DNA from: Aliikangiella sp. G2MR2-5 | Lineage (GTDB): Bacteria; Pseudomonadota; Gammaproteobacteria; Enterobacterales; Kangiellaceae | Assembly: GCF_015687155.1 (NCBI RefSeq) | Contig: NZ_JADPQF010000004.1 | Span: 310,001-374,000 of the forward strand | Reading direction: 5' to 3' | Length of the DNA stretch: 64,000 nucleotides | Shown: piece after piece, positions 1 to 64,000 of the stretch | How the letters are laid out: each line of letters starts with the position of its first letter | Position numbering within the stretch: position 1 is the first letter of the stretch | The notes under the pieces: model-generated | Database searches by the model: none | Told to the model about the DNA's origin: nothing | The model's input: only the letters and a program-made list of their open reading frames with translations | Translations under genes and position numbers: made by a program

Positions 1-1
1 G

Positions 2-205
2 ATTACCATTCCCTGGAATATGTTACTTAAACATTCCGGTCTTAATAGAGGGAAAGAATTCGGTCTGGATGGTATCACTTATCTACAAGTAAACGATAAA
101 AATATGATTATTTATCATCGTGACTACTTTGATTGTGGTGCAATGTTATATGAAAGAATTCCATTAGTTAGCGCGCTAATTCGATGGATTAAAAGGAAAG
201 TGTAA
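2..205 (+). CDS. NTF2-like (SnoaL-like) protein, 5' truncated by window edge
   Basis: The frame is open from the left edge, so only the C-terminal ~67 residues are seen. The end (IYHRDYFDCG, then YERIPLVSALIRWIKRK) matches the C terminus of the nuclear-transport-factor-2-like proteins that usually open the SDR/FAD-oxidoreductase/DUF1365/CFA-synthase cluster found here. The stop overlaps the next start (TAATG), which indicates translational coupling. The role of these NTF2-like proteins is not established; they are presumed to bind a small substrate or support the lipid-modifying enzymes. The family call rests on the recalled C-terminal signature and on the neighbours. Confidence 0.7.
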   Translation: MTIPWNMLLKHSGLNRGKEFGLDGITYLQVNDKNMIIYHRDYFDCGAMLYERIPLVSALIRWIKRKV

Positions 206-966
206 TGAGGTACAGTTTCAGACAGAAAGTGGTTTGGATAACCGGCGCTAGTAGCGGCATAGGCTTGTCTCTAGCAAAAAAATTGCAACAAGAAGGTGCT
301 TATATTGCGGTAACTTCTAGAAGCGAATTAGATCTTCAGGCGCTATATGGGTTGAATGAGAACATATTGGTGGCATCAGGAGATGTAACATCGCGAGAAG
401 AAAATCAGCGAATAGTAGAAATGATTATTGAAACATTTGGGCAGCTCGATTGCATCATTTTAAATGCGGGGAATGCAGAATACATCAATATACAAGACTT
501 CAGATCAGGGCCCTTTGAAAGGATGATGGAAGTTAACTTTTTTTCGCAAACCAGAGCTATTGAGGTTGCTCTACCATATTTACGTCAATCATCCTCGCCA
601 TATCTTGTAGCTATGAGTAGTAGTGTAGCATGGCTTGGATTGCCCAGAGGAGAAGCATACTCGGCAAGCAAAGCGGCAACTCGAAATTTATGCCAAGGTC
701 TTAGATTGGAACTGGCAAAGGAAAATATTCCGGTGAGCTGGATTTGTCCCGGTTTTGTTAGAACTCCATTAACGGATAAAAATGATTTTCCTATGCCATT
801 TCGTATAGAGGCGGAAGATGCGGCCGAAAAAATCATTAATGGTTTAGTAAAACAAAAGGCGGAAATTCATTTTCCGAAAGCATTTACCTTGCTCATGAAA
901 TTGTTAGCAGTTTTGCCGGCAAACCTATCAAAACTAATATTAACCAGAGTGGTAACAAGCAAATGA
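205..966 (+). CDS. SDR family NAD(P)-dependent oxidoreductase
   Basis: A classical short-chain dehydrogenase of 253 residues, the usual family length. The nucleotide-binding motif TGASSGIG lies near residues 14-21, the NAG motif near residue 88, a serine-rich catalytic stretch near 138, and the YSASK catalytic Tyr/Lys pair near 153. It probably reduces or oxidises a carbonyl or hydroxyl group on a lipid-like substrate. It overlaps the preceding gene by one base and the following one by four (ATGA), so it belongs to one operon with the FAD oxidoreductase, DUF1365 protein and CFA-synthase-like enzyme. The exact substrate cannot be read from the sequence. Confidence 0.9.
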   Translation: MRYSFRQKVVWITGASSGIGLSLAKKLQQEGAYIAVTSRSELDLQALYGLNENILVASGDVTSREENQRIVEMIIETFGQLDCIILNAGNAEYINIQDFRSGPFERMMEVNFFSQTRAIEVALPYLRQSSSPYLVAMSSSVAWLGLPRGEAYSASKAATRNLCQGLRLELAKENIPVSWICPGFVRTPLTDKNDFPMPFRIEAEDAAEKIINGLVKQKAEIHFPKAFTLLMKLLAVLPANLSKLILTRVVTSK

Positions 967-2267
967 AAATAGCGGTAGTTGGAACTGGTATAGCTGGAAA
1001 CTATGCAGCCTATCGATTAAGTCAGGAACATGATGTTCATGTGTTTGAATCCAATAGCTATATTGGTGGACATACTCATACTCACTCAATTAGCTATCAA
1101 GGAGATGAACAACAAATTGATACCGGGTTTATCGTATTCAATAAAAAGACCTATCCGAATTTTCTCAAACTTCTGGAAGAACTTAATGTCGATTATCAGC
1201 CAAGTGATATGAGCTTTAGCGTTCAAGCATATGCAGATAATCTCGAATATAACGGCACCAATTTGAATAGCCTTTTTGCTCAGCGGCGAAACGTTTTTAG
1301 ACCAAGTTTTTACCGGATGATTCAGGATATTTTGAAGTTTAATCGAGAAAGCCTCGATTTATTACAAGATATCAATAATCAGATTTTGTTAGGTGATTAT
1401 CTTTTAGAAAATAGATATTCGAAGCAATTTATTCACCACTATATTGTGCCGATGGGCGCCGCAATATGGTCGACTGATCATCAAAGTATGATGAATTTCC
1501 CAGCGAGATTTTTTGTTCAGTTTTTTCACAATCACGGAATGTTAAGTGTAAATGAAAGACCTCAGTGGTATGTTATTAAAGGTGGGTCAAAAAACTATAT
1601 AGAGCCATTAATTGCAGGACATAAAGATAAGATCCGCTCTGGGGTTGCGATAAAAAATATTCGCAGAACACCTGATGAAGTCTATCTTCAGTATGAGAAC
1701 AATGAAGAAGTGTTCGACTATGTTTTTATCGCAACACATAGTGATCAAGCGCTAGCTATGTTGGAGAATCCATCGAGTCTGGAAAAGGAAGTTTTGGGAG
1801 CAATACCTTACACATCTAATCAGGCGATACTGCATACAGATATCAGTGTCCTACCTAAAAGAAAGCGAGCCTGGGCTGCATGGAACTATCATTTGTTAGA
1901 AGATCAAAAGGAAAAAGTAGCCTTGACTTACAATATGAATATTTTGCAATCAATAGAAAGTAAAAACACCTATTGTGTATCCCTTAATTATAAAGATTCG
2001 ATTGACCCGCAAAAGATAATCAAGGTTATTGATTATGCCCATCCCTTTTTTACTATAAATGGCGTCAATGCACAAAAGAAACATAGTCAGGTTAATGGTC
2101 AATATCGAACGTTTTATTGTGGCGCATATTGGCGAAATGGTTTTCATGAAGATGGTGTTGTGAGTAGTATAAATGCGCTAAAAGATTTTGAGCGGGTACT
2201 GGCTTTTGACAAAGAAAGACAGAAGGAATCAAGTACCTATAAAGAAAAAGAGAGTGTTTGTGAATAG
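963..2267 (+). CDS. FAD/NAD(P)-binding amine-oxidase-like oxidoreductase
   Basis: A 434-residue flavoprotein. The N-terminal dinucleotide-binding motif [10 protein letters not shown] is at residues 7-16, followed by an acidic residue at the end of beta-2 ([16 protein letters not shown]), as in the amine oxidase/desaturase-like family. A C-terminal FAD-contact stretch ([16 protein letters not shown]) is present. Homologues sit beside DUF1365 and CFA-synthase-like genes in many proteobacteria. Related genes in Rhodobacter, as I recall, take part in making methylated or furan fatty acids under sigma-E/ChrR control. A lipid-desaturating or oxidising role is therefore plausible but inferred. It overlaps the SDR gene by 4 bases. 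Confidence 0.88.
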
Positions 2268-3018
2268 TGCAATATATTTTGGTGAGGTAAAACATCATCG
2301 ATTTTTACCGAGAGAACATCAGTTTAGTTATAAGCTTGCTATGTTTTTTGTCGATATCGATGAGCTTCCGATGCTTTTTTCCAGGTATATTTTCTGGTCG
2401 ATAAATCGAACCAATATAGCTTCTTTTCATGTTAAAAATTATCTTAATCTGAATGGCTCTATCAGGGACGGGGTGAATAACGAAATATTCCAAAAATTTA
2501 ATGCTGTACATTCAGGGCCTATTAGAATGCTTACTCATTTATCGTACTTTGGCTACTGTTTTAATCCCGTTACTTTTTACTATTGTTTTAATGAAAATTC
2601 TAATAATGTCGATTTTCTGGTCGCGCAGGTTAATAACACGCCATGGAATGAACGTTATAGCTATTGTTTTGATAATCGCAAGGGTCAATGTCGGCAGGAA
2701 GGTTTTTTGGAATTTCAATTTGATAAGGACTTTCACGTATCACCATTTCAACCTATGTCATTAAAATGTTTTTGGCGATTTATGATCCCGGATGAAAAAT
2801 TATTCGTATATATGAGAAATATGGAAAACAATGAAAAGTTGTTTTCCGCAACACTGAATTTAGCCAGAGAAGATGTTACTAGTCGAAGTCTGATGAAAGT
2901 TCTTTTTAACTATCCACTGATGACAATGAAAGTTTCCACCGCGATTTATTGGCAGGCTTTAAAACTCTGGTTAAAGAAAATACCTTTTTATTCACATCCG
3001 AAAAAAGAATCGGTGTAG
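2260..3018 (+). CDS. DUF1365 domain-containing protein
   Basis: A DUF1365 family protein of about 252 residues, recognised from the N-terminal pattern [20 protein letters not shown] and the later [21 protein letters not shown] stretch. I place the start at the GTG at 2260, giving the family-typical N terminus Met-Asn-Ser-Ala. It is preceded by a purine-rich AAGAGAG ribosome site and overlaps the previous gene by 8 bases. The in-frame ATG at 2188 would overlap by 80 bases and encode a non-conserved extension. The function is unknown. The gene is almost always paired with the FAD oxidoreductase and CFA-like methyltransferase, which suggests a role in the same fatty-acid modification. Confidence 0.85.
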
Positions 3019-3045
3019 TTAGAAATAACTATAAGGAGAGCACTA

Positions 3046-4341
3046 ATGGCAAGTTATTCGTCGGTAAAAGCATTGGCGGAAAGGGTAGAACGAAAAAATA
3101 GTAATTCTGCAAATCTTTTCCTCAATGGAGTTCTGAAAGATAAGATTTTTGCTCGTTTGAAGCAACTACAATTTGGCTCGCTAACTATTCTTTATAAGGG
3201 AGATAGCTATCAGTTTTCAGGCGATGAGTATTTGCATTTAACGGCAAAAATAGAAGTAAATCATGAGCAGTTTTTCCGCTACCTTGCTTTTGGTGGTAGT
3301 GTTGGAGCGGCAGAAGCCTATATAAATAACTACTGGTCTACCGATGATCTGACTAATGTGATTCGTTTGTTTGCGCTTAATCAGGCCGTTATGGACAGTG
3401 TAGACCATGGAATGGCGAGAGTAACAGCACCATTAAAGCAGTTTTTTCATTACTTAAATAAAAATACTCAGCGAGGAAGCAAGAGAAATATAGTGGCTCA
3501 TTATGATTTAGGAAATGACTTTTTTGAGCAGTTTCTCGACTCCAGTATGATGTATTCATCCGGAATCTTTTGTTCTCTAGATGAATCAATGGAGCAAGCC
3601 TCTATTAATAAGCTTGAGCGTATATGTAAGCGATTAAGATTGAACGAAAATGATCATGTGTTGGAGATCGGAACCGGGTGGGGCAGTTTTGCAATTTACG
3701 CAGCTAAAAATTACGGCTGTCGTGTAACGACAACAACTATTTCCAACGAACAGTTTTTATACGCCAGAGAAAGAATTCGTGAAGAAGGCCTGGATGAGAA
3801 AATTACTTTACTTGATTTCGACTATAGAAAACTCACTGGCAAGTTTGATAAACTAGTTTCGATTGAAATGATTGAGGCCGTTGGTCACCATTATTTTCCT
3901 GTTTTCTTTGAAAAATGTAGTAGCCTGTTAAAAGATAATGGCGAAATGTTGCTTCAGGCAATCACCATTCAGGACCAAAGATTTGACAGCGCTAAAAAGC
4001 ATATCGATTTTATCAAGCGATATATTTTCCCTGGAAGTTGTATTCCCTCGATAGATAGCATTAGTGAGTGTGTCACCAGAGATACTGACCTGAGGATGCT
4101 TGCGCTAGATGATATCGGTGTTCACTATGCTGAGACATTGAAGCGTTGGCGTGAAACCTTCTTTAGCAATATCAGCCAGATCAAAGCACAAGGATTTAGC
4201 GAGAACTTTATACGCATGTGGGAGTTCTATTTTTGTTATTGTGAGGGCGGCTTCAGGGAAAGAGTGATCAGTGATATACAGTTACATCTTGTTAAACCGC
4301 TGGCGCGTGTTCCCATGAAGTTATCGGTACTTAAAGATTAG
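3046..4341 (+). CDS. Cyclopropane-fatty-acyl-phospholipid synthase family methyltransferase
   Basis: A 431-residue SAM-dependent methyltransferase of the CFA synthase family, which methylates unsaturated acyl chains of membrane phospholipids. The N-terminal lipid-binding domain (GGSVGAAEAYINNYW) is followed by NIVAHYDLGNDFFEQFLD. The SAM-binding loop VLEIGTGWGSFA lies near residue 205, and a catalytic-domain stretch SIEMIEAVGHHYFPVFF near residue 280. The ribosome site AAGGAGAG is well placed. Since DUF1365 and FAD oxidoreductase partners are present, the enzyme may methylate an acyl chain destined for another modification rather than simply form a cyclopropane. I cannot tell which from sequence, so I do not assign the symbol cfa. 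Confidence 0.9.
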   Translation: MASYSSVKALAERVERKNSNSANLFLNGVLKDKIFARLKQLQFGSLTILYKGDSYQFSGDEYLHLTAKIEVNHEQFFRYLAFGGSVGAAEAYINNYWSTDDLTNVIRLFALNQAVMDSVDHGMARVTAPLKQFFHYLNKNTQRGSKRNIVAHYDLGNDFFEQFLDSSMMYSSGIFCSLDESMEQASINKLERICKRLRLNENDHVLEIGTGWGSFAIYAAKNYGCRVTTTTISNEQFLYARERIREEGLDEKITLLDFDYRKLTGKFDKLVSIEMIEAVGHHYFPVFFEKCSSLLKDNGEMLLQAITIQDQRFDSAKKHIDFIKRYIFPGSCIPSIDSISECVTRDTDLRMLALDDIGVHYAETLKRWRETFFSNISQIKAQGFSENFIRMWEFYFCYCEGGFRERVISDIQLHLVKPLARVPMKLSVLKD

Positions 4342-4351
4342 TAGTCTGGTT

Positions 4352-4921
4352 ATGTTTAATAAACGATTCTGGGTCTCTATGCTGGCATTTGATATTGGAT
4401 GGGGACTCATAGTTTTTGGTGTTAACGATGGAGCTTACTGGTTTGTTTTGCCTGGAATTTTAGCCTATTCTATTGCCGACTTTATCTATTCCGAACGAAG
4501 AGCAAATTATTTTGGATTGATACTGGGAATACTAATTGTTGGTTGTCTGGCAGATTTTATGATGGCAAAACTCGATCTAATTCGATTTGCTGGCGAAGCT
4601 ACTTTACCTGTATGGATGTCTTTTTTATGGCTTCTATTTAGTGTGACTTTCGCTAATAACTATTATCCGTTGATTATCAGAAAATACTGGCTAGTATTGA
4701 TGGTCGGTGCTCTGGGCGGACCTTTCTCTTATTTTGCAGCAACTCAACTCTCTGTCGCGCAAGTCATTCAACCTGAAATTTTTTATCCTCTTAGCAGTTT
4801 ATTCTGGGCGACTCTATTTTTTGTTTTAACCAAAGTGACGCCGTTCAACAAAGTTCTTTTTGCTGGAAATACTATTAACAAGAAAGGCAAAGCTGGACTT
4901 AAACTCCCAGCATTTCCCTAG
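4352..4921 (+). CDS. DUF2878 family membrane protein
   Basis: A 189-residue hydrophobic protein with about five or six membrane segments and little polar sequence, matching the DUF2878 proteins that end this lipid-modification cluster in other gammaproteobacteria. It starts 10 bases after the methyltransferase stop and runs convergently into recN, overlapping the recN 3' end by 23 bases. The function is unknown; the position suggests a membrane partner of the acyl-modifying enzymes. The DUF3833 gene often found in such clusters is absent here. Confidence 0.75.
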   Translation: MFNKRFWVSMLAFDIGWGLIVFGVNDGAYWFVLPGILAYSIADFIYSERRANYFGLILGILIVGCLADFMMAKLDLIRFAGEATLPVWMSFLWLLFSVTFANNYYPLIIRKYWLVLMVGALGGPFSYFAATQLSVAQVIQPEIFYPLSSLFWATLFFVLTKVTPFNKVLFAGNTINKKGKAGLKLPAFP

Positions 4922-6560
4922 CATGAGTCAAAGTTTTTTCAGAAATATTTAATCCGCCAAGCATTCGTCCGATTTCCTGAACTCTTTCTTCGGAGTTCAA
5001 ATTTTTCATTTGGGTTGTGGTGCTATTGGCCATTTTTGTTTTACTGGCTATTAAATGGTTTCTTCCACAAGAGGCAACCTGAGGTTGATGAGTAACACAG
5101 ATGACCTGACGATCTGCTGACAGCTGTTCGAGCAAGCGTCCAACCACTTCAGCGGTACCACCTCCGATGCCCACGTCAACTTCGTCAAAGATAAGTGTTG
5201 GTACTAACTGTTGCTTGGCAGTAATGACTGCAATCGCTAAGCTAATTCGAGAAAGCTCACCGCCTGAGGCTACTTTACCCAAAGCTTGTAAGGGCTGGCC
5301 TGGGTTAGCTGAAACTAGAAATTCGATAGATTCAAGGCCTGTCGCAGGAAAGCTATCATCGATAGGGCTCAACTGGATTTCGAAGCGGCCGCCATCCATT
5401 GCCAGTATCTGTAGCGATTCGGATACTTCATCTTGTAATGATTTGGCAATTTTCTTTCGACTGTTGGAAAGTTTTGCTGCAGTTTCACGGTAGCTTTCAA
5501 TTGCTGCTTTATGCTCTGTTTCTATGGCTTCAAGTTCCGAATCATCGGCTTCAAGTTGCGCTAACTCCTCTTTCAGGAAAACAAAATGCTGCGGTAACTG
5601 GGCCAATGAAACGTGATGTTTGCGGGCCAAATCATGAAATTGGCCAAGTTGCTGGTCAAGGTGCAAAAGAGTTTCAGGATCGACTTCGAGCCTGTCAATG
5701 TAGTGACTTAGTTCATCCCTTGCTTCTTGCAATAATCCTTCGGACTGAATCAATATTTCAAGCAGATTTTCAACTTTAGGATCAAGCGATTTTAACTGAC
5801 TGACTTTTTCAATAGTGCGCGCTAATGAGGGCAGACATGCCTCATTGGCTTCTCCGTCAAGCCAGAGCCTGCTTTCTTCCGCAAGCTGCAATCTGTCCTG
5901 GCTAGTCGCGGCCTTTTTATGCTCCTGTTCAAGACTATCCAACACCGCTTGTTGTGGATTTGCTTCTTCGAGCTCTTCAACCTGGTAGACGAGTAAGTCC
6001 CGTTTAGCATCTCGCGCCAGCTTTTGCTCTTCGAGCAAGAGTTTACGTTTTTCGATTTGCTTGATGAGCATTGCCTTTTCTTTGACATTTTCGAGCAGGT
6101 TGGCATGACCGGCAAACCTATCGAGGAGATTTAGCTGTTCACGGTTTTTTAACAATGATTGATGGGCGTGTTGACCATGAATGTCGACTAGCAAACTACC
6201 AATCGTTTTGAGCTGGGAAAGAGTTGCAGAGCGGCCATTAATGAAGCATTTGCTCCGTCCTTCTTTGGCGATGACTCGGCGAAGTATGCACTCACCTTCT
6301 TCTTCTAGCTCGTTTTCGCTAAGCCACTTTGCAGCGGCCGATTGCTCTTGAAGTTCGAAGCTGGCTACAACTTCCGCCTGGGAAGCGCCAGGGTAAACAC
6401 TGGAGGCATCCGCTCGTTCACCCAGAGCGAGCCCCAAAGCATCTATGACAATCGACTTACCTGCACCAGTTTCACCTGTGATAACCGTCATTCCATTTGA
6501 CCAGTCTAGTGCGAGAGACTGAATAATAGCAAAATTGCGAACTTCGATTCTACTTAACAT
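4899..6560 (-). CDS. recN: DNA repair protein RecN
   Basis: An SMC-like ATPase of 553 residues, standard RecN length, that acts in recombinational repair of double-strand breaks. The N-terminal Walker A (GETGAGKS, near residue 29), a central coiled-coil region rich in Leu/Glu/Lys, an ABC-type signature (VASGGELSR) and a Walker B (LIFDEVDVGIGG) are all visible. It lies next to nadK on the same strand, the common gammaproteobacterial order. No clear LexA box is claimed upstream. The last codons overlap the convergent DUF2878 gene. Confidence 0.97.
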   Translation of the reverse strand: MLSRIEVRNFAIIQSLALDWSNGMTVITGETGAGKSIVIDALGLALGERADASSVYPGASQAEVVASFELQEQSAAAKWLSENELEEEGECILRRVIAKEGRSKCFINGRSATLSQLKTIGSLLVDIHGQHAHQSLLKNREQLNLLDRFAGHANLLENVKEKAMLIKQIEKRKLLLEEQKLARDAKRDLLVYQVEELEEANPQQAVLDSLEQEHKKAATSQDRLQLAEESRLWLDGEANEACLPSLARTIEKVSQLKSLDPKVENLLEILIQSEGLLQEARDELSHYIDRLEVDPETLLHLDQQLGQFHDLARKHHVSLAQLPQHFVFLKEELAQLEADDSELEAIETEHKAAIESYRETAAKLSNSRKKIAKSLQDEVSESLQILAMDGGRFEIQLSPIDDSFPATGLESIEFLVSANPGQPLQALGKVASGGELSRISLAIAVITAKQQLVPTLIFDEVDVGIGGGTAEVVGRLLEQLSADRQVICVTHQPQVASCGRNHLIASKTKMANSTTTQMKNLNSEERVQEIGRMLGGLNISEKTLTHAREMLGV

Positions 6561-6666
6561 CTATTTATATGAGTAGTTGTTTTCTCTGTACGCATTCTAG
6601 CCGACTTGCTAGATTTTGACCATATTTTTCGAGATTCACTGAGTCTTTTTCTTTCAGGTCGTCAGT

Positions 6667-7560
6667 CTACAGCTTTTGTCCCCAACTCAGTTTACTTCTC
6701 AGAACTTCAAAATAGTCATAGTCCAAAGGATGTACTAGCTGTATTTCTATAGGGTATTGATTAATCTCGATCCGGTCACCTGGAGCAAGAGAAATAATCT
6801 CCTGACCATCACAACTCAATTGGGGGTTATGTGGATTGGTATCCGAAACCACAATATCTATTCGACGTTTTCTATCGACGCAAATAGGCCGACTGGATAA
6901 TGTGTGTGGGCACATAGGGACAAGAACCACAGAATCTGTTTCTGGCGCTACGATAGGGCCACCAGCAGACAATGCATAGGCGGTAGAGCCTGTGGGTGTA
7001 GAAACAATCAAACCGTCGGAGCGCTGGCTGTAAACGAACTGTTTATCCATATAAAGCTCGAAGGCAATCATTCGCGCAATTTCTCCGGGATAAAGAACCA
7101 CATCGTTTACCGCACAGGATTGACCAATCAGCTTGTCTTTACGATAGACTTCGGCATTCAGCAAGAAACGATTTTCCAGCGTGTAATTGCCTTTCAGGAT
7201 TGGCGGGACGCGCGTATCGATTTCAGTCGGACGAATATCGGTTAGAAAACCCAGATGTCCCCGGTTAATTCCTAACAGGGGAACACGACTATCGACTAGT
7301 TCGCGAGCGGTTTTTAACATACTGCCGTCCCCGCCGACGACGATAACCAGGTCGCATCTTTCGCCAAGTTCTTTGAAAGGAACTAGAGAAACTTCTTTTT
7401 GTGAAACAAGATCATGGTTTCTTTCCGGGACAAAGACCGTTTTATTAAGGCTGAGCAGCTGACTGCAAAGAGCTTCAACCGTCTCCATTGCAGCCTGGCT
7501 ACCTGGCTTGCCGGTAACTCCAATTTTTTCAAATGTCGCTAGTTGGGTCATGGGGTACAT
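6667..7560 (-). CDS. nadK: NAD kinase
   Basis: The 297-residue ATP-dependent NAD kinase makes NADP. The catalytic GGDGSML motif is near residue 75 and is followed by INRGHLGFL. The NE/D-type substrate region (SCAVNDVVLY) and the SDGLIVSTPTGSTAY stretch are intact. The first ATG has an AAGG ribosome site six bases upstream; a second ATG three codons in is also possible. It is divergent from hrcA and lies upstream of recN on the same strand, a conserved neighbourhood. Confidence 0.97.
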   Translation of the reverse strand: MYPMTQLATFEKIGVTGKPGSQAAMETVEALCSQLLSLNKTVFVPERNHDLVSQKEVSLVPFKELGERCDLVIVVGGDGSMLKTARELVDSRVPLLGINRGHLGFLTDIRPTEIDTRVPPILKGNYTLENRFLLNAEVYRKDKLIGQSCAVNDVVLYPGEIARMIAFELYMDKQFVYSQRSDGLIVSTPTGSTAYALSAGGPIVAPETDSVVLVPMCPHTLSSRPICVDRKRRIDIVVSDTNPHNPQLSCDGQEIISLAPGDRIEINQYPIEIQLVHPLDYDYFEVLRSKLSWGQKL

Positions 7561-7727
7561 TCGCAGCCTTGAAATCTTAGTAAGAAGGCAGCATATTAGT
7601 GTGACTAGGGTAATTGCCTAATCATCGGCTGTTTTCTATTGATTATCAAGAGACTAGCAAGATTAATTATGGTGAATACTGCCAGTCATAGTGAACTATC
7701 GGCTCATTTCTGCTTACCGACTTGAGA

Positions 7728-8771
7728 ATGAATATGAAAGATCGTGACCTTATTTTAATGAAATCACTGATTGAGTCCTATGTCCGAGAGGGACATCCAA
7801 TAGGCTCGAAAGCGCTGCTAAAGCATTCGCATCTTTCTATCAGTCCGGCTACCGTGCGCAATATTATGTCTGATCTGGAACGTCAGGGTCTGCTGCTATC
7901 GCCACATACTTCTGCGGGGCGTATACCGACGACTCAGGGGCTACGCATATTTGTTGACCAGCTAGTTAAGGTCAAAAACCTGGAAACAGATGCTCTGGCA
8001 CAATTAAAGTCGACGCTGGATCCTAACCTGGAAACCAATACTATTCTTGGAAGAGCCTCATCGGTACTTTCAGATATGACTAAAATGGCAAGTTTGGTGC
8101 AACTCCCGAGTAAACCCTTCCAGCAGATTGAGCAGATCGAGTTTGTTCCGCTGTCTGAGCGCAAGCTACTGGTAGTATTGGTGCTTAAAAATGATGAAAT
8201 CCAAAATCGGATCATACCTGTAGAGCGTAACTATTCTCGGCAAGAGCTAAGTCGAATGGCCGACTTTTTGAATGAACATTTTTCCGGTAAAGATCTGACA
8301 ACCGTGAAAAACCAGCTATTGAAAGAAATGATTTTCGATAAAGAGCGTCTCGACAGCATGATGCAGCAGGCGGTGACGCTCGCCAGTGCCGGTCTGGACG
8401 AAGCAATTAATCATTACCAGGACTTTCATGTCTCAGGACAGACTAATCTGGTGTCGATGGCTACTCACGGACAAATAGAAAATCTGGAACAGATATTTCA
8501 GGCATTCAAACAAAAGCAGCAAATTGTTGAAATTCTGGAGCGTTCCATACTTGCCGACGGAGTTAAAATATTCATTGGTGAAGAGAGTGGAAACCAAAAT
8601 CTATCGGACTGTAGTCTGGTTACCGCACCCTACAAGCTGAATGGCGAGTCGATTGGAGTACTTGCAGTTGTAGGACCGACACGAATGCGTTATGACAAGG
8701 TGATCCCGATTGTGGATGTGACCGCAAAGCTACTGTCGAACGCGCTGAGCATGAAAATAAAAGACGAATAG
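7728..8771 (+). CDS. hrcA: Heat-inducible transcription repressor HrcA
   Basis: A repressor of about 347 residues. The N-terminal winged helix is visible (EGHPIGSKALLKHS, then SPATVRNIMSDLERQGLL), followed by the HTSAGRIPTTQGLR motif and the GAF-like dimerisation region. HrcA classically binds CIRCE inverted repeats at groESL and dnaK promoters. I chose the ATG at 7728, since the TTG two codons earlier is less likely; an ATG at 7734 is also possible. The gene precedes grpE-dnaK-dnaJ, but I see no CIRCE consensus (TTAGCACTC, 9 bases, GAGTGCTAA) in front of any of these genes, so its targets are probably elsewhere. Confidence 0.95.
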   Translation: MNMKDRDLILMKSLIESYVREGHPIGSKALLKHSHLSISPATVRNIMSDLERQGLLLSPHTSAGRIPTTQGLRIFVDQLVKVKNLETDALAQLKSTLDPNLETNTILGRASSVLSDMTKMASLVQLPSKPFQQIEQIEFVPLSERKLLVVLVLKNDEIQNRIIPVERNYSRQELSRMADFLNEHFSGKDLTTVKNQLLKEMIFDKERLDSMMQQAVTLASAGLDEAINHYQDFHVSGQTNLVSMATHGQIENLEQIFQAFKQKQQIVEILERSILADGVKIFIGEESGNQNLSDCSLVTAPYKLNGESIGVLAVVGPTRMRYDKVIPIVDVTAKLLSNALSMKIKDE

Positions 8772-8824
8772 TGAGGGGATTTTTACAAAAAGCTTATTTT
8801 TCTCCATTTTTTATCGCATTTTTG

Positions 8825-8852
8825 CTTGAATCCACATTTCTAACCCCCATAT
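8825..8852 (+). promoter_or_regulatory. Sigma-32 (RpoH) type promoter for grpE
   Basis: CTTGAA at 8825-8830, a 14-base spacer, then CCCCATAT at 8845-8852. This matches the heat-shock sigma-32 consensus very closely. It lies about 140 bases upstream of the grpE start, in the hrcA-grpE gap. Confidence 0.8.
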
Positions 8853-8989
8853 TGCCTACAAATTGATGTATCCGCTATCCATTTTGGTGCCTGACTAGTT
8901 ACAGGGCGGTATATATTCCAACATCCAGATTGAATTTTAACAAATGAAATGGCTGAAATTGCCGGCAAAATAAAGCTTGGGAGCTTTTT

Positions 8990-9583
8990 ATGAGCAATAA
9001 AGACGATATACAAGAACAGGTTGCTGACGGGGCAGAAACCGAACAGTTTGATGCTGCTACAAGTGATGAAAAGGGTTCTTTTGACCAGCGTGTCGAGGAA
9101 CTGACACAAGAGCTGGATAAGGCTCTGGAAGAAGTTGAGAGTCATAAAGACACGGCAATTCGAGCCAAGGCAGAATGCGAAAATATTCGACGCCGAGCTG
9201 AAAGAGAAGTTAGCAACGCCAGCAAATTTGCGCTGGAAAAGTTTGCCAAAGAAATCCTGGCAGTTGTTGATAGTCTGGAAAAAGCGCTCGAGCACCCTGT
9301 TGAAGGTGAGGCCCAGACTGCAATGCACGAAGGACTACAACTTACTTATAAACTGTTGATTGATACCTTAAATAAGTTTTCGATTGAGCAGATCTCACCG
9401 CTTGGTGAATCTTTTGATCCTGGGTTGCATGAAGCCATGGTGATGCAGGAAAGTGAAGAGCATGAACCTAACAGTGTAATGCATGTCATTCAGCAAGGTT
9501 ATGCGCTCAATGGTCGATTGATTCGTCCTGCGCGAGTAATCGTTGCCAAAGGCAAGGCGCCAAAAATTGACGAAAAAGCCTGA
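8990..9583 (+). CDS. grpE: Nucleotide exchange factor GrpE
   Basis: A 197-residue co-chaperone that releases ADP from DnaK. It has the acidic N terminus, the long helix (AIRAKAECENIRRRAERE near residue 58) and the C-terminal beta domain (FDPGLHEAMVMQES, then VIQQGYALNGRLIRPARVIV). The ribosome site GGGAGC precedes the ATG. It sits between hrcA and dnaK and has its own sigma-32-type promoter. Confidence 0.97.
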   Translation: MSNKDDIQEQVADGAETEQFDAATSDEKGSFDQRVEELTQELDKALEEVESHKDTAIRAKAECENIRRRAEREVSNASKFALEKFAKEILAVVDSLEKALEHPVEGEAQTAMHEGLQLTYKLLIDTLNKFSIEQISPLGESFDPGLHEAMVMQESEEHEPNSVMHVIQQGYALNGRLIRPARVIVAKGKAPKIDEKA

Positions 9584-9610
9584 TTTGATCAAAAAAAAGA
9601 CAAATCAGTG

Positions 9611-9640
9611 CTTGAATTAAAGTTTTCAGCCCCCAGATAA
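9611..9640 (+). promoter_or_regulatory. Sigma-32 (RpoH) type promoter for dnaK
   Basis: CTTGAA at 9611-9616, a 14-base spacer, then CCCCAGATA from 9631. The arrangement is the same as in front of grpE, with one departure in the -10 element. It lies about 110 bases upstream of dnaK, so dnaK can be induced separately from grpE. Confidence 0.75.
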
Positions 9641-9745
9641 AGGGCATCTAAAGATTAAATTGTAGTTTGTTTTAACAGCTAAAGAGAGCTTCTAGTTCAA
9701 GAGCTTCATACAAAGCTGCGAAACAAAAAATGTGGAGAGATTAAA

Positions 9746-11680
9746 ATGGGTAAAATTATTGGTATCGACTTAGGCACAACTAACTCTTGTGTTGCAGTTC
9801 TGGACGGAAAAGACTCTCGAGTGATCGAAAATTCAGAAGGCGCGAGAACAACCCCTTCGATTGTTGCTTACACAGATGACAATGAAATTCTGGTTGGCCA
9901 GTCGGCAAAGCGTCAAGCGGTAACTAATCCGGATAATACCCTTTTTGCTATCAAGCGTTTAATTGGTCGTCAGTTCAAAGATGATGTCGTGCAAAAAGAT
10001 ATCAAGATGGTGCCATACAAAATTAGCGCTGCTGACAATGGTGATGCCTGGGTTGAAGTTAAGGGCGAAAAAATTGCACCTCCTCAGGTGAGTGCTGAAG
10101 TTCTTAAGAAAATGAAGAAAACAGCAGAAGATTTTCTTGGTGAAAAAGTGACTGAAGCGGTTATCACTGTTCCAGCTTATTTTAATGATTCTCAGCGTCA
10201 AGCGACCAAAGATGCAGGCCGTATTGCCGGACTTGAAGTGAAACGTATTATCAACGAGCCTACTGCGGCTGCGTTGGCCTACGGTATGGATAAAGGTAAA
10301 GGTGATAAAACCATTGCTGTCTATGACCTGGGAGGCGGTACTTTCGATATTTCCATCATCGAAATTGCAGAAGTTGAAGGCGAGCATACATTCGAGGTTT
10401 TAGCGACCAATGGTGATACTTTCCTTGGTGGTGAAGACTTTGACATGCGCGTAATCGAATACTTGGCTGATGAATTCAAGAAAGATTCAGGTATTGATTT
10501 ACACAATGACCCTCTGGCGCTACAGCGTTTGAAAGAAGCGGGTGAAAAAGCAAAAGTTGAGTTGTCTTCAAGTCAGCAAACAGACGTTAACCTGCCTTAT
10601 ATTACCGCGGATGCAACTGGTCCTAAGCATTTAAATGTTAAATTAACTCGAGCGAAACTGGAGTCATTAGTTGATGACTTGATTGAGCGCTCCTTAGAGC
10701 CTGTCAAGATGGCAATTAAAGATGCTGGTTTGAATGTATCTGATATCGATGATGTTATTTTAGTCGGTGGTCAAACTCGTATGCCTAAAGTACAGGAAGC
10801 CGTTACTAACTACTTTGGCAAAGAGCCACGTAAAGATGTAAACCCTGATGAAGCAGTAGCAATGGGTGCATCTATTCAGGGTGCGGTTTTGGCTGGTGAT
10901 GTTACAGACGTTCTTTTACTTGATGTTACACCGCTTTCACTGGGTATCGAAACCATGGGTGGTGTAATGACTAACCTGATCGACAAGAACACTACAATTC
11001 CAACCAAAGCGAACCAGGTGTTCTCTACTGCTGAAGATAACCAGACAGCGGTAACCGTTCATGTTCTTCAGGGTGAGCGTAAGATGGCGGCTCAAAATAA
11101 GTCGCTCGGAAAGTTCGACTTAACTGACATTCCGCCAGCGCCACGTGGTATGCCACAAATCGAAGTAATTTTTGATATTGATGCTAATGGTATTTTGAAT
11201 GTATCGGCTAAAGACAAAGCGACCGGTAAAGAGCAGTCAATTGTAATTAAAGCTTCTTCCGGTTTGTCGGATGAAGAGATCGAGCAAATGGTACGCGATG
11301 CTGAAGCACACGCTGAAGAAGACAAGAAGTTCCAGGAACTGATTGAAGCGCGCAACAAAGCTGACGGGCTGATTCACGCAACCAAGAAAACTATGGAAGA
11401 TGAAAAAGTTACTTTTGAAGATGGCGAGAAAGAAGCGATCGAAGCTGCTATCAAAGAACTTGAAGAAGTGCTTAAAGGTGACGACAAAGCTGCTATTGAA
11501 GCGAAAACTGAAGAATTGACCAAAGTTTCACAAAAAATGGCAGAGCGTCTGTATGCACAAGCGCAAGCTGAAGCACAGCAGGCTCAACCTGGAGCTGGAG
11601 CAGGTCAGGAAGAAAGTAACAAAGGCGACGACGACGTTGTTGATGCTGAGTTTGAAGAAGTCAAAGACGACAAGAAGTAA
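9746..11680 (+). CDS. dnaK: Molecular chaperone DnaK (Hsp70)
   Basis: Full-length 644-residue Hsp70. The N-terminal ATPase phosphate loop [14 protein letters not shown], the [11 protein letters not shown] motif near residue 194, the second phosphate loop [11 protein letters not shown], the interdomain linker [14 protein letters not shown] and the acidic C-terminal tail ending in EEVKDDKK are all visible. It works with the adjacent grpE and dnaJ products in protein folding. It is separated from dnaJ by a 133-base gap holding two hairpins. Confidence 0.99.
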
Positions 11681-11715
11681 TCTTTGACGAGCGTTGGTAG
11701 CGCTCAATAGTTTGC

Positions 11716-11779
11716 AAGCTTTTTAACGCAAGTTAAAAAGCTTCAGAAAAACTTTTGTAGCGCGGGGAGTTTCCCCGCG
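11716..11779 (+). promoter_or_regulatory. Two inverted repeats between dnaK and dnaJ
   Basis: AAGCTTTTTAAC at 11716-11727 and its exact complement at 11732-11743 form a 12-bp stem with a GCAA loop. A second GC-rich stem (CGCGGGGA / TCCCCGCG, 11761-11768 and 11772-11779, 3-base loop) follows. Neither is followed by a strong T-run. They look like attenuating or mRNA-stabilising hairpins that could lower dnaJ expression relative to dnaK, rather than full terminators. Confidence 0.55.
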
Positions 11780-11813
11780 TTGCTGTTTTCGAAAGAGAAT
11801 TAGGTTCTACACA

Positions 11814-12950
11814 ATGTCTAAGAAAGATTATTACGAAGTACTGGGTGTAAGCAAAGGCGCCTCTGATCAGGAGCTGAAAAAAGCTTATCGCCGCCTGGCA
11901 ATGAAGTACCACCCGGATCGCAATCCTGATTCGAAAGAAGCGGAAGAAAAGTTTAAAGAAGCGAAAGAAGCTTATGAGGTTCTGGGCAATGAGCAGAAGC
12001 GAGAAGCCTATGACCGTTTTGGTCACGCCGGAGTGGATCCATCTCAGGGAGGATTCCATGGTGGCGGTGGTGCCGAGAGCTTCAGCGATATTTTTGGTGA
12101 TGTATTTGGTGATATTTTTGGTGGAGGTCGCAGCGGCGGTGGTCGTCAACGTCAAAGACGTGGCGCCGATTTGCAATACAATCTGGAGCTCTCTCTTGAA
12201 GACGCGGTAAAAGGCATCAAGAAAACCATCAAGATCCCAACCTATGTTAACTGTGATACATGTGATGGCAGCGGTGCCAAGAAAGGTAGTTCGCCAGCCA
12301 CTTGTGACACATGTAAAGGTGCCGGACAGGTTAGAATGCAGCAAGGCTTCTTTTCGGTTCAGCAAACTTGTCCGTCCTGTCACGGTCAGGGGACCATTAT
12401 TAAAGATCCTTGCGGTAGTTGCTCAGGACAAGGCCGAGTCAGAAAAGAAAAAACTCTGTCGGTAAAGATACCGGCAGGTGTAGATACCGGAGACAGAATT
12501 CGTTTGACTGGCGAAGGCGAAGCCGGTGGGCCGGGCGCAATCGCCGGTGATCTATATGTTCAGGTGCATGTCAAAGAGCACCCTATTTTTGTTCGAGACG
12601 GTGACAATCTCTATTGTGAAATGCCGATCAGTTTTGTCACTGCCTGTTTAGGTGGAGAGCTGGAAGTTCCGACTCTTGAAGGTAAAGTTAAATTAAAGAT
12701 TCCAGAGGAAACCCAGACCGGCAGAATGTTCCGGTTACGTGGTAAAGGGATTACTCCGATGCGCGGTGGAATGCGTGGAGATCTGCTTTGCCGAGTGGTG
12801 GTTGAAACACCGGTAAACCTGAACAAAGAGCAGAAAAAGATGCTAAAAGAGTTTGAAGAGTATCTTGCCGGAAGCAAAAAGCAACACAGTCCTAAATCGA
12901 AAAACTGGTGGGATGGTGTGAAAAATTTCTGGGATGAGATGACTAACTAG
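11814..12950 (+). CDS. dnaJ: Chaperone protein DnaJ
   Basis: A 378-residue Hsp40 co-chaperone. It contains the J domain with HPD (KYHPDRNP, near residue 32), a Gly/Phe-rich linker (residues ~76-110), four zinc-binding repeats ([32 protein letters not shown], residues ~145-215) and the C-terminal substrate domain. It stimulates DnaK ATPase and delivers clients. A strong terminator follows. In many gammaproteobacteria dapB comes next; here dapB lies 12 kb further on. Confidence 0.99.
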
Positions 12951-12970
12951 TATCTTTCCAGGAGAATAAA

Positions 12971-12999
12971 AAAGCCGCTTTTTAAGCGGCTTTCTTTTT
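12971..12999 (+). terminator. Rho-independent terminator after dnaJ
   Basis: A perfect 10-bp stem (AAAGCCGCTT / AAGCGGCTTT, 12971-12980 and 12984-12993) with a TTT loop is followed by a T-rich stretch. It ends the heat-shock transcription unit 20 bases after the dnaJ stop. Confidence 0.9.
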
Positions 13000-13134
13000 C
13001 GTTGGAAGCAAAGGATATGTTTCAAGGTATCTTAAAGCGAAAATTCAACTTAACCCAAAAATATAATATTACTTCTTTAAAAATATTTCCGTATTATCCG
13101 TGTTTTATTGAAGATAATAAGCTGTAGGCTAAAT

Positions 13135-13593
13135 ATGGAAAAAACGATTTACAATCCACCAACTAGTGAAATAGTTGCCCGGCAAGTTAAAAGAGAACAG
13201 TTGGGAAAAATTCTCTCGTTAATTGGGTGCATTCTCCAGTCGGCATTAGTTTTCGGAATAATAATATTTATTGTCGATATGGTTATTGCGTTTCAAGAAA
13301 CAACCTTATATGGCTCAGGCGATCCTAAAGTGATGGCGGGGATGGTAAGTTCGGCTCTGATAAGCGTTGTTCTAGGTTGTGTTGTAGCTTTTCCAGGACT
13401 ATTGATGAACATAACAGCTTTGCTTATTTCATCATATAGCGCTACTTGGCTGTTTAGGTTTCTAATAACATCATCAATATTTTGGATTTTGGTTTTTCCA
13501 ATAGGTACACTGTTGGGCGTGGTTCTTTTAGTGGTTGCATTAAAGAAGCGCAAAATCTACATAAAAAGCCTAACCAATATTCGAACGTCATAG
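13135..13593 (+). CDS. Small MotA/TolQ/ExbB-like membrane protein
   Basis: A 152-residue protein with three or four hydrophobic segments. The stretch GDPKVMAGMVSSALISVV followed by GCVVAFPGLLM resembles the conserved core of the MotA/TolQ/ExbB proton-channel family, which is normally longer and has a partner protein. No partner gene (ExbD/TolR) is adjacent, so it may be a short orphan member acting on its own. I chose the ATG at 13135 rather than an upstream TTG, since the N terminus METKTIYNPP-like sequence (Met-Glu-Lys-Thr-Ile-Tyr) fits homologues I recall. It sits between the dnaJ terminator and an acetyltransferase gene. Confidence 0.6.
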   Translation: MEKTIYNPPTSEIVARQVKREQLGKILSLIGCILQSALVFGIIIFIVDMVIAFQETTLYGSGDPKVMAGMVSSALISVVLGCVVAFPGLLMNITALLISSYSATWLFRFLITSSIFWILVFPIGTLLGVVLLVVALKKRKIYIKSLTNIRTS

Positions 13594-13683
13594 ATAGGTT
13601 GTTGATAAAGACTGCATAACAAGTCTCGCAAGTCCTCCGCCAAGTCTGCTTAGTGTTTAGTGCTTCCATTAATTGGAGTTGAA

Positions 13684-14187
13684 ATGGAATTAATTCTACC
13701 TTCAGAAAAATATAAGAATAGCTACCTGGCATATATCGAAGAGCTCGGTGATGAAGAGCGCTATCCATTTCCTATGGATTTTGATTGTAGTGATTTTAGT
13801 AAAATGCTCTCAAAAATCAATGATTTCGCAGAGGGGGTAAACCTTCCGCCCGGGTATGTTCAAAGTTCTACACTCTGGCTTGTCGATTCTGGCGAATTGA
13901 TCGGTGTTACAAATATTCGTCATCGTCTTAATCAAGAAATTGAGTATTGCGGTGGACACATCGGGTTGGGAATTCGACCTTCTGCTCGCGGCAAGGGGTA
14001 CGGTAGCCAACTTATGAAGTTATCTATCGAAAAGCTTAGTGATCTGGGCGTTAGTACAATTTATATTCATTGTTACAAGGATAATATGGCTTCGGCTAAG
14101 GCTATTATTTCTAATGGTGGCTCATTAGAATCTGAGCTGTCATTGGGCAGTAAAATCGTTCAACGGTATTTAGTAAAGCCTATCTAA
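13684..14187 (+). CDS. GNAT family N-acetyltransferase
   Basis: A 167-residue acetyltransferase of the GNAT fold. The acetyl-CoA pyrophosphate-binding motif RPSARGKGYGSQLMKL lies near residue 99, preceded by a beta strand (GGHIGLGI) and followed by DNMASAKAIISNGG. The ATG at 13684 follows a GGAG ribosome site, whereas the in-frame upstream TTG does not. It is similar to the YjdJ/RimJ-like GNATs that are common in accessory gene blocks. The substrate is unknown. Confidence 0.85.
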   Translation: MELILPSEKYKNSYLAYIEELGDEERYPFPMDFDCSDFSKMLSKINDFAEGVNLPPGYVQSSTLWLVDSGELIGVTNIRHRLNQEIEYCGGHIGLGIRPSARGKGYGSQLMKLSIEKLSDLGVSTIYIHCYKDNMASAKAIISNGGSLESELSLGSKIVQRYLVKPI

Positions 14188-14272
14188 TAAATAATAAAGC
14201 TATCGTTTTGAGAGGTTGCTACACTCAAAGGCGCTATTTTATAGGTTTAACAAGATGTTTAGAGATGGTTTT

Positions 14273-16165
14273 CTAGGGGTTGTATTCCAGCGGGATATGG
14301 ACTTCTATAGTAGTGCCTTTGCCGAGCTCTGAATTCAAAAAAATCTTACCGTGCAATGCTTGAACAATCTCCTGACAAATTGCCAGCCCCAATCCTGAGC
14401 CGCTGTGTGAACGGTTGTCTTCTGCATTAACCTGTTCAAAACCCTCAAATACCCGCTCCTGCATATTCTTGGGAATACCTATTCCCGTATCTTCGACAAT
14501 GAGTTGTAGCTGATTATTGTTGACCATATGAGAAATTGTAATTTTTCCTTGAACAGTAAATTTTACCGAGTTTCCAATAAGGTTAAAAAGCACCTGCTTG
14601 ATTCTCGCACGATCATGAAATAGCAATACTTCGCCTTCAGGTTGATAACATATTTCAACATCCGGGCTGTTGAGCAGTGGCTTGCAGATTCTTATTACCT
14701 CCAATACTAATTGCGAAAGTTCGAATTGATCAGGTTTAAAGGTCATAAAATGGGTTTTTAGTTTCGCCAGATCCAATATGTCATTCACTACTTCTGAAAG
14801 CTGGATTCCACTTTTTTCGATAAGTTTGAGGTGCTCGATACTTTCGCTATCGAGTTGCCCCACATTTTCCATTTGTAAGATTTGTGATAACCCGACAATA
14901 CCGTTGAGCGGTGTCCTTAATTCGTGCGAAGTATTGGTAAGGATTCGATCTTTAACTTTGTCCAGTCTTTTCAATTCTTCATTCAACCTTTTCTGGCGCA
15001 TTATCTGTAATCGTGTCGAGCGCCGATAAAACCAGAAAAGTATCAAAGCACTAGAAGCGAGCAGTGCGCCTCCCCAGATAACCTGAGTTTGTTTATGTGC
15101 CTCCAATTTTAGTTCTGCAATTTTCTGGAGCTGCTGGCTTTCTTTGAGTTGCTTTTCTGTTTCCTGAATGCCGCGCTCAATTCTTGTTACTTCAGCCTGA
15201 AGTAATACTTTCTCACCTTGAATACTATCAGTCAGTGTTTCCATCGCTTCTTTACGAATCAGGGCGGAGTGAAAATCTTCATTGGCTTTATCTATATCGA
15301 AAAGAAGCTCATTGAGCTGCAACAACTGAGTATTGTGTTGTATTTTCTGCGCTATCTTTAAAGCCTGGTTAGCTCTTTTGGTTGCACTCTCCAGATCCCC
15401 TTGCTGATAGTAGAATTGTCCTGCTTTTTTTAGCGAGATAACTTCAAGGCCTTCGAATTGATTTTGACGTGCTAACTCTTTTGCCCGGTCTAACAGTTCT
15501 ATTACATCAGCATAATTTTGCAGTTTGATTAGCCAGTCAACTTTTGTAAACAAATAATAGATATTTAAAAATGGATTTTCGTAATGAGTAAATAGTGTGT
15601 CAAGAAGTGCCATGTACTGGTTGGCTAAATCTGGCTCGTTGAGTTCAATGTAGCGAGAAACCATACCAATGTAGGCTACCGCTTTTTGATAGTCGGGACG
15701 TTCAATACCGTTAAGAACAGGGAGTTTCTTTAAATAGAGAAGTGATTCTTGCGGATTTTCCAGACGTAAAAAGACGCCGGAAATATTATTAATGGCGCTT
15801 TCAATGCTTTCGGTGTGATCGATTTCCTGAGAAATCTCTAGCGACTCCTGATAAAGCTTGAGCGCCTGTTGAAAGTCTCCAAGATACATAATAGTACTTG
15901 CGACATTTGAAATTGCTCTGGCAAGTTGTTTCTTGTCATTAGATTGTTCCGCCAGGCTTCTAGCCTGTATCGCAGCAGAAAATCCTTTTTGATATTGTCC
16001 TTGTTTAAATAACTCGTAGGCTTGCTCGTTAAGCTTTTCGGCGGATTGTGAAGAATAGGCTCTCTCAACAGCAACGATTTCTGCTGTTTGCGCAATTGAC
16101 GTTATCGCTAACAAGTCAAATATAAAACAAGTTGCAATAACGACGAATTTATTGAGCCTCTTCAT
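14273..16165 (-). CDS. TPR-containing sensor histidine kinase
   Basis: A 630-residue membrane sensor kinase. It has a signal peptide (residues 1-28, ending in a typical cleavage region), a periplasmic TPR-like helical domain (about residues 35-340), a short coiled coil, one membrane segment (about 362-382), a HisKA domain with NTSHELRTPLNGIVG (His near 413) and a HATPase domain with LFNLIGNSVKFT, VEDTGIGIP and GSGLGLAI. There is no receiver domain, and no response regulator gene is adjacent. The start lies 35 bases downstream of the borosin precursor stop on the same strand, so the two could be co-transcribed. The signal sensed is unknown. Confidence 0.9.
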   Translation of the reverse strand: MKRLNKFVVIATCFIFDLLAITSIAQTAEIVAVERAYSSQSAEKLNEQAYELFKQGQYQKGFSAAIQARSLAEQSNDKKQLARAISNVASTIMYLGDFQQALKLYQESLEISQEIDHTESIESAINNISGVFLRLENPQESLLYLKKLPVLNGIERPDYQKAVAYIGMVSRYIELNEPDLANQYMALLDTLFTHYENPFLNIYYLFTKVDWLIKLQNYADVIELLDRAKELARQNQFEGLEVISLKKAGQFYYQQGDLESATKRANQALKIAQKIQHNTQLLQLNELLFDIDKANEDFHSALIRKEAMETLTDSIQGEKVLLQAEVTRIERGIQETEKQLKESQQLQKIAELKLEAHKQTQVIWGGALLASSALILFWFYRRSTRLQIMRQKRLNEELKRLDKVKDRILTNTSHELRTPLNGIVGLSQILQMENVGQLDSESIEHLKLIEKSGIQLSEVVNDILDLAKLKTHFMTFKPDQFELSQLVLEVIRICKPLLNSPDVEICYQPEGEVLLFHDRARIKQVLFNLIGNSVKFTVQGKITISHMVNNNQLQLIVEDTGIGIPKNMQERVFEGFEQVNAEDNRSHSGSGLGLAICQEIVQALHGKIFLNSELGKGTTIEVHIPLEYNP

Positions 16166-16200
16166 CAGGTAGACTAGACTCCGGATAACCAGATTATTAT

Positions 16201-16425
16201 CTACGGTTTTAGTTTGGCCGCAGTAGTTACTGTATTGTGACTTATCTTGTAGTTTCCACCGATTCGTTTTTGAATCTTGTCGTAGTCTTTGCTCAACATC
16301 AGCTTTCTGTCTTCATCAGATACCCCATACTTTTCCATGGTCTTGTTTGCATCACCGATGTAAGACTGTTTCAGATCGTCGTCCTTAGCTAGTTGGATCA
16401 TAAAATCTACCAGTTTATCCGCCAT
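16201..16425 (-). CDS. Split borosin RiPP precursor peptide (SonA-like)
   Basis: A 74-residue protein. Residues 3-55 are predicted mostly helical (Leu/Asp/Lys-rich, with the segments LVDFMIQLAKDDDLKQSY and DEDRKLMLSKDYDKIQKR). They resemble the borosin-binding domain of Shewanella SonA and its kin. The C-terminal tail (residues 56-74: Gly-Gly-Asn-Tyr-Lys-Ile-Ser-His-Asn-Thr-Val-Thr-Thr and on) is polar and short like a core peptide, and the Ile-Ser-His at 61-63 recalls the SonA tail. The partner alpha-N-methyltransferase gene lies just upstream on the same strand, separated by 147 bases. An AAAGGAAT-type ribosome site precedes the ATG. I infer backbone N-methylation in the tail; which residues are modified is not shown. 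Alternative: a small protein of unrelated function, less likely given the neighbour. Confidence 0.82.
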   Translation of the reverse strand: MADKLVDFMIQLAKDDDLKQSYIGDANKTMEKYGVSDEDRKLMLSKDYDKIQKRIGGNYKISHNTVTTAAKLKP

Positions 16426-16572
16426 TTCCAGATTCCTTTGTTTTGAAATAGTTATTATCAGCTAGTTAAAAACTAACTGTGCAGGGAAACTTTATCTCAG
16501 ATAGCCATTGAATATCAAATAGTTAATTGATTATCTTGGTTGAGAACTCTTTATTGGTTCGGGACTTGCAAA
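16426..16572 (-). promoter_or_regulatory. Gap between borosin methyltransferase and precursor, possible precursor promoter
   Basis: 147 bases with no open frame of note. On the minus strand a TTGATA element and, about 16 bases later, GATAAA form a possible promoter for the precursor alone. Extra transcription would help to make more substrate than enzyme. The stretch also contains TCAGCTAGTT (16458-16467), close to TCAGCTAATT beside the MarR start (17494-17503), and a small inverted repeat ATCAA/TTGAT near 16514-16531. A shared MarR operator is possible but only inferred. Confidence 0.35.
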
Positions 16573-17376
16573 TTAGACCAGCGTTAAATCAATATGCCAT
16601 TGTGAGCAAAAGTCCAGATCTACCCTGGGGGTTTGACATGGCGGAAGGTAAAGGGTTGTAATTGTTTTAACTTCCACAAAGTCCAGATTGGCAAGCATTA
16701 TGGGCTCGGCACGAACAGGCATAAGAGGTAGCGTTGGCGCTTCATAAAGAATTAATTCATGAGTTTCAGCGTATCTTTCAAGTAGCCTCGCCTTTAACAT
16801 GGCTAAACCATTATCAGCAGGGTGCATCTGAGTGAAGGTTAGGTCGCCGACGACACCTATTTGCCAGAGTATTAGCGGCGACGCCAGATTAACTGGCGGA
16901 TGATAAATCAAGTATTGGGTTGCTTCGTATGACTGGCAACCAAGATCTCCAGGGTCAATACCGAGATCGGCAAACAGGCAGTCCTCTGCCGAAATGGCTG
17001 GAAGCATCTCCGCGCTAAAGCCTTCCTTTCTGGCTATAGAAATGCATTTATGCGAGGGGTAAACAAAAACTCCGGGATGGCCGTAGAACACAGCGCAGAC
17101 TTTCAGTCCCTTTCTAAGATCTGCCATTATGGAATCGACCATTCGATCATAAGCTTCAACTCGGTTGTTCCCGTTTCGGCCGGACGAATCATCGTAATAG
17201 AGATCGCCCATATCTTTAATGTTGCAATTCAATTGTTCAATTGCGGCCTTGCCAAGAGGATCAGGTACCAGTAAGTGGACAATGTCGGCAGACACTATCC
17301 GGTTAATTGACTCCTGTGACAAGTGAGCTGGCGTGATAATTCCGCTGCCAACAACAACCAGACTTCCATTTTTCAT
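16573..17376 (-). CDS. Borosin alpha-N-methyltransferase (SonM/OphMA-like, split type)
   Basis: A 267-residue SAM-dependent enzyme of the tetrapyrrole-methylase fold. The N-terminal glycine motif (VVVGSGI, residues 7-13), YGHPGVFVYPSHKCISIAR (from residue 98) and SAEDCLFADLGIDPGDLGC (near 131) match fungal OphMA and bacterial SonM. Arg72, Tyr76 and Tyr98 fall at the positions that I recall as catalytic in OphMA. The enzyme ends without a fused core peptide, and the substrate is the adjacent 74-residue protein, so this is the split arrangement. It would methylate backbone amides of the precursor tail. The order here is enzyme first, precursor second. The gene is divergent from a MarR regulator across 143 bases. 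Confidence 0.92.
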   Translation of the reverse strand: MKNGSLVVVGSGIITPAHLSQESINRIVSADIVHLLVPDPLGKAAIEQLNCNIKDMGDLYYDDSSGRNGNNRVEAYDRMVDSIMADLRKGLKVCAVFYGHPGVFVYPSHKCISIARKEGFSAEMLPAISAEDCLFADLGIDPGDLGCQSYEATQYLIYHPPVNLASPLILWQIGVVGDLTFTQMHPADNGLAMLKARLLERYAETHELILYEAPTLPLMPVRAEPIMLANLDFVEVKTITTLYLPPCQTPRVDLDFCSQWHIDLTLV

Positions 17377-17483
17377 CGATATCTCTCTTTGTCCTGATTG
17401 GTGCCGATATTGCCACTAACCATCATAATTTTCGAGAAGATCTTTACTAACAAATATAAAATGAATGACATCCTTGCTTTTGT

Positions 17484-17501
17484 TATATTTAGCTCAGCTA
17501 A
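17484..17501 (+). promoter_or_regulatory. Candidate MarR operator overlapping promoter
   Basis: A perfect palindrome TTAGCT-C-AGCTAA (17489-17501) directly follows a TATATT -10-like element (17484-17489) and ends 18 bases before the MarR ATG. In the 143-base divergent gap it is placed to control the MarR gene itself and perhaps the methyltransferase. The operator call is an inference from position and symmetry. Confidence 0.45.
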
Positions 17502-17519
17502 TTAGTTTGAAGGGCAAAT

Positions 17520-17951
17520 ATGTCGAGCGATAAAGGAAATCTTGGATCTGCGCTAATTCGGTTAAACCGGTATTTGAATATGCTGGCTCAATCGGGGGGA
17601 CTGAGCGGTGCTCGTATGCAGGTGTTAGCTATTATCAAAGATAAAAATCCGGTAACTTTACGTCAGCTTTGTGATATTCAGCAGGTGAAAATGCCGACTA
17701 TGTCAAAGCTGGTGGACGAGCTTCAAAATGGTCAGTTAGTAATAAGAGCTCAGTCGAAAGATGATGCGCGAAAACGATGGATAGTGCCAACTCAGAAGGG
17801 GCTACAGGTACTTGCGCAGGCACAACAAGAAAACAAAAAACGCTGGCAGACAATTCTAAAAGAATTTAGCCAACAAGACCTCGAGTTGATGGAAAGTCAA
17901 ATTGATCAGTTATGTTCCGGACTTAGCAAGCATCTCGAAGGTGAAAGCTGA
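17520..17951 (+). CDS. MarR family transcriptional regulator
   Basis: A 143-residue winged-helix regulator. The HTH (PVTLRQLCDIQQVKMPTMSK, residues ~41-60) is followed by a wing with VIRAQSKDDARKRWIVPTQKG (MarR D-x-R signature) and a C-terminal dimerisation helix. MarR proteins usually repress divergent genes and respond to small ligands. It is divergent from the borosin methyltransferase and has a palindrome at its own promoter, so it is the best candidate regulator of the borosin locus. The ligand is unknown. Confidence 0.88.
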   Translation: MSSDKGNLGSALIRLNRYLNMLAQSGGLSGARMQVLAIIKDKNPVTLRQLCDIQQVKMPTMSKLVDELQNGQLVIRAQSKDDARKRWIVPTQKGLQVLAQAQQENKKRWQTILKEFSQQDLELMESQIDQLCSGLSKHLEGES

Positions 17952-17971
17952 GCGCCTATTTTGCAAAATGC

Positions 17972-18601
17972 CTATTCGTTACCAACAATTCGATAAGCAC
18001 AGCGTCTGGCACCTTCCAGAATATACTCAGTTCTCTCAATTTGAGTGCCTAACAGCGCTTGAAAAATTGCTAATTCTGAACGGCAGAATTGTTGACACTG
18101 GCTGGCCGCGGCACATATCGGACAATGATTTTCAATAAAGAAAAGGCCTTCGCCTGTGCGAATAACCTGTGCCATGTAGCCTTCATCATTGCGAATTTGT
18201 ACGAGCCTGTTTAGTTTCTCTTCTACTGACTTGTCTTCGGACATGCGCTTTTTATAAGCAGTAAGCATCTCTTGTTCACGAGACTTGATAAGCTCCTCGA
18301 ATGCCTCTCCTCCCAGCTGCTTTTGCATTTGTCCAAGCAGATTCACCAGCAGTGCTGAGTGTCCGTCAGGAAAGTGGCTATCAGCTTTCGGAGTTAGACT
18401 CCAGCGTTTCTTAGGTCGTCCTTTGCCTTCACTCACAAACTCATGTATGACCAGGCCCTGTTCTTCCATATGTTCCAGATGCTGTCTTGCTCCCATTGAG
18501 GTCATTGGTAGCAGGTCGGATAGCTCAACCGCACTGAGTGCTCCACGAGTTTTTAACAAGTGAAGAATTTGGGTCTGACTGGACTGGAAGCTATCACTCA
18601 T
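17972..18601 (-). CDS. SufR-like HTH regulator with cysteine-rich Fe-S binding motif
   Basis: A 209-residue DeoR/ArsR-type winged-helix protein (HTH around LSAVELSDLLPMTSMGARQH). Its C-terminal domain has the cysteine pattern HCPICAAASQCQQFC and, further on, GARRC. This resembles SufR, which uses a 4Fe-4S cluster to sense iron-sulfur status or oxidative stress. It lies downstream of the MFS gene on the same strand with a 100-base gap and is convergent with the MarR gene (21 bases between stops). It could regulate that transporter. No suf or isc genes are in the window. Confidence 0.8.
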   Translation of the reverse strand: MSDSFQSSQTQILHLLKTRGALSAVELSDLLPMTSMGARQHLEHMEEQGLVIHEFVSEGKGRPKKRWSLTPKADSHFPDGHSALLVNLLGQMQKQLGGEAFEELIKSREQEMLTAYKKRMSEDKSVEEKLNRLVQIRNDEGYMAQVIRTGEGLFFIENHCPICAAASQCQQFCRSELAIFQALLGTQIERTEYILEGARRCAYRIVGNE

Positions 18602-18700
18602 AAAGCAGCTCTCTCTCGATTATTCTGACTAAACAAAGCCCTGTCCTTTCTAATATAAAACATACTGTTGTTAAACATAAATGTGTTAATAAATGAGGCG

Positions 18701-19945
18701 TTAGTAACTATTTTCAGTTGCAACCAAAGCATTTTCGGGCTGCTCTTCTCTCTCTGGTTGTACAAAAAAGAATACCGATACCAGTATGAGTGCAGCCGCA
18801 AGCCACATGGTCAGAGTCGTACTGATAATAGCAACCAGACTGCCCGCAAGGGCGATAATAACATTGGTAAAGCAAAATACACTCATTTGCAGGCCCATTA
18901 CTTTTCCCTGCCCAAGATGGCCAAAATATTCCGATAGCATGGCAGGAAAAACCATATTGATAACGGCTATAACCGCTCCGGTTAATGCAAGAAAAATGTA
19001 TACACTATTTCCAGATGACAGCGTGCTCGTGACTATCAGCAAAGCAAAGATAAAATTACCACCCAGCAGTGCTCTTTTTTCTCCCAGTTTGGTGGGGAGT
19101 TTGTCGGCGATGGTGGTGCTGACTAAAATCATCAAGCTTGTAATTGCCACCGTCATCCAGGCGATTTGTTTACTGCCGAACTCCTGGATATCGGCAAGCC
19201 ATAGCGGGTAAAATTCATAAAACGCATTAATGCCAAGTGTATACAGAAAGTAATAGACAAAAAACTGGCGAATATCTTTTCTTAACAGCAAGGTTGCAGA
19301 GTGGTTTTGAATAATTTCCTGCCACAGGGTTGATTGAGATAGCTTTTGCACGGGCGTCTGTGGAAGTACCAAAATTACTAAAAGCGTAGAAAACAGAACC
19401 GCTGCACCAGCTGCATAGAAGGCCGCTTCGACGCCCAGAGGGGCCAGGTAACCTCCAGCTAGGGGTCCGATAAGCCAGCCACCATAAACTGCCGCATAGA
19501 GTAATGATAATGCCTTTTTACGGTCTATAACCGGATGAAGCTCAACTGCAATTGCGCGTGCAATTGACATATTTCCTTCGCAAAATCCGGTGAGAAACCG
19601 GGCAAATATGAAAGCGGTAAAGCTGCCTTTATATACAGCAAAGCCGGTCAATAGATAACCAAGCACACTCCCAGCCAAAGAATACAGAAGTACCTTTTTA
19701 CGACCAAAGCGATCTGAAAGTGAGCCAATAATGTTGCTGCCGAATAATAGTCCTAACGGGTAGGTCGCCAGGGTAATACCCAATAGTAGCTTGGGGTCGA
19801 GTGCCAAGAATTGAGTCAGGGGCTCGCCGCTGGAATTAAGAAAGTAAGGTGACAAAAGAGGGTAAGGTAAAGCGATCCCTGCCGTCCCCATAAGTGAAAG
19901 TAGCATAATAGTAGCCAAAACACCTTTAGCTCGAATTTTTTCCAT
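18701..19945 (-). CDS. MFS transporter
   Basis: A 414-residue major facilitator with about 12 membrane segments. The cytoplasmic loop 2-3 motif A is visible (GSLSDRFGRKKVL, near residue 75), and the central loop splits two halves of six helices. It resembles the TetA/multidrug efflux side of the family, so a drug or peptide exporter is possible. It is read together with the SufR-like regulator gene. An inverted repeat lies just upstream of its start. A role in exporting the borosin product is conceivable by proximity but not supported by the sequence. Confidence 0.88.
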   Translation of the reverse strand: MEKIRAKGVLATIMLLSLMGTAGIALPYPLLSPYFLNSSGEPLTQFLALDPKLLLGITLATYPLGLLFGSNIIGSLSDRFGRKKVLLYSLAGSVLGYLLTGFAVYKGSFTAFIFARFLTGFCEGNMSIARAIAVELHPVIDRKKALSLLYAAVYGGWLIGPLAGGYLAPLGVEAAFYAAGAAVLFSTLLVILVLPQTPVQKLSQSTLWQEIIQNHSATLLLRKDIRQFFVYYFLYTLGINAFYEFYPLWLADIQEFGSKQIAWMTVAITSLMILVSTTIADKLPTKLGEKRALLGGNFIFALLIVTSTLSSGNSVYIFLALTGAVIAVINMVFPAMLSEYFGHLGQGKVMGLQMSVFCFTNVIIALAGSLVAIISTTLTMWLAAALILVSVFFFVQPEREEQPENALVATENSY

Positions 19946-20342
19946 GGCATTTTCCTGCGTAACAAAAACAATATATAAAGTGAATGGTTTATATATTAAG
20001 GTGGTATGCCCGAATCAGCCAATAGCTTTAAAATATGGTTTCAATTCATCAAGTCTATTCAAGGGAAAATGCTTGGAAAATCAGTCTTAAAGGAACCTAT
20101 TTGTGTCTAAATTCTAGAAAATATTTTAGATTTTTGACGGGAGTCAGAATTAAATCGAATAAAAGTGAAAAAAGCTCGAAAAATTCCCGAAAAAACCGGT
20201 ACAAAGCCTGAAAAACAAGTATAATCCGCACTCATTTTTCAAATATAATCTATGCTTATTTTTATCCGTAGATAAACCATCGAAGAAGCCATTGATATAG
20301 CTAGGTTTTTTCGAGTTTCACAGACGCTTAGGGGATATTGGT
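19946..20342. promoter_or_regulatory. 397-base divergent promoter region with an inverted repeat
   Basis: The gap separates the MFS gene (minus) from the flavoprotein-KorAB operon (plus). An inverted repeat AATATATAAA / TTTATATATT (19970-19979 and 19988-19997, 8-base spacer) sits 25-52 bases upstream of the MFS start and is a candidate operator for the SufR-like regulator. On the plus strand TATAAT occurs at 20220-20225 and again at 20243-20248, without clear -35 partners. The AT-rich middle shows nothing else I recognise, and no gene fits. Confidence 0.45.
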
Positions 20343-22112
20343 GTGAAGCCAACGAACATAAAAGATCCTGAATATTTCCACAAGGTAGTCGACTGTCAGT
20401 ATGCCTGCCCTGCTCATACTCCCGTTCCGGAGTATATTCGCCTTATCGCTGCTGGTCGTTATGATGATGCTTACATGATTAACTGGGAATCGAATGTATT
20501 CCCGGGTGTATTAGGACGTGTTTGTGACCGTCCATGTGAACCTGCATGTCGTCGCGGCCGTGTTGAAGAAGAGCCTGTTGCTATTTGCCGTTTAAAACGT
20601 GTTGCAGCAGATAATAAAGATGACATTAAAGCTCGTTTACCAGAAGTTAAGCCTAAAAATGGCAAAAAAGTAGCGCTAGTCGGTGCTGGACCTGCAAGCT
20701 TAACCGTTGCCCGTGGTCTTGCTCCTTTGGGTTATGAAATTGACCTTTACGATGAGCAAGAAGTCGGCGGTGGCTTTATGCGCAGTCAGATCCCTTCATT
20801 CCGTCTTCCAGCCGAAGTTCTTGATGAAGAAGTTGGTTATATCATCGATATGGGTGTGACCACTCATTTCAAACACTATGTTGATAGCCTTAAAGGTCTG
20901 CTTGAAAAAGATTATGACGCAATATTCGTTGGCTCGGGAGCGCCAAATGGTCGCGACTTGCCGAAACTGCCTGGTCGTCAGGAAGGTGACGAAAATATTT
21001 CCGTTGGTATCAACTGGTTGGAAAGTGTTGCTTTCGGCCACACTAAATCCGTAGGCAAGAAAGTTCTGGTTCTTGGTGGCGGTAACACTGCGATGGACTG
21101 CTGTCGTACAGCACGTCGTCTGGGTGGTGAAGATGTACGTATTGTTGTGCGTAGCCCGCAAAAAGAGATGAAAGCATCTCCTTGGGAAATTGAAGACGCC
21201 CTTGCAGAAGATATTCCAATTTTTGAAAACCATGTGCCGCATTCATTTGTTGTGGAAAACGGCAAGTTGGTGGGCATGAAGTTCGAAAAAGTGCGCGCCG
21301 AATATGATGAAAATGGTAAGCGCTCGTTGATCCCGACCGGTGAAGATCTGGTCCACATGGAATGTGATGATGTACTGATTGCTATCGGTCAGGACAATGC
21401 CTTCCCATGGATTGAACGTGATATCGGTCTGGAATTTGGCAAGTGGGATATGCCGGTGGTTGACGAGAAAACTTTCCAGTCGACCAATGAAAAAGTTTTC
21501 TTCGGCGGTGATGCGGCATTCGGTCCATCCAACATTATTACCGCAGTCGCTCATGGCCATCAGGCTGCTATTTCTATACATAAGTTCTGTCTGGGTGAAA
21601 ATGTCGCTGAGCGACCAGAGCCAGGCGTAAATTTATTGTCCCAGAAAATGGGTTTCCACGAGTGGACTTACGACAATCATATCGATCACGATAAGCGTCA
21701 CCTGGTTCCTCACGTTGATAAAGAGTTGGCACTTGCTAACCTGAAGCTTGAAGTTGAAAAAGGCTTCGATCAGGAGCTTGGTTATGAAGAGGCAATGCGT
21801 TGTCTCAACTGTGATGTACAGACAGTATTTACCGATAATCTGTGTATCGAGTGTGATGCCTGTACCGACGTGTGTCCAACACAATGTATTAACTTTACCG
21901 ACAACGGTGAAGAAGATGAATTAAGAACCCGTCTTAATGCTCCATCTAATAATAAAGAGCAAGACCTTTACGTTTCCGGCGAACTCAAGACCGCGCGAGT
22001 GATGGTCAAAGACGAAAACGTTTGTCTTCACTGTGGTCTTTGTGCCGAGCGATGCCCGACATCAGCTTGGGACATGCAGAAATTCTCATATTCAGTTACT
22101 AAGGCGGGTTAG
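20343..22112 (+). CDS. FAD-dependent oxidoreductase with GltD-like and ferredoxin domains
   Basis: A 589-residue protein starting at GTG after an AGGGG site. The N-terminal Fe-S region is visible (CQYACPAHTPVPEYI, then CDRPCEPACRRG), followed by two dinucleotide folds as in glutamate synthase small subunit (VALVGAGPASLTVAR near residue 110 and VLVLGGGNTAMDCC near 242). Two C-terminal 4Fe-4S motifs follow (CIECDACTDVCPTQC and CLHCGLCAERCP). It probably passes electrons between NAD(P)H and the partner oxidoreductase. Three bases separate it from the KorA-type gene, so it is translated as part of the same operon. It is not a true GltD, since no gltB is adjacent. Confidence 0.88.
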   Translation: MKPTNIKDPEYFHKVVDCQYACPAHTPVPEYIRLIAAGRYDDAYMINWESNVFPGVLGRVCDRPCEPACRRGRVEEEPVAICRLKRVAADNKDDIKARLPEVKPKNGKKVALVGAGPASLTVARGLAPLGYEIDLYDEQEVGGGFMRSQIPSFRLPAEVLDEEVGYIIDMGVTTHFKHYVDSLKGLLEKDYDAIFVGSGAPNGRDLPKLPGRQEGDENISVGINWLESVAFGHTKSVGKKVLVLGGGNTAMDCCRTARRLGGEDVRIVVRSPQKEMKASPWEIEDALAEDIPIFENHVPHSFVVENGKLVGMKFEKVRAEYDENGKRSLIPTGEDLVHMECDDVLIAIGQDNAFPWIERDIGLEFGKWDMPVVDEKTFQSTNEKVFFGGDAAFGPSNIITAVAHGHQAAISIHKFCLGENVAERPEPGVNLLSQKMGFHEWTYDNHIDHDKRHLVPHVDKELALANLKLEVEKGFDQELGYEEAMRCLNCDVQTVFTDNLCIECDACTDVCPTQCINFTDNGEEDELRTRLNAPSNNKEQDLYVSGELKTARVMVKDENVCLHCGLCAERCPTSAWDMQKFSYSVTKAG

Positions 22113-22115
22113 CAA

Positions 22116-23981
22116 ATGGCAACACCAAGAATTGAAGCCGTTAATGATTTTGTCATTCGCTTTGCCAATGTTAACGGGACTGGGTCTGCCAGTGCCAACA
22201 ACATGTTCTCCAAAGCGGTATTTCGTATGGGCGTTCCGGTTAGCCCAAAAAACATTTTTCCATCGAACATTCAGGGTCTTCCAACCTGGTTTGAAGTTCG
22301 CGTAACCGAAAAAGGCTACATGGGTAGTCGTGGTGATGTTGACTTTGTAGTAGCCATCAATGGCCAAACCATGAAGCAAGACTACGAGACTTTAATGCCT
22401 GGTGGTTATTTCATGTATGACTCCACCAAAGCATTGCCTCGAGAATTCAAGCGAGACGATGTGATTGAAATTGGCATTCCGTTGACGCAAATGTGTATCG
22501 ATAACTACACCAACCCGCGACAACGCCAACTGTTTAAAAACATCATCTACGTGGGTGCTTTGGCCTATCTATTTGATATGGAATTTGAAGTTTTGACGGG
22601 AATGGTTAAGGACCAGTTTGCCAAGAAAGAAAAGCTGATCGCGCCAAATATCGGTGCATTGGAACTTGGTTTTAACTATGCCAAAGAACATTTCGAAGGT
22701 GTGTGTGGTTTAAGTGTTTCTCGCCGCGACAACGTTGGCGATTCCATTATGATTGATGGAAACAGCGCGACTGGTCTTGGTGCAGTATATGGCGGTGCGA
22801 CTTTCGCAGGCTGGTATCCAATTACACCATCGACTTCGGTTGTTGAAGCCTATGAGAAGTACGCTAACAAATTCCGTAAAGATGAAAATGGTAAAAACAA
22901 GTTTGCTATTTTGCAGGCGGAAGATGAACTGTCAGCTATGGGTATGGCTATTGGCGGTAACTGGAATGGCGCTCGCTCTTTTACCGCCACTTCGGGTCCG
23001 GGCCTATCTCTTATGAGCGAATTTATCGGTCTGGCCTATTTTGCCGAGATCCCGGTTGTTCTTATTGACGTTCAGCGTAGCGGACCAAGTACCGGTATGC
23101 CGACTCGTACTCAGCAATCGGATGTTATTTCTGCGGCTTATGCATCACACGGTGACACCAAACACGTTCTTTTGATCCCGTGCGATCCGGCGGAATGTTT
23201 TGAAATGACCGCTACTGCCTTTGACGTTGCCGATCGTCTGCAAACACCGGTAATTGTTCTTTCTGACCTGGATCTAGGTATGAATGATCACGTCAGCCGT
23301 CCATTTAAGTGGGACGATGACCGTAAATATGACCGCGGAAAGGTTCTAACTGCCGAAGACCTGGATAATATGCAGGAACGCTGGGGACGTTATAAAGACG
23401 TTGATGGCGACGGCATCGGCTACCGTACCTATCCTGGTACTCACCCGACTAAAGGTTCTTACTTTACTCGTGGTTCTTCGCATGACGAATATGCTGCTTA
23501 CACTGAAGACAGCAGTGTCTACGAAGCGAATATGGAGCGTCTGGTGAAGAAGTGGGATACCGCGAAAGAAGTCGCGCCTCGTCCACAAATCAAATACCGT
23601 GACAAAGATTCCAAAGTCGCTGCTATCTTTTACGGTACCAGCGCGCAAGCCAGTTATGAAGCTTTAGACGGTCTGGAAGAAGAAGGCACTAAAATTAATA
23701 CCTGTCGTATTAAGTCCTTCCCGTTCCACCCGGATATCGGCAAATTTATCGAAGAGCACGATACCATTTTTGTTATCGAGCAAAATCGTGACGCACAAAT
23801 GCGCACCTTGTTAATCAACGAGTTTAACACCGGAACTGAGCGTTTGCGTTCAATCTTGAATATCGACGGTATGCCTATCCGTGCACGTCGCATTAAACGA
23901 AAAATTGAAAGAATGTTAAACGGTGAAGCTGTATCACCATTTACCACTGTGAATTCTTCCGGCGAAGGGGTTGAAGCATGA
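22116..23981 (+). CDS. 2-oxoacid:ferredoxin oxidoreductase, alpha subunit (fused gamma/alpha, KorA type)
   Basis: A 621-residue protein joining a gamma-type domain (about residues 1-190) with an alpha/pyrimidine-binding domain (YGGATFAGWYPITPSTSVVE near 221, TSGPGLSLMSEF near 294). Together with the beta subunit it oxidatively decarboxylates a 2-oxoacid to an acyl-CoA and gives electrons to ferredoxin, or the reverse. The substrate, likely 2-oxoglutarate or a branched or aromatic 2-oxoacid, cannot be decided from sequence. It overlaps the beta subunit gene by four bases. Confidence 0.88.
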   Translation: MATPRIEAVNDFVIRFANVNGTGSASANNMFSKAVFRMGVPVSPKNIFPSNIQGLPTWFEVRVTEKGYMGSRGDVDFVVAINGQTMKQDYETLMPGGYFMYDSTKALPREFKRDDVIEIGIPLTQMCIDNYTNPRQRQLFKNIIYVGALAYLFDMEFEVLTGMVKDQFAKKEKLIAPNIGALELGFNYAKEHFEGVCGLSVSRRDNVGDSIMIDGNSATGLGAVYGGATFAGWYPITPSTSVVEAYEKYANKFRKDENGKNKFAILQAEDELSAMGMAIGGNWNGARSFTATSGPGLSLMSEFIGLAYFAEIPVVLIDVQRSGPSTGMPTRTQQSDVISAAYASHGDTKHVLLIPCDPAECFEMTATAFDVADRLQTPVIVLSDLDLGMNDHVSRPFKWDDDRKYDRGKVLTAEDLDNMQERWGRYKDVDGDGIGYRTYPGTHPTKGSYFTRGSSHDEYAAYTEDSSVYEANMERLVKKWDTAKEVAPRPQIKYRDKDSKVAAIFYGTSAQASYEALDGLEEEGTKINTCRIKSFPFHPDIGKFIEEHDTIFVIEQNRDAQMRTLLINEFNTGTERLRSILNIDGMPIRARRIKRKIERMLNGEAVSPFTTVNSSGEGVEA

Positions 23982-25030
23982 GTTATTTAAAGTCTACTTT
24001 CCGCCATCCTGAATCACCGAAAAATGATCTCGGTTATACCCAGGCTAATTATGAAGGCGCTTTATCGACCCTTTGCGCAGGTTGTGGTCACGACTCTATC
24101 AGCAACTCGATCATCAAAGCATGCTTCGAGTTATCTTTAGAGCCACACAGAATTGCTAAAATGTCTGGTATCGGCTGTTCGTCAAAAACACCGGCCTACT
24201 TCCTGTCAAATTCGCACGGTTTTAACTCGGTTCACGGTCGTATGCCGTCAGTAACCACTGGTGCTAATATGGCTAACCGTGATCTCACCTATATCGGCGT
24301 CTCTGGTGACGGTGACACCGCTTCGATAGGTATGGGACAATTCATGCATCTGGTTCGACGTAACCTGAATATGGTTTATATCGTCATGAACAACGGTGTT
24401 TACGGTCTGACTAAAGGTCAGGACTCGGCGACTGCTGATGTGGGTAGTGCCAGTAAGAAGGGCGTACCTAACATGTACGAGCCTATGGACCTTTGTGAAC
24501 TGGCTATTTCTCTGGGATCTGGTTACGTTGCTCGTAGCTTCTCTGGTGATAAAGAACAATTGGTTCCTTTGATCAAAGGCGCTATCAAGCATAATGGCTT
24601 TGCCTTAATCGATGTGGTCTCTCCTTGTGTCACTTTCAACAATACACCTAACTCAACCAAGAGCTATGAGTGGGTACGTGACCACAAAGAAGCGACCGGC
24701 ACTTTTGATTTGGTTCCGCATGAGCAAGAGATCACTGTTCAGGCACCGAAAGATAAAACTGAATCCATTACTTTACATGATGGTTCGGTGATCAATCTTC
24801 AGCGTCAACCGGGTTCTCTGGATGTTCGCTGTCGCGAGTCTGTGTTACAAGCGTTAGAAGAAGCCAAACAGAACAAGCAGGTTTTAACCGGCCTTTTGCA
24901 TTTAAATACTGACTCAAGCAATACGCATGAAATCATCAATACCTGTGATGCACCGCTAAATACTCTTGGGGAAAAAGAGCTTTGTCCGGGTAGCGCTGTG
25001 CTTGAGGCTATTAACGAGTCGCTTCGTTAA
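23978..25030 (+). CDS. 2-oxoacid:ferredoxin oxidoreductase, beta subunit (KorB type)
   Basis: A 350-residue thiamine-diphosphate subunit. The Fe-S/TPP signature LCAGCGHDSI is near residue 30, and the TPP-binding GDGDTASIG is near 109, with the Asn of VMNNGVYGLT about 30 residues later. It ends the three-gene operon with the flavoprotein and alpha subunit. dapB starts 32 bases later on the same strand and could be read through. Confidence 0.88.
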   Translation: MSYLKSTFRHPESPKNDLGYTQANYEGALSTLCAGCGHDSISNSIIKACFELSLEPHRIAKMSGIGCSSKTPAYFLSNSHGFNSVHGRMPSVTTGANMANRDLTYIGVSGDGDTASIGMGQFMHLVRRNLNMVYIVMNNGVYGLTKGQDSATADVGSASKKGVPNMYEPMDLCELAISLGSGYVARSFSGDKEQLVPLIKGAIKHNGFALIDVVSPCVTFNNTPNSTKSYEWVRDHKEATGTFDLVPHEQEITVQAPKDKTESITLHDGSVINLQRQPGSLDVRCRESVLQALEEAKQNKQVLTGLLHLNTDSSNTHEIINTCDAPLNTLGEKELCPGSAVLEAINESLR

Positions 25031-25062
25031 TCTGTTTGCAAAGCTTTTATAAGTAAAACACC

Positions 25063-25854
25063 ATGACCATTAAAATTGCTGTTAATGCTGCCTCTGGAAA
25101 AATGGGGCAGCAGGTAATCCATCAGGTTGCTGCCAATAATCAGACTGAGCTAACTGCTGCATTTTGTCGCGTCGGGCATCGTTTGCTTGGGCGAAAGGTT
25201 GGTTTTCAGGATATTGTTTACTCCAGTGATTTCGACAGTGGGCTTAGCGGAAGCGAAGTCGTTATTGACTTTAGCTTACCTGAAGCGACTTTTCCTTTGT
25301 TGGATGCCGCGGTCAAGAATAATACGCCTTTGTTGATTGGTACCACGGGGTTTAATTCTGAGCAGACTGAAAAAATACAGAATGCAGCTAAAAGTATTCC
25401 GATTTTATTAGCGCCGAATACCAGTATAGGGGTTAACTCTGCACTGGCATTGTTGACACAAGCGGCCAAAATGCTGGGTAAGAAAGCGGATATCGAAATT
25501 ATTGAAGCTCATCATAAGCATAAAGTAGATGCGCCTTCGGGCACGGCTATTCGGATGGGACAAGCTATCGCAGAAGCGATGGGCGAAGATTTTGATCATC
25601 TTAAAGTCACTGATTCCCGTTTCCAGAAATGTTCACGCAATAAAGGCGAGATCGGCATGTCTGTAATTCGCGCCGGTGAAATTATTGGAGAGCATAAGGT
25701 TTTATTTGCCCTTGATAATGAAATTATTTCTATCGAACACAAAGCTCAGAACCGTTTGTGTTTTGCTGAAGGTGCGGTAAGTGCTGCAGCCTGGTTAGCC
25801 AGTCAGCAGCCCGGATTTTATACCATGCAGGATTTCATTAGTTCGAGTCATTAG
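25063..25854 (+). CDS. dapB: 4-hydroxy-tetrahydrodipicolinate reductase
   Basis: A 263-residue NAD(P)H-dependent reductase in lysine and meso-diaminopimelate synthesis. The N-terminal nucleotide-binding motif (NAASGKMGQQV) is near residue 8. The substrate-binding signature EAHHKHKVDAPSGTA, with the catalytic His and Lys, is near residue 148. A terminator follows. dapB usually follows dnaJ closely in gammaproteobacteria and is often followed by carAB; here neither is true. Confidence 0.97.
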   Translation: MTIKIAVNAASGKMGQQVIHQVAANNQTELTAAFCRVGHRLLGRKVGFQDIVYSSDFDSGLSGSEVVIDFSLPEATFPLLDAAVKNNTPLLIGTTGFNSEQTEKIQNAAKSIPILLAPNTSIGVNSALALLTQAAKMLGKKADIEIIEAHHKHKVDAPSGTAIRMGQAIAEAMGEDFDHLKVTDSRFQKCSRNKGEIGMSVIRAGEIIGEHKVLFALDNEIISIEHKAQNRLCFAEGAVSAAAWLASQQPGFYTMQDFISSSH

Positions 25855-25874
25855 TGTGCAAATGTTTTTCTAAA

Positions 25875-25903
25875 TAAAAAAGCGGGTTTTATCCCGCTTT
25901 TTT
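25875..25903 (+). terminator. Terminator between dapB and the DoxX gene
   Basis: AGCGGG at 25881-25886 and CCCGCT at 25893-25898 form a stem, flanked by A-run and T-run on either side. It can act in both directions for the convergent dapB and DoxX genes. Confidence 0.85.
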
Positions 25904-25936
25904 GTTCTGGCTACCAAACCGGTTAACTGATTCGGG

Positions 25937-26455
25937 TTAATTTAGTGTCGAGGCTTTCTTGGAAATAAATTTGGCAAGCCAGTAGTCGGCAGAAATTTTA
26001 TCCGGGCTTCTAAGCAGCAGCGGCAGTAGCATTATTAAAAACAGTAATGGCAGTTTGTAATTTCCGTAGCCATCATTTGAAATGGCGTAGCCTTTCCACA
26101 GCTCAGACAAGCTATTCCATTCTTGCGGCCAATGGACACCGAGTGTAGCCACAACTGTAAGTATCATCAGCGATAATGCCCAGAAGCGGGTAAATAACCC
26201 CAGAATAAGTCCGAAGGCGCCGAGTATTTCAAACCAGGTCGCCATAAACCAGCTAATCTCGACCGGGATTATATTAAATGGGAAAGGGAAATTATTCTGA
26301 ATATGGCTAAACCAGTTTTCTCCATTGAGTTTACTAAATCCGGCTTCGCCAAATTCCCAGGCGAGAATCAGGCGAATCGGCAGAGTCGCCATCCATAAGC
26401 CGATTTTGTTTAGATTGATAGTGATTTTATTCCAGTACTCCAAAGCTTTTTGCAT
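25937..26455 (-). CDS. DoxX family membrane protein
   Basis: A 172-residue protein with four or so membrane segments. The DoxX pattern is visible: an N-terminal helix with RLILAWEFGEAGFSKLNG, a second segment ATWFEILGAFGLILGLFTRF and a C-terminal segment KLPLLFLIMLLPLLLRSP. DoxX-like proteins belong to quinone- or thiosulfate-linked membrane complexes in some organisms, while many have no known role. It stands alone here, convergent with dapB. Confidence 0.8.
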   Translation of the reverse strand: MQKALEYWNKITINLNKIGLWMATLPIRLILAWEFGEAGFSKLNGENWFSHIQNNFPFPFNIIPVEISWFMATWFEILGAFGLILGLFTRFWALSLMILTVVATLGVHWPQEWNSLSELWKGYAISNDGYGNYKLPLLFLIMLLPLLLRSPDKISADYWLAKFISKKASTLN

Positions 26456-26522
26456 TTTTAAACCTTTTATTAATCTGTGCTAACTCTAAGATGAATTAAC
26501 AGGAGAAATGTTTCAGCAAGGG

Positions 26523-27251
26523 CTAATTTTTTTTGCCGTACCAACGGCTTATTGCCAGTTTATCAAGGATCGATAGTCTGGTTGTTGCTTTTATCAGGAC
26601 TTTTTGACCTTCTTCCAGGGTAATACTCTGTGGATAATTCATGATAGACAGCTTGTCATAAGCCGTGAAATGACTATTCGATGAGTCAAGCTTTGTATTG
26701 ATTTCGTTACATCTGACGGCCGCTTCTTCTTTGTTAAAGGCGTTATTTTGCAGTCGAGGAATACAGCGTTCTATATGTTCTTCTATCGCCTTTTCTCCGT
26801 AAGGCCAGCGAGGGTTACGGTACTCGTGTTCCAGCCCCAGCGCGTGGCCAAATTCATGCAGGATGTAGCGCTGCGCCAGGCTACTTTCCAGATCATAGTG
26901 GTTTAATTCTGCCAGCTGCATGGTGGCATCAAGTGATTGATAATCACCGTGTGCGCCAAGTCGAGAGCCTGATTGATTAAAAAAACTTATACGGATGTGA
27001 GTAAGGGCGGGGGCTTCTTTTGGACTTTCGAAAAAGCGAAATACCAGACTCGATTCAACCAGCCATAACGGGGCGACTGCTCTTACCCGGTCCATCTGTT
27101 CCGGGCTACCATCCAGGAATAATACATTAATAATGCTACCTGGCGGCCACATCCTATCTTTTGCCAGTGTCGCAGCATTGCTGGGAGACGACAAGAGCAG
27201 GAAGCCTAGCTGCAGTATTAGCAAGACTGATGATAAAAACTGTCTTTTCAT
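26523..27251 (-). CDS. Secreted astacin-like zinc metalloprotease
   Basis: About 242 residues from the ATG at 27251, which opens a signal peptide (Met-Lys-Arg-Gln, hydrophobic segment, Ala rich). An alternative start 11 codons upstream at 27284 is possible; neither has a clear ribosome site. The zinc motif HEFGHALGLEHEY lies near residue 131, and the Met-turn SIMNYP appears about 75 residues later. This is the astacin (M12A) pattern. It is predicted exported, with unknown substrate. Confidence 0.82.
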   Translation of the reverse strand: MKRQFLSSVLLILQLGFLLLSSPSNAATLAKDRMWPPGSIINVLFLDGSPEQMDRVRAVAPLWLVESSLVFRFFESPKEAPALTHIRISFFNQSGSRLGAHGDYQSLDATMQLAELNHYDLESSLAQRYILHEFGHALGLEHEYRNPRWPYGEKAIEEHIERCIPRLQNNAFNKEEAAVRCNEINTKLDSSNSHFTAYDKLSIMNYPQSITLEEGQKVLIKATTRLSILDKLAISRWYGKKN

Positions 27252-27383
27252 TTTGATAAGAAAATTCACGTTAGTGGCCAACATTCTATCATCAGCTGTC
27301 TTCTTTGGTAGAAAATTCAGTGCAACCTGGCGATCTATCTTATAAAATTGCCCTAATAATCAATTTCTGACTGAGACTATCTC

Positions 27384-28058
27384 ATGCTACAACCTATAAT
27401 TGCCCCCTCCATACTTTCCGCTGACTTTGCACGACTCGGCGAAGAAGTAAAAAATGTGATTGATGCCGGGGCTGACTGGGTTCACTTTGATGTAATGGAT
27501 AATCATTACGTTCCTAATCTGACAATTGGACCTATGGTTTGCAAGGCGTTGCGTGACTACGGTATACAAGCGCCAATTGATGTCCATTTGATGGTAAAGC
27601 CGGTTGACAGAATTATTCCTGATTTTGCCAAAGCCGGGGCTTCTATTATCACTTTTCATCCGGAAGCGTCCGAGCATGTCGATCGCAGTCTTCAACTTAT
27701 TCGGGATAATGGGTGTCAGGCTGGACTGGTCCTCAACCCTGCCACACCTGTTCATTGTCTTGAGCATGTTATGGACAAACTTGACGTGATATTACTTATG
27801 TCGGTCAACCCGGGATTTGGTGGACAGTCATTTATACCGCAGACGCTCACCAAGCTAACACAGGTCAGGCAGCTGATCGATCAAAGTGGCAGAGATATTC
27901 GACTGGAAATAGATGGCGGTGTTAAAGTTGACAACATCGCTGAAATTGCTGGCGCTGGCGCTGACGCTTTTGTGGCCGGCTCTGCTATTTTTAATACTGA
28001 TGATTATGCGCAAACAATTAGTGCGATGCGCAAGCAAATCGCCGGTTTAAACGGTTAA
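27384..28058 (+). CDS. rpe: Ribulose-phosphate 3-epimerase
   Basis: A 224-residue TIM-barrel enzyme that interconverts ribulose 5-phosphate and xylulose 5-phosphate. Visible motifs are [16 protein letters not shown] (residue 5 on), [17 protein letters not shown] with the metal-binding His/Asp, [17 protein letters not shown] and [11 protein letters not shown]. It starts a short run with trpG/pabA on the plus strand. Confidence 0.97.
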
Positions 28059-28115
28059 TCTTTTTATATCCTGCGGCCGTGTAAGTCGCAGGTGATCATT
28101 TCTCAAAATTATCCG

Positions 28116-28736
28116 ATGAGTAAACCGATGCCAGAATCGCGCATATTAATGCTCGATAATTATGATTCATTTACCTTTAATCTGGTGCACTATCTGGAGC
28201 AGCTAGATGTTGAGGTCGTGGTTAAGCGGAATGATCAAACATCGATTGACGAGATCACCGATATTGCGCCGACCCATATTGTGATATCTCCAGGGCCATG
28301 TGATCCTGATAAGGCCGGCTTGTCTTTGCAAGTGATTCGGGAATTTAAACAAAAGCTGCCAATATTGGGCGTATGTCTCGGACATCAGGCTATTGGGCAG
28401 GTTTTTGGCGCCTGCGTTGGCAAAGCGAGCAACGTGGTGCACGGCAAAACATCGTCCATATTCCATAATGGTATGGGCATTTTTTCTAAGCTGCCTTCGC
28501 CTTTTTCGGCAACTCGCTACCATTCGCTGGTTATTCAGGCTGAAAGTCTACCTGATTGCCTTGAGGTTACTGCCTGGACTGAAACAGAAGCGGGAGATCT
28601 GGAATACATCATGGGGATACAACACAAACAACTTCCAGTGTTTGGTGTACAGTTTCACCCTGAATCCATCCTTTCCGAGCACGGAATGTTGCTGTTAAGC
28701 AGCTTTTTGGCGCAAAAATCTGTAAATAATTCATAA
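28116..28736 (+). CDS. Glutamine amidotransferase, anthranilate/aminodeoxychorismate synthase component II
   Basis: A class I glutamine amidotransferase of about 206 residues. The N-terminal ILMLDNYDSFTFNLVHYL, the oxyanion segment SPGPCDPDKAG, the catalytic Cys in PILGVCLGHQAIGQVFG and the His-x-Glu in VFGVQFHPESILSEHG are present. It supplies ammonia for anthranilate (TrpG) or para-aminobenzoate (PabA) synthesis; sequence alone does not separate them and no trpE or pabB is adjacent. Starts at 28092 (GTG), 28116 and 28128 (ATG) are all possible. Confidence 0.9.
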   Translation: MSKPMPESRILMLDNYDSFTFNLVHYLEQLDVEVVVKRNDQTSIDEITDIAPTHIVISPGPCDPDKAGLSLQVIREFKQKLPILGVCLGHQAIGQVFGACVGKASNVVHGKTSSIFHNGMGIFSKLPSPFSATRYHSLVIQAESLPDCLEVTAWTETEAGDLEYIMGIQHKQLPVFGVQFHPESILSEHGMLLLSSFLAQKSVNNS

Positions 28737-28895
28737 CTGCTCCACCGAACAAATGATAGTATCGAGTGTTATCGACGCTGATTTATGCATTTTTAAAATA
28801 ATAACAAGGTTTGCTTTCAGCGCTATCGAATTACCGGAAAAGAAAAACAATAGTTTGTTTAACTAATTTAATACTGATTGTTAGGGCGGATTCTT

Positions 28896-31800
28896 ATGGG
28901 GATTTTTAATCCAAAATCACTAAAACCAGGCGCTCAGCTGCTAATCTTTGTACTTGCTTGTTGTGTTGGTCAATATTCTCTGGCGACCGATAAAAACCAG
29001 ATAAAGTATGCCAGTAAGCGACTGGCGACAAAGCCGTTGTCGGAAATGGCCAAAGTTGTGCCGGTGTTAAACCCTTCCAAAAAACTGAAAATGACTACTT
29101 CGGGTAAACCGGTGCCCGGTGATGGCAACGATTATCAAATTCCCAATAAAACCTTCCCTCTGTTGAAGCTTAAAAAAAGAGGGACTGCCGCTGAACAGAA
29201 AGCGCAGGTCAAGCCAGATGCTGTCCGTCAGAGTGCATTTCCGGGAAAACGTATTCCCGATACGACGGTCAGTTTTGACGGTATGCCGAATGTTATGGGA
29301 GCGGTGCCACCTGATACCAATGGTGATGTCGGTCCGAATCACTATGTGCAAACCGTTAATACTGCAATTGCGGTTTGGGACAAGCAAGGAAATCAGATAC
29401 TGGAGCCTACCGCACTTAACTCTCTTTGGACCGGACTTGGTGGTTTATGTGAAAGCACCAACCGTGGTGATCCGATAGTACTCTATGACCAAATGGCTGA
29501 TCGCTGGTTGGTTAGTCAGTTTGCCTTTAACGATTCAACCACCGACAACCGTCAGTGTATTGCTGTCTCGCAAACCCCTGATCCGACCGGGGCATATTAT
29601 ATTTATGATTTTGCTTATAGTACGACTCACTTTAATGATTATCCTAAATTCGGCGTCTGGGATAATGCTTATTACATGAGTGTTAACCAGTTTGTCGGTG
29701 ATAATTACGCCGGCGTTGGTGTGGTTGCTTTTGAAAGAAATGCCATGCTTTCTGGCGCCAATGCTCGTCAGGTTAAGATCGATCTGGCAGGTGATTTCCC
29801 ATCGGTATTTTCTTTGCTGCCCGCTGACCATGATGGAGTATTATTGCCTCCGGCGGATTCTCCGAACTACTTTTTTTCAATCCAGGATGACTGGTTTCAC
29901 GACGCACCACAGGATGCAATTCAGATATTTCGTTTTGATCTGGACTGGAACCAGCCACAAGCAGCAAGCTTCAGTTTGGCGACAGAAATTCCAGTTGCAG
30001 CAATGGACTTAGATATTGAAACTTCAGAAATCTTGCAACCTAATGGCGTTTCACTCGACTCGTTACTTGGCTATGCCATGTACCGACTCGCTTATCGAAA
30101 CTTTGGTGCAACTGCGTCGCTGGTTGCGACCCATAATGTCGATGCTGATAGTGCGGGACAAGCAGGTATTCGCTGGTACCAGATTGACATTGATAACAGT
30201 AATGGTGACATTCGCTTAAACCAACAGGGCACCTTTGCCCCCAATGATGGTGTTGATCGTTGGATGAGCTCTATTGCAATGGATGCGGTCGGTAACATTG
30301 CGCTTGGCTATAATGCAACAAGCGATACGATTCACCCATCTGTCTACTATAGCGGCAGACTGGTTGATGACCCTGCGGGAGAAATATCTCAGGGAGAAGG
30401 AATAATTGTTGCTGGTAGTGGCTCTCAAGGTGTGGTGAATAGAAGTCGCTGGGCAGACTACTCCTCATTGAGTGTTGATCCGGATGATGATTGTACCTTC
30501 TGGTATACCAACGAATATTATGATGTCGATGATGATGATACGCTAAACTGGTCAACCCGTATTGGTAGTTTCAAGTTTGCTGAGTGTGAAGCAATTCCAA
30601 CAGGACATATTTCCGGTAGGGTTACCGATGCCAGTAGCGGTGAAGCATTGCCCAATATTCGTGTTCAGGCGGGTGGTATCGCTACTCGCACCGATGCGCA
30701 GGGCAATTACTCATTACAGCTGCATGTCGGCAGCTATGATTTAAGCTTTGGCGGCTACTGGTATGATAGTGTCCAGGTTAGTGGCATCGAGGTTACCGCT
30801 GACTCAACCGTGGTAAGAAATGCCGCCTTATCCAGAGCTCAAACTACCAGTGTCAGTGGTACGGTCAGAGATGGTAGTGGTAAGAACTGGCCTTTATATG
30901 CGCGAGTTACCCTGCTGATACCAAACTCTTCAGATATAACCCTGTTTACCGATCCCTTTACCGGTCAGTATGAGACCGAGCTGGTATCTGGTACTGCGGT
31001 GCCGGTCAGAATAGAGCCTCTTGTAGTTGGCTATCAGGAAACAGACACTTCGATATTGCCGGTTGATAACAATGGCAGCTTTGCGCATGATTTCTCAGTC
31101 TCTATCCTCGACGATGAATGCACTGCACCCGGGTACCTGAGTGAAGGTCTTTTTCAGAGTTTTGAAAAGCCGCTTTGGGAGCTGGGCTGGTTTACCGAAG
31201 ATATCAACGGGAGCGGTGTTAACTGGGTTACTACTGCCGGAGCACGCGCTAATGTCACCGGTGCTACTGGAGAGGCTGCATTAATTGACAGTGATGCAGC
31301 GGGCAGTATCACCCTGGATGCAGCCTTAATTTCGCCACAAATTCTGGTGGGCGATTTACAAAACACTGTGTTGACTTACGTTGCGAATTATCAAACTTAC
31401 AGTAGCGGCGATAATTTCGATCTGGATATCAGTGTCGATGGTGATCGCTGGCAGAATATTTTGGCCTGGACCGGTAACCACGGAGAATTCTATGGACCTG
31501 GCGAAAAAGTTTCGGTAGATCTTTCTCCCTATTTAACTGATGGCACAAGTTTTCAGCTTCGCTGGCATTATTACAATGCCAACAATGAATGGTTTGCTCA
31601 AATAGACAATGTTGCACTGGATCACAGCTGTTCGCCAATTTCAGGTGGAAGTCTGGTGGCGGGATATGTTGTTGATGAAAACACCCAACTACCTTTGAGT
31701 GAAGCCAAAGTGACCGCTGTTAACCAAGCCTTAAGCTTTATACAGGGCGATGATCCGGGCAGCCTGGGCGCGCTTTACTATGTATTTGTTAATGAAAGTA

Positions 31801-33533
31801 ATCAGGAGATTTCTGCGACAAAAAGTGACTATGGAACGCGAACACTTGAAGTCGCGGTTCAGCCGAATCAACTGATTCGCGAAGATCTGCAAATTCCGGC
31901 AGCTCAGATTTCCTTGTCCAGCAACTCGCTTGAGTTGACTGTGCCGCAAGGAGCGGTCCGGGATTTTGACATTACTGTTTTAAATACAGGAAATCATGAT
32001 GGTCTTTACCGCTTCTTTGAAATCAATGCTGACAAGGCGCAGCGCAAAATCCCGATGCAAGGACGAATTGAAACAGGGATGCGTTATGCAGGACCAAAAG
32101 ACTATCTTAAACTGAATGCTAAACATATTCGTGATTATCGCCCACCCTATGTGCAACCAATGGCACCGGGGGATGTGATTGAAAGCATTGATATCAGCGC
32201 CAGTGGTTTTGCATTTGGGGTCGGCTTTGATCAGGGCAACGACTCTCTCTGGATTGGTAGCCTGTCTACAGGTGGAAACTCCGGCAATAACAAGCTTCAA
32301 CGTTACCTGCTTGACGGTACACATACTGAAGATACTATCGATATGAAGTCGATACTGGATAACGAGAATGGCTGGTTTGGCGATATGGCCTACAACGCAC
32401 GTACCGGCACTTTGTGGGTGACTGAGGTCGATAATGAATTTTGTATCCACGAAGTTGATCCGGAGAGCAAAGCGTTAACCGGCAATTCAATATGTCCTCA
32501 AGGCCTCGCTTCAAGCCAGCACGGACTGGCATACGATCCGGTGACCGATACCTATTTCTCCGGCAGCTTTAACGGCGGTCTGATATATCGCTTTAAAAGC
32601 GACGGTGAAATAGTCAGCGCTATTAATGTTGGATTCGCGGTTGCAGGTCTGGCTTATCATCCAATCAGCAACAAGTTATATGTGAGTGTTAGTGCGGAAG
32701 CTCCAGAAAAGGATATCGTTGTACTGGATGCCGATAATTATGATGTACTTGGCGGCTTTGATGTGATGCGTGATACCGATGGTGATGGTGTGCCCGAAGA
32801 TGTGATGACTGACTGGTATCAGGGCGGTCTGGCACTGTCATGTAATGGTATGTTGTGGGTTGTGGATTACAGTAAAATGGAACTGTATCGGATTGATGTC
32901 GAAGAGCAGGACGCCTGTATCTGGGAAGATATTCCATGGCTGAATGGCTATGTTGGTGGTGAAGTTGCTGCTGGACAAAGTGCTGTTGCAACCATTCAGG
33001 TAGACACCAGTGAACTCGAAATCGGCTTAACTTATGAAGCAATGCTTCTGGTAGATAGTAGTGATCCTTATGCGCCAATTGAACTGCCTGTTTCCGTTTC
33101 GGTGGTTGATGGCGTCAATGGCTCTGTGCAGTTCTTACAGAGTTACCAGGAAGTAGAAGAAGAGCAGGTTATTAATATTTCGGTAGAGAGAATTGATGGT
33201 TCTGACGCAAGTGTCAGTGTCGAATACACCATTATTGAAGGAAGCGCGGTTAATGGAACAGATTTTATTGCCGAAAGTGGAACGCTGGAATGGGAAGACC
33301 AGGATAGTGATTCGAAATCGATTGAGCTTGACTTAAAGACTGTTCATAGCCACAAGACTTTTTCGATCCAATTATCGAATGTTCAAGGTGGAGTCACTCT
33401 CGGTGAAAACTCTACTATTGAAGTGAAAATTCTGGATAAACCAAAAGGTAGTGGTTCTCTCCCCGTTTGGATTTTGGTTATGTTGATGGTTGCTACTTTT
33501 GGACTGAGACAAAAGCTAGTTTTAAAAAATTAA
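28896..33533 (+). CDS. Large secreted multidomain protein with C-terminal membrane anchor
   Basis: 1545 residues from the ATG at 28896 (AGGGCGG site). A signal peptide is followed by a domain with GAVPPDTNGDVGPNHYVQ and VSQTPDPTGAYYIYD, then beta-propeller-like segments. A carboxypeptidase-regulatory-like domain (GHISGRVTDASSGEALPN, near 567), further beta-rich domains with a second SCSPISGGSLVAGYV unit, and a Calx-beta-like domain (about 1406-1515, with GSAVNGTDFIAESGTLEW) follow. The last ~25 residues (SGSLPVWILVMLMVATFG plus basic end) form a CTERM-type sorting anchor, perhaps GlyGly-CTERM-like. The domain mix suggests a surface-displayed binding protein. The function is unknown. It is followed by a small beta-barrel gene 50 bases on. 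Confidence 0.82.
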   Translation: MGIFNPKSLKPGAQLLIFVLACCVGQYSLATDKNQIKYASKRLATKPLSEMAKVVPVLNPSKKLKMTTSGKPVPGDGNDYQIPNKTFPLLKLKKRGTAAEQKAQVKPDAVRQSAFPGKRIPDTTVSFDGMPNVMGAVPPDTNGDVGPNHYVQTVNTAIAVWDKQGNQILEPTALNSLWTGLGGLCESTNRGDPIVLYDQMADRWLVSQFAFNDSTTDNRQCIAVSQTPDPTGAYYIYDFAYSTTHFNDYPKFGVWDNAYYMSVNQFVGDNYAGVGVVAFERNAMLSGANARQVKIDLAGDFPSVFSLLPADHDGVLLPPADSPNYFFSIQDDWFHDAPQDAIQIFRFDLDWNQPQAASFSLATEIPVAAMDLDIETSEILQPNGVSLDSLLGYAMYRLAYRNFGATASLVATHNVDADSAGQAGIRWYQIDIDNSNGDIRLNQQGTFAPNDGVDRWMSSIAMDAVGNIALGYNATSDTIHPSVYYSGRLVDDPAGEISQGEGIIVAGSGSQGVVNRSRWADYSSLSVDPDDDCTFWYTNEYYDVDDDDTLNWSTRIGSFKFAECEAIPTGHISGRVTDASSGEALPNIRVQAGGIATRTDAQGNYSLQLHVGSYDLSFGGYWYDSVQVSGIEVTADSTVVRNAALSRAQTTSVSGTVRDGSGKNWPLYARVTLLIPNSSDITLFTDPFTGQYETELVSGTAVPVRIEPLVVGYQETDTSILPVDNNGSFAHDFSVSILDDECTAPGYLSEGLFQSFEKPLWELGWFTEDINGSGVNWVTTAGARANVTGATGEAALIDSDAAGSITLDAALISPQILVGDLQNTVLTYVANYQTYSSGDNFDLDISVDGDRWQNILAWTGNHGEFYGPGEKVSVDLSPYLTDGTSFQLRWHYYNANNEWFAQIDNVALDHSCSPISGGSLVAGYVVDENTQLPLSEAKVTAVNQALSFIQGDDPGSLGALYYVFVNESNQEISATKSDYGTRTLEVAVQPNQLIREDLQIPAAQISLSSNSLELTVPQGAVRDFDITVLNTGNHDGLYRFFEINADKAQRKIPMQGRIETGMRYAGPKDYLKLNAKHIRDYRPPYVQPMAPGDVIESIDISASGFAFGVGFDQGNDSLWIGSLSTGGNSGNNKLQRYLLDGTHTEDTIDMKSILDNENGWFGDMAYNARTGTLWVTEVDNEFCIHEVDPESKALTGNSICPQGLASSQHGLAYDPVTDTYFSGSFNGGLIYRFKSDGEIVSAINVGFAVAGLAYHPISNKLYVSVSAEAPEKDIVVLDADNYDVLGGFDVMRDTDGDGVPEDVMTDWYQGGLALSCNGMLWVVDYSKMELYRIDVEEQDACIWEDIPWLNGYVGGEVAAGQSAVATIQVDTSELEIGLTYEAMLLVDSSDPYAPIELPVSVSVVDGVNGSVQFLQSYQEVEEEQVINISVERIDGSDASVSVEYTIIEGSAVNGTDFIAESGTLEWEDQDSDSKSIELDLKTVHSHKTFSIQLSNVQGGVTLGENSTIEVKILDKPKGSGSLPVWILVMLMVATFGLRQKLVLKN

Positions 33534-33582
33534 GAAAGATATTCGCAAAAAAGATAAAAATAACGACAGGAAAAAATAGCTA

Positions 33583-34170
33583 ATGAAAACTGTATTTCGG
33601 CAATGGATATTTTGGGTGTTAACTGGCATTTCTCTGCCTGCATTAGCAGAGCGCCCATCATTTAATTATCTGGAGTTAGGTCCGACAAGTATGGAGCATG
33701 AAACTGTCGAAGGTGACTTTAAAGGTTTTGAATTTACCGGTAGCTACGAACTTCCTGATAACTTCTATTTGTTTACAAAGTACGTTAGAACCGATGATCA
33801 AGATATCGATATGATCAACAAATATTTGGGGATTGGATATCACTACCATCTGTTCGCAGATACTCGTTTAATCTTACAGCTGGATGCAGCTGAAATTACT
33901 TTTGGTCGTCAGGAAGCGGGAGAGTTTGTCGAAAAAGGTTTTCAGTGGAGTGTTGGAATAAAAAGCCAGTTAACCGAATCGCTGGAAGTCGAGTTTGTCG
34001 CAAGAGCGCTCGATGCCAATCAGGTGGATTCTGAGTTTGGTTACTATCGTCCAAGTTTTATGGTGTTGGGATTTCATCATAAAATATTTGATGACTTTTC
34101 TATTTTTGCTGACTTTGAAAAAGGTTCAGAAAGCGACAGGCAAGTAGTCGGAATTCGTTGGGATTATTAG
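33583..34170 (+). CDS. Outer membrane beta-barrel protein, Ax21-like
   Basis: A 195-residue protein with a signal peptide (cleaved near LPALAER) and alternating hydrophobic/polar strands typical of a small barrel, ending in an aromatic-rich strand (VVGIRWDY with C-terminal Tyr). It resembles the Ax21/outer-membrane beta-barrel family. It follows the large secreted protein closely and may be expressed with it. The role is unknown. Confidence 0.75.
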   Translation: MKTVFRQWIFWVLTGISLPALAERPSFNYLELGPTSMEHETVEGDFKGFEFTGSYELPDNFYLFTKYVRTDDQDIDMINKYLGIGYHYHLFADTRLILQLDAAEITFGRQEAGEFVEKGFQWSVGIKSQLTESLEVEFVARALDANQVDSEFGYYRPSFMVLGFHHKIFDDFSIFADFEKGSESDRQVVGIRWDY

Positions 34171-34202
34171 TTACTAGTAGCAATCTTTCCAAGTGAAGAG
34201 AT

Positions 34203-34490
34203 TTGGAGTTTCATATTAGTAGCAGACAAGGTGAATCAGCTCGTTTTTCGAAAATAAAAGAGCGGCAAGCATCACTTCCGAGTAAGCGATGGCATATAGA
34301 AGAGGCATCGCCGCTAATTTTGCAAAGATTGAATCTCAACAGAGACGCATTTGTAAGGCAAATTCAAAAAGAAGTCGATTTATCGAGATTATCGATTATC
34401 GGCTCGCCGATAAACCTTGTTCATTATATCGAGAACAAGAGAATGAAGTTCCTCCGAGGTAACAGTATTGCTAAGCAGCTTTATGGTTAA
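34203..34490 (+). pseudogene. C-terminal remnant of a REP-associated (Y1) transposase
   Basis: The frame encodes about 95 residues and opens only with a TTG. The sequence KERQASLPSKRWHIEE, then LILQRLNLNRDAFVRQIQKE and IIGSPINLVHYIEN, ending in AKQLYG, resembles the C-terminal tail of large RAYT-type Y1 transposases (recalled, not searched). The HUH catalytic N-terminal part is missing, so I read it as a decayed fragment. Repeats of the kind these enzymes are linked with lie 220 bases downstream. It could instead be a short unrelated hypothetical gene. Confidence 0.4.
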
Positions 34491-34980
34491 AAGTTAGTGA
34501 TTTCTATAGTAGTACTTTAAATTTGGACAATACGTTGTTAATTCGTGAAGTGAGCATGATTAAATTTCAGTATTTCCGTTCTTTGTAGTTTAAAATCTTT
34601 TCTATCAATCTTCTTACTACAGTATTTTCGAATTTCGAAAGAGCTTTAATTAGCTATCAGCTGGTTAGTAATGTCTTTATAAAGTTTATGGCTTGCACTT
34701 ATTAAAAAAATATAATGGATGTTCCTTAAGAAGCTCTTAAGAAGCTTAAAAAATAAAATGGATGTCCCGTAAGAAGATTTTTCCTTTTTTTGAATCAAAA
34801 AAAGATTAATGGTGTAGTTGAGAGATGAGTGGGAAATGAGATATTCCAGATTTTAATAAGGAAAGGAAAAATACTATCCTCATTTTTATTTCTGTTTGAA
34901 TTAAAAAAAATATAATGGATGTCCCTTAAGAACCCTTAAGAAGAACAAGATAAATTTTACCGCTTGCGCTACTTAAAATT
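34491..34980. repeat. AT-rich noncoding stretch with three imperfect repeats
   Basis: No gene is visible. The unit TATAATGGATGTYCCTTAAG occurs at 34711-34730 and 34911-34930, each preceded by an A-run and followed by another CTTAAG within 20 bases. A shorter copy, AAAATGGATGTCCCGTAAG, lies at 34756-34774. The two full copies are 200 bases apart and in the same orientation. They look like the REP-like or transposon-end sequences of the decayed element just upstream. Confidence 0.6.
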
Positions 34981-35526
34981 TCACTCGCCAAAACAAATGT
35001 CGGCAACATTTTTTAGCTTAACTTTTTCCGGCATGCCACTGCTCGTTTCAATGGCCTCTACACTACAGTCCCGTTTAAAAAGCAGTTGATAGTGCTTGCC
35101 ACTGGATGGAGTAAAGCTTTGTGACTGGTAATAACAGATACTGGTGTTATCCCTGTCACTGAACTCGGAAAATAGTCCACTTAAGGTAATGGGACTACCG
35201 GCTTTTATTTGAATAGGGCGTATCGTTTTGTGAGTTGATACTTCTTCTGAATGAATAAAATTACCAAGATAACTCGGGTGCTTACGAGTGAGTTTTTCTT
35301 TCAGCGCACAGGCTTGCGATTGATAGCCTTCAACACGAAAAACGGTTTTCTCGGCATTGGTCACAGGACCTAATAATTCGAGACTCGCTTTTTCAAAATT
35401 ACCTGGCGCTATACCCGTCGAGGAGTTACCTCCTATTGCTACGGGGGAAACCATTAGATAAAGGGGGAACGATAATAAAAATACAGATTTATAGATTGAT
35501 CGCTCAAAATTCAATTTACTTTTCAT
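34981..35526 (-). CDS. Hypothetical secreted protein
   Basis: A 181-residue protein with an N-terminal hydrophobic signal (residues ~12-32) and four cysteines in the mature part. It has no family I recognise. Being alone and next to a transposon remnant, it may be strain-specific. A short gap of 78 bases separates it from the giant histidine kinase read on the same strand, but nothing shows a functional link. Confidence 0.6.
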   Translation of the reverse strand: MKSKLNFERSIYKSVFLLSFPLYLMVSPVAIGGNSSTGIAPGNFEKASLELLGPVTNAEKTVFRVEGYQSQACALKEKLTRKHPSYLGNFIHSEEVSTHKTIRPIQIKAGSPITLSGLFSEFSDRDNTSICYYQSQSFTPSSGKHYQLLFKRDCSVEAIETSSGMPEKVKLKNVADICFGE

Positions 35527-35604
35527 CAGGTGCTCCCGGACATGCCACTACCAGACTAGCAGTTTAATCGAAACTAAATGAACCACAGCTGAATTATCAG
35601 GTGA

Positions 35605-38600
35605 TTAGTCAGATTTATTTCCGGCCAGTTGACACACACGGTGAGGATGATTAAATCCTTTGAATTGAACTTCCTCAAGTTCAGTAAATTCAAAGTCGTT
35701 TTTACACTGAGCGTAGATTGGATAGCTAACGGTAATTTTTCCTGATGGCGAATAATTCTCAAGTCGTGCAGCCAGATTGACACCACTGCCTACTGCGCGA
35801 AATGCCACGATATCTTTTGAGCCAAAGTTTCCGACAGTTGCAAAATCCTGATGGATCCCAATTCGGAGTTTTACATTATGATCGATTCCCTGCTCAAGCC
35901 ACTCTTCTGACAGCTCATTCATTGCGGCTTGCATTTCCAGTGCAAGAGCGGCTGCAGATTGCGCCTGAGTTGTCTTATCCATGTTATCGAGCGCACCAAA
36001 TAAAACGACCAGACCATCTCCCAGTATTTCATTTAATATGCCATTCTTATCTTCAATAAGCTGACCCATTTTTCCGAGAAAACCATTCAAAATAGCCGTA
36101 ATAGATTCTGGTTCGAAGCGATCTGAAATGGCAGTAAAGCCCGCCAGATCGGCAAATACAACTGTGATAAGTCGACGTTGAGCAAGTAAAACATTTTCAT
36201 CATTGTTGGTGATGATCTGGTTCACCATTTGTTTCGGGAAATATCTTCCGAGTCTCTCGCAGGCCTGCTGCAAAGTTGTTGCATGTTCTTTTTGCTGTTT
36301 GGCTTCAACCAGCCCACCCAACAGAGACATTGTATGAATACGACTCAACAGTACTTCTCTTTCAATCGGCTTGGCCACATAGTCGTTAGCGCCTACCTCA
36401 AAACCCGCGCTAATATCTCCAGGCTGGTTACGAGCTGATAACAGTAATATTGGAAGTTCTATGGCTGAATATTTCTCGCGTAATTTTTTGCAAACATCAT
36501 AGCCGGAAAGGCCGGGCATCATGATATCCAGAATAGCAAGATCGAATTTTTCGCTTTCACCAAGTTCAACTGCCTTTAATCCATTTTCAGCACTGGCGAC
36601 CTGATATCCATTCATATGAAGCAGATCAGAAAGTACCTGCAGGTTTATTGGATCATCATCGGCGATAAGTACCTTACCTTTCTTTTTGCCTTTAAACAGG
36701 GATGCGCTGTCTGGCTTGGAAATTTTTCTATCGGAAAGTTTGGTATGTGGCAATTGATTGGGTTTGCTTTCCTTAATACTTTCGATAATTTTTTCTTCAT
36801 GAATATTTTCAAGCCATACCGGAATATTAAAATAAAACTGTGACCCTTCATTAATTTTAGATGTTGCCCACAAGCGACCTCCATGCTCTTCCACCAGTTG
36901 ATGGCTAACAGAAAGTCCCAGGCCGGTACCTCTATGGCTAATGGTCTCACTCAGCTCCGCCTGTTCGAAAGGTTCGAAAATCTTTTGTAAATCCTCATCT
37001 GCGATCCCCATTCCGGTATCGCTTACGCAAATTTCAACAAAGTTATTTTTACTACTCGCGGTAATTTCAATTCGACCTTTTTTAGTGTATTTAATGGCAT
37101 TCCCAATTAGATTGTGCAGCACTTGCTGGATTCGATTTTCATCAGCGTAAATTAGTGGCAGGTTACCAGGAACAGCATTGTTAATTTGAAGCTTTTTGTC
37201 ATCTGCAAGTGTTTGCAACAGGTTGAGAACAACATTCACTATGGAAGAAAGGTCAACTGCTTTGCGCTGTAACACCAGGTTGTGGTGGGAAAGCTTTTTA
37301 AAATCGAGAATATCATTAACCAGTTGTGACAAACGCTTCCCGCCGTCGATAATTAGTTGTAAGTGATTTAGTGTCTTTTGGTTTTGAAGGCCTGCGACAC
37401 CTTCGCGCAGCGACTCTGCGATCCCTATAATTCCGTTTAGCGGTGTTCGCAATTCATGAGATGTGTTCGCAAGAAACTCGTCTTTAAGCTCGTCAACTCT
37501 ACGCAAATGTTCATTGATGGCCATTTGTTCCTGCAGGCTTTTTTCCTGGCGGTTGAGGAAAAAAGCGATCAGTGAAATTGTCAGCGCAAAATAGATAAAT
37601 TTAGCCCACCAGGTTTTCCACATAGGAGGGTGAATTGTAAAAGCTAGTCTGACGGTATCATCTACCCAGATACCATCACTGTTGGTTGCTTTTAACTCAA
37701 AGATATACTGGTTTGGATCGAGGTTAGTAAAAACCGCGTGATTAATCTCCGTACTTTGAGTCCACTCGTCGTTGTAAGGTAATAGTCGAAATTGAAAACG
37801 GTTACGCTTGGGGTGACGAAAGTCCAGTGAAGCAAATTCAATGGTTACATCATTTTCTTTGTAGTTCAGATTGAGCGCCTGATTTTCGTAGGAAACACCC
37901 TGCCCAAGGTAAGGAGTGTCCTGAATGTTAAATCCTGTTATCACAACCTGAGGCTTAAAACTGGAAGAGCTGGTTGCGGCTGGGTTGACAATGGTTACTC
38001 CATTAACGCTTCCAAAATAGATTTCGTCATTTTGGCTTCGAATAGCTGCGTCACCATTAAATTCGTTGCTGGTGATACCGTCTTCAATGGTAAAGTTTTG
38101 AAATACATTCTCGATCGGATCAAACTCTGAAAGTCCTTTATTTGTGCTGAGCCAGAGCTTTCCTGTGGGTGCGCCCACGATACTGTAAACGGTGGTATTT
38201 GGCAGGCCGTCTTTTTCCAGAAAGCTTTTAAAGCGATATGTCTGAGCATCAATTTCCTGTTTACTCAGTAAATTGAGTCCATTAAAAGTCCCTATCCATA
38301 AATTTCCCTCGCCATCCTGATAGATACTTCTGACGACGTTATCACTTAAAGACTCAGGATCTTCCGGGTTATTTTCGAAGCTGGTGACCGTATTAAATTC
38401 CGGATCATATCTCTGGATCCCTTTATTCCAGGTTCCAAACCAGATGATGCCATTCTCATCCTGAAACATGGTTCGAACCAGAGTATTACCCAGTTGGCTT
38501 TCTCCTGTCAGGTTATAGTCCTCAATGATTTCTCCACTCTCTGCAGAAATCTTGATTAATCCGTCATCGGTGCCAATCCAGATATTGCCGAAATTGTCGG

Positions 38601-40020
38601 CTTCAACCATACGAATACGATTGCTGCTGACGACGCCCCGCTGAAAGCCATCGCGCTCAATTAATCGAGTCGTTCCGGTTTCTCGGTTAAATACGGCAAC
38701 CTGCCCTTGTTGATTACCGAACCAGATACGTCCCTGAAGATCCAGCGCTATCGCTTGAATTCTGTTGCCGACTTTGAACCCGTCAGCGGTTACAAATTTA
38801 CGGTAATGTTCATAGGTATCCAGCAGGGGATCATAGTTATCGATTCCGTTCAGGGTGGCAAACCAGATATTTCCCTGATTATCTTCTTCCACATCCCATA
38901 CGAACTGGTGTGATAAGCCTTCAACTTCACCGGGAGAATGAGTCAGACGCGAAAAACGGTTTTCGTAAGACATGGTAAGGTTAATCCCGCCACCCGCGGT
39001 TCCCACCCAGATTTGACCGGAACGGTCCTGCATCAAAGTCCAGACATCATTGATAGCAAGACTGTGGCGGTCCGCAGAATTACGCTGGAAGTGCTGAAAT
39101 ATCTTATCGCCTTTGCGGCGGACATTGAGTCCTCCCTCTTCAGTGCCAACCCATAGGTCACCATTTTGTGCACGTAGTATTGCGCGTACATCATTACTAC
39201 TCAGGCTATTGGGATCCTTTTCATTGTGTTTGTAATGAACAAAGTTCTTGCTATCGGCCTTGCGGTGATAAAGTCCATCGAACCGAGTGCCGACCCAAAG
39301 GCTGCCATCGGTGTCCAGATAGAGCTTGTTAATCTGGCTAGGGGCATCCGGGCCGTTCAGGTAGGTAAATATTTGCTGCTCTACATTAAAGTGAGCAACC
39401 ACTTCTGTTCCGGCAACCCACAGGTTTCCTTTGCCATCGTCTACGATATCGACAATTGGACCATCAGGTAGAGACTGACTATCCAGTGGATTATTAACAA
39501 AGTGCGAGAAAGCCTGCTTTTCCGGAAGAAAATGGTCGAGTCCCTGGTTGGTTCCAACCCAGATCCGACCCTGCGAGTCTTCGTGTACAACATGGATCTG
39601 AGGGCTGCTCAGGCTATCAAAATCATCCGCTTCAGATGCAAAGCGAGTGAACTTTCCGGTGGCTGGATCAAAACGATTGACGCCATTTTGCGCTGTGCCT
39701 ACCCAGAGGAAGCCTTGCTGATCCTCAACAATGGAAACGACAATATTGTTTGAAAGTGAGGTGGGATCGGCCGGATCGCTTTTGAAATTGACAAAACGGT
39801 AACCGTCAAACCGGGTCAGTCCATCATAAGTACCGATCCAGATAAATCCCTTGCTGTCCTGGAAAATGGCTTTGGCTGTACTTTGCGGCAAGCCTTCTTC
39901 GGTACCGACATGCAGAAAGTTAACCGAACTTCTTGTCGCGCACAGGCTAACCGACCACAAACATAGGGTGGCAACAAATAGTAGGCAGGTTAACCTGGCA
40001 AAACGAGAGTTGAAGGCCAC
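35605..40020 (-). CDS. Hybrid histidine kinase with beta-propeller sensor and C-terminal nucleotidyl cyclase
   Basis: A 1471-residue one-protein signalling system. It has a signal peptide, then about a dozen Reg_prop-type repeats (such as IWIGTYDGLTRFDG, LWVGTRFDGLYH, IWFGTWNKGIQRYD; residues ~40-690) forming periplasmic propellers, and a Y_Y_Y domain (~700-790). One membrane segment lies near 810. A HisKA domain follows (NTSHELRTPLNGIIG, His near 855), then HATPase (LHNLIGNAIKYT, GTGLGLSV), a receiver (Asp in LAILDIMMPG near 1166) and a class III cyclase domain (VVFADLAGFT near 1287, GDGLVVLFG, AVGSGVNLAARLE). The metal-binding Asp pair and the Asn/Arg of the cyclase are retained, so cAMP or cGMP output under phosphorelay control is plausible. 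Confidence 0.93.
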   Translation of the reverse strand: MAFNSRFARLTCLLFVATLCLWSVSLCATRSSVNFLHVGTEEGLPQSTAKAIFQDSKGFIWIGTYDGLTRFDGYRFVNFKSDPADPTSLSNNIVVSIVEDQQGFLWVGTAQNGVNRFDPATGKFTRFASEADDFDSLSSPQIHVVHEDSQGRIWVGTNQGLDHFLPEKQAFSHFVNNPLDSQSLPDGPIVDIVDDGKGNLWVAGTEVVAHFNVEQQIFTYLNGPDAPSQINKLYLDTDGSLWVGTRFDGLYHRKADSKNFVHYKHNEKDPNSLSSNDVRAILRAQNGDLWVGTEEGGLNVRRKGDKIFQHFQRNSADRHSLAINDVWTLMQDRSGQIWVGTAGGGINLTMSYENRFSRLTHSPGEVEGLSHQFVWDVEEDNQGNIWFATLNGIDNYDPLLDTYEHYRKFVTADGFKVGNRIQAIALDLQGRIWFGNQQGQVAVFNRETGTTRLIERDGFQRGVVSSNRIRMVEADNFGNIWIGTDDGLIKISAESGEIIEDYNLTGESQLGNTLVRTMFQDENGIIWFGTWNKGIQRYDPEFNTVTSFENNPEDPESLSDNVVRSIYQDGEGNLWIGTFNGLNLLSKQEIDAQTYRFKSFLEKDGLPNTTVYSIVGAPTGKLWLSTNKGLSEFDPIENVFQNFTIEDGITSNEFNGDAAIRSQNDEIYFGSVNGVTIVNPAATSSSSFKPQVVITGFNIQDTPYLGQGVSYENQALNLNYKENDVTIEFASLDFRHPKRNRFQFRLLPYNDEWTQSTEINHAVFTNLDPNQYIFELKATNSDGIWVDDTVRLAFTIHPPMWKTWWAKFIYFALTISLIAFFLNRQEKSLQEQMAINEHLRRVDELKDEFLANTSHELRTPLNGIIGIAESLREGVAGLQNQKTLNHLQLIIDGGKRLSQLVNDILDFKKLSHHNLVLQRKAVDLSSIVNVVLNLLQTLADDKKLQINNAVPGNLPLIYADENRIQQVLHNLIGNAIKYTKKGRIEITASSKNNFVEICVSDTGMGIADEDLQKIFEPFEQAELSETISHRGTGLGLSVSHQLVEEHGGRLWATSKINEGSQFYFNIPVWLENIHEEKIIESIKESKPNQLPHTKLSDRKISKPDSASLFKGKKKGKVLIADDDPINLQVLSDLLHMNGYQVASAENGLKAVELGESEKFDLAILDIMMPGLSGYDVCKKLREKYSAIELPILLLSARNQPGDISAGFEVGANDYVAKPIEREVLLSRIHTMSLLGGLVEAKQQKEHATTLQQACERLGRYFPKQMVNQIITNNDENVLLAQRRLITVVFADLAGFTAISDRFEPESITAILNGFLGKMGQLIEDKNGILNEILGDGLVVLFGALDNMDKTTQAQSAAALALEMQAAMNELSEEWLEQGIDHNVKLRIGIHQDFATVGNFGSKDIVAFRAVGSGVNLAARLENYSPSGKITVSYPIYAQCKNDFEFTELEEVQFKGFNHPHRVCQLAGNKSD

Positions 40021-40221
40021 AAATCCCCTGAGTGTAAATTGCTATAGCGAACTTAAGGTTGATGTTCTTACATCAACTTGGCAAAGTACCCTATAATAAG
40101 TAAAAAGTCATTGTTTAATAAGGTAATTTTTACACTGGTTGGGCTAAATTTCCACGTTACTTTCAGTTTTTTTGATCCAGTACGTCATTTATTCCAGCAA
40201 CAATTTGAAAAGACGATATTA

Positions 40222-41508
40222 ATGACCCAGTTTTCCGACGCTTTAGCCACCGAAACGCGCTCTCTGGACAAGGTTCCACATGCGCCTAAACGTACCGAAC
40301 CGGTAGGCTTTCTGCTACGACTTTCAAAAGCACTGCACACATATGGTCTTCCTGCCTATGAGCTCGAAAATACTATGAATGGTTGTGCCCAGGCGCTGGA
40401 CTACGGCATCCAGTGTATGTCACTTCCGACTTCGATTTCGATGACGTTATTGCCTCCCGATGCTGAGCCACAAACCTATCTGATACGTGTCGCGCCGGGA
40501 GAAGTCGATTTGCAAAAGCTGACACAGACTACACAAATTGCTCAAAGAGTGATTAACGGAGAACTTTCCAGTAAAGAAGGAGCAGAAGCATTAAAAGCGG
40601 TTTCACACTCAAAGCCACCGTTCCCTGCCTGGATAGAAGTCCTTTCTTTTGCCGTGGTTTCTGCCTGTATCGCACGTATTTTTTCGGGAGGCGTCGGTGA
40701 AATGCTTTCCGCTGCAGGAATTGGGCTGGTGGTCGGAGGCCTGGCTCAGGCATCGAGAAATCGTCCGCTTCTGGATCACCTTTTGCCTTCATTTTGTGCT
40801 TTTGTAGCCACTTTGATGGCTTTTGCTATTGAGCTATTTGCGCCCTATCCTCTTGCTGTATCTGTGGTCGTCATCTCCGGACTGATTATCTTATTGCCCG
40901 GACTATCGTTGACAATTGCTATGGCTGAGCTGGCTACCCACAACATGGTTTCCGGTACCGCCAGGCTCACCGGAGCGGCGACGGTCTTTATCCAGCTGGC
41001 TTTTGGGAGCGCGCTTGGTGTTGAACTTGGGCGTTATCTTGGTTTTGACTTTACAGTCGGCAGCGTTGAACCGGTACCGCTATGGTCCATCTGGCTGGCC
41101 GCAGCGATCGCAGCTCTGGGGTTGGTCCCTCTATTTAGGGCCAGAGCAAAGGATGCTGTCTGGTTCCTTATCGCCGCTCTGTCGGCATTTACCAGTGTTT
41201 ATTTTGCGTCGCAATTGCTCGGCTCGTCACTGGGCGCTTTTTGCGGCGCTATCACTATCGGCCTGATGGCCAAGTTAGCCGGAAGATTATTCAACTTGCC
41301 GGGTGCCATGATTATGATGCCCGGGTTTATTATTCTGGTGCCTGGCTCGGTTGGCTATCGTAGTATTCTGGCTCTGGTTGAAAAAGACATTATCCATGGT
41401 CTGGAGATCGCATTTGACGTTGCCGTGATCGGGATTTCACTGGTGGCAGGCTTTCTCATTTCTTCCATGGTGCCACTGCCCAAAGATGGTGCCAAAGATC
41501 AGTACTAG
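40222..41508 (+). CDS. Threonine/serine exporter family protein (ThrE-like)
   Basis: 428 residues from the ATG at 40222. The N-terminal soluble part (FLLRLSKALHTYGLPAYELE, residues ~28-150) precedes about ten hydrophobic segments. This is the fused ThrE/DUF1212 plus DUF3815 layout of amino-acid exporters. I reject the TTG at 40078, since the added residues are not conserved-looking. The gene is divergent from the hybrid kinase. Transport of Thr or Ser is known for the family and not shown here. Confidence 0.85.
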   Translation: MTQFSDALATETRSLDKVPHAPKRTEPVGFLLRLSKALHTYGLPAYELENTMNGCAQALDYGIQCMSLPTSISMTLLPPDAEPQTYLIRVAPGEVDLQKLTQTTQIAQRVINGELSSKEGAEALKAVSHSKPPFPAWIEVLSFAVVSACIARIFSGGVGEMLSAAGIGLVVGGLAQASRNRPLLDHLLPSFCAFVATLMAFAIELFAPYPLAVSVVVISGLIILLPGLSLTIAMAELATHNMVSGTARLTGAATVFIQLAFGSALGVELGRYLGFDFTVGSVEPVPLWSIWLAAAIAALGLVPLFRARAKDAVWFLIAALSAFTSVYFASQLLGSSLGAFCGAITIGLMAKLAGRLFNLPGAMIMMPGFIILVPGSVGYRSILALVEKDIIHGLEIAFDVAVIGISLVAGFLISSMVPLPKDGAKDQY

Positions 41509-41620
41509 AGATTATCATTCGCTCAAACCAGTGACGCTGTTAAAAATAATTTTCAAATTTTGCACAAAAATACTCGTTTCAAACCTCTAGTAAGAATGAA
41601 AAAATAAAAATACGACAAAG

Positions 41621-42088
41621 ATGCGTTTTAATGAGTTAGGAAAATTATTCGATTTCTATCACCGCCAACTGTTTACTCTGGCGGTATCGATCACCAAGGA
41701 AAGAGCCTCTGCAGAAGATGCGATTCATGATGCGCTGGTGGCGGTTGCCGAGGTTGGAATCGAGCCTCAGGATCTCAAAGCCTATTTATTCAAGAGTGTT
41801 CGCAATAAAGCGCTGTTTAAAGTACAGCAAAGGCAGCGTCTGGTTGAGTTTGAGCCGGAATATCTAGAAGCTGTGGTCGATGACGAACACTCAAGCCTTT
41901 TTGCCAGAAATGTAGCAAGAGAGATTGATATGTTGTCGGGGGTGCAACAACAAATCATTATTATGAAAATCTTTGGAGAATTAACTTTTGCTGAAATAGC
42001 GGAACTGTGTGATATGTCCATTAATACCGTCAGCTCCCACTATCGTCGTGGTGTTCAGCAATTAAAAGCGAGGTTGGAAAATGACTAA
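41621..42088 (+). CDS. ECF-type RNA polymerase sigma factor
   Basis: A 155-residue sigma-70 family member with region 2 (AEDAIHDALVAVAE near residue 30) and region 4 (FGELTFAEIAELCDMSINTVSSHYRRGVQQL near 118). It lacks regions 1 and 3, as ECF factors do. It overlaps the next gene by eight bases. The likely target is its own operon; a GTTTCAAACC -35-like element lies about 45 bases upstream, offered only as a candidate. Confidence 0.92.
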   Translation: MRFNELGKLFDFYHRQLFTLAVSITKERASAEDAIHDALVAVAEVGIEPQDLKAYLFKSVRNKALFKVQQRQRLVEFEPEYLEAVVDDEHSSLFARNVAREIDMLSGVQQQIIIMKIFGELTFAEIAELCDMSINTVSSHYRRGVQQLKARLEND

Positions 42089-42467
42089 CAAAGACTCACT
42101 TTCAGAATTTGAAAAACGTCTGCAGTTACTATCAATTGCTGAACCGAGTGAAGACTATTATCGAAAAAACATGGAGTTAATTCGTAAACTAGAAAGAACA
42201 ACTAGTAGAGAAAGTCATGGAATCAGTTGGCGTTGGGGGCTCGCCGTTGCATTGATGCTTTCTGTGAGCACCAATGTATGGTTTTTAAATCAACGCTTTG
42301 TTGAGTCTGAACTTTCCTCTAAAAGTGAAGTGTTCGCTCAAACGAAAAAAAATTACGCAATTAATGCACAAAATCCCGAACCTCAATTATCTACCTATTA
42401 TGGAATGAGAGCACCAGGAATGCTTAAAACCAATTCAGTTACCCTAATGGAGATAATTAATGAATAA
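42081..42467 (+). CDS. Putative anti-sigma factor (single membrane segment)
   Basis: A 128-residue protein with a charged N-terminal domain (FEKRLQLLSIAEPSEDYY), one membrane helix (about residues 49-66, WGLAVALMLSVSTNVWFL) and a short outer tail. It follows and overlaps the ECF sigma gene by eight bases and overlaps the next gene by eight. Size, topology and position fit a membrane anti-sigma factor; no zinc-binding HxxxCxxC motif is seen, so it belongs to another class. Confidence 0.7.
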   Translation: MTNKDSLSEFEKRLQLLSIAEPSEDYYRKNMELIRKLERTTSRESHGISWRWGLAVALMLSVSTNVWFLNQRFVESELSSKSEVFAQTKKNYAINAQNPEPQLSTYYGMRAPGMLKTNSVTLMEIINE

Positions 42468-43446
42468 AAAAATGTGGTGTTTAATACTGATTAATTTTTG
42501 TTTTTTTTCATCGGCAACTATTAATGCGAAAGAAACTAAGAACGAAGGATTTTACGCGAAAGCAAACTTATATTTTGTCCCTGCCAATTCAGAAAAAGGA
42601 ACACAGTTGCTCGCAAATTTTCAGATTTTTAACGAAGAAATGATAGAGATTCACTCAAACAAAAAAAGAGAACTCCCCGGCGGCTACTGGAATCTGGAAT
42701 TACGACTATCTAAAGATAATCAGCTTAAAACCTACTATTGGCAAAGTGAAGGCGTTAGCGGCGGAGAACATTGGCTGGAAAGCGGACAAAAAAATGTTTT
42801 CAGGCAGTCGGTTAGTATCGTTCCTCCGGGTGCATCCTCACTGGTCATTAGTGAAAAAACTAAAGGTGGCAATTTAGTACTGGATATTACGCCATTCGTT
42901 AATCAAAAAGAAAATGAAGAAGTCTCGTTAACTGCAGATACACTTGGTCTGAACCATTTCTGTTTTAATAATACCGTTGCCGTTGTCGATGAAAGTTATT
43001 TTCTGGGAAAAATTGCAGGATTCGGTGAAAGAGTTTTCATTGGCATTCCGGGACTGGCCGATGTGGATCTCTCGCTCAAACCACTAAGGGACTGGAAGCC
43101 TGTTGCACAACTTGACGAAAGCCAGATCGAAATTCAGCTTCCTGATGGGCATCTATTAACCTTGATAAATGTCGGTATCGGTCCTTCGGGCATTAAAAAG
43201 GGTGGGCCCTTTACCGTTTACGGTCAGATTTCCAAACCTTCAAAAACTCGTGAACAAGCTATTGAATTCAGTCAGCGTTTTTTGAGAAAAGATTTGAGTG
43301 CTGAACAAAAGGCAGTGTTTATCAATGCCATTAAAACAAACCCTTTTGTCGGTTTCAGTCGTCTCACCATAGGCAATGACAACAAGGTTTCAGATCATCT
43401 GGATAAAGTGATCGGCAGTTTTTTCGATGGACAAGAATGTGGTTAA
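42460..43446 (+). CDS. Hypothetical secreted protein in ECF sigma operon
   Basis: A 328-residue protein with a signal peptide (cleaved near INAKET) and a beta-rich mature part with no family I recognise. It contains two cysteines, in LNHFCFNNT and at the C terminus (GQECG). It overlaps the putative anti-sigma gene by eight bases, so the three are a translationally coupled unit. It may be the envelope component that the sigma system controls or that controls the anti-sigma factor. Confidence 0.75.
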   Translation: MNKKMWCLILINFCFFSSATINAKETKNEGFYAKANLYFVPANSEKGTQLLANFQIFNEEMIEIHSNKKRELPGGYWNLELRLSKDNQLKTYYWQSEGVSGGEHWLESGQKNVFRQSVSIVPPGASSLVISEKTKGGNLVLDITPFVNQKENEEVSLTADTLGLNHFCFNNTVAVVDESYFLGKIAGFGERVFIGIPGLADVDLSLKPLRDWKPVAQLDESQIEIQLPDGHLLTLINVGIGPSGIKKGGPFTVYGQISKPSKTREQAIEFSQRFLRKDLSAEQKAVFINAIKTNPFVGFSRLTIGNDNKVSDHLDKVIGSFFDGQECG

Positions 43447-43471
43447 CTTGTAGGTAAGCATTGTTGATTGG

Positions 43472-44152
43472 CTAACGGATCTTGAGGTAAGTCTCCAGCA
43501 GTCTTTGGGTAAATTTAGGGCGCAGATAGAAGCCCCTTGGCAACGTTTCTATGGTTTCCCCGCGACTGTTGGTTGCTTCAGTGAGTACCCTTGAGTTAGC
43601 CGCTTTGGGCCTGACTTGCAGGTATTCGCCATACTTGGCATTGAGAGAATCAATCCTCCCGAGCTGGACTTTATCCATCGCCTCTTCCCAGTCGTTTTTT
43701 ATGACCGCGAGATCATCCGGCGATGCTTGCCATAAAAATGGCGTCGCTATTCGATAATCGATTACGCTGTCCTCGGGACATCTTGCTATCGGCACCCAGA
43801 GGACCTTATTCAGTTTTTTATAAACAGGGCTGTCTTCCCAGGACAACAAGTTCTGTCCGGTCAAACTTAAAACACAGACATAGGTTGATTCCAGAACCCG
43901 ACCACGATGGTCTATCGGCAATGTTTTCAGCTCAATTCCCAGATGGTTAAAGTCAGGCTGGGAGAGGCTTCCACTGTCGGCACCAAGGCAAGCTTCGATA
44001 AATTGTCCCTGCCAGCCTTTTTCTCGAGTGAGCTTTTCCGGAACCTGGAAATTGAGCGCTGAGGCCACCTGACCTATCGTTAACCCCGCCAGTCGGCTGG
44101 CTCGATGCATTAATTCCTGTTCATTTGCCGGTGGCGGGACCAATAACTGCAT
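43472..44152 (-). CDS. mutH: DNA mismatch repair endonuclease MutH
   Basis: A 226-residue GATC-specific nicking endonuclease of methyl-directed mismatch repair. The catalytic DxnExK signature appears as DFNHLGIELKTLPID (near residue 66), with upstream KGWQGQFIEACLGADSGS. It is activated by MutL and needs Dam methylation, so Dam should be present in this genome. It is read convergently with the ECF operon and divergently from rppH. Confidence 0.96.
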   Translation of the reverse strand: MQLLVPPPANEQELMHRASRLAGLTIGQVASALNFQVPEKLTREKGWQGQFIEACLGADSGSLSQPDFNHLGIELKTLPIDHRGRVLESTYVCVLSLTGQNLLSWEDSPVYKKLNKVLWVPIARCPEDSVIDYRIATPFLWQASPDDLAVIKNDWEEAMDKVQLGRIDSLNAKYGEYLQVRPKAANSRVLTEATNSRGETIETLPRGFYLRPKFTQRLLETYLKIR

Positions 44153-44287
44153 TTTCTGGATTTCTATCCTTCTGTGGATTATTCAAAGTTTCGACTTATC
44201 GGGTCGCTCAATATAGCAAAGAAATTTGCCGAATGTGGCAATGTGTGTTTATATTAACTTAATAACAGATTTAATTGGTATCGATAA

Positions 44288-44815
44288 GTGATTGATTCAG
44301 AGGGATTTCGAGCCAATATCGGCATCATTGTGTGCAACGATTTTGGCAATCTGCTCTGGACCAGACGCATAGGACAAAACTCCTGGCAATTCCCTCAAGG
44401 AGGGGTTGATGCAGGAGAGGCTGCCGAACAGGCACTTTACCGTGAGCTGACAGAAGAAATAGGCCTGTCAAAACAGGATGTCAGGATTCTTGGTTCAACC
44501 AAGAGTTGGCTCAAGTATCGTCTGCCTAATCGTTATATCAGGCAAGACAGCTATCCTTTGTGTATCGGTCAAAAGCAGAAGTGGTATTTATTGCGATTGG
44601 TTTCAAATGAATCGCGAATTCATTTTGATGAAACGGGACACCCGGAATTTGACCATTTTATGTGGGTCAACTACTGGTACCCCTTGCGTCAGGTAATTTC
44701 ATTTAAACAAGATGTCTATCGAAAAGCCTTGTCGGAATTGATGCCTTGTATGATGGAGTTTCAGGCGCGTCAAAGAAAAAATAGAGGGCGGAAGAGCAGT
44801 CGTAAAGGCAGCTAG
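44288..44815 (+). CDS. rppH: RNA 5'-pyrophosphohydrolase RppH
   Basis: A 175-residue Nudix hydrolase that removes pyrophosphate from mRNA 5' ends to start decay. The Nudix box [20 protein letters not shown], followed by IGL, is near residue 38, preceded by SWQFPQG. It uses a GTG start. It opens the rppH-ptsP-TauE-lgt-thyA-folA run, a long-standing gammaproteobacterial order. Confidence 0.97.
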
Positions 44816-44882
44816 CTTGGTTGTTAATAGCGAAAACCTGCCATACCGCCCCGATAAGAAATCATAATGAGGAGGGCGGCTA

Positions 44883-47153
44883 TTGCTGGAGCAGTTGCGT
44901 AGTGTGACTCAGGCGGTCAGTTTGGCCGATGGGCAACAACAAAAACTCGACGTCATCGTCCAGCAAGTCTGCCAGGCACTCAAGGTAGAGTCCTGCTCTA
45001 TCTATCTTGCCGACTATCAGTTTCATCAGTATGTATTAATGGCAACTCGCGGCCTCAATCCGGACGGGGTCGGCCAGATTCGGCTCGGCTTCAATGAGGG
45101 TATTGTTGGTCTGGTTGGACAAAGAGAAGAACCTATCCGCACTTCCTGTGCCAAGGAACATCCTGCTTTCCGCTATATTGAAGAAGCTAATGAAGATCCT
45201 TTCAATGCTTTTCTTGGAGTACCCATCATCCACCAGCGCAAGGTTCTGGGAATTATTATTATCCAGCAGTGCGAGGCCAGAGATTTTGAGCGAGATGAGG
45301 AGACTTTCCTGATCACGCTTGCGGCGCAACTTTCCTCCATTTTATCTTTAAGCGAGCTCAGCGATTTATTTGATGAGCATAACGGGGAACGCTTTTCCCG
45401 AACTTTGCCTGGTGTTGCTGCTTCGGATGGGGTCGCCATTGGTACCGCAAGAGTGATTTTCCCGCTGGAAAATATCCACAGTATTCCCGATCGGAAAACA
45501 GATGACATAGACGGAGAGCTGGAAAAACTTGGTAAGGCGGTTATAGCGACTCATCGGCAGCTCGAGAAAATGTCGAGGCGAATGAAGGGGAAAGTTTCCG
45601 AGCAGGAACTGTCATTATTTAATGCCTATCAGCAAATCCTCGGCTCAAAAGGCCTCGGGGCTGAAGTTGAAATGGTCGTGCGTGAAGGCTATTGGGCGGC
45701 TACTGCGCTGCGAAAAGTCATTCAAAAGCACTTAAATGAGTTTAAGCAAATGGAAGATCCTTATCTTCGAGAGCGTGCGAATGATATTGAAGATCTGGCC
45801 AACCGAGTGTTGGCGCAGCTGCTTAAAACGTCATACAAACCCAAAGTGATTGAACCTAATACAATTGTTGTTGCCGAGAATTTTACCGCTGCAATGATGG
45901 CGGAATTGTCTTTAAAGGATGTTGTGGGAGTTGTTTCAATTAAGGGATCATCGACCTCGCATGCGGCGATCCTGGCGAAAGCGCTTGGCGTGCCGGCAAT
46001 TATGGGACTGGAAGCCTGTCCTCTGACCCGGGTGGATGGCAAGCAACTTATTCTCGACGGCTATAATGGTCAGCTTTATGTTTCGCCGAATCAAACCCTT
46101 GTCAGTCAATATCAGCAGCTGCTGGAAGAAGATCGACAGTTACTGGAAGATATTAGAAAAGAAGATAACCTGCCCTGCCAAACCAAAGATGGTCAGCGAA
46201 TTGCGCTAATGATTAACTCGAGTCTGGGAACTGACTCCAATCGAGCGCGACAGACCGGCGCTGATGGTATTGGACTTTATCGAACAGAAATTCCTTTTAT
46301 GCAACTTGAGCAATTTCCTTCGGAAGATGTACAGGCTTGCATATACCGTGATTTATTGCAGGATTTTCGTGGCTTACCGGTAACCATTCGAACGCTGGAT
46401 ATTGGTGGTGACAAGCAGCTCGATTATTTTCCAATCGAGGAGGAAAACCCATTTTTAGGTTGGCGAGGGATACGAGTTACTCTGGATCACCCCGAAATAT
46501 TCCTGGTTCAGCTAAGAGCTATTTTTAAGGCGAGTGTAGGCTTTGATAATCTGAAGTTGGCGCTGCCTATGGTTTCAACAAATGAAGAATTAAAAGAAAG
46601 TCTGCGTTTAATCCAGCAGGCATTTGAAGAAGTCAAAGAAGAGCTGGGTGATGACTGCTCGAGTCTGCAAAAACCGCTCATCGGTATTATTCTTGAAACA
46701 CCGGCTGCGGTATTCCAGCTAAGAACTCTGGCAAAAAATATTGATTTTATTTCGGTTGGTACCAATGACCTTATTCAATATACCATGGCTGTCGATCGTA
46801 ACAATTTAAGGGTTAAAAATCTCTATAATCACTTCCAGCCTGCAGTTATTCAGATGCTTAAGCAAGTGGCCTGCGAGTGCCAAAACTTAGCAGTAAAGCC
46901 TCAGATATGTGGTGAAATGGCTGCGGATCCCTTAGGCGCCATTTTGTTGATCGGTATGGGGTTTAAGGAATTAAGTATGAATATTGGAAGTCTTGGCAAG
47001 GTCAAGCGGGCTATTTCGCGTTTTAGCCTGGAAGAACTCAACCAGCTGGCTGAAGATATCAGTCAGTTTGAAACGGCGTCCGCCATCAGGAGTCACTTGC
47101 TTAAAATTGTTGAGCAACGAGGGCTTGGCGGGCTGGTGCGTGCCGGTAATTAA
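44883..47153 (+). CDS. ptsP: Phosphoenolpyruvate-protein phosphotransferase PtsP (EI-Ntr)
   Basis: A 756-residue first enzyme of the nitrogen phosphotransferase system. It has an N-terminal GAF domain (about 1-165, with LGVPIIHQRKVLGIIIIQQ), then EI domains (LPGVAASDGVAIGTARV). The phosphorylated His is in GSSTSHAAILAKAL (near 360), and the PEP-binding TIM barrel (GADGIGLYRTEIPFM, later ISVGTNDLIQYTMAVDR) follows. It starts at TTG, which is supported by a strong GAGGAGG ribosome site seven bases upstream. It feeds phosphate to NPr and EIIA-Ntr, not seen in this window. Confidence 0.97.
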   Translation: MLEQLRSVTQAVSLADGQQQKLDVIVQQVCQALKVESCSIYLADYQFHQYVLMATRGLNPDGVGQIRLGFNEGIVGLVGQREEPIRTSCAKEHPAFRYIEEANEDPFNAFLGVPIIHQRKVLGIIIIQQCEARDFERDEETFLITLAAQLSSILSLSELSDLFDEHNGERFSRTLPGVAASDGVAIGTARVIFPLENIHSIPDRKTDDIDGELEKLGKAVIATHRQLEKMSRRMKGKVSEQELSLFNAYQQILGSKGLGAEVEMVVREGYWAATALRKVIQKHLNEFKQMEDPYLRERANDIEDLANRVLAQLLKTSYKPKVIEPNTIVVAENFTAAMMAELSLKDVVGVVSIKGSSTSHAAILAKALGVPAIMGLEACPLTRVDGKQLILDGYNGQLYVSPNQTLVSQYQQLLEEDRQLLEDIRKEDNLPCQTKDGQRIALMINSSLGTDSNRARQTGADGIGLYRTEIPFMQLEQFPSEDVQACIYRDLLQDFRGLPVTIRTLDIGGDKQLDYFPIEEENPFLGWRGIRVTLDHPEIFLVQLRAIFKASVGFDNLKLALPMVSTNEELKESLRLIQQAFEEVKEELGDDCSSLQKPLIGIILETPAAVFQLRTLAKNIDFISVGTNDLIQYTMAVDRNNLRVKNLYNHFQPAVIQMLKQVACECQNLAVKPQICGEMAADPLGAILLIGMGFKELSMNIGSLGKVKRAISRFSLEELNQLAEDISQFETASAIRSHLLKIVEQRGLGGLVRAGN

Positions 47154-47254
47154 TCGTTCTATCGACAACCCGAAATTCTTTCACTTTTTATCCTTAACGA
47201 CTGATAAGTTGGATCGGTTACAATGTCTGTTTCCTGGCACACGGAGATAGAGTC

Positions 47255-48049
47255 ATCGACATTGTCATTCTTTTTATTCTGGCGGGATTGTGCGCTGGAT
47301 TTCTGGCTGGACTACTCGGAATTGGTGGTGGCTTTGTGGTGGTACCTGTGCTGGTCTGGGTATTGCCCATAACAGGCGTTGAGTCGCAACACATTCCTCA
47401 TATCGCTATTGGTACTTCGTTACTTTGCATTTGCGTTACCTCACTTTTTTCCAGCAAAGCACACCATCAGAGGCAAGCTGTTGAGTGGACAGTGTTCAAG
47501 CTTACAACGCCTGGTCTCGTTGTCGGAACTTTGTCAGGCGCAGCGCTGGCATCAATTCTCTCAGGCAAAATTCTTATCGCGGTTTTTGTCAGTGGAGCAT
47601 TGCTAACCGCGCTATACCTGGTTTCTGGACATCAACCAAAGGCGCACCCTTCTGAAACTCGGTGGCCATTTTTTGCCTATGGAGGCTTTACCGGTATGAT
47701 CTCATCGCTCATCGGGATCGGTGGCGGCTCTGTATTGGTGCCCTTTCTTGTATATAAGGGCAGACCGGTGGTGAGAGCAGTTGGAACTGCCGCAGCTTGT
47801 GGTTTTCCAATCGCTTTGTTTGGTGCGCTAGGGTATGCCGTTTCCGGACAGCAGCAGATTATTGAACTGGATTACAGAACCGGATATCTGTATTGGCCAG
47901 CATTTTTCGGAATTGTCATTTTTTCCAGTCTTGCTGCACCTGTGGGCGCCAAAGTAGCCCATTTGATCCCGGAAAAAAGACTACGTCAGGTATTTGCGCT
48001 GTTTTTGTTTTTCACCGGCGCTCAAATCCTTTATAGTCACTGGTTTTAG
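47255..48049 (+). CDS. Sulfite exporter TauE/SafE family protein
   Basis: A membrane permease with two homologous glycine-rich repeats (GFLAGLLGIGGGFVVVPVL and SSLIGIGGGSVLVPFLVY). The family N terminus is a short hydrophobic helix. The first in-frame canonical start (TTG at 47288) cuts this helix short. Reading upstream gives Asp-Ile-Val-Ile-Leu-Phe-Ile-Leu-Ala-Gly, with a GGAG site at 47243-47246 eight bases before an ATC at 47255 and no ATG, GTG or nearby TTG. I therefore place the start at this ATC, a rare codon; ATT at 47261 is the alternative. It transports a small sulfur or carboxylate anion, unknown. Confidence 0.8.
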   Translation: MDIVILFILAGLCAGFLAGLLGIGGGFVVVPVLVWVLPITGVESQHIPHIAIGTSLLCICVTSLFSSKAHHQRQAVEWTVFKLTTPGLVVGTLSGAALASILSGKILIAVFVSGALLTALYLVSGHQPKAHPSETRWPFFAYGGFTGMISSLIGIGGGSVLVPFLVYKGRPVVRAVGTAAACGFPIALFGALGYAVSGQQQIIELDYRTGYLYWPAFFGIVIFSSLAAPVGAKVAHLIPEKRLRQVFALFLFFTGAQILYSHWF

Positions 48050-48169
48050 CGGCATTTTCAGCGAAACCGATATTTTACTCATTCAGGCAGGGGTGGTTAT
48101 TCGCAGGTATGTAAGTACGAGCCGTGAATAACAAAATTTAAACAACACTACTATAAGTATTTATTATCT

Positions 48170-48976
48170 ATGGAATTTCCAAATTTTGATCCGGTAATCT
48201 GGCATATATACGGTCCGATATCTTTAAACTGGTATGGTTTGATGTATCTGCTGGGGTTTGCAGGTGCCTGGTGGATGGGGACCGCACGCAGTAAACAGCC
48301 CGGCAGTATTTATAGCGCAGAGCAGGTAAGTGATTTTCTATTCTATGGTTTCCTTGGTGTCGTTCTGGGGGGACGCATAGGTTATGTGCTTTTTTATCAC
48401 TTCGACTTTTTTATCGATGATCCCACTTATCTTTTCAAAATCCATGAAGGTGGTATGTCTTTTCACGGCGGCTTGCTCGGTGTGCTAGTGGCATTCTGGT
48501 ATTTCGCCAGAAAAAGCCAAACGACATTCTTTCAGATTGCTGACTACTTTGCGCCGATGGTTCCAATTGGTCTGGCTACGGGGCGTTTCGGTAATTTTAT
48601 TAACGGCGAGTTATGGGGCAAAGTTGCTGATGTTAATCAGGTTCCCTGGGCAATGAAGTTTCCCGGAGCCGGCGATGTCTACCGACATCCTTCGATGCTT
48701 TATGAATGTTTTCTGGAAGGTATTGTGCTGTTTGTTATTCTTTACTTTTTCAGTCGCAAAGCAAAACCCAGAATGGCCGTTAGTGGTGTTTTTGCTCTGG
48801 GTTACGGGGCATTTAGGTTTTTAGTCGAATATTGGCGGGAACCAGATGATCATTTACGCGAGTTAGCCGAGTTTATGTCGATGGGACAGATACTGTCTTT
48901 GCCGATGATTATTGGTGGTGCTGCGCTGATTTTCTTCGCCTATAAAAATCATAAGCCTGCAGAAAAAGCAGCCTAA
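48170..48976 (+). CDS. lgt: Prolipoprotein diacylglyceryl transferase
   Basis: A 268-residue inner-membrane enzyme that puts diacylglycerol on lipobox cysteines. The signature GRFGNFINGELWGK is near residue 138, with HGGLLGVLVAF and the C-terminal RFLVEYWREPD. Seven membrane segments are expected. It precedes thyA with a 21-base gap, as in other gammaproteobacteria. Confidence 0.97.
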   Translation: MEFPNFDPVIWHIYGPISLNWYGLMYLLGFAGAWWMGTARSKQPGSIYSAEQVSDFLFYGFLGVVLGGRIGYVLFYHFDFFIDDPTYLFKIHEGGMSFHGGLLGVLVAFWYFARKSQTTFFQIADYFAPMVPIGLATGRFGNFINGELWGKVADVNQVPWAMKFPGAGDVYRHPSMLYECFLEGIVLFVILYFFSRKAKPRMAVSGVFALGYGAFRFLVEYWREPDDHLRELAEFMSMGQILSLPMIIGGAALIFFAYKNHKPAEKAA

Positions 48977-48997
48977 ACGGATCACCAGGAGTTTAAA

Positions 48998-49849
48998 GTG
49001 AGACAATATCTAGATCTGTGCCAACGCATCGTCGATCAGGGGGAGTGGGTTGAGAACAAGCGCACCGGTAAGCGTTGCCTGACAGTAATTAATGCAGACC
49101 TGGAATATCAGGTAGGTGCCAACCAGTTTCCATTAATCACTACTCGAAAAAGTTACTGGAAAGCGGCGATTGCAGAAATTATCGGTTACCTGCGAGGCTA
49201 TGACAGTGCTGCACAGTTTCGCGAACTTGGCACCAAAACCTGGGATGCCAATGCCAATTTAAATGAAGCCTGGTTGAATAACCCTCATCGCAAAGGCGAA
49301 GATGATATGGGGCGTGTTTATGGCGTTCAGGGAAGAAGTTGGCGCAAGCCGGATGGTACTACAATTGACCAGTTACAGAAAATTGTTGATAACCTGTCGA
49401 ATGGAGTTGATGACCGAGCTGAGATCCTGACTTTTTACAATCCTGGTGAATTTGACATGGGATGTTTAAGACCTTGCATGCATACTCATAATTTTTCATT
49501 GTTAGGTGATACGCTTTATTTAACCAGCTTCCAAAGAAGTTGCGATGTTCCTCTAGGGTTAAACTTTAATCAGATTCAGGTATTTGTCTTACTTGCTCTG
49601 ATGGCACAAATAACCGGACATAAGGCTGGTGTCGCCTACCATAAAATTACCAACGCTCATATTTACGAAGATCAATTGGAATTGATGCGAGATGTGCAGT
49701 TAAAGCGAGAGCCTTTTGCGCCGCCTCAGTTGCATATAAATCCTGATATCAAATCGCTAAAAGATATTGAAACCTGGGTAAGCATGGACGACTTTAGCGT
49801 AACGGGTTACCAGCATCATGATCCAATTCAGTACCCGTTTTCCGTGTGA
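48998..49849 (+). CDS. thyA: Thymidylate synthase
   Basis: A 283-residue enzyme that methylates dUMP to dTMP with methylene-tetrahydrofolate. The catalytic Cys is in [14 protein letters not shown], followed by [17 protein letters not shown]; the C terminus ends in a hydrophobic pair after YPFS. It begins with GTG after AGGAG. It is longer than the 264-residue E. coli form because of an internal insert around [19 protein letters not shown], seen in other marine gammaproteobacteria. It precedes folA, which regenerates its cofactor. Confidence 0.97.
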
Positions 49850-49881
49850 TAGATATATTTGGTCAACTAACTAGATTTTGA

Positions 49882-50391
49882 ATGATACTTCAGATGAATA
49901 AACCTGTTATTTCAATGGTTGCCGCAATGGCAAAAAATCGAGTGATTGGGAAGGACAACCAGATGCCGTGGCACATGCCCGCGGATTTGCAGCACTTTAA
50001 GAAAGTGACTATGGCCAAGCCGATTATTATGGGAAGAAAGACCTTCGAATCGATTGGACGCCCTCTTCCTGGCAGGCAAAATATCGTGATTAGTCGGGAT
50101 GAGAGCTTGAAGTTTGATGGTTGTGATATGGCATCCTCGATTGATGAAGCTCTCGCCCTGGTTGCTGCGGTCGAAGAAGTCATGATTATTGGCGGCGGTT
50201 TTCTCTATTCACAAATGATCAATCATGCCGATAAACTCTATCTGACTTTTATCGAGCTCGATGTTGAGGGAGATACCCAATTCCCGGACTTTTCGCATTT
50301 GCAACTGGAAGAAACATCTCGGGTGCAACACCGGGCTGATGATAAAAACCCGTATGATTATCAATTTGTGGACTACAGGGTGATCAAATAG
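49882..50391 (+). CDS. folA: Dihydrofolate reductase
   Basis: A 169-residue NADPH-dependent reductase. Visible are MAKNRVIGKDNQMPWHMPAD (N-terminal substrate loop with Trp and Asp), the MGRKTFESIGRPLPGR motif near residue 48 and IIGGGFLYSQMI. It pairs with thyA just upstream, since thymidylate synthesis yields dihydrofolate. The ATG four codons further on (49894) is an equally possible start. Confidence 0.97.
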   Translation: MILQMNKPVISMVAAMAKNRVIGKDNQMPWHMPADLQHFKKVTMAKPIIMGRKTFESIGRPLPGRQNIVISRDESLKFDGCDMASSIDEALALVAAVEEVMIIGGGFLYSQMINHADKLYLTFIELDVEGDTQFPDFSHLQLEETSRVQHRADDKNPYDYQFVDYRVIK

Positions 50392-50421
50392 AAAATGAGT
50401 GAATAAATAACGGAGCCAACA

Positions 50422-50787
50422 TTGAGCAGCGAAAAACAAACGCAAGAAAATGATCTCAATGCTTCACAGGTTTATTCACCACCGCAAAGTAAGATTGTTG
50501 ATCAGAAAAATGATCGCAAACTACCTGCCGCGACCATGTTGGTGATAGCGCCACTTGTGGCTATCCTGAATTTTCTATTCTCTTTTATGATCATTCTTAG
50601 ATTGATTCACAAAGGGGCGAATTCATTTTTTGTGGCGCTTATTCTTTCAGCAGGAATTCCCTTATTGTTGACCTGGATACTACAGAGGGTCTCAAAATTT
50701 CATCACAACAAAGCCAGAATGAATATCTTTTTTATCGCTTCACTTATCATTCTTGCCTGCCAGCTTACCTATCTCCTTTATCGGTAA
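50422..50787 (+). CDS. Small hypothetical membrane protein
   Basis: A 121-residue protein starting at TTG after a CGGAG site, with a polar N terminus of about 36 residues and three hydrophobic segments. No family is recognised. It follows folA by 30 bases on the same strand and may be read from that operon. Similar short proteins with a proline-rich N tail and a membrane end are common and mostly unassigned. Confidence 0.5.
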   Translation: MSSEKQTQENDLNASQVYSPPQSKIVDQKNDRKLPAATMLVIAPLVAILNFLFSFMIILRLIHKGANSFFVALILSAGIPLLLTWILQRVSKFHHNKARMNIFFIASLIILACQLTYLLYR

Positions 50788-51474
50788 TCGATATTGGCCG
50801 TATCTCAATTAATAATTCTGACATAAGGCTTTCATATTTCTGCAGCAATCCAGATCTACCATTGCCCCGATTCATAAATATTCAAAGTAACAACTGTTCT
50901 CGGCATGGTTGGCACCAATGTCGATAAAGTAAATGCATAGTTATGAAAAGCTGTATGCCTATGACGCGCTATCTTTTTCAATCTGGGATAAAAATGTAAA
51001 CCTGATTTATGTTTCTGGTAACGACTTTGAAATGATCTCTGCTTTTATTGATAGGCAACTTTCCTTGCGGTTCGAACAAGGGTTTAACGTAGAGTCTTTT
51101 TGCTGCAATACAGCATTTTCGAAATAGAATGATTTTTTTTGTCAAAAATCATTCTATTTATCTCTTATTTGAATTCTTCCAATTCCGACAATTTATGGCC
51201 AAATCCTGATAAAAATATATTTATAACGAGTCTCATAATATTGATTTATTCAGCTTTGCGATTTGCCATATTTTCTAGCGACAATTTCACACTTATTGTG
51301 TGAATTTTAACTGGTCAACAATCAGACAATTCGATTAAAACCTTCTGGAGAATTGTTTGTTCCGGATTTTAGACATACTTATAAAAACAGGCGTTCATTC
51401 TCTTTGGTGTGCAAAAAAAACACTTAATAACACATCAAAAAATTTATTAATTCGTTTTCACAGGAGGCAACCTA
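50788..51474. other. 687-base gap with a strong AT-rich hairpin
   Basis: No convincing gene. A 64-codon frame at 50933-51127 has no ribosome site and no recognised family. Its stop overlaps a perfect 14-bp inverted repeat (51124-51137 and 51144-51157, 6-base loop, A/T-rich), which may be a terminator. The rest is AT-rich leader for the metalloprotease. An ACAGGAGG site just before 51475 shows where that gene starts. Confidence 0.5.
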
Positions 51475-53376
51475 ATGAAACTAAAACTAGGCAGAGTCGT
51501 CTCGGCTTTTGCTCTTGCGGGTCTGAGTTTATCCGCTTTTGCAGCTGAGCCGCTTTTTAATAAAGTGCAGCACCAACAATCGAGTCAACCTCAGGCTGAA
51601 GCAAGCAATATTCAACATGTGCAGCTTAATCGTGGAGTCTTGTCGGCAACTACCCAACAGATCGAAATTCCATTAATGGACGGATTAACGATCACTATCA
51701 ATAAAAACAACGCGCATACCAATAGCCAGGGCAGCCTTGTGTGGAAAGGTCAGCGTGAATTACAAGGGAGTCTTCATACACCTTCGAGTCGAATACAAAA
51801 TGAAGCGGTATTGATACAGCGAGCTAGCGGTATCACCGGTTCTGTTCGAGTTGATGGGCAACTTTTTAAAATCTTTCCAAAGAAGAACGGACTTCACCAG
51901 ATTATTCGTGTCGATGAGTCCAAAATGCCAGAAGATCACCCTCCTGGTGAAATGCAAGTACTGGAGCAGACCGCCGATCAGTCAGCTCAAATCAATCAAC
52001 TGAACTTTGACTCAATTGCTCCGCAGGCAAGCGCGAATGCGCCAGATATTAAAATTCTGGTGGCTTATACAGCAGCTGCGAAAAACCAGGTATCGGATAT
52101 GCAGGGTTTGATCGAACTTGCGGTTGCAGAAACAAATACTGGTTACGAAAACTCTGGTGTTGATGCAACCATGACTTTGGTTCACACCTATCAGGTAAAT
52201 TATAGCGAACGAAATTTTGATACCGATTTGAGTTATTTCAGAAATAACAATGACGGTGTTATGGATGAGGTTCACGGTAAGCGGGATCAGTATGGTGCTG
52301 ATGTTGCGGTAATCATTACCAATGTGAATGATTATTGCGGCTTGGCGTCTGCAATAGGCGCTAGCTCCTCAACAGCTTTTGCTGCCGTTTATCATGGTTG
52401 CGCAACTGGTTACTATTCTTTCGGTCACGAAGTCGGACACCTGCAAGCTGCTCGTCACAATCCAGAAAATGATCCAACCGACACTCCTTATGCATTTGGA
52501 CATGGTTATCAGTACGGTAGTGGCGGTTGGCGCACGGTAATGGCTTATAACTGTTCTGGCGGTTGTACGCGAATTAACTGGTGGTCAAACCCAAATAAGA
52601 CTCGCGGTGGTGTAGCCATGGGAACGACTCACAGCAATGATAATGCGAGAGTGCTAAATCTGACGGCTGCAACTATGGCTAGCTTCAAGGGCGACGGAAC
52701 TCCTCCTCCCGGCGATAATAAATTGACTAACGGACAGGCCGTTTCTAATTTGTCCGGTGCTAAAGGTGACCAGATTCACTATACCCTGGAGGTACCAGCA
52801 ACAGCGAATAGTCTTTCATTTGTTACCAGTGGTGGAAGTGGCGATGCTGATCTTTATGTGAAGTTTGGTGCCAAGCCGACTACTTCAAACTATGATTGTC
52901 GGCCGTGGAAAAATGGTAACAACGAGACCTGTAATATTGATAACATTCAGTCGGGTACCTACTATGTCATGCTGAATGGTTATTCTAGTTTTAGCGGGGT
53001 ATCCTTGACAGGTACTTATACCGAAGGTAGTTCAGGCGGAAGCTTTGAGAATACTGGAAATTACAGTATTCCAGATAACAACTCTACCGGTATTACCAGT
53101 CCAATTAGTGTTACCCGATCAGGGAGTTCCGGTACGGTTAGCGTAGATGTCAATATCGTTCATACATACATCGGTGATTTAATTGTCGATCTTATTCACC
53201 CTGACGGTACTGTTTACAACCTGCATAATCGAAGTGGTGGTAGCGCAGATAATATCAATCAAACCTACTCGGTAAATGTCGGCAGCAAAGATTCAAACGG
53301 TACCTGGAATCTTAGAGTAAGAGACAGAGCAAGCCGTGACACCGGCTATATCGACAGCTGGAAGATTACTTTCTAG
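51475..53376 (+). CDS. Secreted reprolysin-like zinc metalloprotease with PPC and P domains
   Basis: A 633-residue exported protease. The signal peptide ends near residue 24 (LSAFAAEP), and a propeptide of about 170 residues follows. The catalytic domain has the zinc motif GHEVGHLQAARH (near 317) and a methionine turn candidate in VMAYNC. Then come a pre-peptidase C-terminal domain (about 418-515, DADLYVKFGAKPT) and a proprotein-convertase P domain (about 524-633, HTYIGDLIVDLIHPDG). These end modules are often cut off or aid secretion, typically through type II secretion. The ribosome site AGGAGG is strong, and a terminator follows the stop. Confidence 0.92.
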   Translation: MKLKLGRVVSAFALAGLSLSAFAAEPLFNKVQHQQSSQPQAEASNIQHVQLNRGVLSATTQQIEIPLMDGLTITINKNNAHTNSQGSLVWKGQRELQGSLHTPSSRIQNEAVLIQRASGITGSVRVDGQLFKIFPKKNGLHQIIRVDESKMPEDHPPGEMQVLEQTADQSAQINQLNFDSIAPQASANAPDIKILVAYTAAAKNQVSDMQGLIELAVAETNTGYENSGVDATMTLVHTYQVNYSERNFDTDLSYFRNNNDGVMDEVHGKRDQYGADVAVIITNVNDYCGLASAIGASSSTAFAAVYHGCATGYYSFGHEVGHLQAARHNPENDPTDTPYAFGHGYQYGSGGWRTVMAYNCSGGCTRINWWSNPNKTRGGVAMGTTHSNDNARVLNLTAATMASFKGDGTPPPGDNKLTNGQAVSNLSGAKGDQIHYTLEVPATANSLSFVTSGGSGDADLYVKFGAKPTTSNYDCRPWKNGNNETCNIDNIQSGTYYVMLNGYSSFSGVSLTGTYTEGSSGGSFENTGNYSIPDNNSTGITSPISVTRSGSSGTVSVDVNIVHTYIGDLIVDLIHPDGTVYNLHNRSGGSADNINQTYSVNVGSKDSNGTWNLRVRDRASRDTGYIDSWKITF

Positions 53377-53413
53377 AAGTTGATTAAAACTGATAAAAGT
53401 GTTTATTGCTCTA

Positions 53414-53441
53414 GGGGGTGGCTTACAGCCCCCCCCTTTTT
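53414..53441 (+). terminator. Rho-independent terminator after the metalloprotease
   Basis: GGGGGTGGCT and AGCCCCCCCC form a 10-bp stem with one mismatch and a TAC loop, followed by five T. It lies 38 bases past the stop. Confidence 0.85.
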
Positions 53442-53443
53442 AC

Positions 53444-53866
53444 TTAGAGGTTTGTAATTGAAAAGTGATGGCTGGCAATAATGAAGCCTTCACGTAAATA
53501 AAACCGGTGTGCTGCAAATTTTTGTACACCTGAATCAAGATGAAGCTGAGAACAGCCGGCATCACGCGCATAACTCTTTAGCCACGCTAGCATGGCTCTA
53601 CCCCCACCGCTTGAACGCGAGGACTCATCGGTAACCAGATCATCAACATAGAGGTGCTTCTTCCAGGCAAATTTTTCAGCAATGACAAATCCTGCGACAC
53701 ACTTAATCTTATCTTTTTCGACCAGGTAGGCGACCTGATAACCGGAATTCATTTGCTTTTTTATCTGTTTGATAAGAGATTCAAGGCTGTATTGAGGACG
53801 GAGCTGTAACATAACTTGCGCTATCTCAGTCAGTTCTGATTCTTTAGTTGCGAGTTGAATATCCAT
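53444..53866 (-). CDS. GNAT family N-acetyltransferase
   Basis: A 140-residue acetyltransferase. The acetyl-CoA-binding segment is degenerate but recognisable (VDDLVTDESSRSSGGGRAML, near residue 74), followed by the typical LHLDSGVQKFAAHRFYLREGF end, close to the AAC(3)-I/PhnO-like group. It stands alone, convergent with the metalloprotease. Substrate unknown. Confidence 0.85.
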   Translation of the reverse strand: MDIQLATKESELTEIAQVMLQLRPQYSLESLIKQIKKQMNSGYQVAYLVEKDKIKCVAGFVIAEKFAWKKHLYVDDLVTDESSRSSGGGRAMLAWLKSYARDAGCSQLHLDSGVQKFAAHRFYLREGFIIASHHFSITNL

Positions 53867-54036
53867 GTAAAATCCCGAAAATTTAGGTTGAAGTCACATT
53901 CAAAGCATTCTGAACATGATGGAATGAAACGTATCATACTAATCATTCTCAGTGGAGCAAACTAAGATATAATGCATCGACGCGACCGGTAAACAATTTT
54001 TAATTATTTCGATACCCGGGAACAAAGGAGACCAAT

Positions 54037-54921
54037 TTGGATATTCAACAGTTGAATAAGCAGTTTGCTATTCCATCGAAACTATTTTTTGAAAAGGGAA
54101 ATGGTGAATTAACGAAAGTTTGTCTTTGTCGAAATGATGATTATCTCGAGGTCTATTTACATGGTGCGCATATTACCCGTTACCGACAAGCGGCAAATGA
54201 CTTGCTTTGGTTAAGCAACCAGGCAGAGTTTACCGAATCAAAAGCTATTCGCGGCGGTATTCCCTTATGCTGGCCCTGGTTTGGCAGGAAAGAGAGTTTT
54301 CCGGAGTTACCGCAGCATGGTTTCGCGCGTTGTTCAAGGTTTGAAGTGGAATCTACTGCCGAAGATGATGACGGAGCGCTAATCATCAAGCTCTATCTAA
54401 ACGAAAATAATGGCACGCTTTCCATTTGGCCTTATTCATTCCGACTAACATTGACAATAAAGTTATCTGACAAATTGATCGTGGACTTGGAAACAAATAA
54501 TACAGGTGAAATCCCATTCTCATACTCTGAGGCTATTCATAGTTATTTTTCAGTTGAAAAAATTGAAAAAGTTGAGCTTAGCGGTTTTACTCAGAGTGAG
54601 TATCTGGACCAGCTAAGTCATTCGACCGAGAGACAACACAATACGATAAAATTTGTCGGAGAAACGGATCGAATCTACAAGTCTTCTCAACAGGAGTTTA
54701 AAATTCTGGAAAGTGGTAATCCGAAAATCTCGATATCGCAATTCAATGCTAATAGTACTGTTGTGTGGAATCCATGGATTAGTAAAGCAAGAGCAATGGC
54801 TGATTTTCCGGATCATGGTTATCGGGAGATGGTGTGCATTGAGGCGGCAAATACGGGAAAAGGCATTACCCTTTTCCCCGGTGAAACCCATAACATTAGA
54901 CAGGTTATTGCAAGGTATTGA
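54037..54921 (+). CDS. D-hexose-6-phosphate mutarotase (YeaD-like)
   Basis: A 294-residue galactose-mutarotase-fold protein. The conserved Arg-Gly-Gly-Ile-Pro-x-Cys-Trp-Pro-Trp-Phe-Gly stretch (near residue 72) and LPQHGFARCSRFEVES are visible, as is the catalytic Glu region FSYSEAIHSYFSVE. It interconverts the anomers of glucose 6-phosphate and similar sugars. It starts at TTG after an AAAGGAG site. It stands alone between two acetyltransferase genes. Confidence 0.9.
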   Translation: MDIQQLNKQFAIPSKLFFEKGNGELTKVCLCRNDDYLEVYLHGAHITRYRQAANDLLWLSNQAEFTESKAIRGGIPLCWPWFGRKESFPELPQHGFARCSRFEVESTAEDDDGALIIKLYLNENNGTLSIWPYSFRLTLTIKLSDKLIVDLETNNTGEIPFSYSEAIHSYFSVEKIEKVELSGFTQSEYLDQLSHSTERQHNTIKFVGETDRIYKSSQQEFKILESGNPKISISQFNANSTVVWNPWISKARAMADFPDHGYREMVCIEAANTGKGITLFPGETHNIRQVIARY

Positions 54922-54942
54922 CAGATTCTGATCACCTTTATA

Positions 54943-55398
54943 CTAGGATATTTTCGTTTTATTCTGCTTCAGCTGCTGATAGATCGAAAGGTTCCGTTTT
55001 TCCATAAATATTTCAGGTGTTTCCAGCTGGGTAAATCCGAATTGCCGATACAGCCCATGAGCGTCAGAGGTTGCCAGAGTGATTCTTCTCAAACGTTGAA
55101 GCTCGGGATGTTCAATAATGGCTCGCATAAGCTGCTTGCTTATTCCTTTGCCTCTAAACTCGTCAAGTACAAACACATCAGCAAGATAACCATAGGTTGC
55201 GTAATCAGTAATGACTCGCGCAAAGCCAACTTGTTGATCATTGAACAGCGCATTAAAACAAAGAGAGTTTTTCAGGGATTTTTCAAAAATATCGTAAGGA
55301 ATATCTTTGGCCCAATAACTTTGTGTCGATAAAAAATGATAAACCACTGCTTTGTCGGTCATATCGGACCGGCTGTTGATAACCGCCACTAGATTCAT
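54943..55398 (-). CDS. GNAT family N-acetyltransferase
   Basis: A 151-residue acetyltransferase. The acetyl-CoA motif is VLDEFRGKGISKQLMRAI (near residue 77), followed by RITLATSDAHGLYRQFGF, a pattern found in small stand-alone GNATs. It is convergent with the mutarotase gene. Substrate unknown. Confidence 0.87.
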   Translation of the reverse strand: MNLVAVINSRSDMTDKAVVYHFLSTQSYWAKDIPYDIFEKSLKNSLCFNALFNDQQVGFARVITDYATYGYLADVFVLDEFRGKGISKQLMRAIIEHPELQRLRRITLATSDAHGLYRQFGFTQLETPEIFMEKRNLSIYQQLKQNKTKIS

Positions 55399-55619
55399 AG
55401 TCGATAAGTATCCATTGATGTATGAAAAGCAACTGATAATTTGAGAAACAGTATTAAAAAGCGCCGTTATATAAACTGTACAGAATACTATTACGTTATC
55501 GGCAAACTGTTTTGGTTGAACGAAACAGCCAAAAATAAATAATGATGCTCGCTTGTATTTTTAATCGAGCACATACGCTGGACTGGTCATGGGGAGTATT
55601 GCGGTGGACTCCTGCTCAA

Positions 55620-56480
55620 CTAAAGTCGAAAAGCCTTTTCCGCCAAAGAGTCGAATAAGTCAATAAATTCACGCTTTGCACTGTTCTTATCAAGATCTTT
55701 GGCCCGGCAAAGATAAACTTCGCGTTCGATTGTCGGCGAGTCGGCGAGCTTGAATAGTTTTTTACGCTTCTTAGCTAGAAATGCTGGAAGTAAAGTAAAT
55801 CCACCAAATTCTATTGCATATTCGATGGCCATTTGCCAATTGGCAGCTTGAAAAACCGGACTTCCGACATTTGGTAACAACTTAGCCTGAATTTCACTGA
55901 AGGTTAGTCCAAGGTCGATGCTGACAAAATTCTTGTCATTAATTTCTTCCAGAGATGCCTCTTCTCTGTTTGAATAGAAAGCCAGTTTCAGACTAAAAGC
56001 ATGACGAAATTCCAGTTCGTCTATTTTGGGCTGATCATACAAAAAACCAATATCGGTCGTGTGTTCCAGCAAACGCCTGCTAATAATATTGCTATCAATC
56101 GACTGAACTTCCAGCTGTAAATTGGGCGCGTTACTAAATAAAAAGTTAGGAAGACTCGCTAGTTTTGAACTCCAAATCGAACTGGGAGCTGCGATCCGCA
56201 AATTATTCAACTCCACCGGGACTCGAATATCCTGAGTTGTGCGGACCCAGAGTTCAACCATCTGGGTCGCATAGGGAAGCAGCTTTTGCCCGTGACTGGT
56301 TAGTTGAATATTGTTGCGATAGCGCTCAAAAAGCGCCAGGCCCAAAGTATCTTCCAAAAGCTTGATTCGAGCGCTAATCGCCGACTGGGTAAGATAAAGG
56401 TTTTCCGCGGCTTTACCAAAATGCCGAGTTTTTTCAATTTCTAGAAATGTTCTTAACAAATTGATATCAATATTGAGCAT
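55620..56480 (-). CDS. hdfR: LysR family transcriptional regulator, HdfR-like
   Basis: A 286-residue LysR-type regulator. The N-terminal HTH (NLLRTFLEIEKTRHFGKAAE, then LYLTQSAISARIKLLEDTLG) and FERYRNNIQLTSHGQKLLPYA match E. coli HdfR, a repressor of flagellar flhDC. The maoP gene lies about 800 bases away, divergent, as hdfR and maoP neighbour each other in E. coli. The call rests on this similarity and neighbourhood; its targets here are unknown. Confidence 0.8.
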   Translation of the reverse strand: MLNIDINLLRTFLEIEKTRHFGKAAENLYLTQSAISARIKLLEDTLGLALFERYRNNIQLTSHGQKLLPYATQMVELWVRTTQDIRVPVELNNLRIAAPSSIWSSKLASLPNFLFSNAPNLQLEVQSIDSNIISRRLLEHTTDIGFLYDQPKIDELEFRHAFSLKLAFYSNREEASLEEINDKNFVSIDLGLTFSEIQAKLLPNVGSPVFQAANWQMAIEYAIEFGGFTLLPAFLAKKRKKLFKLADSPTIEREVYLCRAKDLDKNSAKREFIDLFDSLAEKAFRL

Positions 56481-56630
56481 AACAGCCAGATATTGCCTAA
56501 GTGTGTTTGCATTCTAGGGTTAAATTAGTAGCGGATCTACTAGATTTTTGTCATTAAATAACAATAAGCGAGGGAGTTAACAAGAAGCTAGCTCTGCTAT
56601 ACAAAGCTTGATCTGGTTTAAAGATGTAAT

Positions 56631-56663
56631 CCACGGGAGCTGAGTCAGATTTTGCTCCCGTGG
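56631..56663. repeat. Perfect 10-bp inverted repeat between hdfR and small secreted gene
   Basis: CCACGGGAGC at 56631-56640 and GCTCCCGTGG at 56654-56663, with a 13-base loop. It follows the small secreted gene on the minus strand, but no T-run follows the stem in either direction. It could be a 3' mRNA hairpin or a protein-binding site. Confidence 0.55.
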
Positions 56664-56727
56664 AACAAAAGCCCATTATTCTATGAAAGTAAAACCTTTC
56701 TTTGTTTTTTTGGGCGACTGCATAGGG

Positions 56728-56970
56728 CTATTCTTCCAAGGTTTCTAACGGTTGATAGCCCTGTTCCTCCAGTTCGTCATTGACGCAACTTAATAAATAC
56801 TTCGCTAGCTCCTCTTCAGCAACGCCGTCTTCTTTAGCGTATTCTTTGCACAATGTTGCTGTTTCCTCGACCAATGATTTTGGGGCTACCGGACGCTCAT
56901 CGGCGAAGGCACTGGTTGAGATTAATATAAGCGCCGATAAGGTTGATACAAGCGCAGATTTAAGTTTCAT
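56728..56970 (-). CDS. Small secreted hypothetical protein
   Basis: An 80-residue protein with a clear signal peptide (cut near SAFADE, residue ~23) and an acidic mature part of about 56 residues with two cysteines (TLCKEYA and LLSCVND) that could form one disulfide. An AACGAATCTGGAG region lies upstream of the ATG. No family is recognised. Position between hdfR and maoP is noted. Alternative: a periplasmic stress peptide. Confidence 0.65.
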   Translation of the reverse strand: MKLKSALVSTLSALILISTSAFADERPVAPKSLVEETATLCKEYAKEDGVAEEELAKYLLSCVNDELEEQGYQPLETLEE

Positions 56971-57251
56971 TTAAACATCTCCAGATTCGTTGGAGGTGTC
57001 AAATTAGCACCCTCCTTGGTGCTCGGCTAACAAATTAAATTGTTCTTTACGAGGAGAAAAATTGATGCAGGTTTTTTAACCATCGGAAGGCGTATCATAT
57101 CTGTGACAATAAATTATTTTTGTGGTTACGATAAATTTATTTCGCTTTTCTCAGCTGGTTTGCAAGCTAATATTCCCGATTAGAAGGGGGTGATTTGCAT
57201 TACCTTGTTTTCATTAATAAGCTTTTGATTTTTAAGCTTTTTCAGGAGTTC

Positions 57252-57599
57252 ATGGCGATGAAACCGAGAGATTATTGGCTTAGTAGAAGATTCCAGGATC
57301 CCAGACGCTATCCATATGGAATTGCGCGTTCAGGTGATTTTACTATCGCTCAAAGTGAAATGCTGGAAAGAAATGGTAACCTGATCGAGGCCTTACTTAA
57401 AGGAGAAGTGGAGAATCCTAATGAAGAGGATATCCAGTTGAAAGATGCAATTCTCAAGGGTGATATTCAGTTTAGTCCGCTTGTGCAAACATGGCTGAAA
57501 TACTCTACAACACATCATACTAAAATTTCGATCTCTTCAAGCGCCAAGTCTGAGGAAGATACTGATGATGACTGGGTAGATGAAGATCCTTTAGATTAA
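57252..57599 (+). CDS. maoP: Macrodomain Ori organisation protein MaoP (DUF413)
   Basis: A protein of about 115 residues of the DUF413/YifE family, recognised from the YWLSRRFQDPRRYPYGIARS and GDFTIAQSEMLERNG stretches and an acidic tail (DTDDDWVDEDPLD). E. coli MaoP binds a specific site and keeps the Ori macrodomain compact. Starts at 57252 and 57258 (ATG GCG ATG) are both possible; the AGGAG site at 57244-57248 suits the second better. The upstream extension to 57195 has no ribosome site. The neighbour is hdfR, as in E. coli. Confidence 0.85.
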   Translation: MAMKPRDYWLSRRFQDPRRYPYGIARSGDFTIAQSEMLERNGNLIEALLKGEVENPNEEDIQLKDAILKGDIQFSPLVQTWLKYSTTHHTKISISSSAKSEEDTDDDWVDEDPLD

Positions 57600-57626
57600 A
57601 GCATTTAAAGTAGGTTGTTGATTCAA

Positions 57627-57655
57627 GTGAGTCACTTTGCTCCAGAGTGACTCAC
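57627..57655. repeat. Perfect 10-bp inverted repeat between maoP and DUF924 gene
   Basis: GTGAGTCACT at 57627-57636 and AGTGACTCAC at 57646-57655, with a 9-base loop. It lies between two convergent stops. There is no T-run, so a Rho-independent terminator is only weakly supported. Confidence 0.5.
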
Positions 57656-57658
57656 AAT

Positions 57659-57692
57659 CTAAAATGAAGAACCGGCTAAAATGAAGAACCGG
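57659..57692. repeat. 17-bp tandem duplication at the end of the DUF924 gene
   Basis: CTAAAATGAAGAACCGG occurs at 57659-57675 and again at 57676-57692. The second copy contains the last codons and stop of the DUF924 gene (minus strand), so the first is a duplicate of this end lying past the stop. Confidence 0.85.
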
Positions 57693-58215
57693 GTTGATTT
57701 AAAAAAGCTATCTCTTCTTCACTGGACTCTCGCCCCAAAATCTGGTTCCGGTGCGGATAGCGGCCGAAGCGCTCAATAATTTCTTTATGTTTAATTTCGT
57801 AAACATAGTTCTCCTCCAGACCTTCCTGAGAAAATACCCGCATTGCTTCTTGATGAATAACCAGAGATTCAGAATGCATTAGCGGCATATACAAAAACTT
57901 TCGCTTTGATAGTGGAAGCGCCAGATCTGCTTGTTGCATGATAGCTTCCTGACACAGGGCCACCGCTAACGAGTCAAAAGCGAACGCCTGGGCTGAGTCG
58001 CGAAACATATTGCGGGAGAACTGGTCGAGTACAATAACTTCCGCAAGGCGGCCTTCTGGTGTTTTCCGCCAGTCAAATAGTTCACAGCATGTTGCTGCAT
58101 AGTAGGTTTTTAAAAAGCGTTTGCGGATCAGTTGATCAAATGATTCATCTTTTTTAAACCAGTCTGCAGGTGTTGAGTCTTCAAACCAAAATTGAATAAC
58201 GTCGCTGTATTCCAT
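57676..58215 (-). CDS. DUF924 family protein
   Basis: A 179-residue protein of the DUF924/YdhR-like family. Conserved segments are VIQFWFEDSTPADWFKKDE, then RLAEVIVLDQFSRNMFRDSA and the later GRYPHRNQILGRESSEEEI. The family has a TPR-like helical fold and no firm function. The start is near the PAS gene on the same strand (60-base gap). Confidence 0.88.
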   Translation of the reverse strand: MEYSDVIQFWFEDSTPADWFKKDESFDQLIRKRFLKTYYAATCCELFDWRKTPEGRLAEVIVLDQFSRNMFRDSAQAFAFDSLAVALCQEAIMQQADLALPLSKRKFLYMPLMHSESLVIHQEAMRVFSQEGLEENYVYEIKHKEIIERFGRYPHRNQILGRESSEEEIAFLNQPGSSF

Positions 58216-58275
58216 TTAATGTTGATCCATTACTTAATTGATTGATATTCGGAAAAGCTTATTGCATGTCGAAAG

Positions 58276-58746
58276 CTAGAAAAATTTAAGTCCAAGCCCT
58301 ATTGAAAAAACGCCTGTCACTTGAGTCATTTCATTGGTAATAAAGCGATTTTTCCAGCTATAGGTTATCTGTTGGTTATCATGAATAACAATATCATTTA
58401 TATATTCTGAATACAGCTCTCCGGTTCCATTGGTGATATTATCAAACACCATCAGTATTTCTGTTCTTTGCTCGGAAGGGATAAACTGGGTGAACCAGCA
58501 GCTGCCAATTAGCGCTTGTTGTGAGAGTCCAAGCTGATCGCATCCAGCGCCGTTGATATAAACAATCTCACCTTTCAAATTGAGCAAGACCATTAACTGA
58601 TCTGACTTTTCAAAAGGCTGAAATGTTTGAATACAATGCCGAATGAGGTGCTGATTGAGTTCCAGATTAACAAAAGGCTCAAGCGAACGAGTTACCAGAT
58701 CAAACTCGGAAAGCTCTAAGTTGCTCACCAATAACTCTTCCATCAA
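58276..58746 (-). CDS. Stand-alone PAS domain protein
   Basis: A 156-residue single PAS domain (DQLMVLLNLKGEIVYINGAG, then GSCWFTQFIPSEQR) with no kinase or diguanylate cyclase attached. It could be a sensor partner of another protein or a remnant of a longer signalling protein. It lies between the DUF924 gene and the RND transporter on the same strand. The ligand is unknown. Confidence 0.8.
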   Translation of the reverse strand: MMEELLVSNLELSEFDLVTRSLEPFVNLELNQHLIRHCIQTFQPFEKSDQLMVLLNLKGEIVYINGAGCDQLGLSQQALIGSCWFTQFIPSEQRTEILMVFDNITNGTGELYSEYINDIVIHDNQQITYSWKNRFITNEMTQVTGVFSIGLGLKFF

Positions 58747-58902
58747 TCGCTACCTTTGCCAGACCTGTTAATCACTTAAGTCACCGGTGGACTTAACTCA
58801 TTCAAGATTAGTCTTTTGCAACAATACTGTCAAATATGCTGACTGGTCTTAAAGCATTAACAGGCTATATCGTGCCGCCGTGATTGTTTTATTAAGTCGA
58901 GT

Positions 58903-61209
58903 TTACTGCCTGTTGTTATTTGATAATTTTGATTTGTCGAATAGTATTAACAGGGTAGGCAGCAGCAGAAAATCCACAATAAGCGCAAAAGTTAATGTAA
59001 TAGCCATTAGCAAACCTATGGTGGCAGAGGTATTCATAGAAGAAATAGCGAGAATTAGAAAACCGCCACTTAATACCAGAGAAGTTGTCAATAGTGCCAG
59101 ACCGACTCGCTCAAATGTCTCTTTGATCGCTGCTTTGGCATCCTTTCCCTGTTCGCGGGCAAGTTGATACTTATGCAGAAAGTGGACGGTATCATCTACC
59201 ACTATGCCCAAAGTGGAGCAAGCTACTATCGATAAGGCAATATCAATATAGCCGAATGAAAGACCCCAAAGACCGTAAGCCATGGCTGCCGGAACAAGAT
59301 TCGGTATTAAACTGATGATGCCGAAGCGAAACGATTTTAAGACCAGTACGAGTACGATTGAAATAGCGATAAGGGCGATAAAAGTACCAAATAATAAACT
59401 GGAAATATTCCGTTGTGCTATGTGAGCGAAAACCATTCCCAGACCGGTAGCCTGACTAGGCTCAATTGCATTGGCATTTTTCTGAAGCCAGTTTTGTGCT
59501 AGCCGGTCGAGCTGCAGTAACTCTTCTGAGCCCGAATTGGTAACAGAAACACTAAACCGAGATGCGTCTTTATGGATGGTTACCAAATCATTCAACCCTA
59601 GCCCTTGTGGCAATCCAAATTCATAAAATAACAGGTATTGAGCAGCAAGTTCCGCTGAGTCCGGTACGCGATAAAATTCAGGTTGGTCTGCATTCATTAC
59701 CTGATTTAGGTCTTTCATTAACTCAGACAGTGATTTGACATTGACGACTTTGGGCTGACTTATAAACCAGCTTTCAAACTCATCGAGTTGAGCCAGATAT
59801 TCCGGCGAAAAAATTGAATGGCTTGCTTTGGGTTTAAGTGAATACTCCAGAGAGTTAATACCAGTGAGATACCCATCCAGACGATTAACCAATTGAATCA
59901 ACTCAAAGCTATTGTCAAAATAGTTTGCCCAGTTGTCAGACACCTTATTGCTTGGTATGAACGCGACTAACGCACATGTGAGTAGTAGCATCGATACAAG
60001 AAAGAGCCGATAATATTTGATTAAAAAATTTGAAAATGAAGAGAAGCGATAGATTGCTTTTGCCTGTCTTATTTTTCCTGGCGGAATGACCTTTAGCATG
60101 GCTGGCAACAATACCAGACTGAAGATTAAGGCAACAAGTACGCCAAAAGCCACCATATTACCAAGTGCCTGATAAGGAGGAGAAGCACTAAAATTTAAAC
60201 TTAAAAAGCCGATTATAGTGGTGACACTAGTGATTAAAACGGGCATAAAGTTAAGCTTTAGACTTTCCAGAATTGCTTTATTTTTACTCTCCCCCGATTG
60301 TATATGGCGGTAATAGGTGACCAACAGGTGAACACTATCTGCAACCATGATTGATAACAAAATACTCGGAGTAAATCCTGCTATAGGTGTAAGAACAGGA
60401 GATATCCAGCCGAAGAAGCCGAACGTTGAAATCAAGCACAGCGAGATCAAGGTGAATATAGTCAAGCTGCCAATCGCACTTCTTAAAAAGAAAACCAGAC
60501 CGCCAAAAATAATCAAGTAACTTAGTGGAAGTAAGGTCGTCAGATCTTTGGCAACCGCTCTGGCGAGAGTTGCATTAAAAGCTGTCGAGCCTCCGTTATC
60601 GATCTCAAAGTTGGGATATTGTATTCGGTATTTATCTCGTAACTGTTCAACTTCTGTGGTAACTTCGATGGCTGCATTTTTTTTATCTTTAGGAAGGTTG
60701 AGAGTGATAAAAATAATACTTAGCTTTCCATCTGAAGTTAGTAATGTTTTGACCAGACGCTGCTCTGCCAGCGCTCGGACTTTAATATTTTTAACTTTTT
60801 CATCAGAAAGTCTTGCTGCGTCTTCAACCAGGTATTCCGAATAGATATCATCGCCATCTGCGTGAGATATTGTATAGTTAGCAATTGATGATACTCGATA
60901 GGCGTAATTAATATTCCAGGCTTCCTCGGTCAAAGATTCTATTAAAGACAGGCCTTCACGGTTAAACAGATCTTCATTTTTAGCCGTAACCACCAGGGTT
61001 GCAGTGTCTGATTTGACGTAGTCATCTTCAAAGTCTTCAAATGCTTTAAGCTGAGGATTACTTTTACTGAGATAGACTCGAAAGTCGTTGCTGATTGACA
61101 GATTGGGAAGTCCGCTGGACAGTATGATGACAAATAAAGTAAAAAATACGATCACTCGCCAGGGATATTGAATTATTTTTTCAATATAGGCTGTTAGAAA
61201 AGGTGACAT
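58903..61209 (-). CDS. RND/MMPL family transporter
   Basis: 768 residues from the ATG at 61209 (site GAGGTGGGG just before). The membrane layout is the RND/MMPL one: one helix, a large outer loop, five helices (with ILLSIMVADSVHLLVTYYRH), a second loop and six more (IVVDDTVHFLHKYQLAREQG). The paired transmembrane acidic residues of the family are in VADSVH and VDDTVH. It resembles hopanoid/lipid or sterol-type exporters. I reject the GTG at 61278, whose added residues have no ribosome site. Substrate unknown. Confidence 0.88.
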   Translation of the reverse strand: MSPFLTAYIEKIIQYPWRVIVFFTLFVIILSSGLPNLSISNDFRVYLSKSNPQLKAFEDFEDDYVKSDTATLVVTAKNEDLFNREGLSLIESLTEEAWNINYAYRVSSIANYTISHADGDDIYSEYLVEDAARLSDEKVKNIKVRALAEQRLVKTLLTSDGKLSIIFITLNLPKDKKNAAIEVTTEVEQLRDKYRIQYPNFEIDNGGSTAFNATLARAVAKDLTTLLPLSYLIIFGGLVFFLRSAIGSLTIFTLISLCLISTFGFFGWISPVLTPIAGFTPSILLSIMVADSVHLLVTYYRHIQSGESKNKAILESLKLNFMPVLITSVTTIIGFLSLNFSASPPYQALGNMVAFGVLVALIFSLVLLPAMLKVIPPGKIRQAKAIYRFSSFSNFLIKYYRLFLVSMLLLTCALVAFIPSNKVSDNWANYFDNSFELIQLVNRLDGYLTGINSLEYSLKPKASHSIFSPEYLAQLDEFESWFISQPKVVNVKSLSELMKDLNQVMNADQPEFYRVPDSAELAAQYLLFYEFGLPQGLGLNDLVTIHKDASRFSVSVTNSGSEELLQLDRLAQNWLQKNANAIEPSQATGLGMVFAHIAQRNISSLLFGTFIALIAISIVLVLVLKSFRFGIISLIPNLVPAAMAYGLWGLSFGYIDIALSIVACSTLGIVVDDTVHFLHKYQLAREQGKDAKAAIKETFERVGLALLTTSLVLSGGFLILAISSMNTSATIGLLMAITLTFALIVDFLLLPTLLILFDKSKLSNNNRQ

Positions 61210-61381
61210 CCCCACCTCGTCAAATAGAAAGGTTACTGCAATACTACCCGATGTTTCAGTGTCTTGAAAAGGAAACACTCTCTCAGGGTTTTCATTTTAT
61301 GCAGGATCTTTTTAGCTGACAGCTTTGCTGTTTATGATATCAGAGTTTGCTATGATTCCTGCTAACCAAAAGGTATAGAAG

Positions 61382-61912
61382 GTGAGTGACAATATGAGAA
61401 ATGAGTTAGCTTGGTTAATTGAAACACCACGACTGGCAATGCGGCATTTCACCATAGAGGATGCAGCCTCCGTATTCGCTTTCAATTCCGACCCGAAGGT
61501 ATTGCGCTATCTTGGTGAAGCTGACAAAACATGCTCGTTAGAAGAGGCAGAGACGGTTATAAAAGATATCTGGTTAAGAGAATATCAGCAATATGGGTAT
61601 GCTCGCTACGCGCTCGTTCATAAACATGACAAACAGGTTATCGGTTTTTGTGGGTTCAAATTTGAAGTCGATGAAGGATACCCGGATATCGGCTATCGCA
61701 TCATGCCTAAATACTGGAATCGGGGGTTGGTTAGTGAGGCTTGCAGCGCGTTAATGCCATATGGCCGAAATGAGCTTGGACTTGAAAAGGTTATAGCAAT
61801 GGCTGCGGTTGATAATATCGCGTCTAACCGAATCATTCAGCGCCTGGGTTTTAATCGTGTAGCCCGATTTGAACATGCTGGAATGCCGCACTATCGTTAT
61901 CAAAATTGGTAA
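61382..61912 (+). CDS. GNAT acetyltransferase, RimJ/RimL-like
   Basis: A 176-residue protein of the RimJ/RimL group. Visible are the N-terminal LIETPRLAMRHFTIEDAAS, then GYPDIGYRIMPKYWNRGLVSEA and NRIIQRLGFNRVARFEHAGM. It starts at GTG; an ATG four codons on is possible. Members acetylate ribosomal protein N termini or small molecules; which one is not known. A short inverted repeat (TGAGCGC/GCGCTCA, 61915-61934) follows the stop, without a T-run. Confidence 0.9.
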   Translation: MSDNMRNELAWLIETPRLAMRHFTIEDAASVFAFNSDPKVLRYLGEADKTCSLEEAETVIKDIWLREYQQYGYARYALVHKHDKQVIGFCGFKFEVDEGYPDIGYRIMPKYWNRGLVSEACSALMPYGRNELGLEKVIAMAAVDNIASNRIIQRLGFNRVARFEHAGMPHYRYQNW

Positions 61913-62048
61913 TTTGAGCGCCTTGTCGCGCTCAGCAGATTGGTTGAAAACATCATCAGGGTATTTCTGGTGAAGCGGTGAGTTGATATAATCCGCCGTT
62001 TTGTACTATTAATCAACAGCAAAAGCACCAGTAGTCTAAGAAGGTCTC

Positions 62049-64000
62049 ATGTTCAGTAAGTTATTTACGCCCAAGTGGCAACATCAGGATCACCAGGTCA
62101 GACAGGCAGCGGTGAATGCGCTCAATGTGAAAGAGCATGAGAGTATATTACTGCAAGTAGCGGTAGAGGATGATTGTGCGCCAATCCGGAAGCTCGCTTT
62201 ATCCAAAATCGATCGACTACAGCCGCTCAAGAATTTATTGGAGAAAGCTGATACCGTCGAACAGTGGCTCACGCTTGCAAACCGCGCAATTGAGATCGAT
62301 CCGGGATATTGCGAGTCGCTTTCCATGCGCCTGCAGCGTCAGTTTATAGAGTCTCTTGATGAAGTTAAATTGCTCCTCATTGCCAATACTGGTAATCCCG
62401 ATTTAATTAAACCCATATTGCCTAACTTGGCAGAAGGCTTGCTGGTGACATTAGTATCTGGCGCAAAGTCTTTTGAGTTAAAGCTGGCTGCTCTGGAGTA
62501 CATTCAGGAACTGCCGCGACTACAGGAACTGGCGAAGCTATCTAGTCACAAGCAGGTTATCAAGCAGATTAAAGCACAAATCAACCGAGTCAAAAGTGTT
62601 AAAGAAAAGCAACAACAAGAAATGGAGCTGGCGCAGTCTATTTGTAGTCAACTGGAAAAGTTGGCTAGTTCGCATTGGGATAGTCAATCGAACGCAAAGT
62701 ATCATTTGCTCGAGGCTCGTTGGAATTCTCTTTCGCCTAAAACTCAGGAGTCATTACAACTTTGTTTTTCTCAAAGTCTGAGTGCTTGTCAGAAATGTGA
62801 GAAGAAAAATCGAGAACGTATCGAGAAAGAGCTTTTGGCACAAGAAGCGAGTGTTAATGCCAGGGAGGTGATACATCAGCTTCACAATATTTTTGAAGAG
62901 ATGAAAACCGAAACATTGGCAAACATTGATTCTCAGATAGAAGCGTTTCAGCTTCTAAAGAAAACCTGGCTGCAATTGAGTTTGCAAGTAGAGCTCGATG
63001 CAGAGCTAAAGGGACAATTTGGCTCACTTGAACATGATATCGAAAGAATAATAAGTGTCTGGAATCAATTCGATGACAACGTCGAACAAATGAAACAGCA
63101 TTTTGCTCTAATTCCGCAAATAGCGATAGAAAAAGATAGTGAGCTCGCAGATGAACTCATTGAGTTCGCTAGTAACTGGCTAAAAAAGTGGAACCTGCTA
63201 ATTCACGACCTGGCCTGGCCCGATGAAATTCCAATGCCTGAACAGCTCAATTTATGGTTGAATGAGGTAAAAAAACTAGAAAATGAAGTTGATGAGTATC
63301 TATCAGAAGAGCTGAAAAAAATTAATCATTTGAAGCACAAGATCAATCAACTGAAAAACCAGATAAAGCGTAAAAATCTGATTGCGGCCAACAAGATTTT
63401 CAATTATGTCAATTACGAAAAGGCGCACTTAACTAAAACGTTAAATTCACCAATCGATAAAATGCTCGAGGGTGTGATCCCTCTTTTGGATGAATTAAGA
63501 GACTGGCATGCGTTTGCGACTCAGCCTAAGAAACAGGCTTTATGTGATGCAATGAAAAGTTTAACCAGGAACGATGTGGAACCGCTGGAGCTTGCAGAAA
63601 AAATTCATCAGCTGCAGGAGGAATGGCACGAACTAACTTCTTCCGATAGTAATGCTGATAGCATATTATGGGATGAATTTAAGGAAGCTGCAGATAAAGC
63701 CTATGAGCCCTGCCACAAGTACTATTTGGAGCAGGATAAAGTTAGAGCCGATAATTTAAGAAAGCGACAGTCCGTTTGTCTGCTAATTGAAAAATTTATA
63801 AAAGAATCCTCTCTTATTAGTCAAAAAAATGTTGAGCAAGAAAAATCCGATAAAGACTGGCGAGAACTTGACAAAAAATATAGCCAATGGATTGTCGAAT
63901 GGAAGAGCTATCAACCCATACCCGTTAATGAGCAGAAGAGAATTCAAAAACGATTTAATCAATTAATTGAACGAATCAAGATACCCTTGAATAATTACAA
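62049..64000 (+). CDS. DUF349 domain-containing protein, 3' truncated by window edge
   Basis: The frame is open from the ATG at 62049 (site AAGAAGG) to the right edge, at least 650 residues. The sequence is strongly helical and charged, with HEAT-like N-terminal repeats (QVRQAAVNALNVKEHESI, then APIRKLALSKI) and later coiled-coil segments with the repeated Trp-containing pattern typical of DUF349 proteins. The family is linked to envelope or stress phenotypes in a few bacteria, but no precise role is fixed. The stop is outside the window. Confidence 0.8.
   Translation, partial: MFSKLFTPKWQHQDHQVRQAAVNALNVKEHESILLQVAVEDDCAPIRKLALSKIDRLQPLKNLLEKADTVEQWLTLANRAIEIDPGYCESLSMRLQRQFIESLDEVKLLLIANTGNPDLIKPILPNLAEGLLVTLVSGAKSFELKLAALEYIQELPRLQELAKLSSHKQVIKQIKAQINRVKSVKEKQQQEMELAQSICSQLEKLASSHWDSQSNAKYHLLEARWNSLSPKTQESLQLCFSQSLSACQKCEKKNRERIEKELLAQEASVNAREVIHQLHNIFEEMKTETLANIDSQIEAFQLLKKTWLQLSLQVELDAELKGQFGSLEHDIERIISVWNQFDDNVEQMKQHFALIPQIAIEKDSELADELIEFASNWLKKWNLLIHDLAWPDEIPMPEQLNLWLNEVKKLENEVDEYLSEELKKINHLKHKINQLKNQIKRKNLIAANKIFNYVNYEKAHLTKTLNSPIDKMLEGVIPLLDELRDWHAFATQPKKQALCDAMKSLTRNDVEPLELAEKIHQLQEEWHELTSSDSNADSILWDEFKEAADKAYEPCHKYYLEQDKVRADNLRKRQSVCLLIEKFIKESSLISQKNVEQEKSDKDWRELDKKYSQWIVEWKSYQPIPVNEQKRIQKRFNQLIERIKIPLNNY

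Follow-up and report, generated by a model that had tools for sequence, protein, structure and literature searches.

A split borosin locus of Aliikangiella with an adjoining TPR sensor kinase: a possible backbone-methylated peptide signal and its dedicated receptor

The locus described here lies in a 64,000-nucleotide stretch of the genome of Aliikangiella sp. G2MR2-5 (hereafter the window), and raises the question of what a bacterial split borosin pair makes its peptide for when a sensor gene stands directly beside it. As of 2021, according to PMC8429565, no type IV split borosin pathway had been linked to a final natural product. The answer that we favour, at a probability of about 60%, is that the locus is a three-gene unit of enzyme, precursor and receptor, encoding a backbone-methylated peptide signal together with a dedicated TPR receptor. 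Homology, the predicted folds of the precursor and of the receptor ectodomain, conserved linkage and interchangeable outputs all support this reading.

The first gene (16573-17376, minus strand) encodes a SonM-like peptide alpha-N-methyltransferase (MT) of 267 residues, a discrete protein compared with the fused OphMA of 417 residues, which matches Pfam TP_methylase (E 1.7e-16). Its closest solved structure by sequence is SonM, with an E-value (1.2e-54) too low for the assignment to be due to chance, and the OphMA family comes next, OphMA and dbOphM giving values of 1e-48 to 7e-50. Both a YGHPG and a SAEDCLFADL motif are found, and Tyr60, Arg72, Tyr76 and Tyr98 are invariant in an alignment of 20 relatives, aligning to SonM Y58, R67, Y71 and Y93, the residues to which PMC8429565 assigns catalytic roles. 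The first-pass annotation had described a 267-residue enzyme with these two motifs and with Arg72, Tyr76 and Tyr98 in OphMA-like positions, a description to which the invariant Tyr60 can now be added.

The second gene (16201-16425, minus strand), 147 bp 3' of the first, encodes a SonA-like borosin precursor of 74 residues. By sequence it matches SonA with an E-value of 0.003, weaker evidence than that for the MT, and it matches Pfam LigA at 2e-4, under the curated cut-off of that family. The AF2 model (mean pLDDT 74) has five helices, at residues 4-14, 16-24, 26-33, 37-44 and 48-54, all before residue 55, which delimit a predicted borosin-binding domain, or leader, of residues 1-54 (16264-16425, minus strand); the corresponding domain of SonA comprises residues 1-53 and also has five helices (PMC8429565). 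When the model was compared with the PDB using Foldseek, the top 24 matches were all SonA chains, at modest E-values (0.03 and up); 18 of these fitted at 0.9-1.3 A across 47-54 columns, and the chain ranked first did so at 4.7 A across 65. LigAB and then, weakly, the OphMA family followed. Residues 56-74, GGNYKISHNTVTTAAKLKP (16204-16260, minus strand), form the predicted linker and core tail, most of it of low confidence (pLDDT <50 at residues 58-73). No signal peptide was seen in the precursor, and it is the sole precursor that a sequence search found in its own genome.

The tail carries a motif, Y-x-[IL]-[SA]-x-N-[ST], that recurs in 7 of the 12 loci of the window's receptor group, that is, in the window and in six of the 11 others (L035, L036, L037, L039, L044 and L046, the motif being absent from L038 and L040-L043). 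This recurrence, the SonA-like fold and the retention of all four catalytic residues make it most improbable that the small protein only binds or regulates the enzyme, its tail staying unmethylated, even if a tail so short and polar, unlike both the hydrophobic fungal cores and the SonA core around Leu63/Ile65, would suit such a role.

By sequence and predicted fold, then, the pair is a type IV split borosin, and its enzyme and precursor are a new member of that class. The first-pass annotation had already proposed a split borosin, with the enzyme gene first and a 74-residue protein made of a helical domain and a short tail at 56-74; the enzyme family, the catalytic residues, the five predicted helices, the low-confidence tail and the structural comparison with the borosin-binding domain that it had suggested all agree with this, and its interpretation as a whole is supported in part. 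Where it erred was in holding that the enzyme-first order differs from that of Shewanella: in 7 of 7 named Shewanella loci the order is MT, precursor and TPR-GGDEF protein, and gene order was dropped as a novelty on that ground. The locus tags of SonM (SO1478) and SonA (SO1479) are consecutive, as given in PMC8429565.

It is the third gene that makes this locus interesting and on which its novelty is based. Located 35 bp downstream of the precursor gene (14273-16165, minus strand), it encodes a TPR sensor histidine kinase of 630 residues with Pfam matches to TPR_12, HisKA and HATPase_c; this adjacent gene had been missed by the first-pass annotation. Along the chain come a hydrophobic segment at residues 3-28, the TPR repeats, a second hydrophobic segment at 361-380 (both segments by hydropathy) and then the kinase, in which HisKA (405-470) and HATPase_c (518-627) make up the output (14285-14953, minus strand). 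Since the H, N, G1 and G2 boxes are all found alongside these two domains, the protein is, as judged from its sequence, a two-component sensor kinase; no response regulator was noticed adjoining its gene. The predicted extracytoplasmic TPR ectodomain (residues 29-356; 15098-16081, minus strand) was modelled by AF2 within residues 1-390 as a helical-repeat solenoid with a mean pLDDT of 90.5, and it resembles LGN, NprR, Rap and further TPR proteins, among which non-signalling ones score equally or higher. Three asparagines of the ectodomain (N46, N87 and N127) are invariant across 7 members of its clade and missing from the four GGDEF-type ectodomains that were compared.

We propose the following sequence of events. 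Homology strongly suggests that, in the cytosol, the MT holds the precursor by its helical leader and adds methyl groups to backbone amides of the C-terminal tail. A protease, whose gene may lie elsewhere in the genome, would next cut the tail loose. After leaving the cytosol by some route, the tail would bind to the TPR solenoid that the neighbouring sensor is predicted to expose outside the inner membrane, and would thereby change how active its cytoplasmic kinase is, an output predicted from the kinase motifs. Sister systems retain enzyme, precursor and TPR ectodomain, with the output exchanged for a GGDEF domain, a hybrid kinase or none.

Taken alone, every feature of the enzyme and the precursor fits a plain split borosin with an unrelated kinase gene in its neighbourhood; a survey of linkage leaves this explanation with hardly any probability. 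In 61 genomes, comprising the host's own and others of its genus, family and order, 41 had an MT, with 75 MT places in total. Searches at E up to 1e-12 with two ectodomain queries, that of the window and that of a second locus of the same genome (L033), gave 13 and 27 places respectively, of which 12 of 13 and 27 of 27, or 39 of 40, lie within 2.5 kb of an MT; 35 of the 39 are on the same strand and less than 1 kb downstream of it. The TPR-kinase and TPR-GGDEF sensors share an N-terminal hydrophobic segment, a TPR ectodomain, one membrane helix and a catalytic output, and the two groups queried here thus occur, across these 61 genomes, almost only beside borosin MTs. The sole ectodomain place without an MT (G021, locus L146) is near a contig end, behind what appears by eye to be an IS transposase-like frame, and that genome gave no MT match, loss of the gene and a gap in the assembly being indistinguishable.

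Seen from the enzyme, the two ectodomain types cover 37 of the 75 MT places, and 36 of the remaining 38 have, by our own profile model, a different TPR protein on their strand at a distance of no more than 3 kb. This gives a total of 73 of 75 MT genes with a TPR gene nearby; in three cases the distance is about 2.6 kb and spans a second MT, which the TPR gene also serves. Of the two exceptions, G002:C162 is truncated by the end of its contig, and G005:C1:589787 (locus L153) has no TPR neighbour on its strand. A count made on a smaller set of flanking stretches gave 60 of 66, and four of its six misses are short stretches in which the search with the L033 ectodomain does find a match. Part of this linkage, inside a single bacterial family, could be plain descent. 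The host genome itself has three MT genes, each followed by a small ORF and then by a TPR sensor on the same strand, with a kinase output in the window, GGDEF at L033 and a kinase at L034; at L033 and at L034 the small ORF is a presumed precursor. Two loci contain two MT genes in or near them, back to back in L050 and about 1.6 kb apart in L045, and these paired enzymes possibly act on one or two precursors.

The arrangement was also examined in 80 named loci, the top-ranking ones among at least 582 MT relatives, which were found with an alignment whose members were drawn mostly from loci with TPR neighbours. An MT was recognised by our own model in 79 of them, L114, which gave none, being dropped. 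Assignments of TPR, kinase, GGDEF and leader outside Pfam likewise come from our own profile models, built partly from the same loci, and the Gammaproteobacteria were delimited by record titles, with one 'Pseudomonadota' record (L107) counted among them. Within this set of 80, 49 of 55 gammaproteobacterial loci have a TPR receptor no more than 2 kb downstream of the MT, with GGDEF as the output in 40, a kinase in 7 and TPR repeats only in 2; in 18 of the 49, the leader model also picked out a precursor between MT and receptor, and in the others a small ORF is presumed to take its place. According to Pfam, the nearest downstream ORFs of at least 300 residues (n=72) contain GGDEF in 35 cases, TPR_12 in 29, HATPase_c in 9 and HisKA in 7, and the nearest upstream ORFs (n=73) contain TPR_12 in 8 and an aspartyl protease domain (Asp) in 7; these tallies are lowered where ORF tiling may have chosen antisense ORFs in GC-rich loci (downstream, L091 and L104). 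The gene orders seen were enzyme-precursor-receptor, precursor-receptor-enzyme and precursor-enzyme-receptor.

Not every linked TPR protein has an output. Kangiella-type loci (L157, L166, L167, L158-L160, L163, L164 and L180) have one to four output-less TPR proteins of about 350-370 residues beside the borosin pair, according to our own models, and four Pleionea-type receptors of 368-393 residues (L042-L044 and L046, two of them checked with Pfam) stop soon after the membrane helix, as if the output domain had been lost. These proteins mean that the receptor itself does not signal in every locus, and they would fit a TPR protein that serves, outside the cytosol, as a scaffold on which the peptide matures or is exported, its output domain merely reporting. 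We consider such a role improbable, as 47 of the 49 linked gammaproteobacterial TPR proteins (by our own models, within the same 80 top-ranking loci) have a signalling output, the Pfam tally of downstream ORFs points the same way with GGDEF in 35 and HATPase_c in 9 of 72, and the six linked TPR proteins of archaeal, alphaproteobacterial or Chloroflexi type that were checked, which are cyclase or STAND proteins, have no hydrophobic segments.

A stronger competitor of the three-gene reading, if still an unlikely one, is that the peptide is an effector, such as an antibiotic, a metal binder or another secreted product, and that the TPR sensor controls the cluster in response to a different cue; sensor kinases adjoining natural-product gene clusters are often their regulators. 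A diguanylate cyclase output would, however, be a poor cluster-specific regulator, and the linkage extends over four ectodomain groups of at least five members. By BLAST (E <1e-15), the MT-linked ectodomains fall into groups of 27, 24, 13 and 5 plus two singletons.

Two further loci bear on this point. The receptor of L155 (3040-5031, minus strand) is a natural chimera of a GGDEF-type TPR ectodomain and a window-type histidine kinase: its ectodomain is 31% identical to that of the TPR-GGDEF protein of L033, and its seven nearest ectodomains, from six loci, are all attached to GGDEF, whereas its kinase is 37% identical to that of the window and nearest to the window's group. Pfam finds HisKA and HATPase_c in this protein and no TPR family at E 0.001, so that its TPR assignment comes from the ectodomain alignment. 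The L155 precursor has the tail KIVCMIVPAEEE, of the [VI]-C-x-x-x-P-A type common to all six neighbour loci (L033, KIVCMLVPAKDD; L148, KIICFLVPAKEE; L149, KIVCMLVPAKDD; L151, VICFIAPAEDE; L152, IICGLAPAEDD; L153, KIVCILIPAEPD). In L155 and its nearest neighbours, to which this statement applies, the precursor tail thus goes with the ectodomain and not with the output. In L036, precursor and receptor are doubled as a pair, with a second precursor-kinase pair ahead of the enzyme. The swap in L155 and the duplication in L036 form the pattern expected of a ligand and its receptor, and both argue against an effector.

The simpler rule of one tail motif per ectodomain group was rejected. The group of 27 is mixed and includes Kangiella A-R-M loci with very dissimilar tails, for example VVVHNVKEHNL, and in the group of L034 a T-D-N motif is found in L034, L050 and L150 and not in L174, with no precursor identified in L161.

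Beyond the Gammaproteobacteria, Pfam scans of 19 single loci, a set without L072, L088, L100, L103 and L124, showed a TPR protein next to the MT in 9. These proteins are of cyclase-AAA-TPR architecture in two alphaproteobacterial records and one of Thermoleophilia (on the opposite strand), cyclase-TPR in two Thermoplasmata archaea, AAA-TPR in Methanomassiliicoccus, BTAD-NB-ARC-TPR in Ardenticatenaceae, GGDEF-TPR in Undibacterium and a TPR protein in Microcoleus. In a cyanobacterial locus (L065:2387-4537), the borosin pair lies beside a PatG-like subtilase (Peptidase_S8, PatG_D and PatG_C), which could cleave or cyclise the core. The wider proposal, to which we give slightly less than even odds, is that split borosins as a class are ribosomal, backbone-methylated peptide signals read by TPR receptors. 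The output would be a kinase or a GGDEF domain in Proteobacteria, and cyclase-TPR and STAND-TPR proteins would probably play this part in archaea and further phyla; the host of the window would then operate three such channels side by side, with a separate tail type and receptor for each.

A weakness of the signal reading is the way from the cytosol to a sensor on its outer side: the precursor shows no signal peptide, no protease was seen among the neighbours scanned, and the nearest transporter gene is conserved only in two syntenic loci of the same genus. None of the Pfam-scanned neighbours at the window locus, a subset of all neighbours, is a protease. A borosin precursor is said, in work by Lee et al. 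from 2024, to be a substrate of shewasin A. In the host's own genome, a gene for a pepsin-like aspartyl protease (10374-11717, minus strand) and one for a GNAT acetyltransferase (9811-10374, minus strand) lie directly upstream of the second MT, at L033, and are candidates for peptide release and N-terminal acetylation; GNATs lie upstream of the MT in GGDEF-type loci, by Pfam in L033 and L097.

On the upstream side of the window MT, a 143-bp intergenic region (17377-17519), probably containing the promoter, separates it from a divergent MarR-type regulator gene (Pfam MarR_2, E 3e-9), and the nearest transporter is of the MFS type (18701-19945, by Pfam), two genes upstream of the MT. This regulator, the next HTH regulator and the MFS gene (17520-19945) were rejected as parts of the unit, being common, among 20 loci, only to L037 and L038, which are syntenic loci of the same genus. 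On the other side, between dnaJ and the kinase gene, lie genes for a small membrane protein (13108-13593, plus strand; a weak Pfam MotA_ExbB match) and a GNAT (13660-14187, plus strand), both missing from the syntenic L037 and L038; the GNAT gene was rejected as a member of the unit since phmmer, run against ORFs of 120-259 residues from L033 onward, found only its own copy.

Several known systems resemble parts of this locus. SonM and SonA of Shewanella oneidensis MR-1 are likewise a separate MT and an adjacent precursor of about 75 residues with a five-helix borosin-binding domain (PMC8429565), and the two form a SonM2-SonA2 heterotetramer; catalytic residues are shared with the window MT, and the enzyme-first order with the seven named Shewanella loci. 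The tail of SonA differs from that of the window, and those seven loci, which are from strains other than S. oneidensis, have a TPR-GGDEF protein in contrast to the TPR histidine kinase found here. The fused fungal borosins OphMA and dbOphMA belong to the same MT family, yet have enzyme and precursor in one chain where those of the window are separate, and to our knowledge no receptor gene has been described for them. RRNPP systems, known from Gram-positive bacteria and their phages, have cytosolic receptors (Rap, NprR, PlcR) for peptides that are secreted and then re-imported. The window ectodomain, in contrast, is predicted from hydropathy to lie outside the inner membrane, and, with TPR repeats between hydrophobic segments at 3-28 and 361-380, the sensor does not appear to be a cytosolic receptor of the RRNPP kind; its peptide, moreover, would come from a leader-core precursor served by a backbone methyltransferase.

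In PMC8429565, the terms histidine kinase, GGDEF, tetratricopeptide and signal have no occurrences. We found no paper tying borosins to TPR sensors in a literature search whose scope lay outside the bacterial surveys of Imani 2022 and Lee 2024, where an earlier mention is possible. A later paper reportedly, by its title, concerns a bacterial borosin product. Backbone N-methylation favours membrane permeability, according to the abstract of PMC8429565.

With a receptor gene that accompanies those of the enzyme and the precursor, the question of function becomes directly testable, through binding of the peptide to the ectodomain and through kinase or c-di-GMP output. If the three-gene reading is correct, bacterial borosin peptides would gain a role as signals, backbone N-methylation would join bacterial peptide signalling, and the family would offer ready peptide-sensor pairs with naturally swapped outputs.
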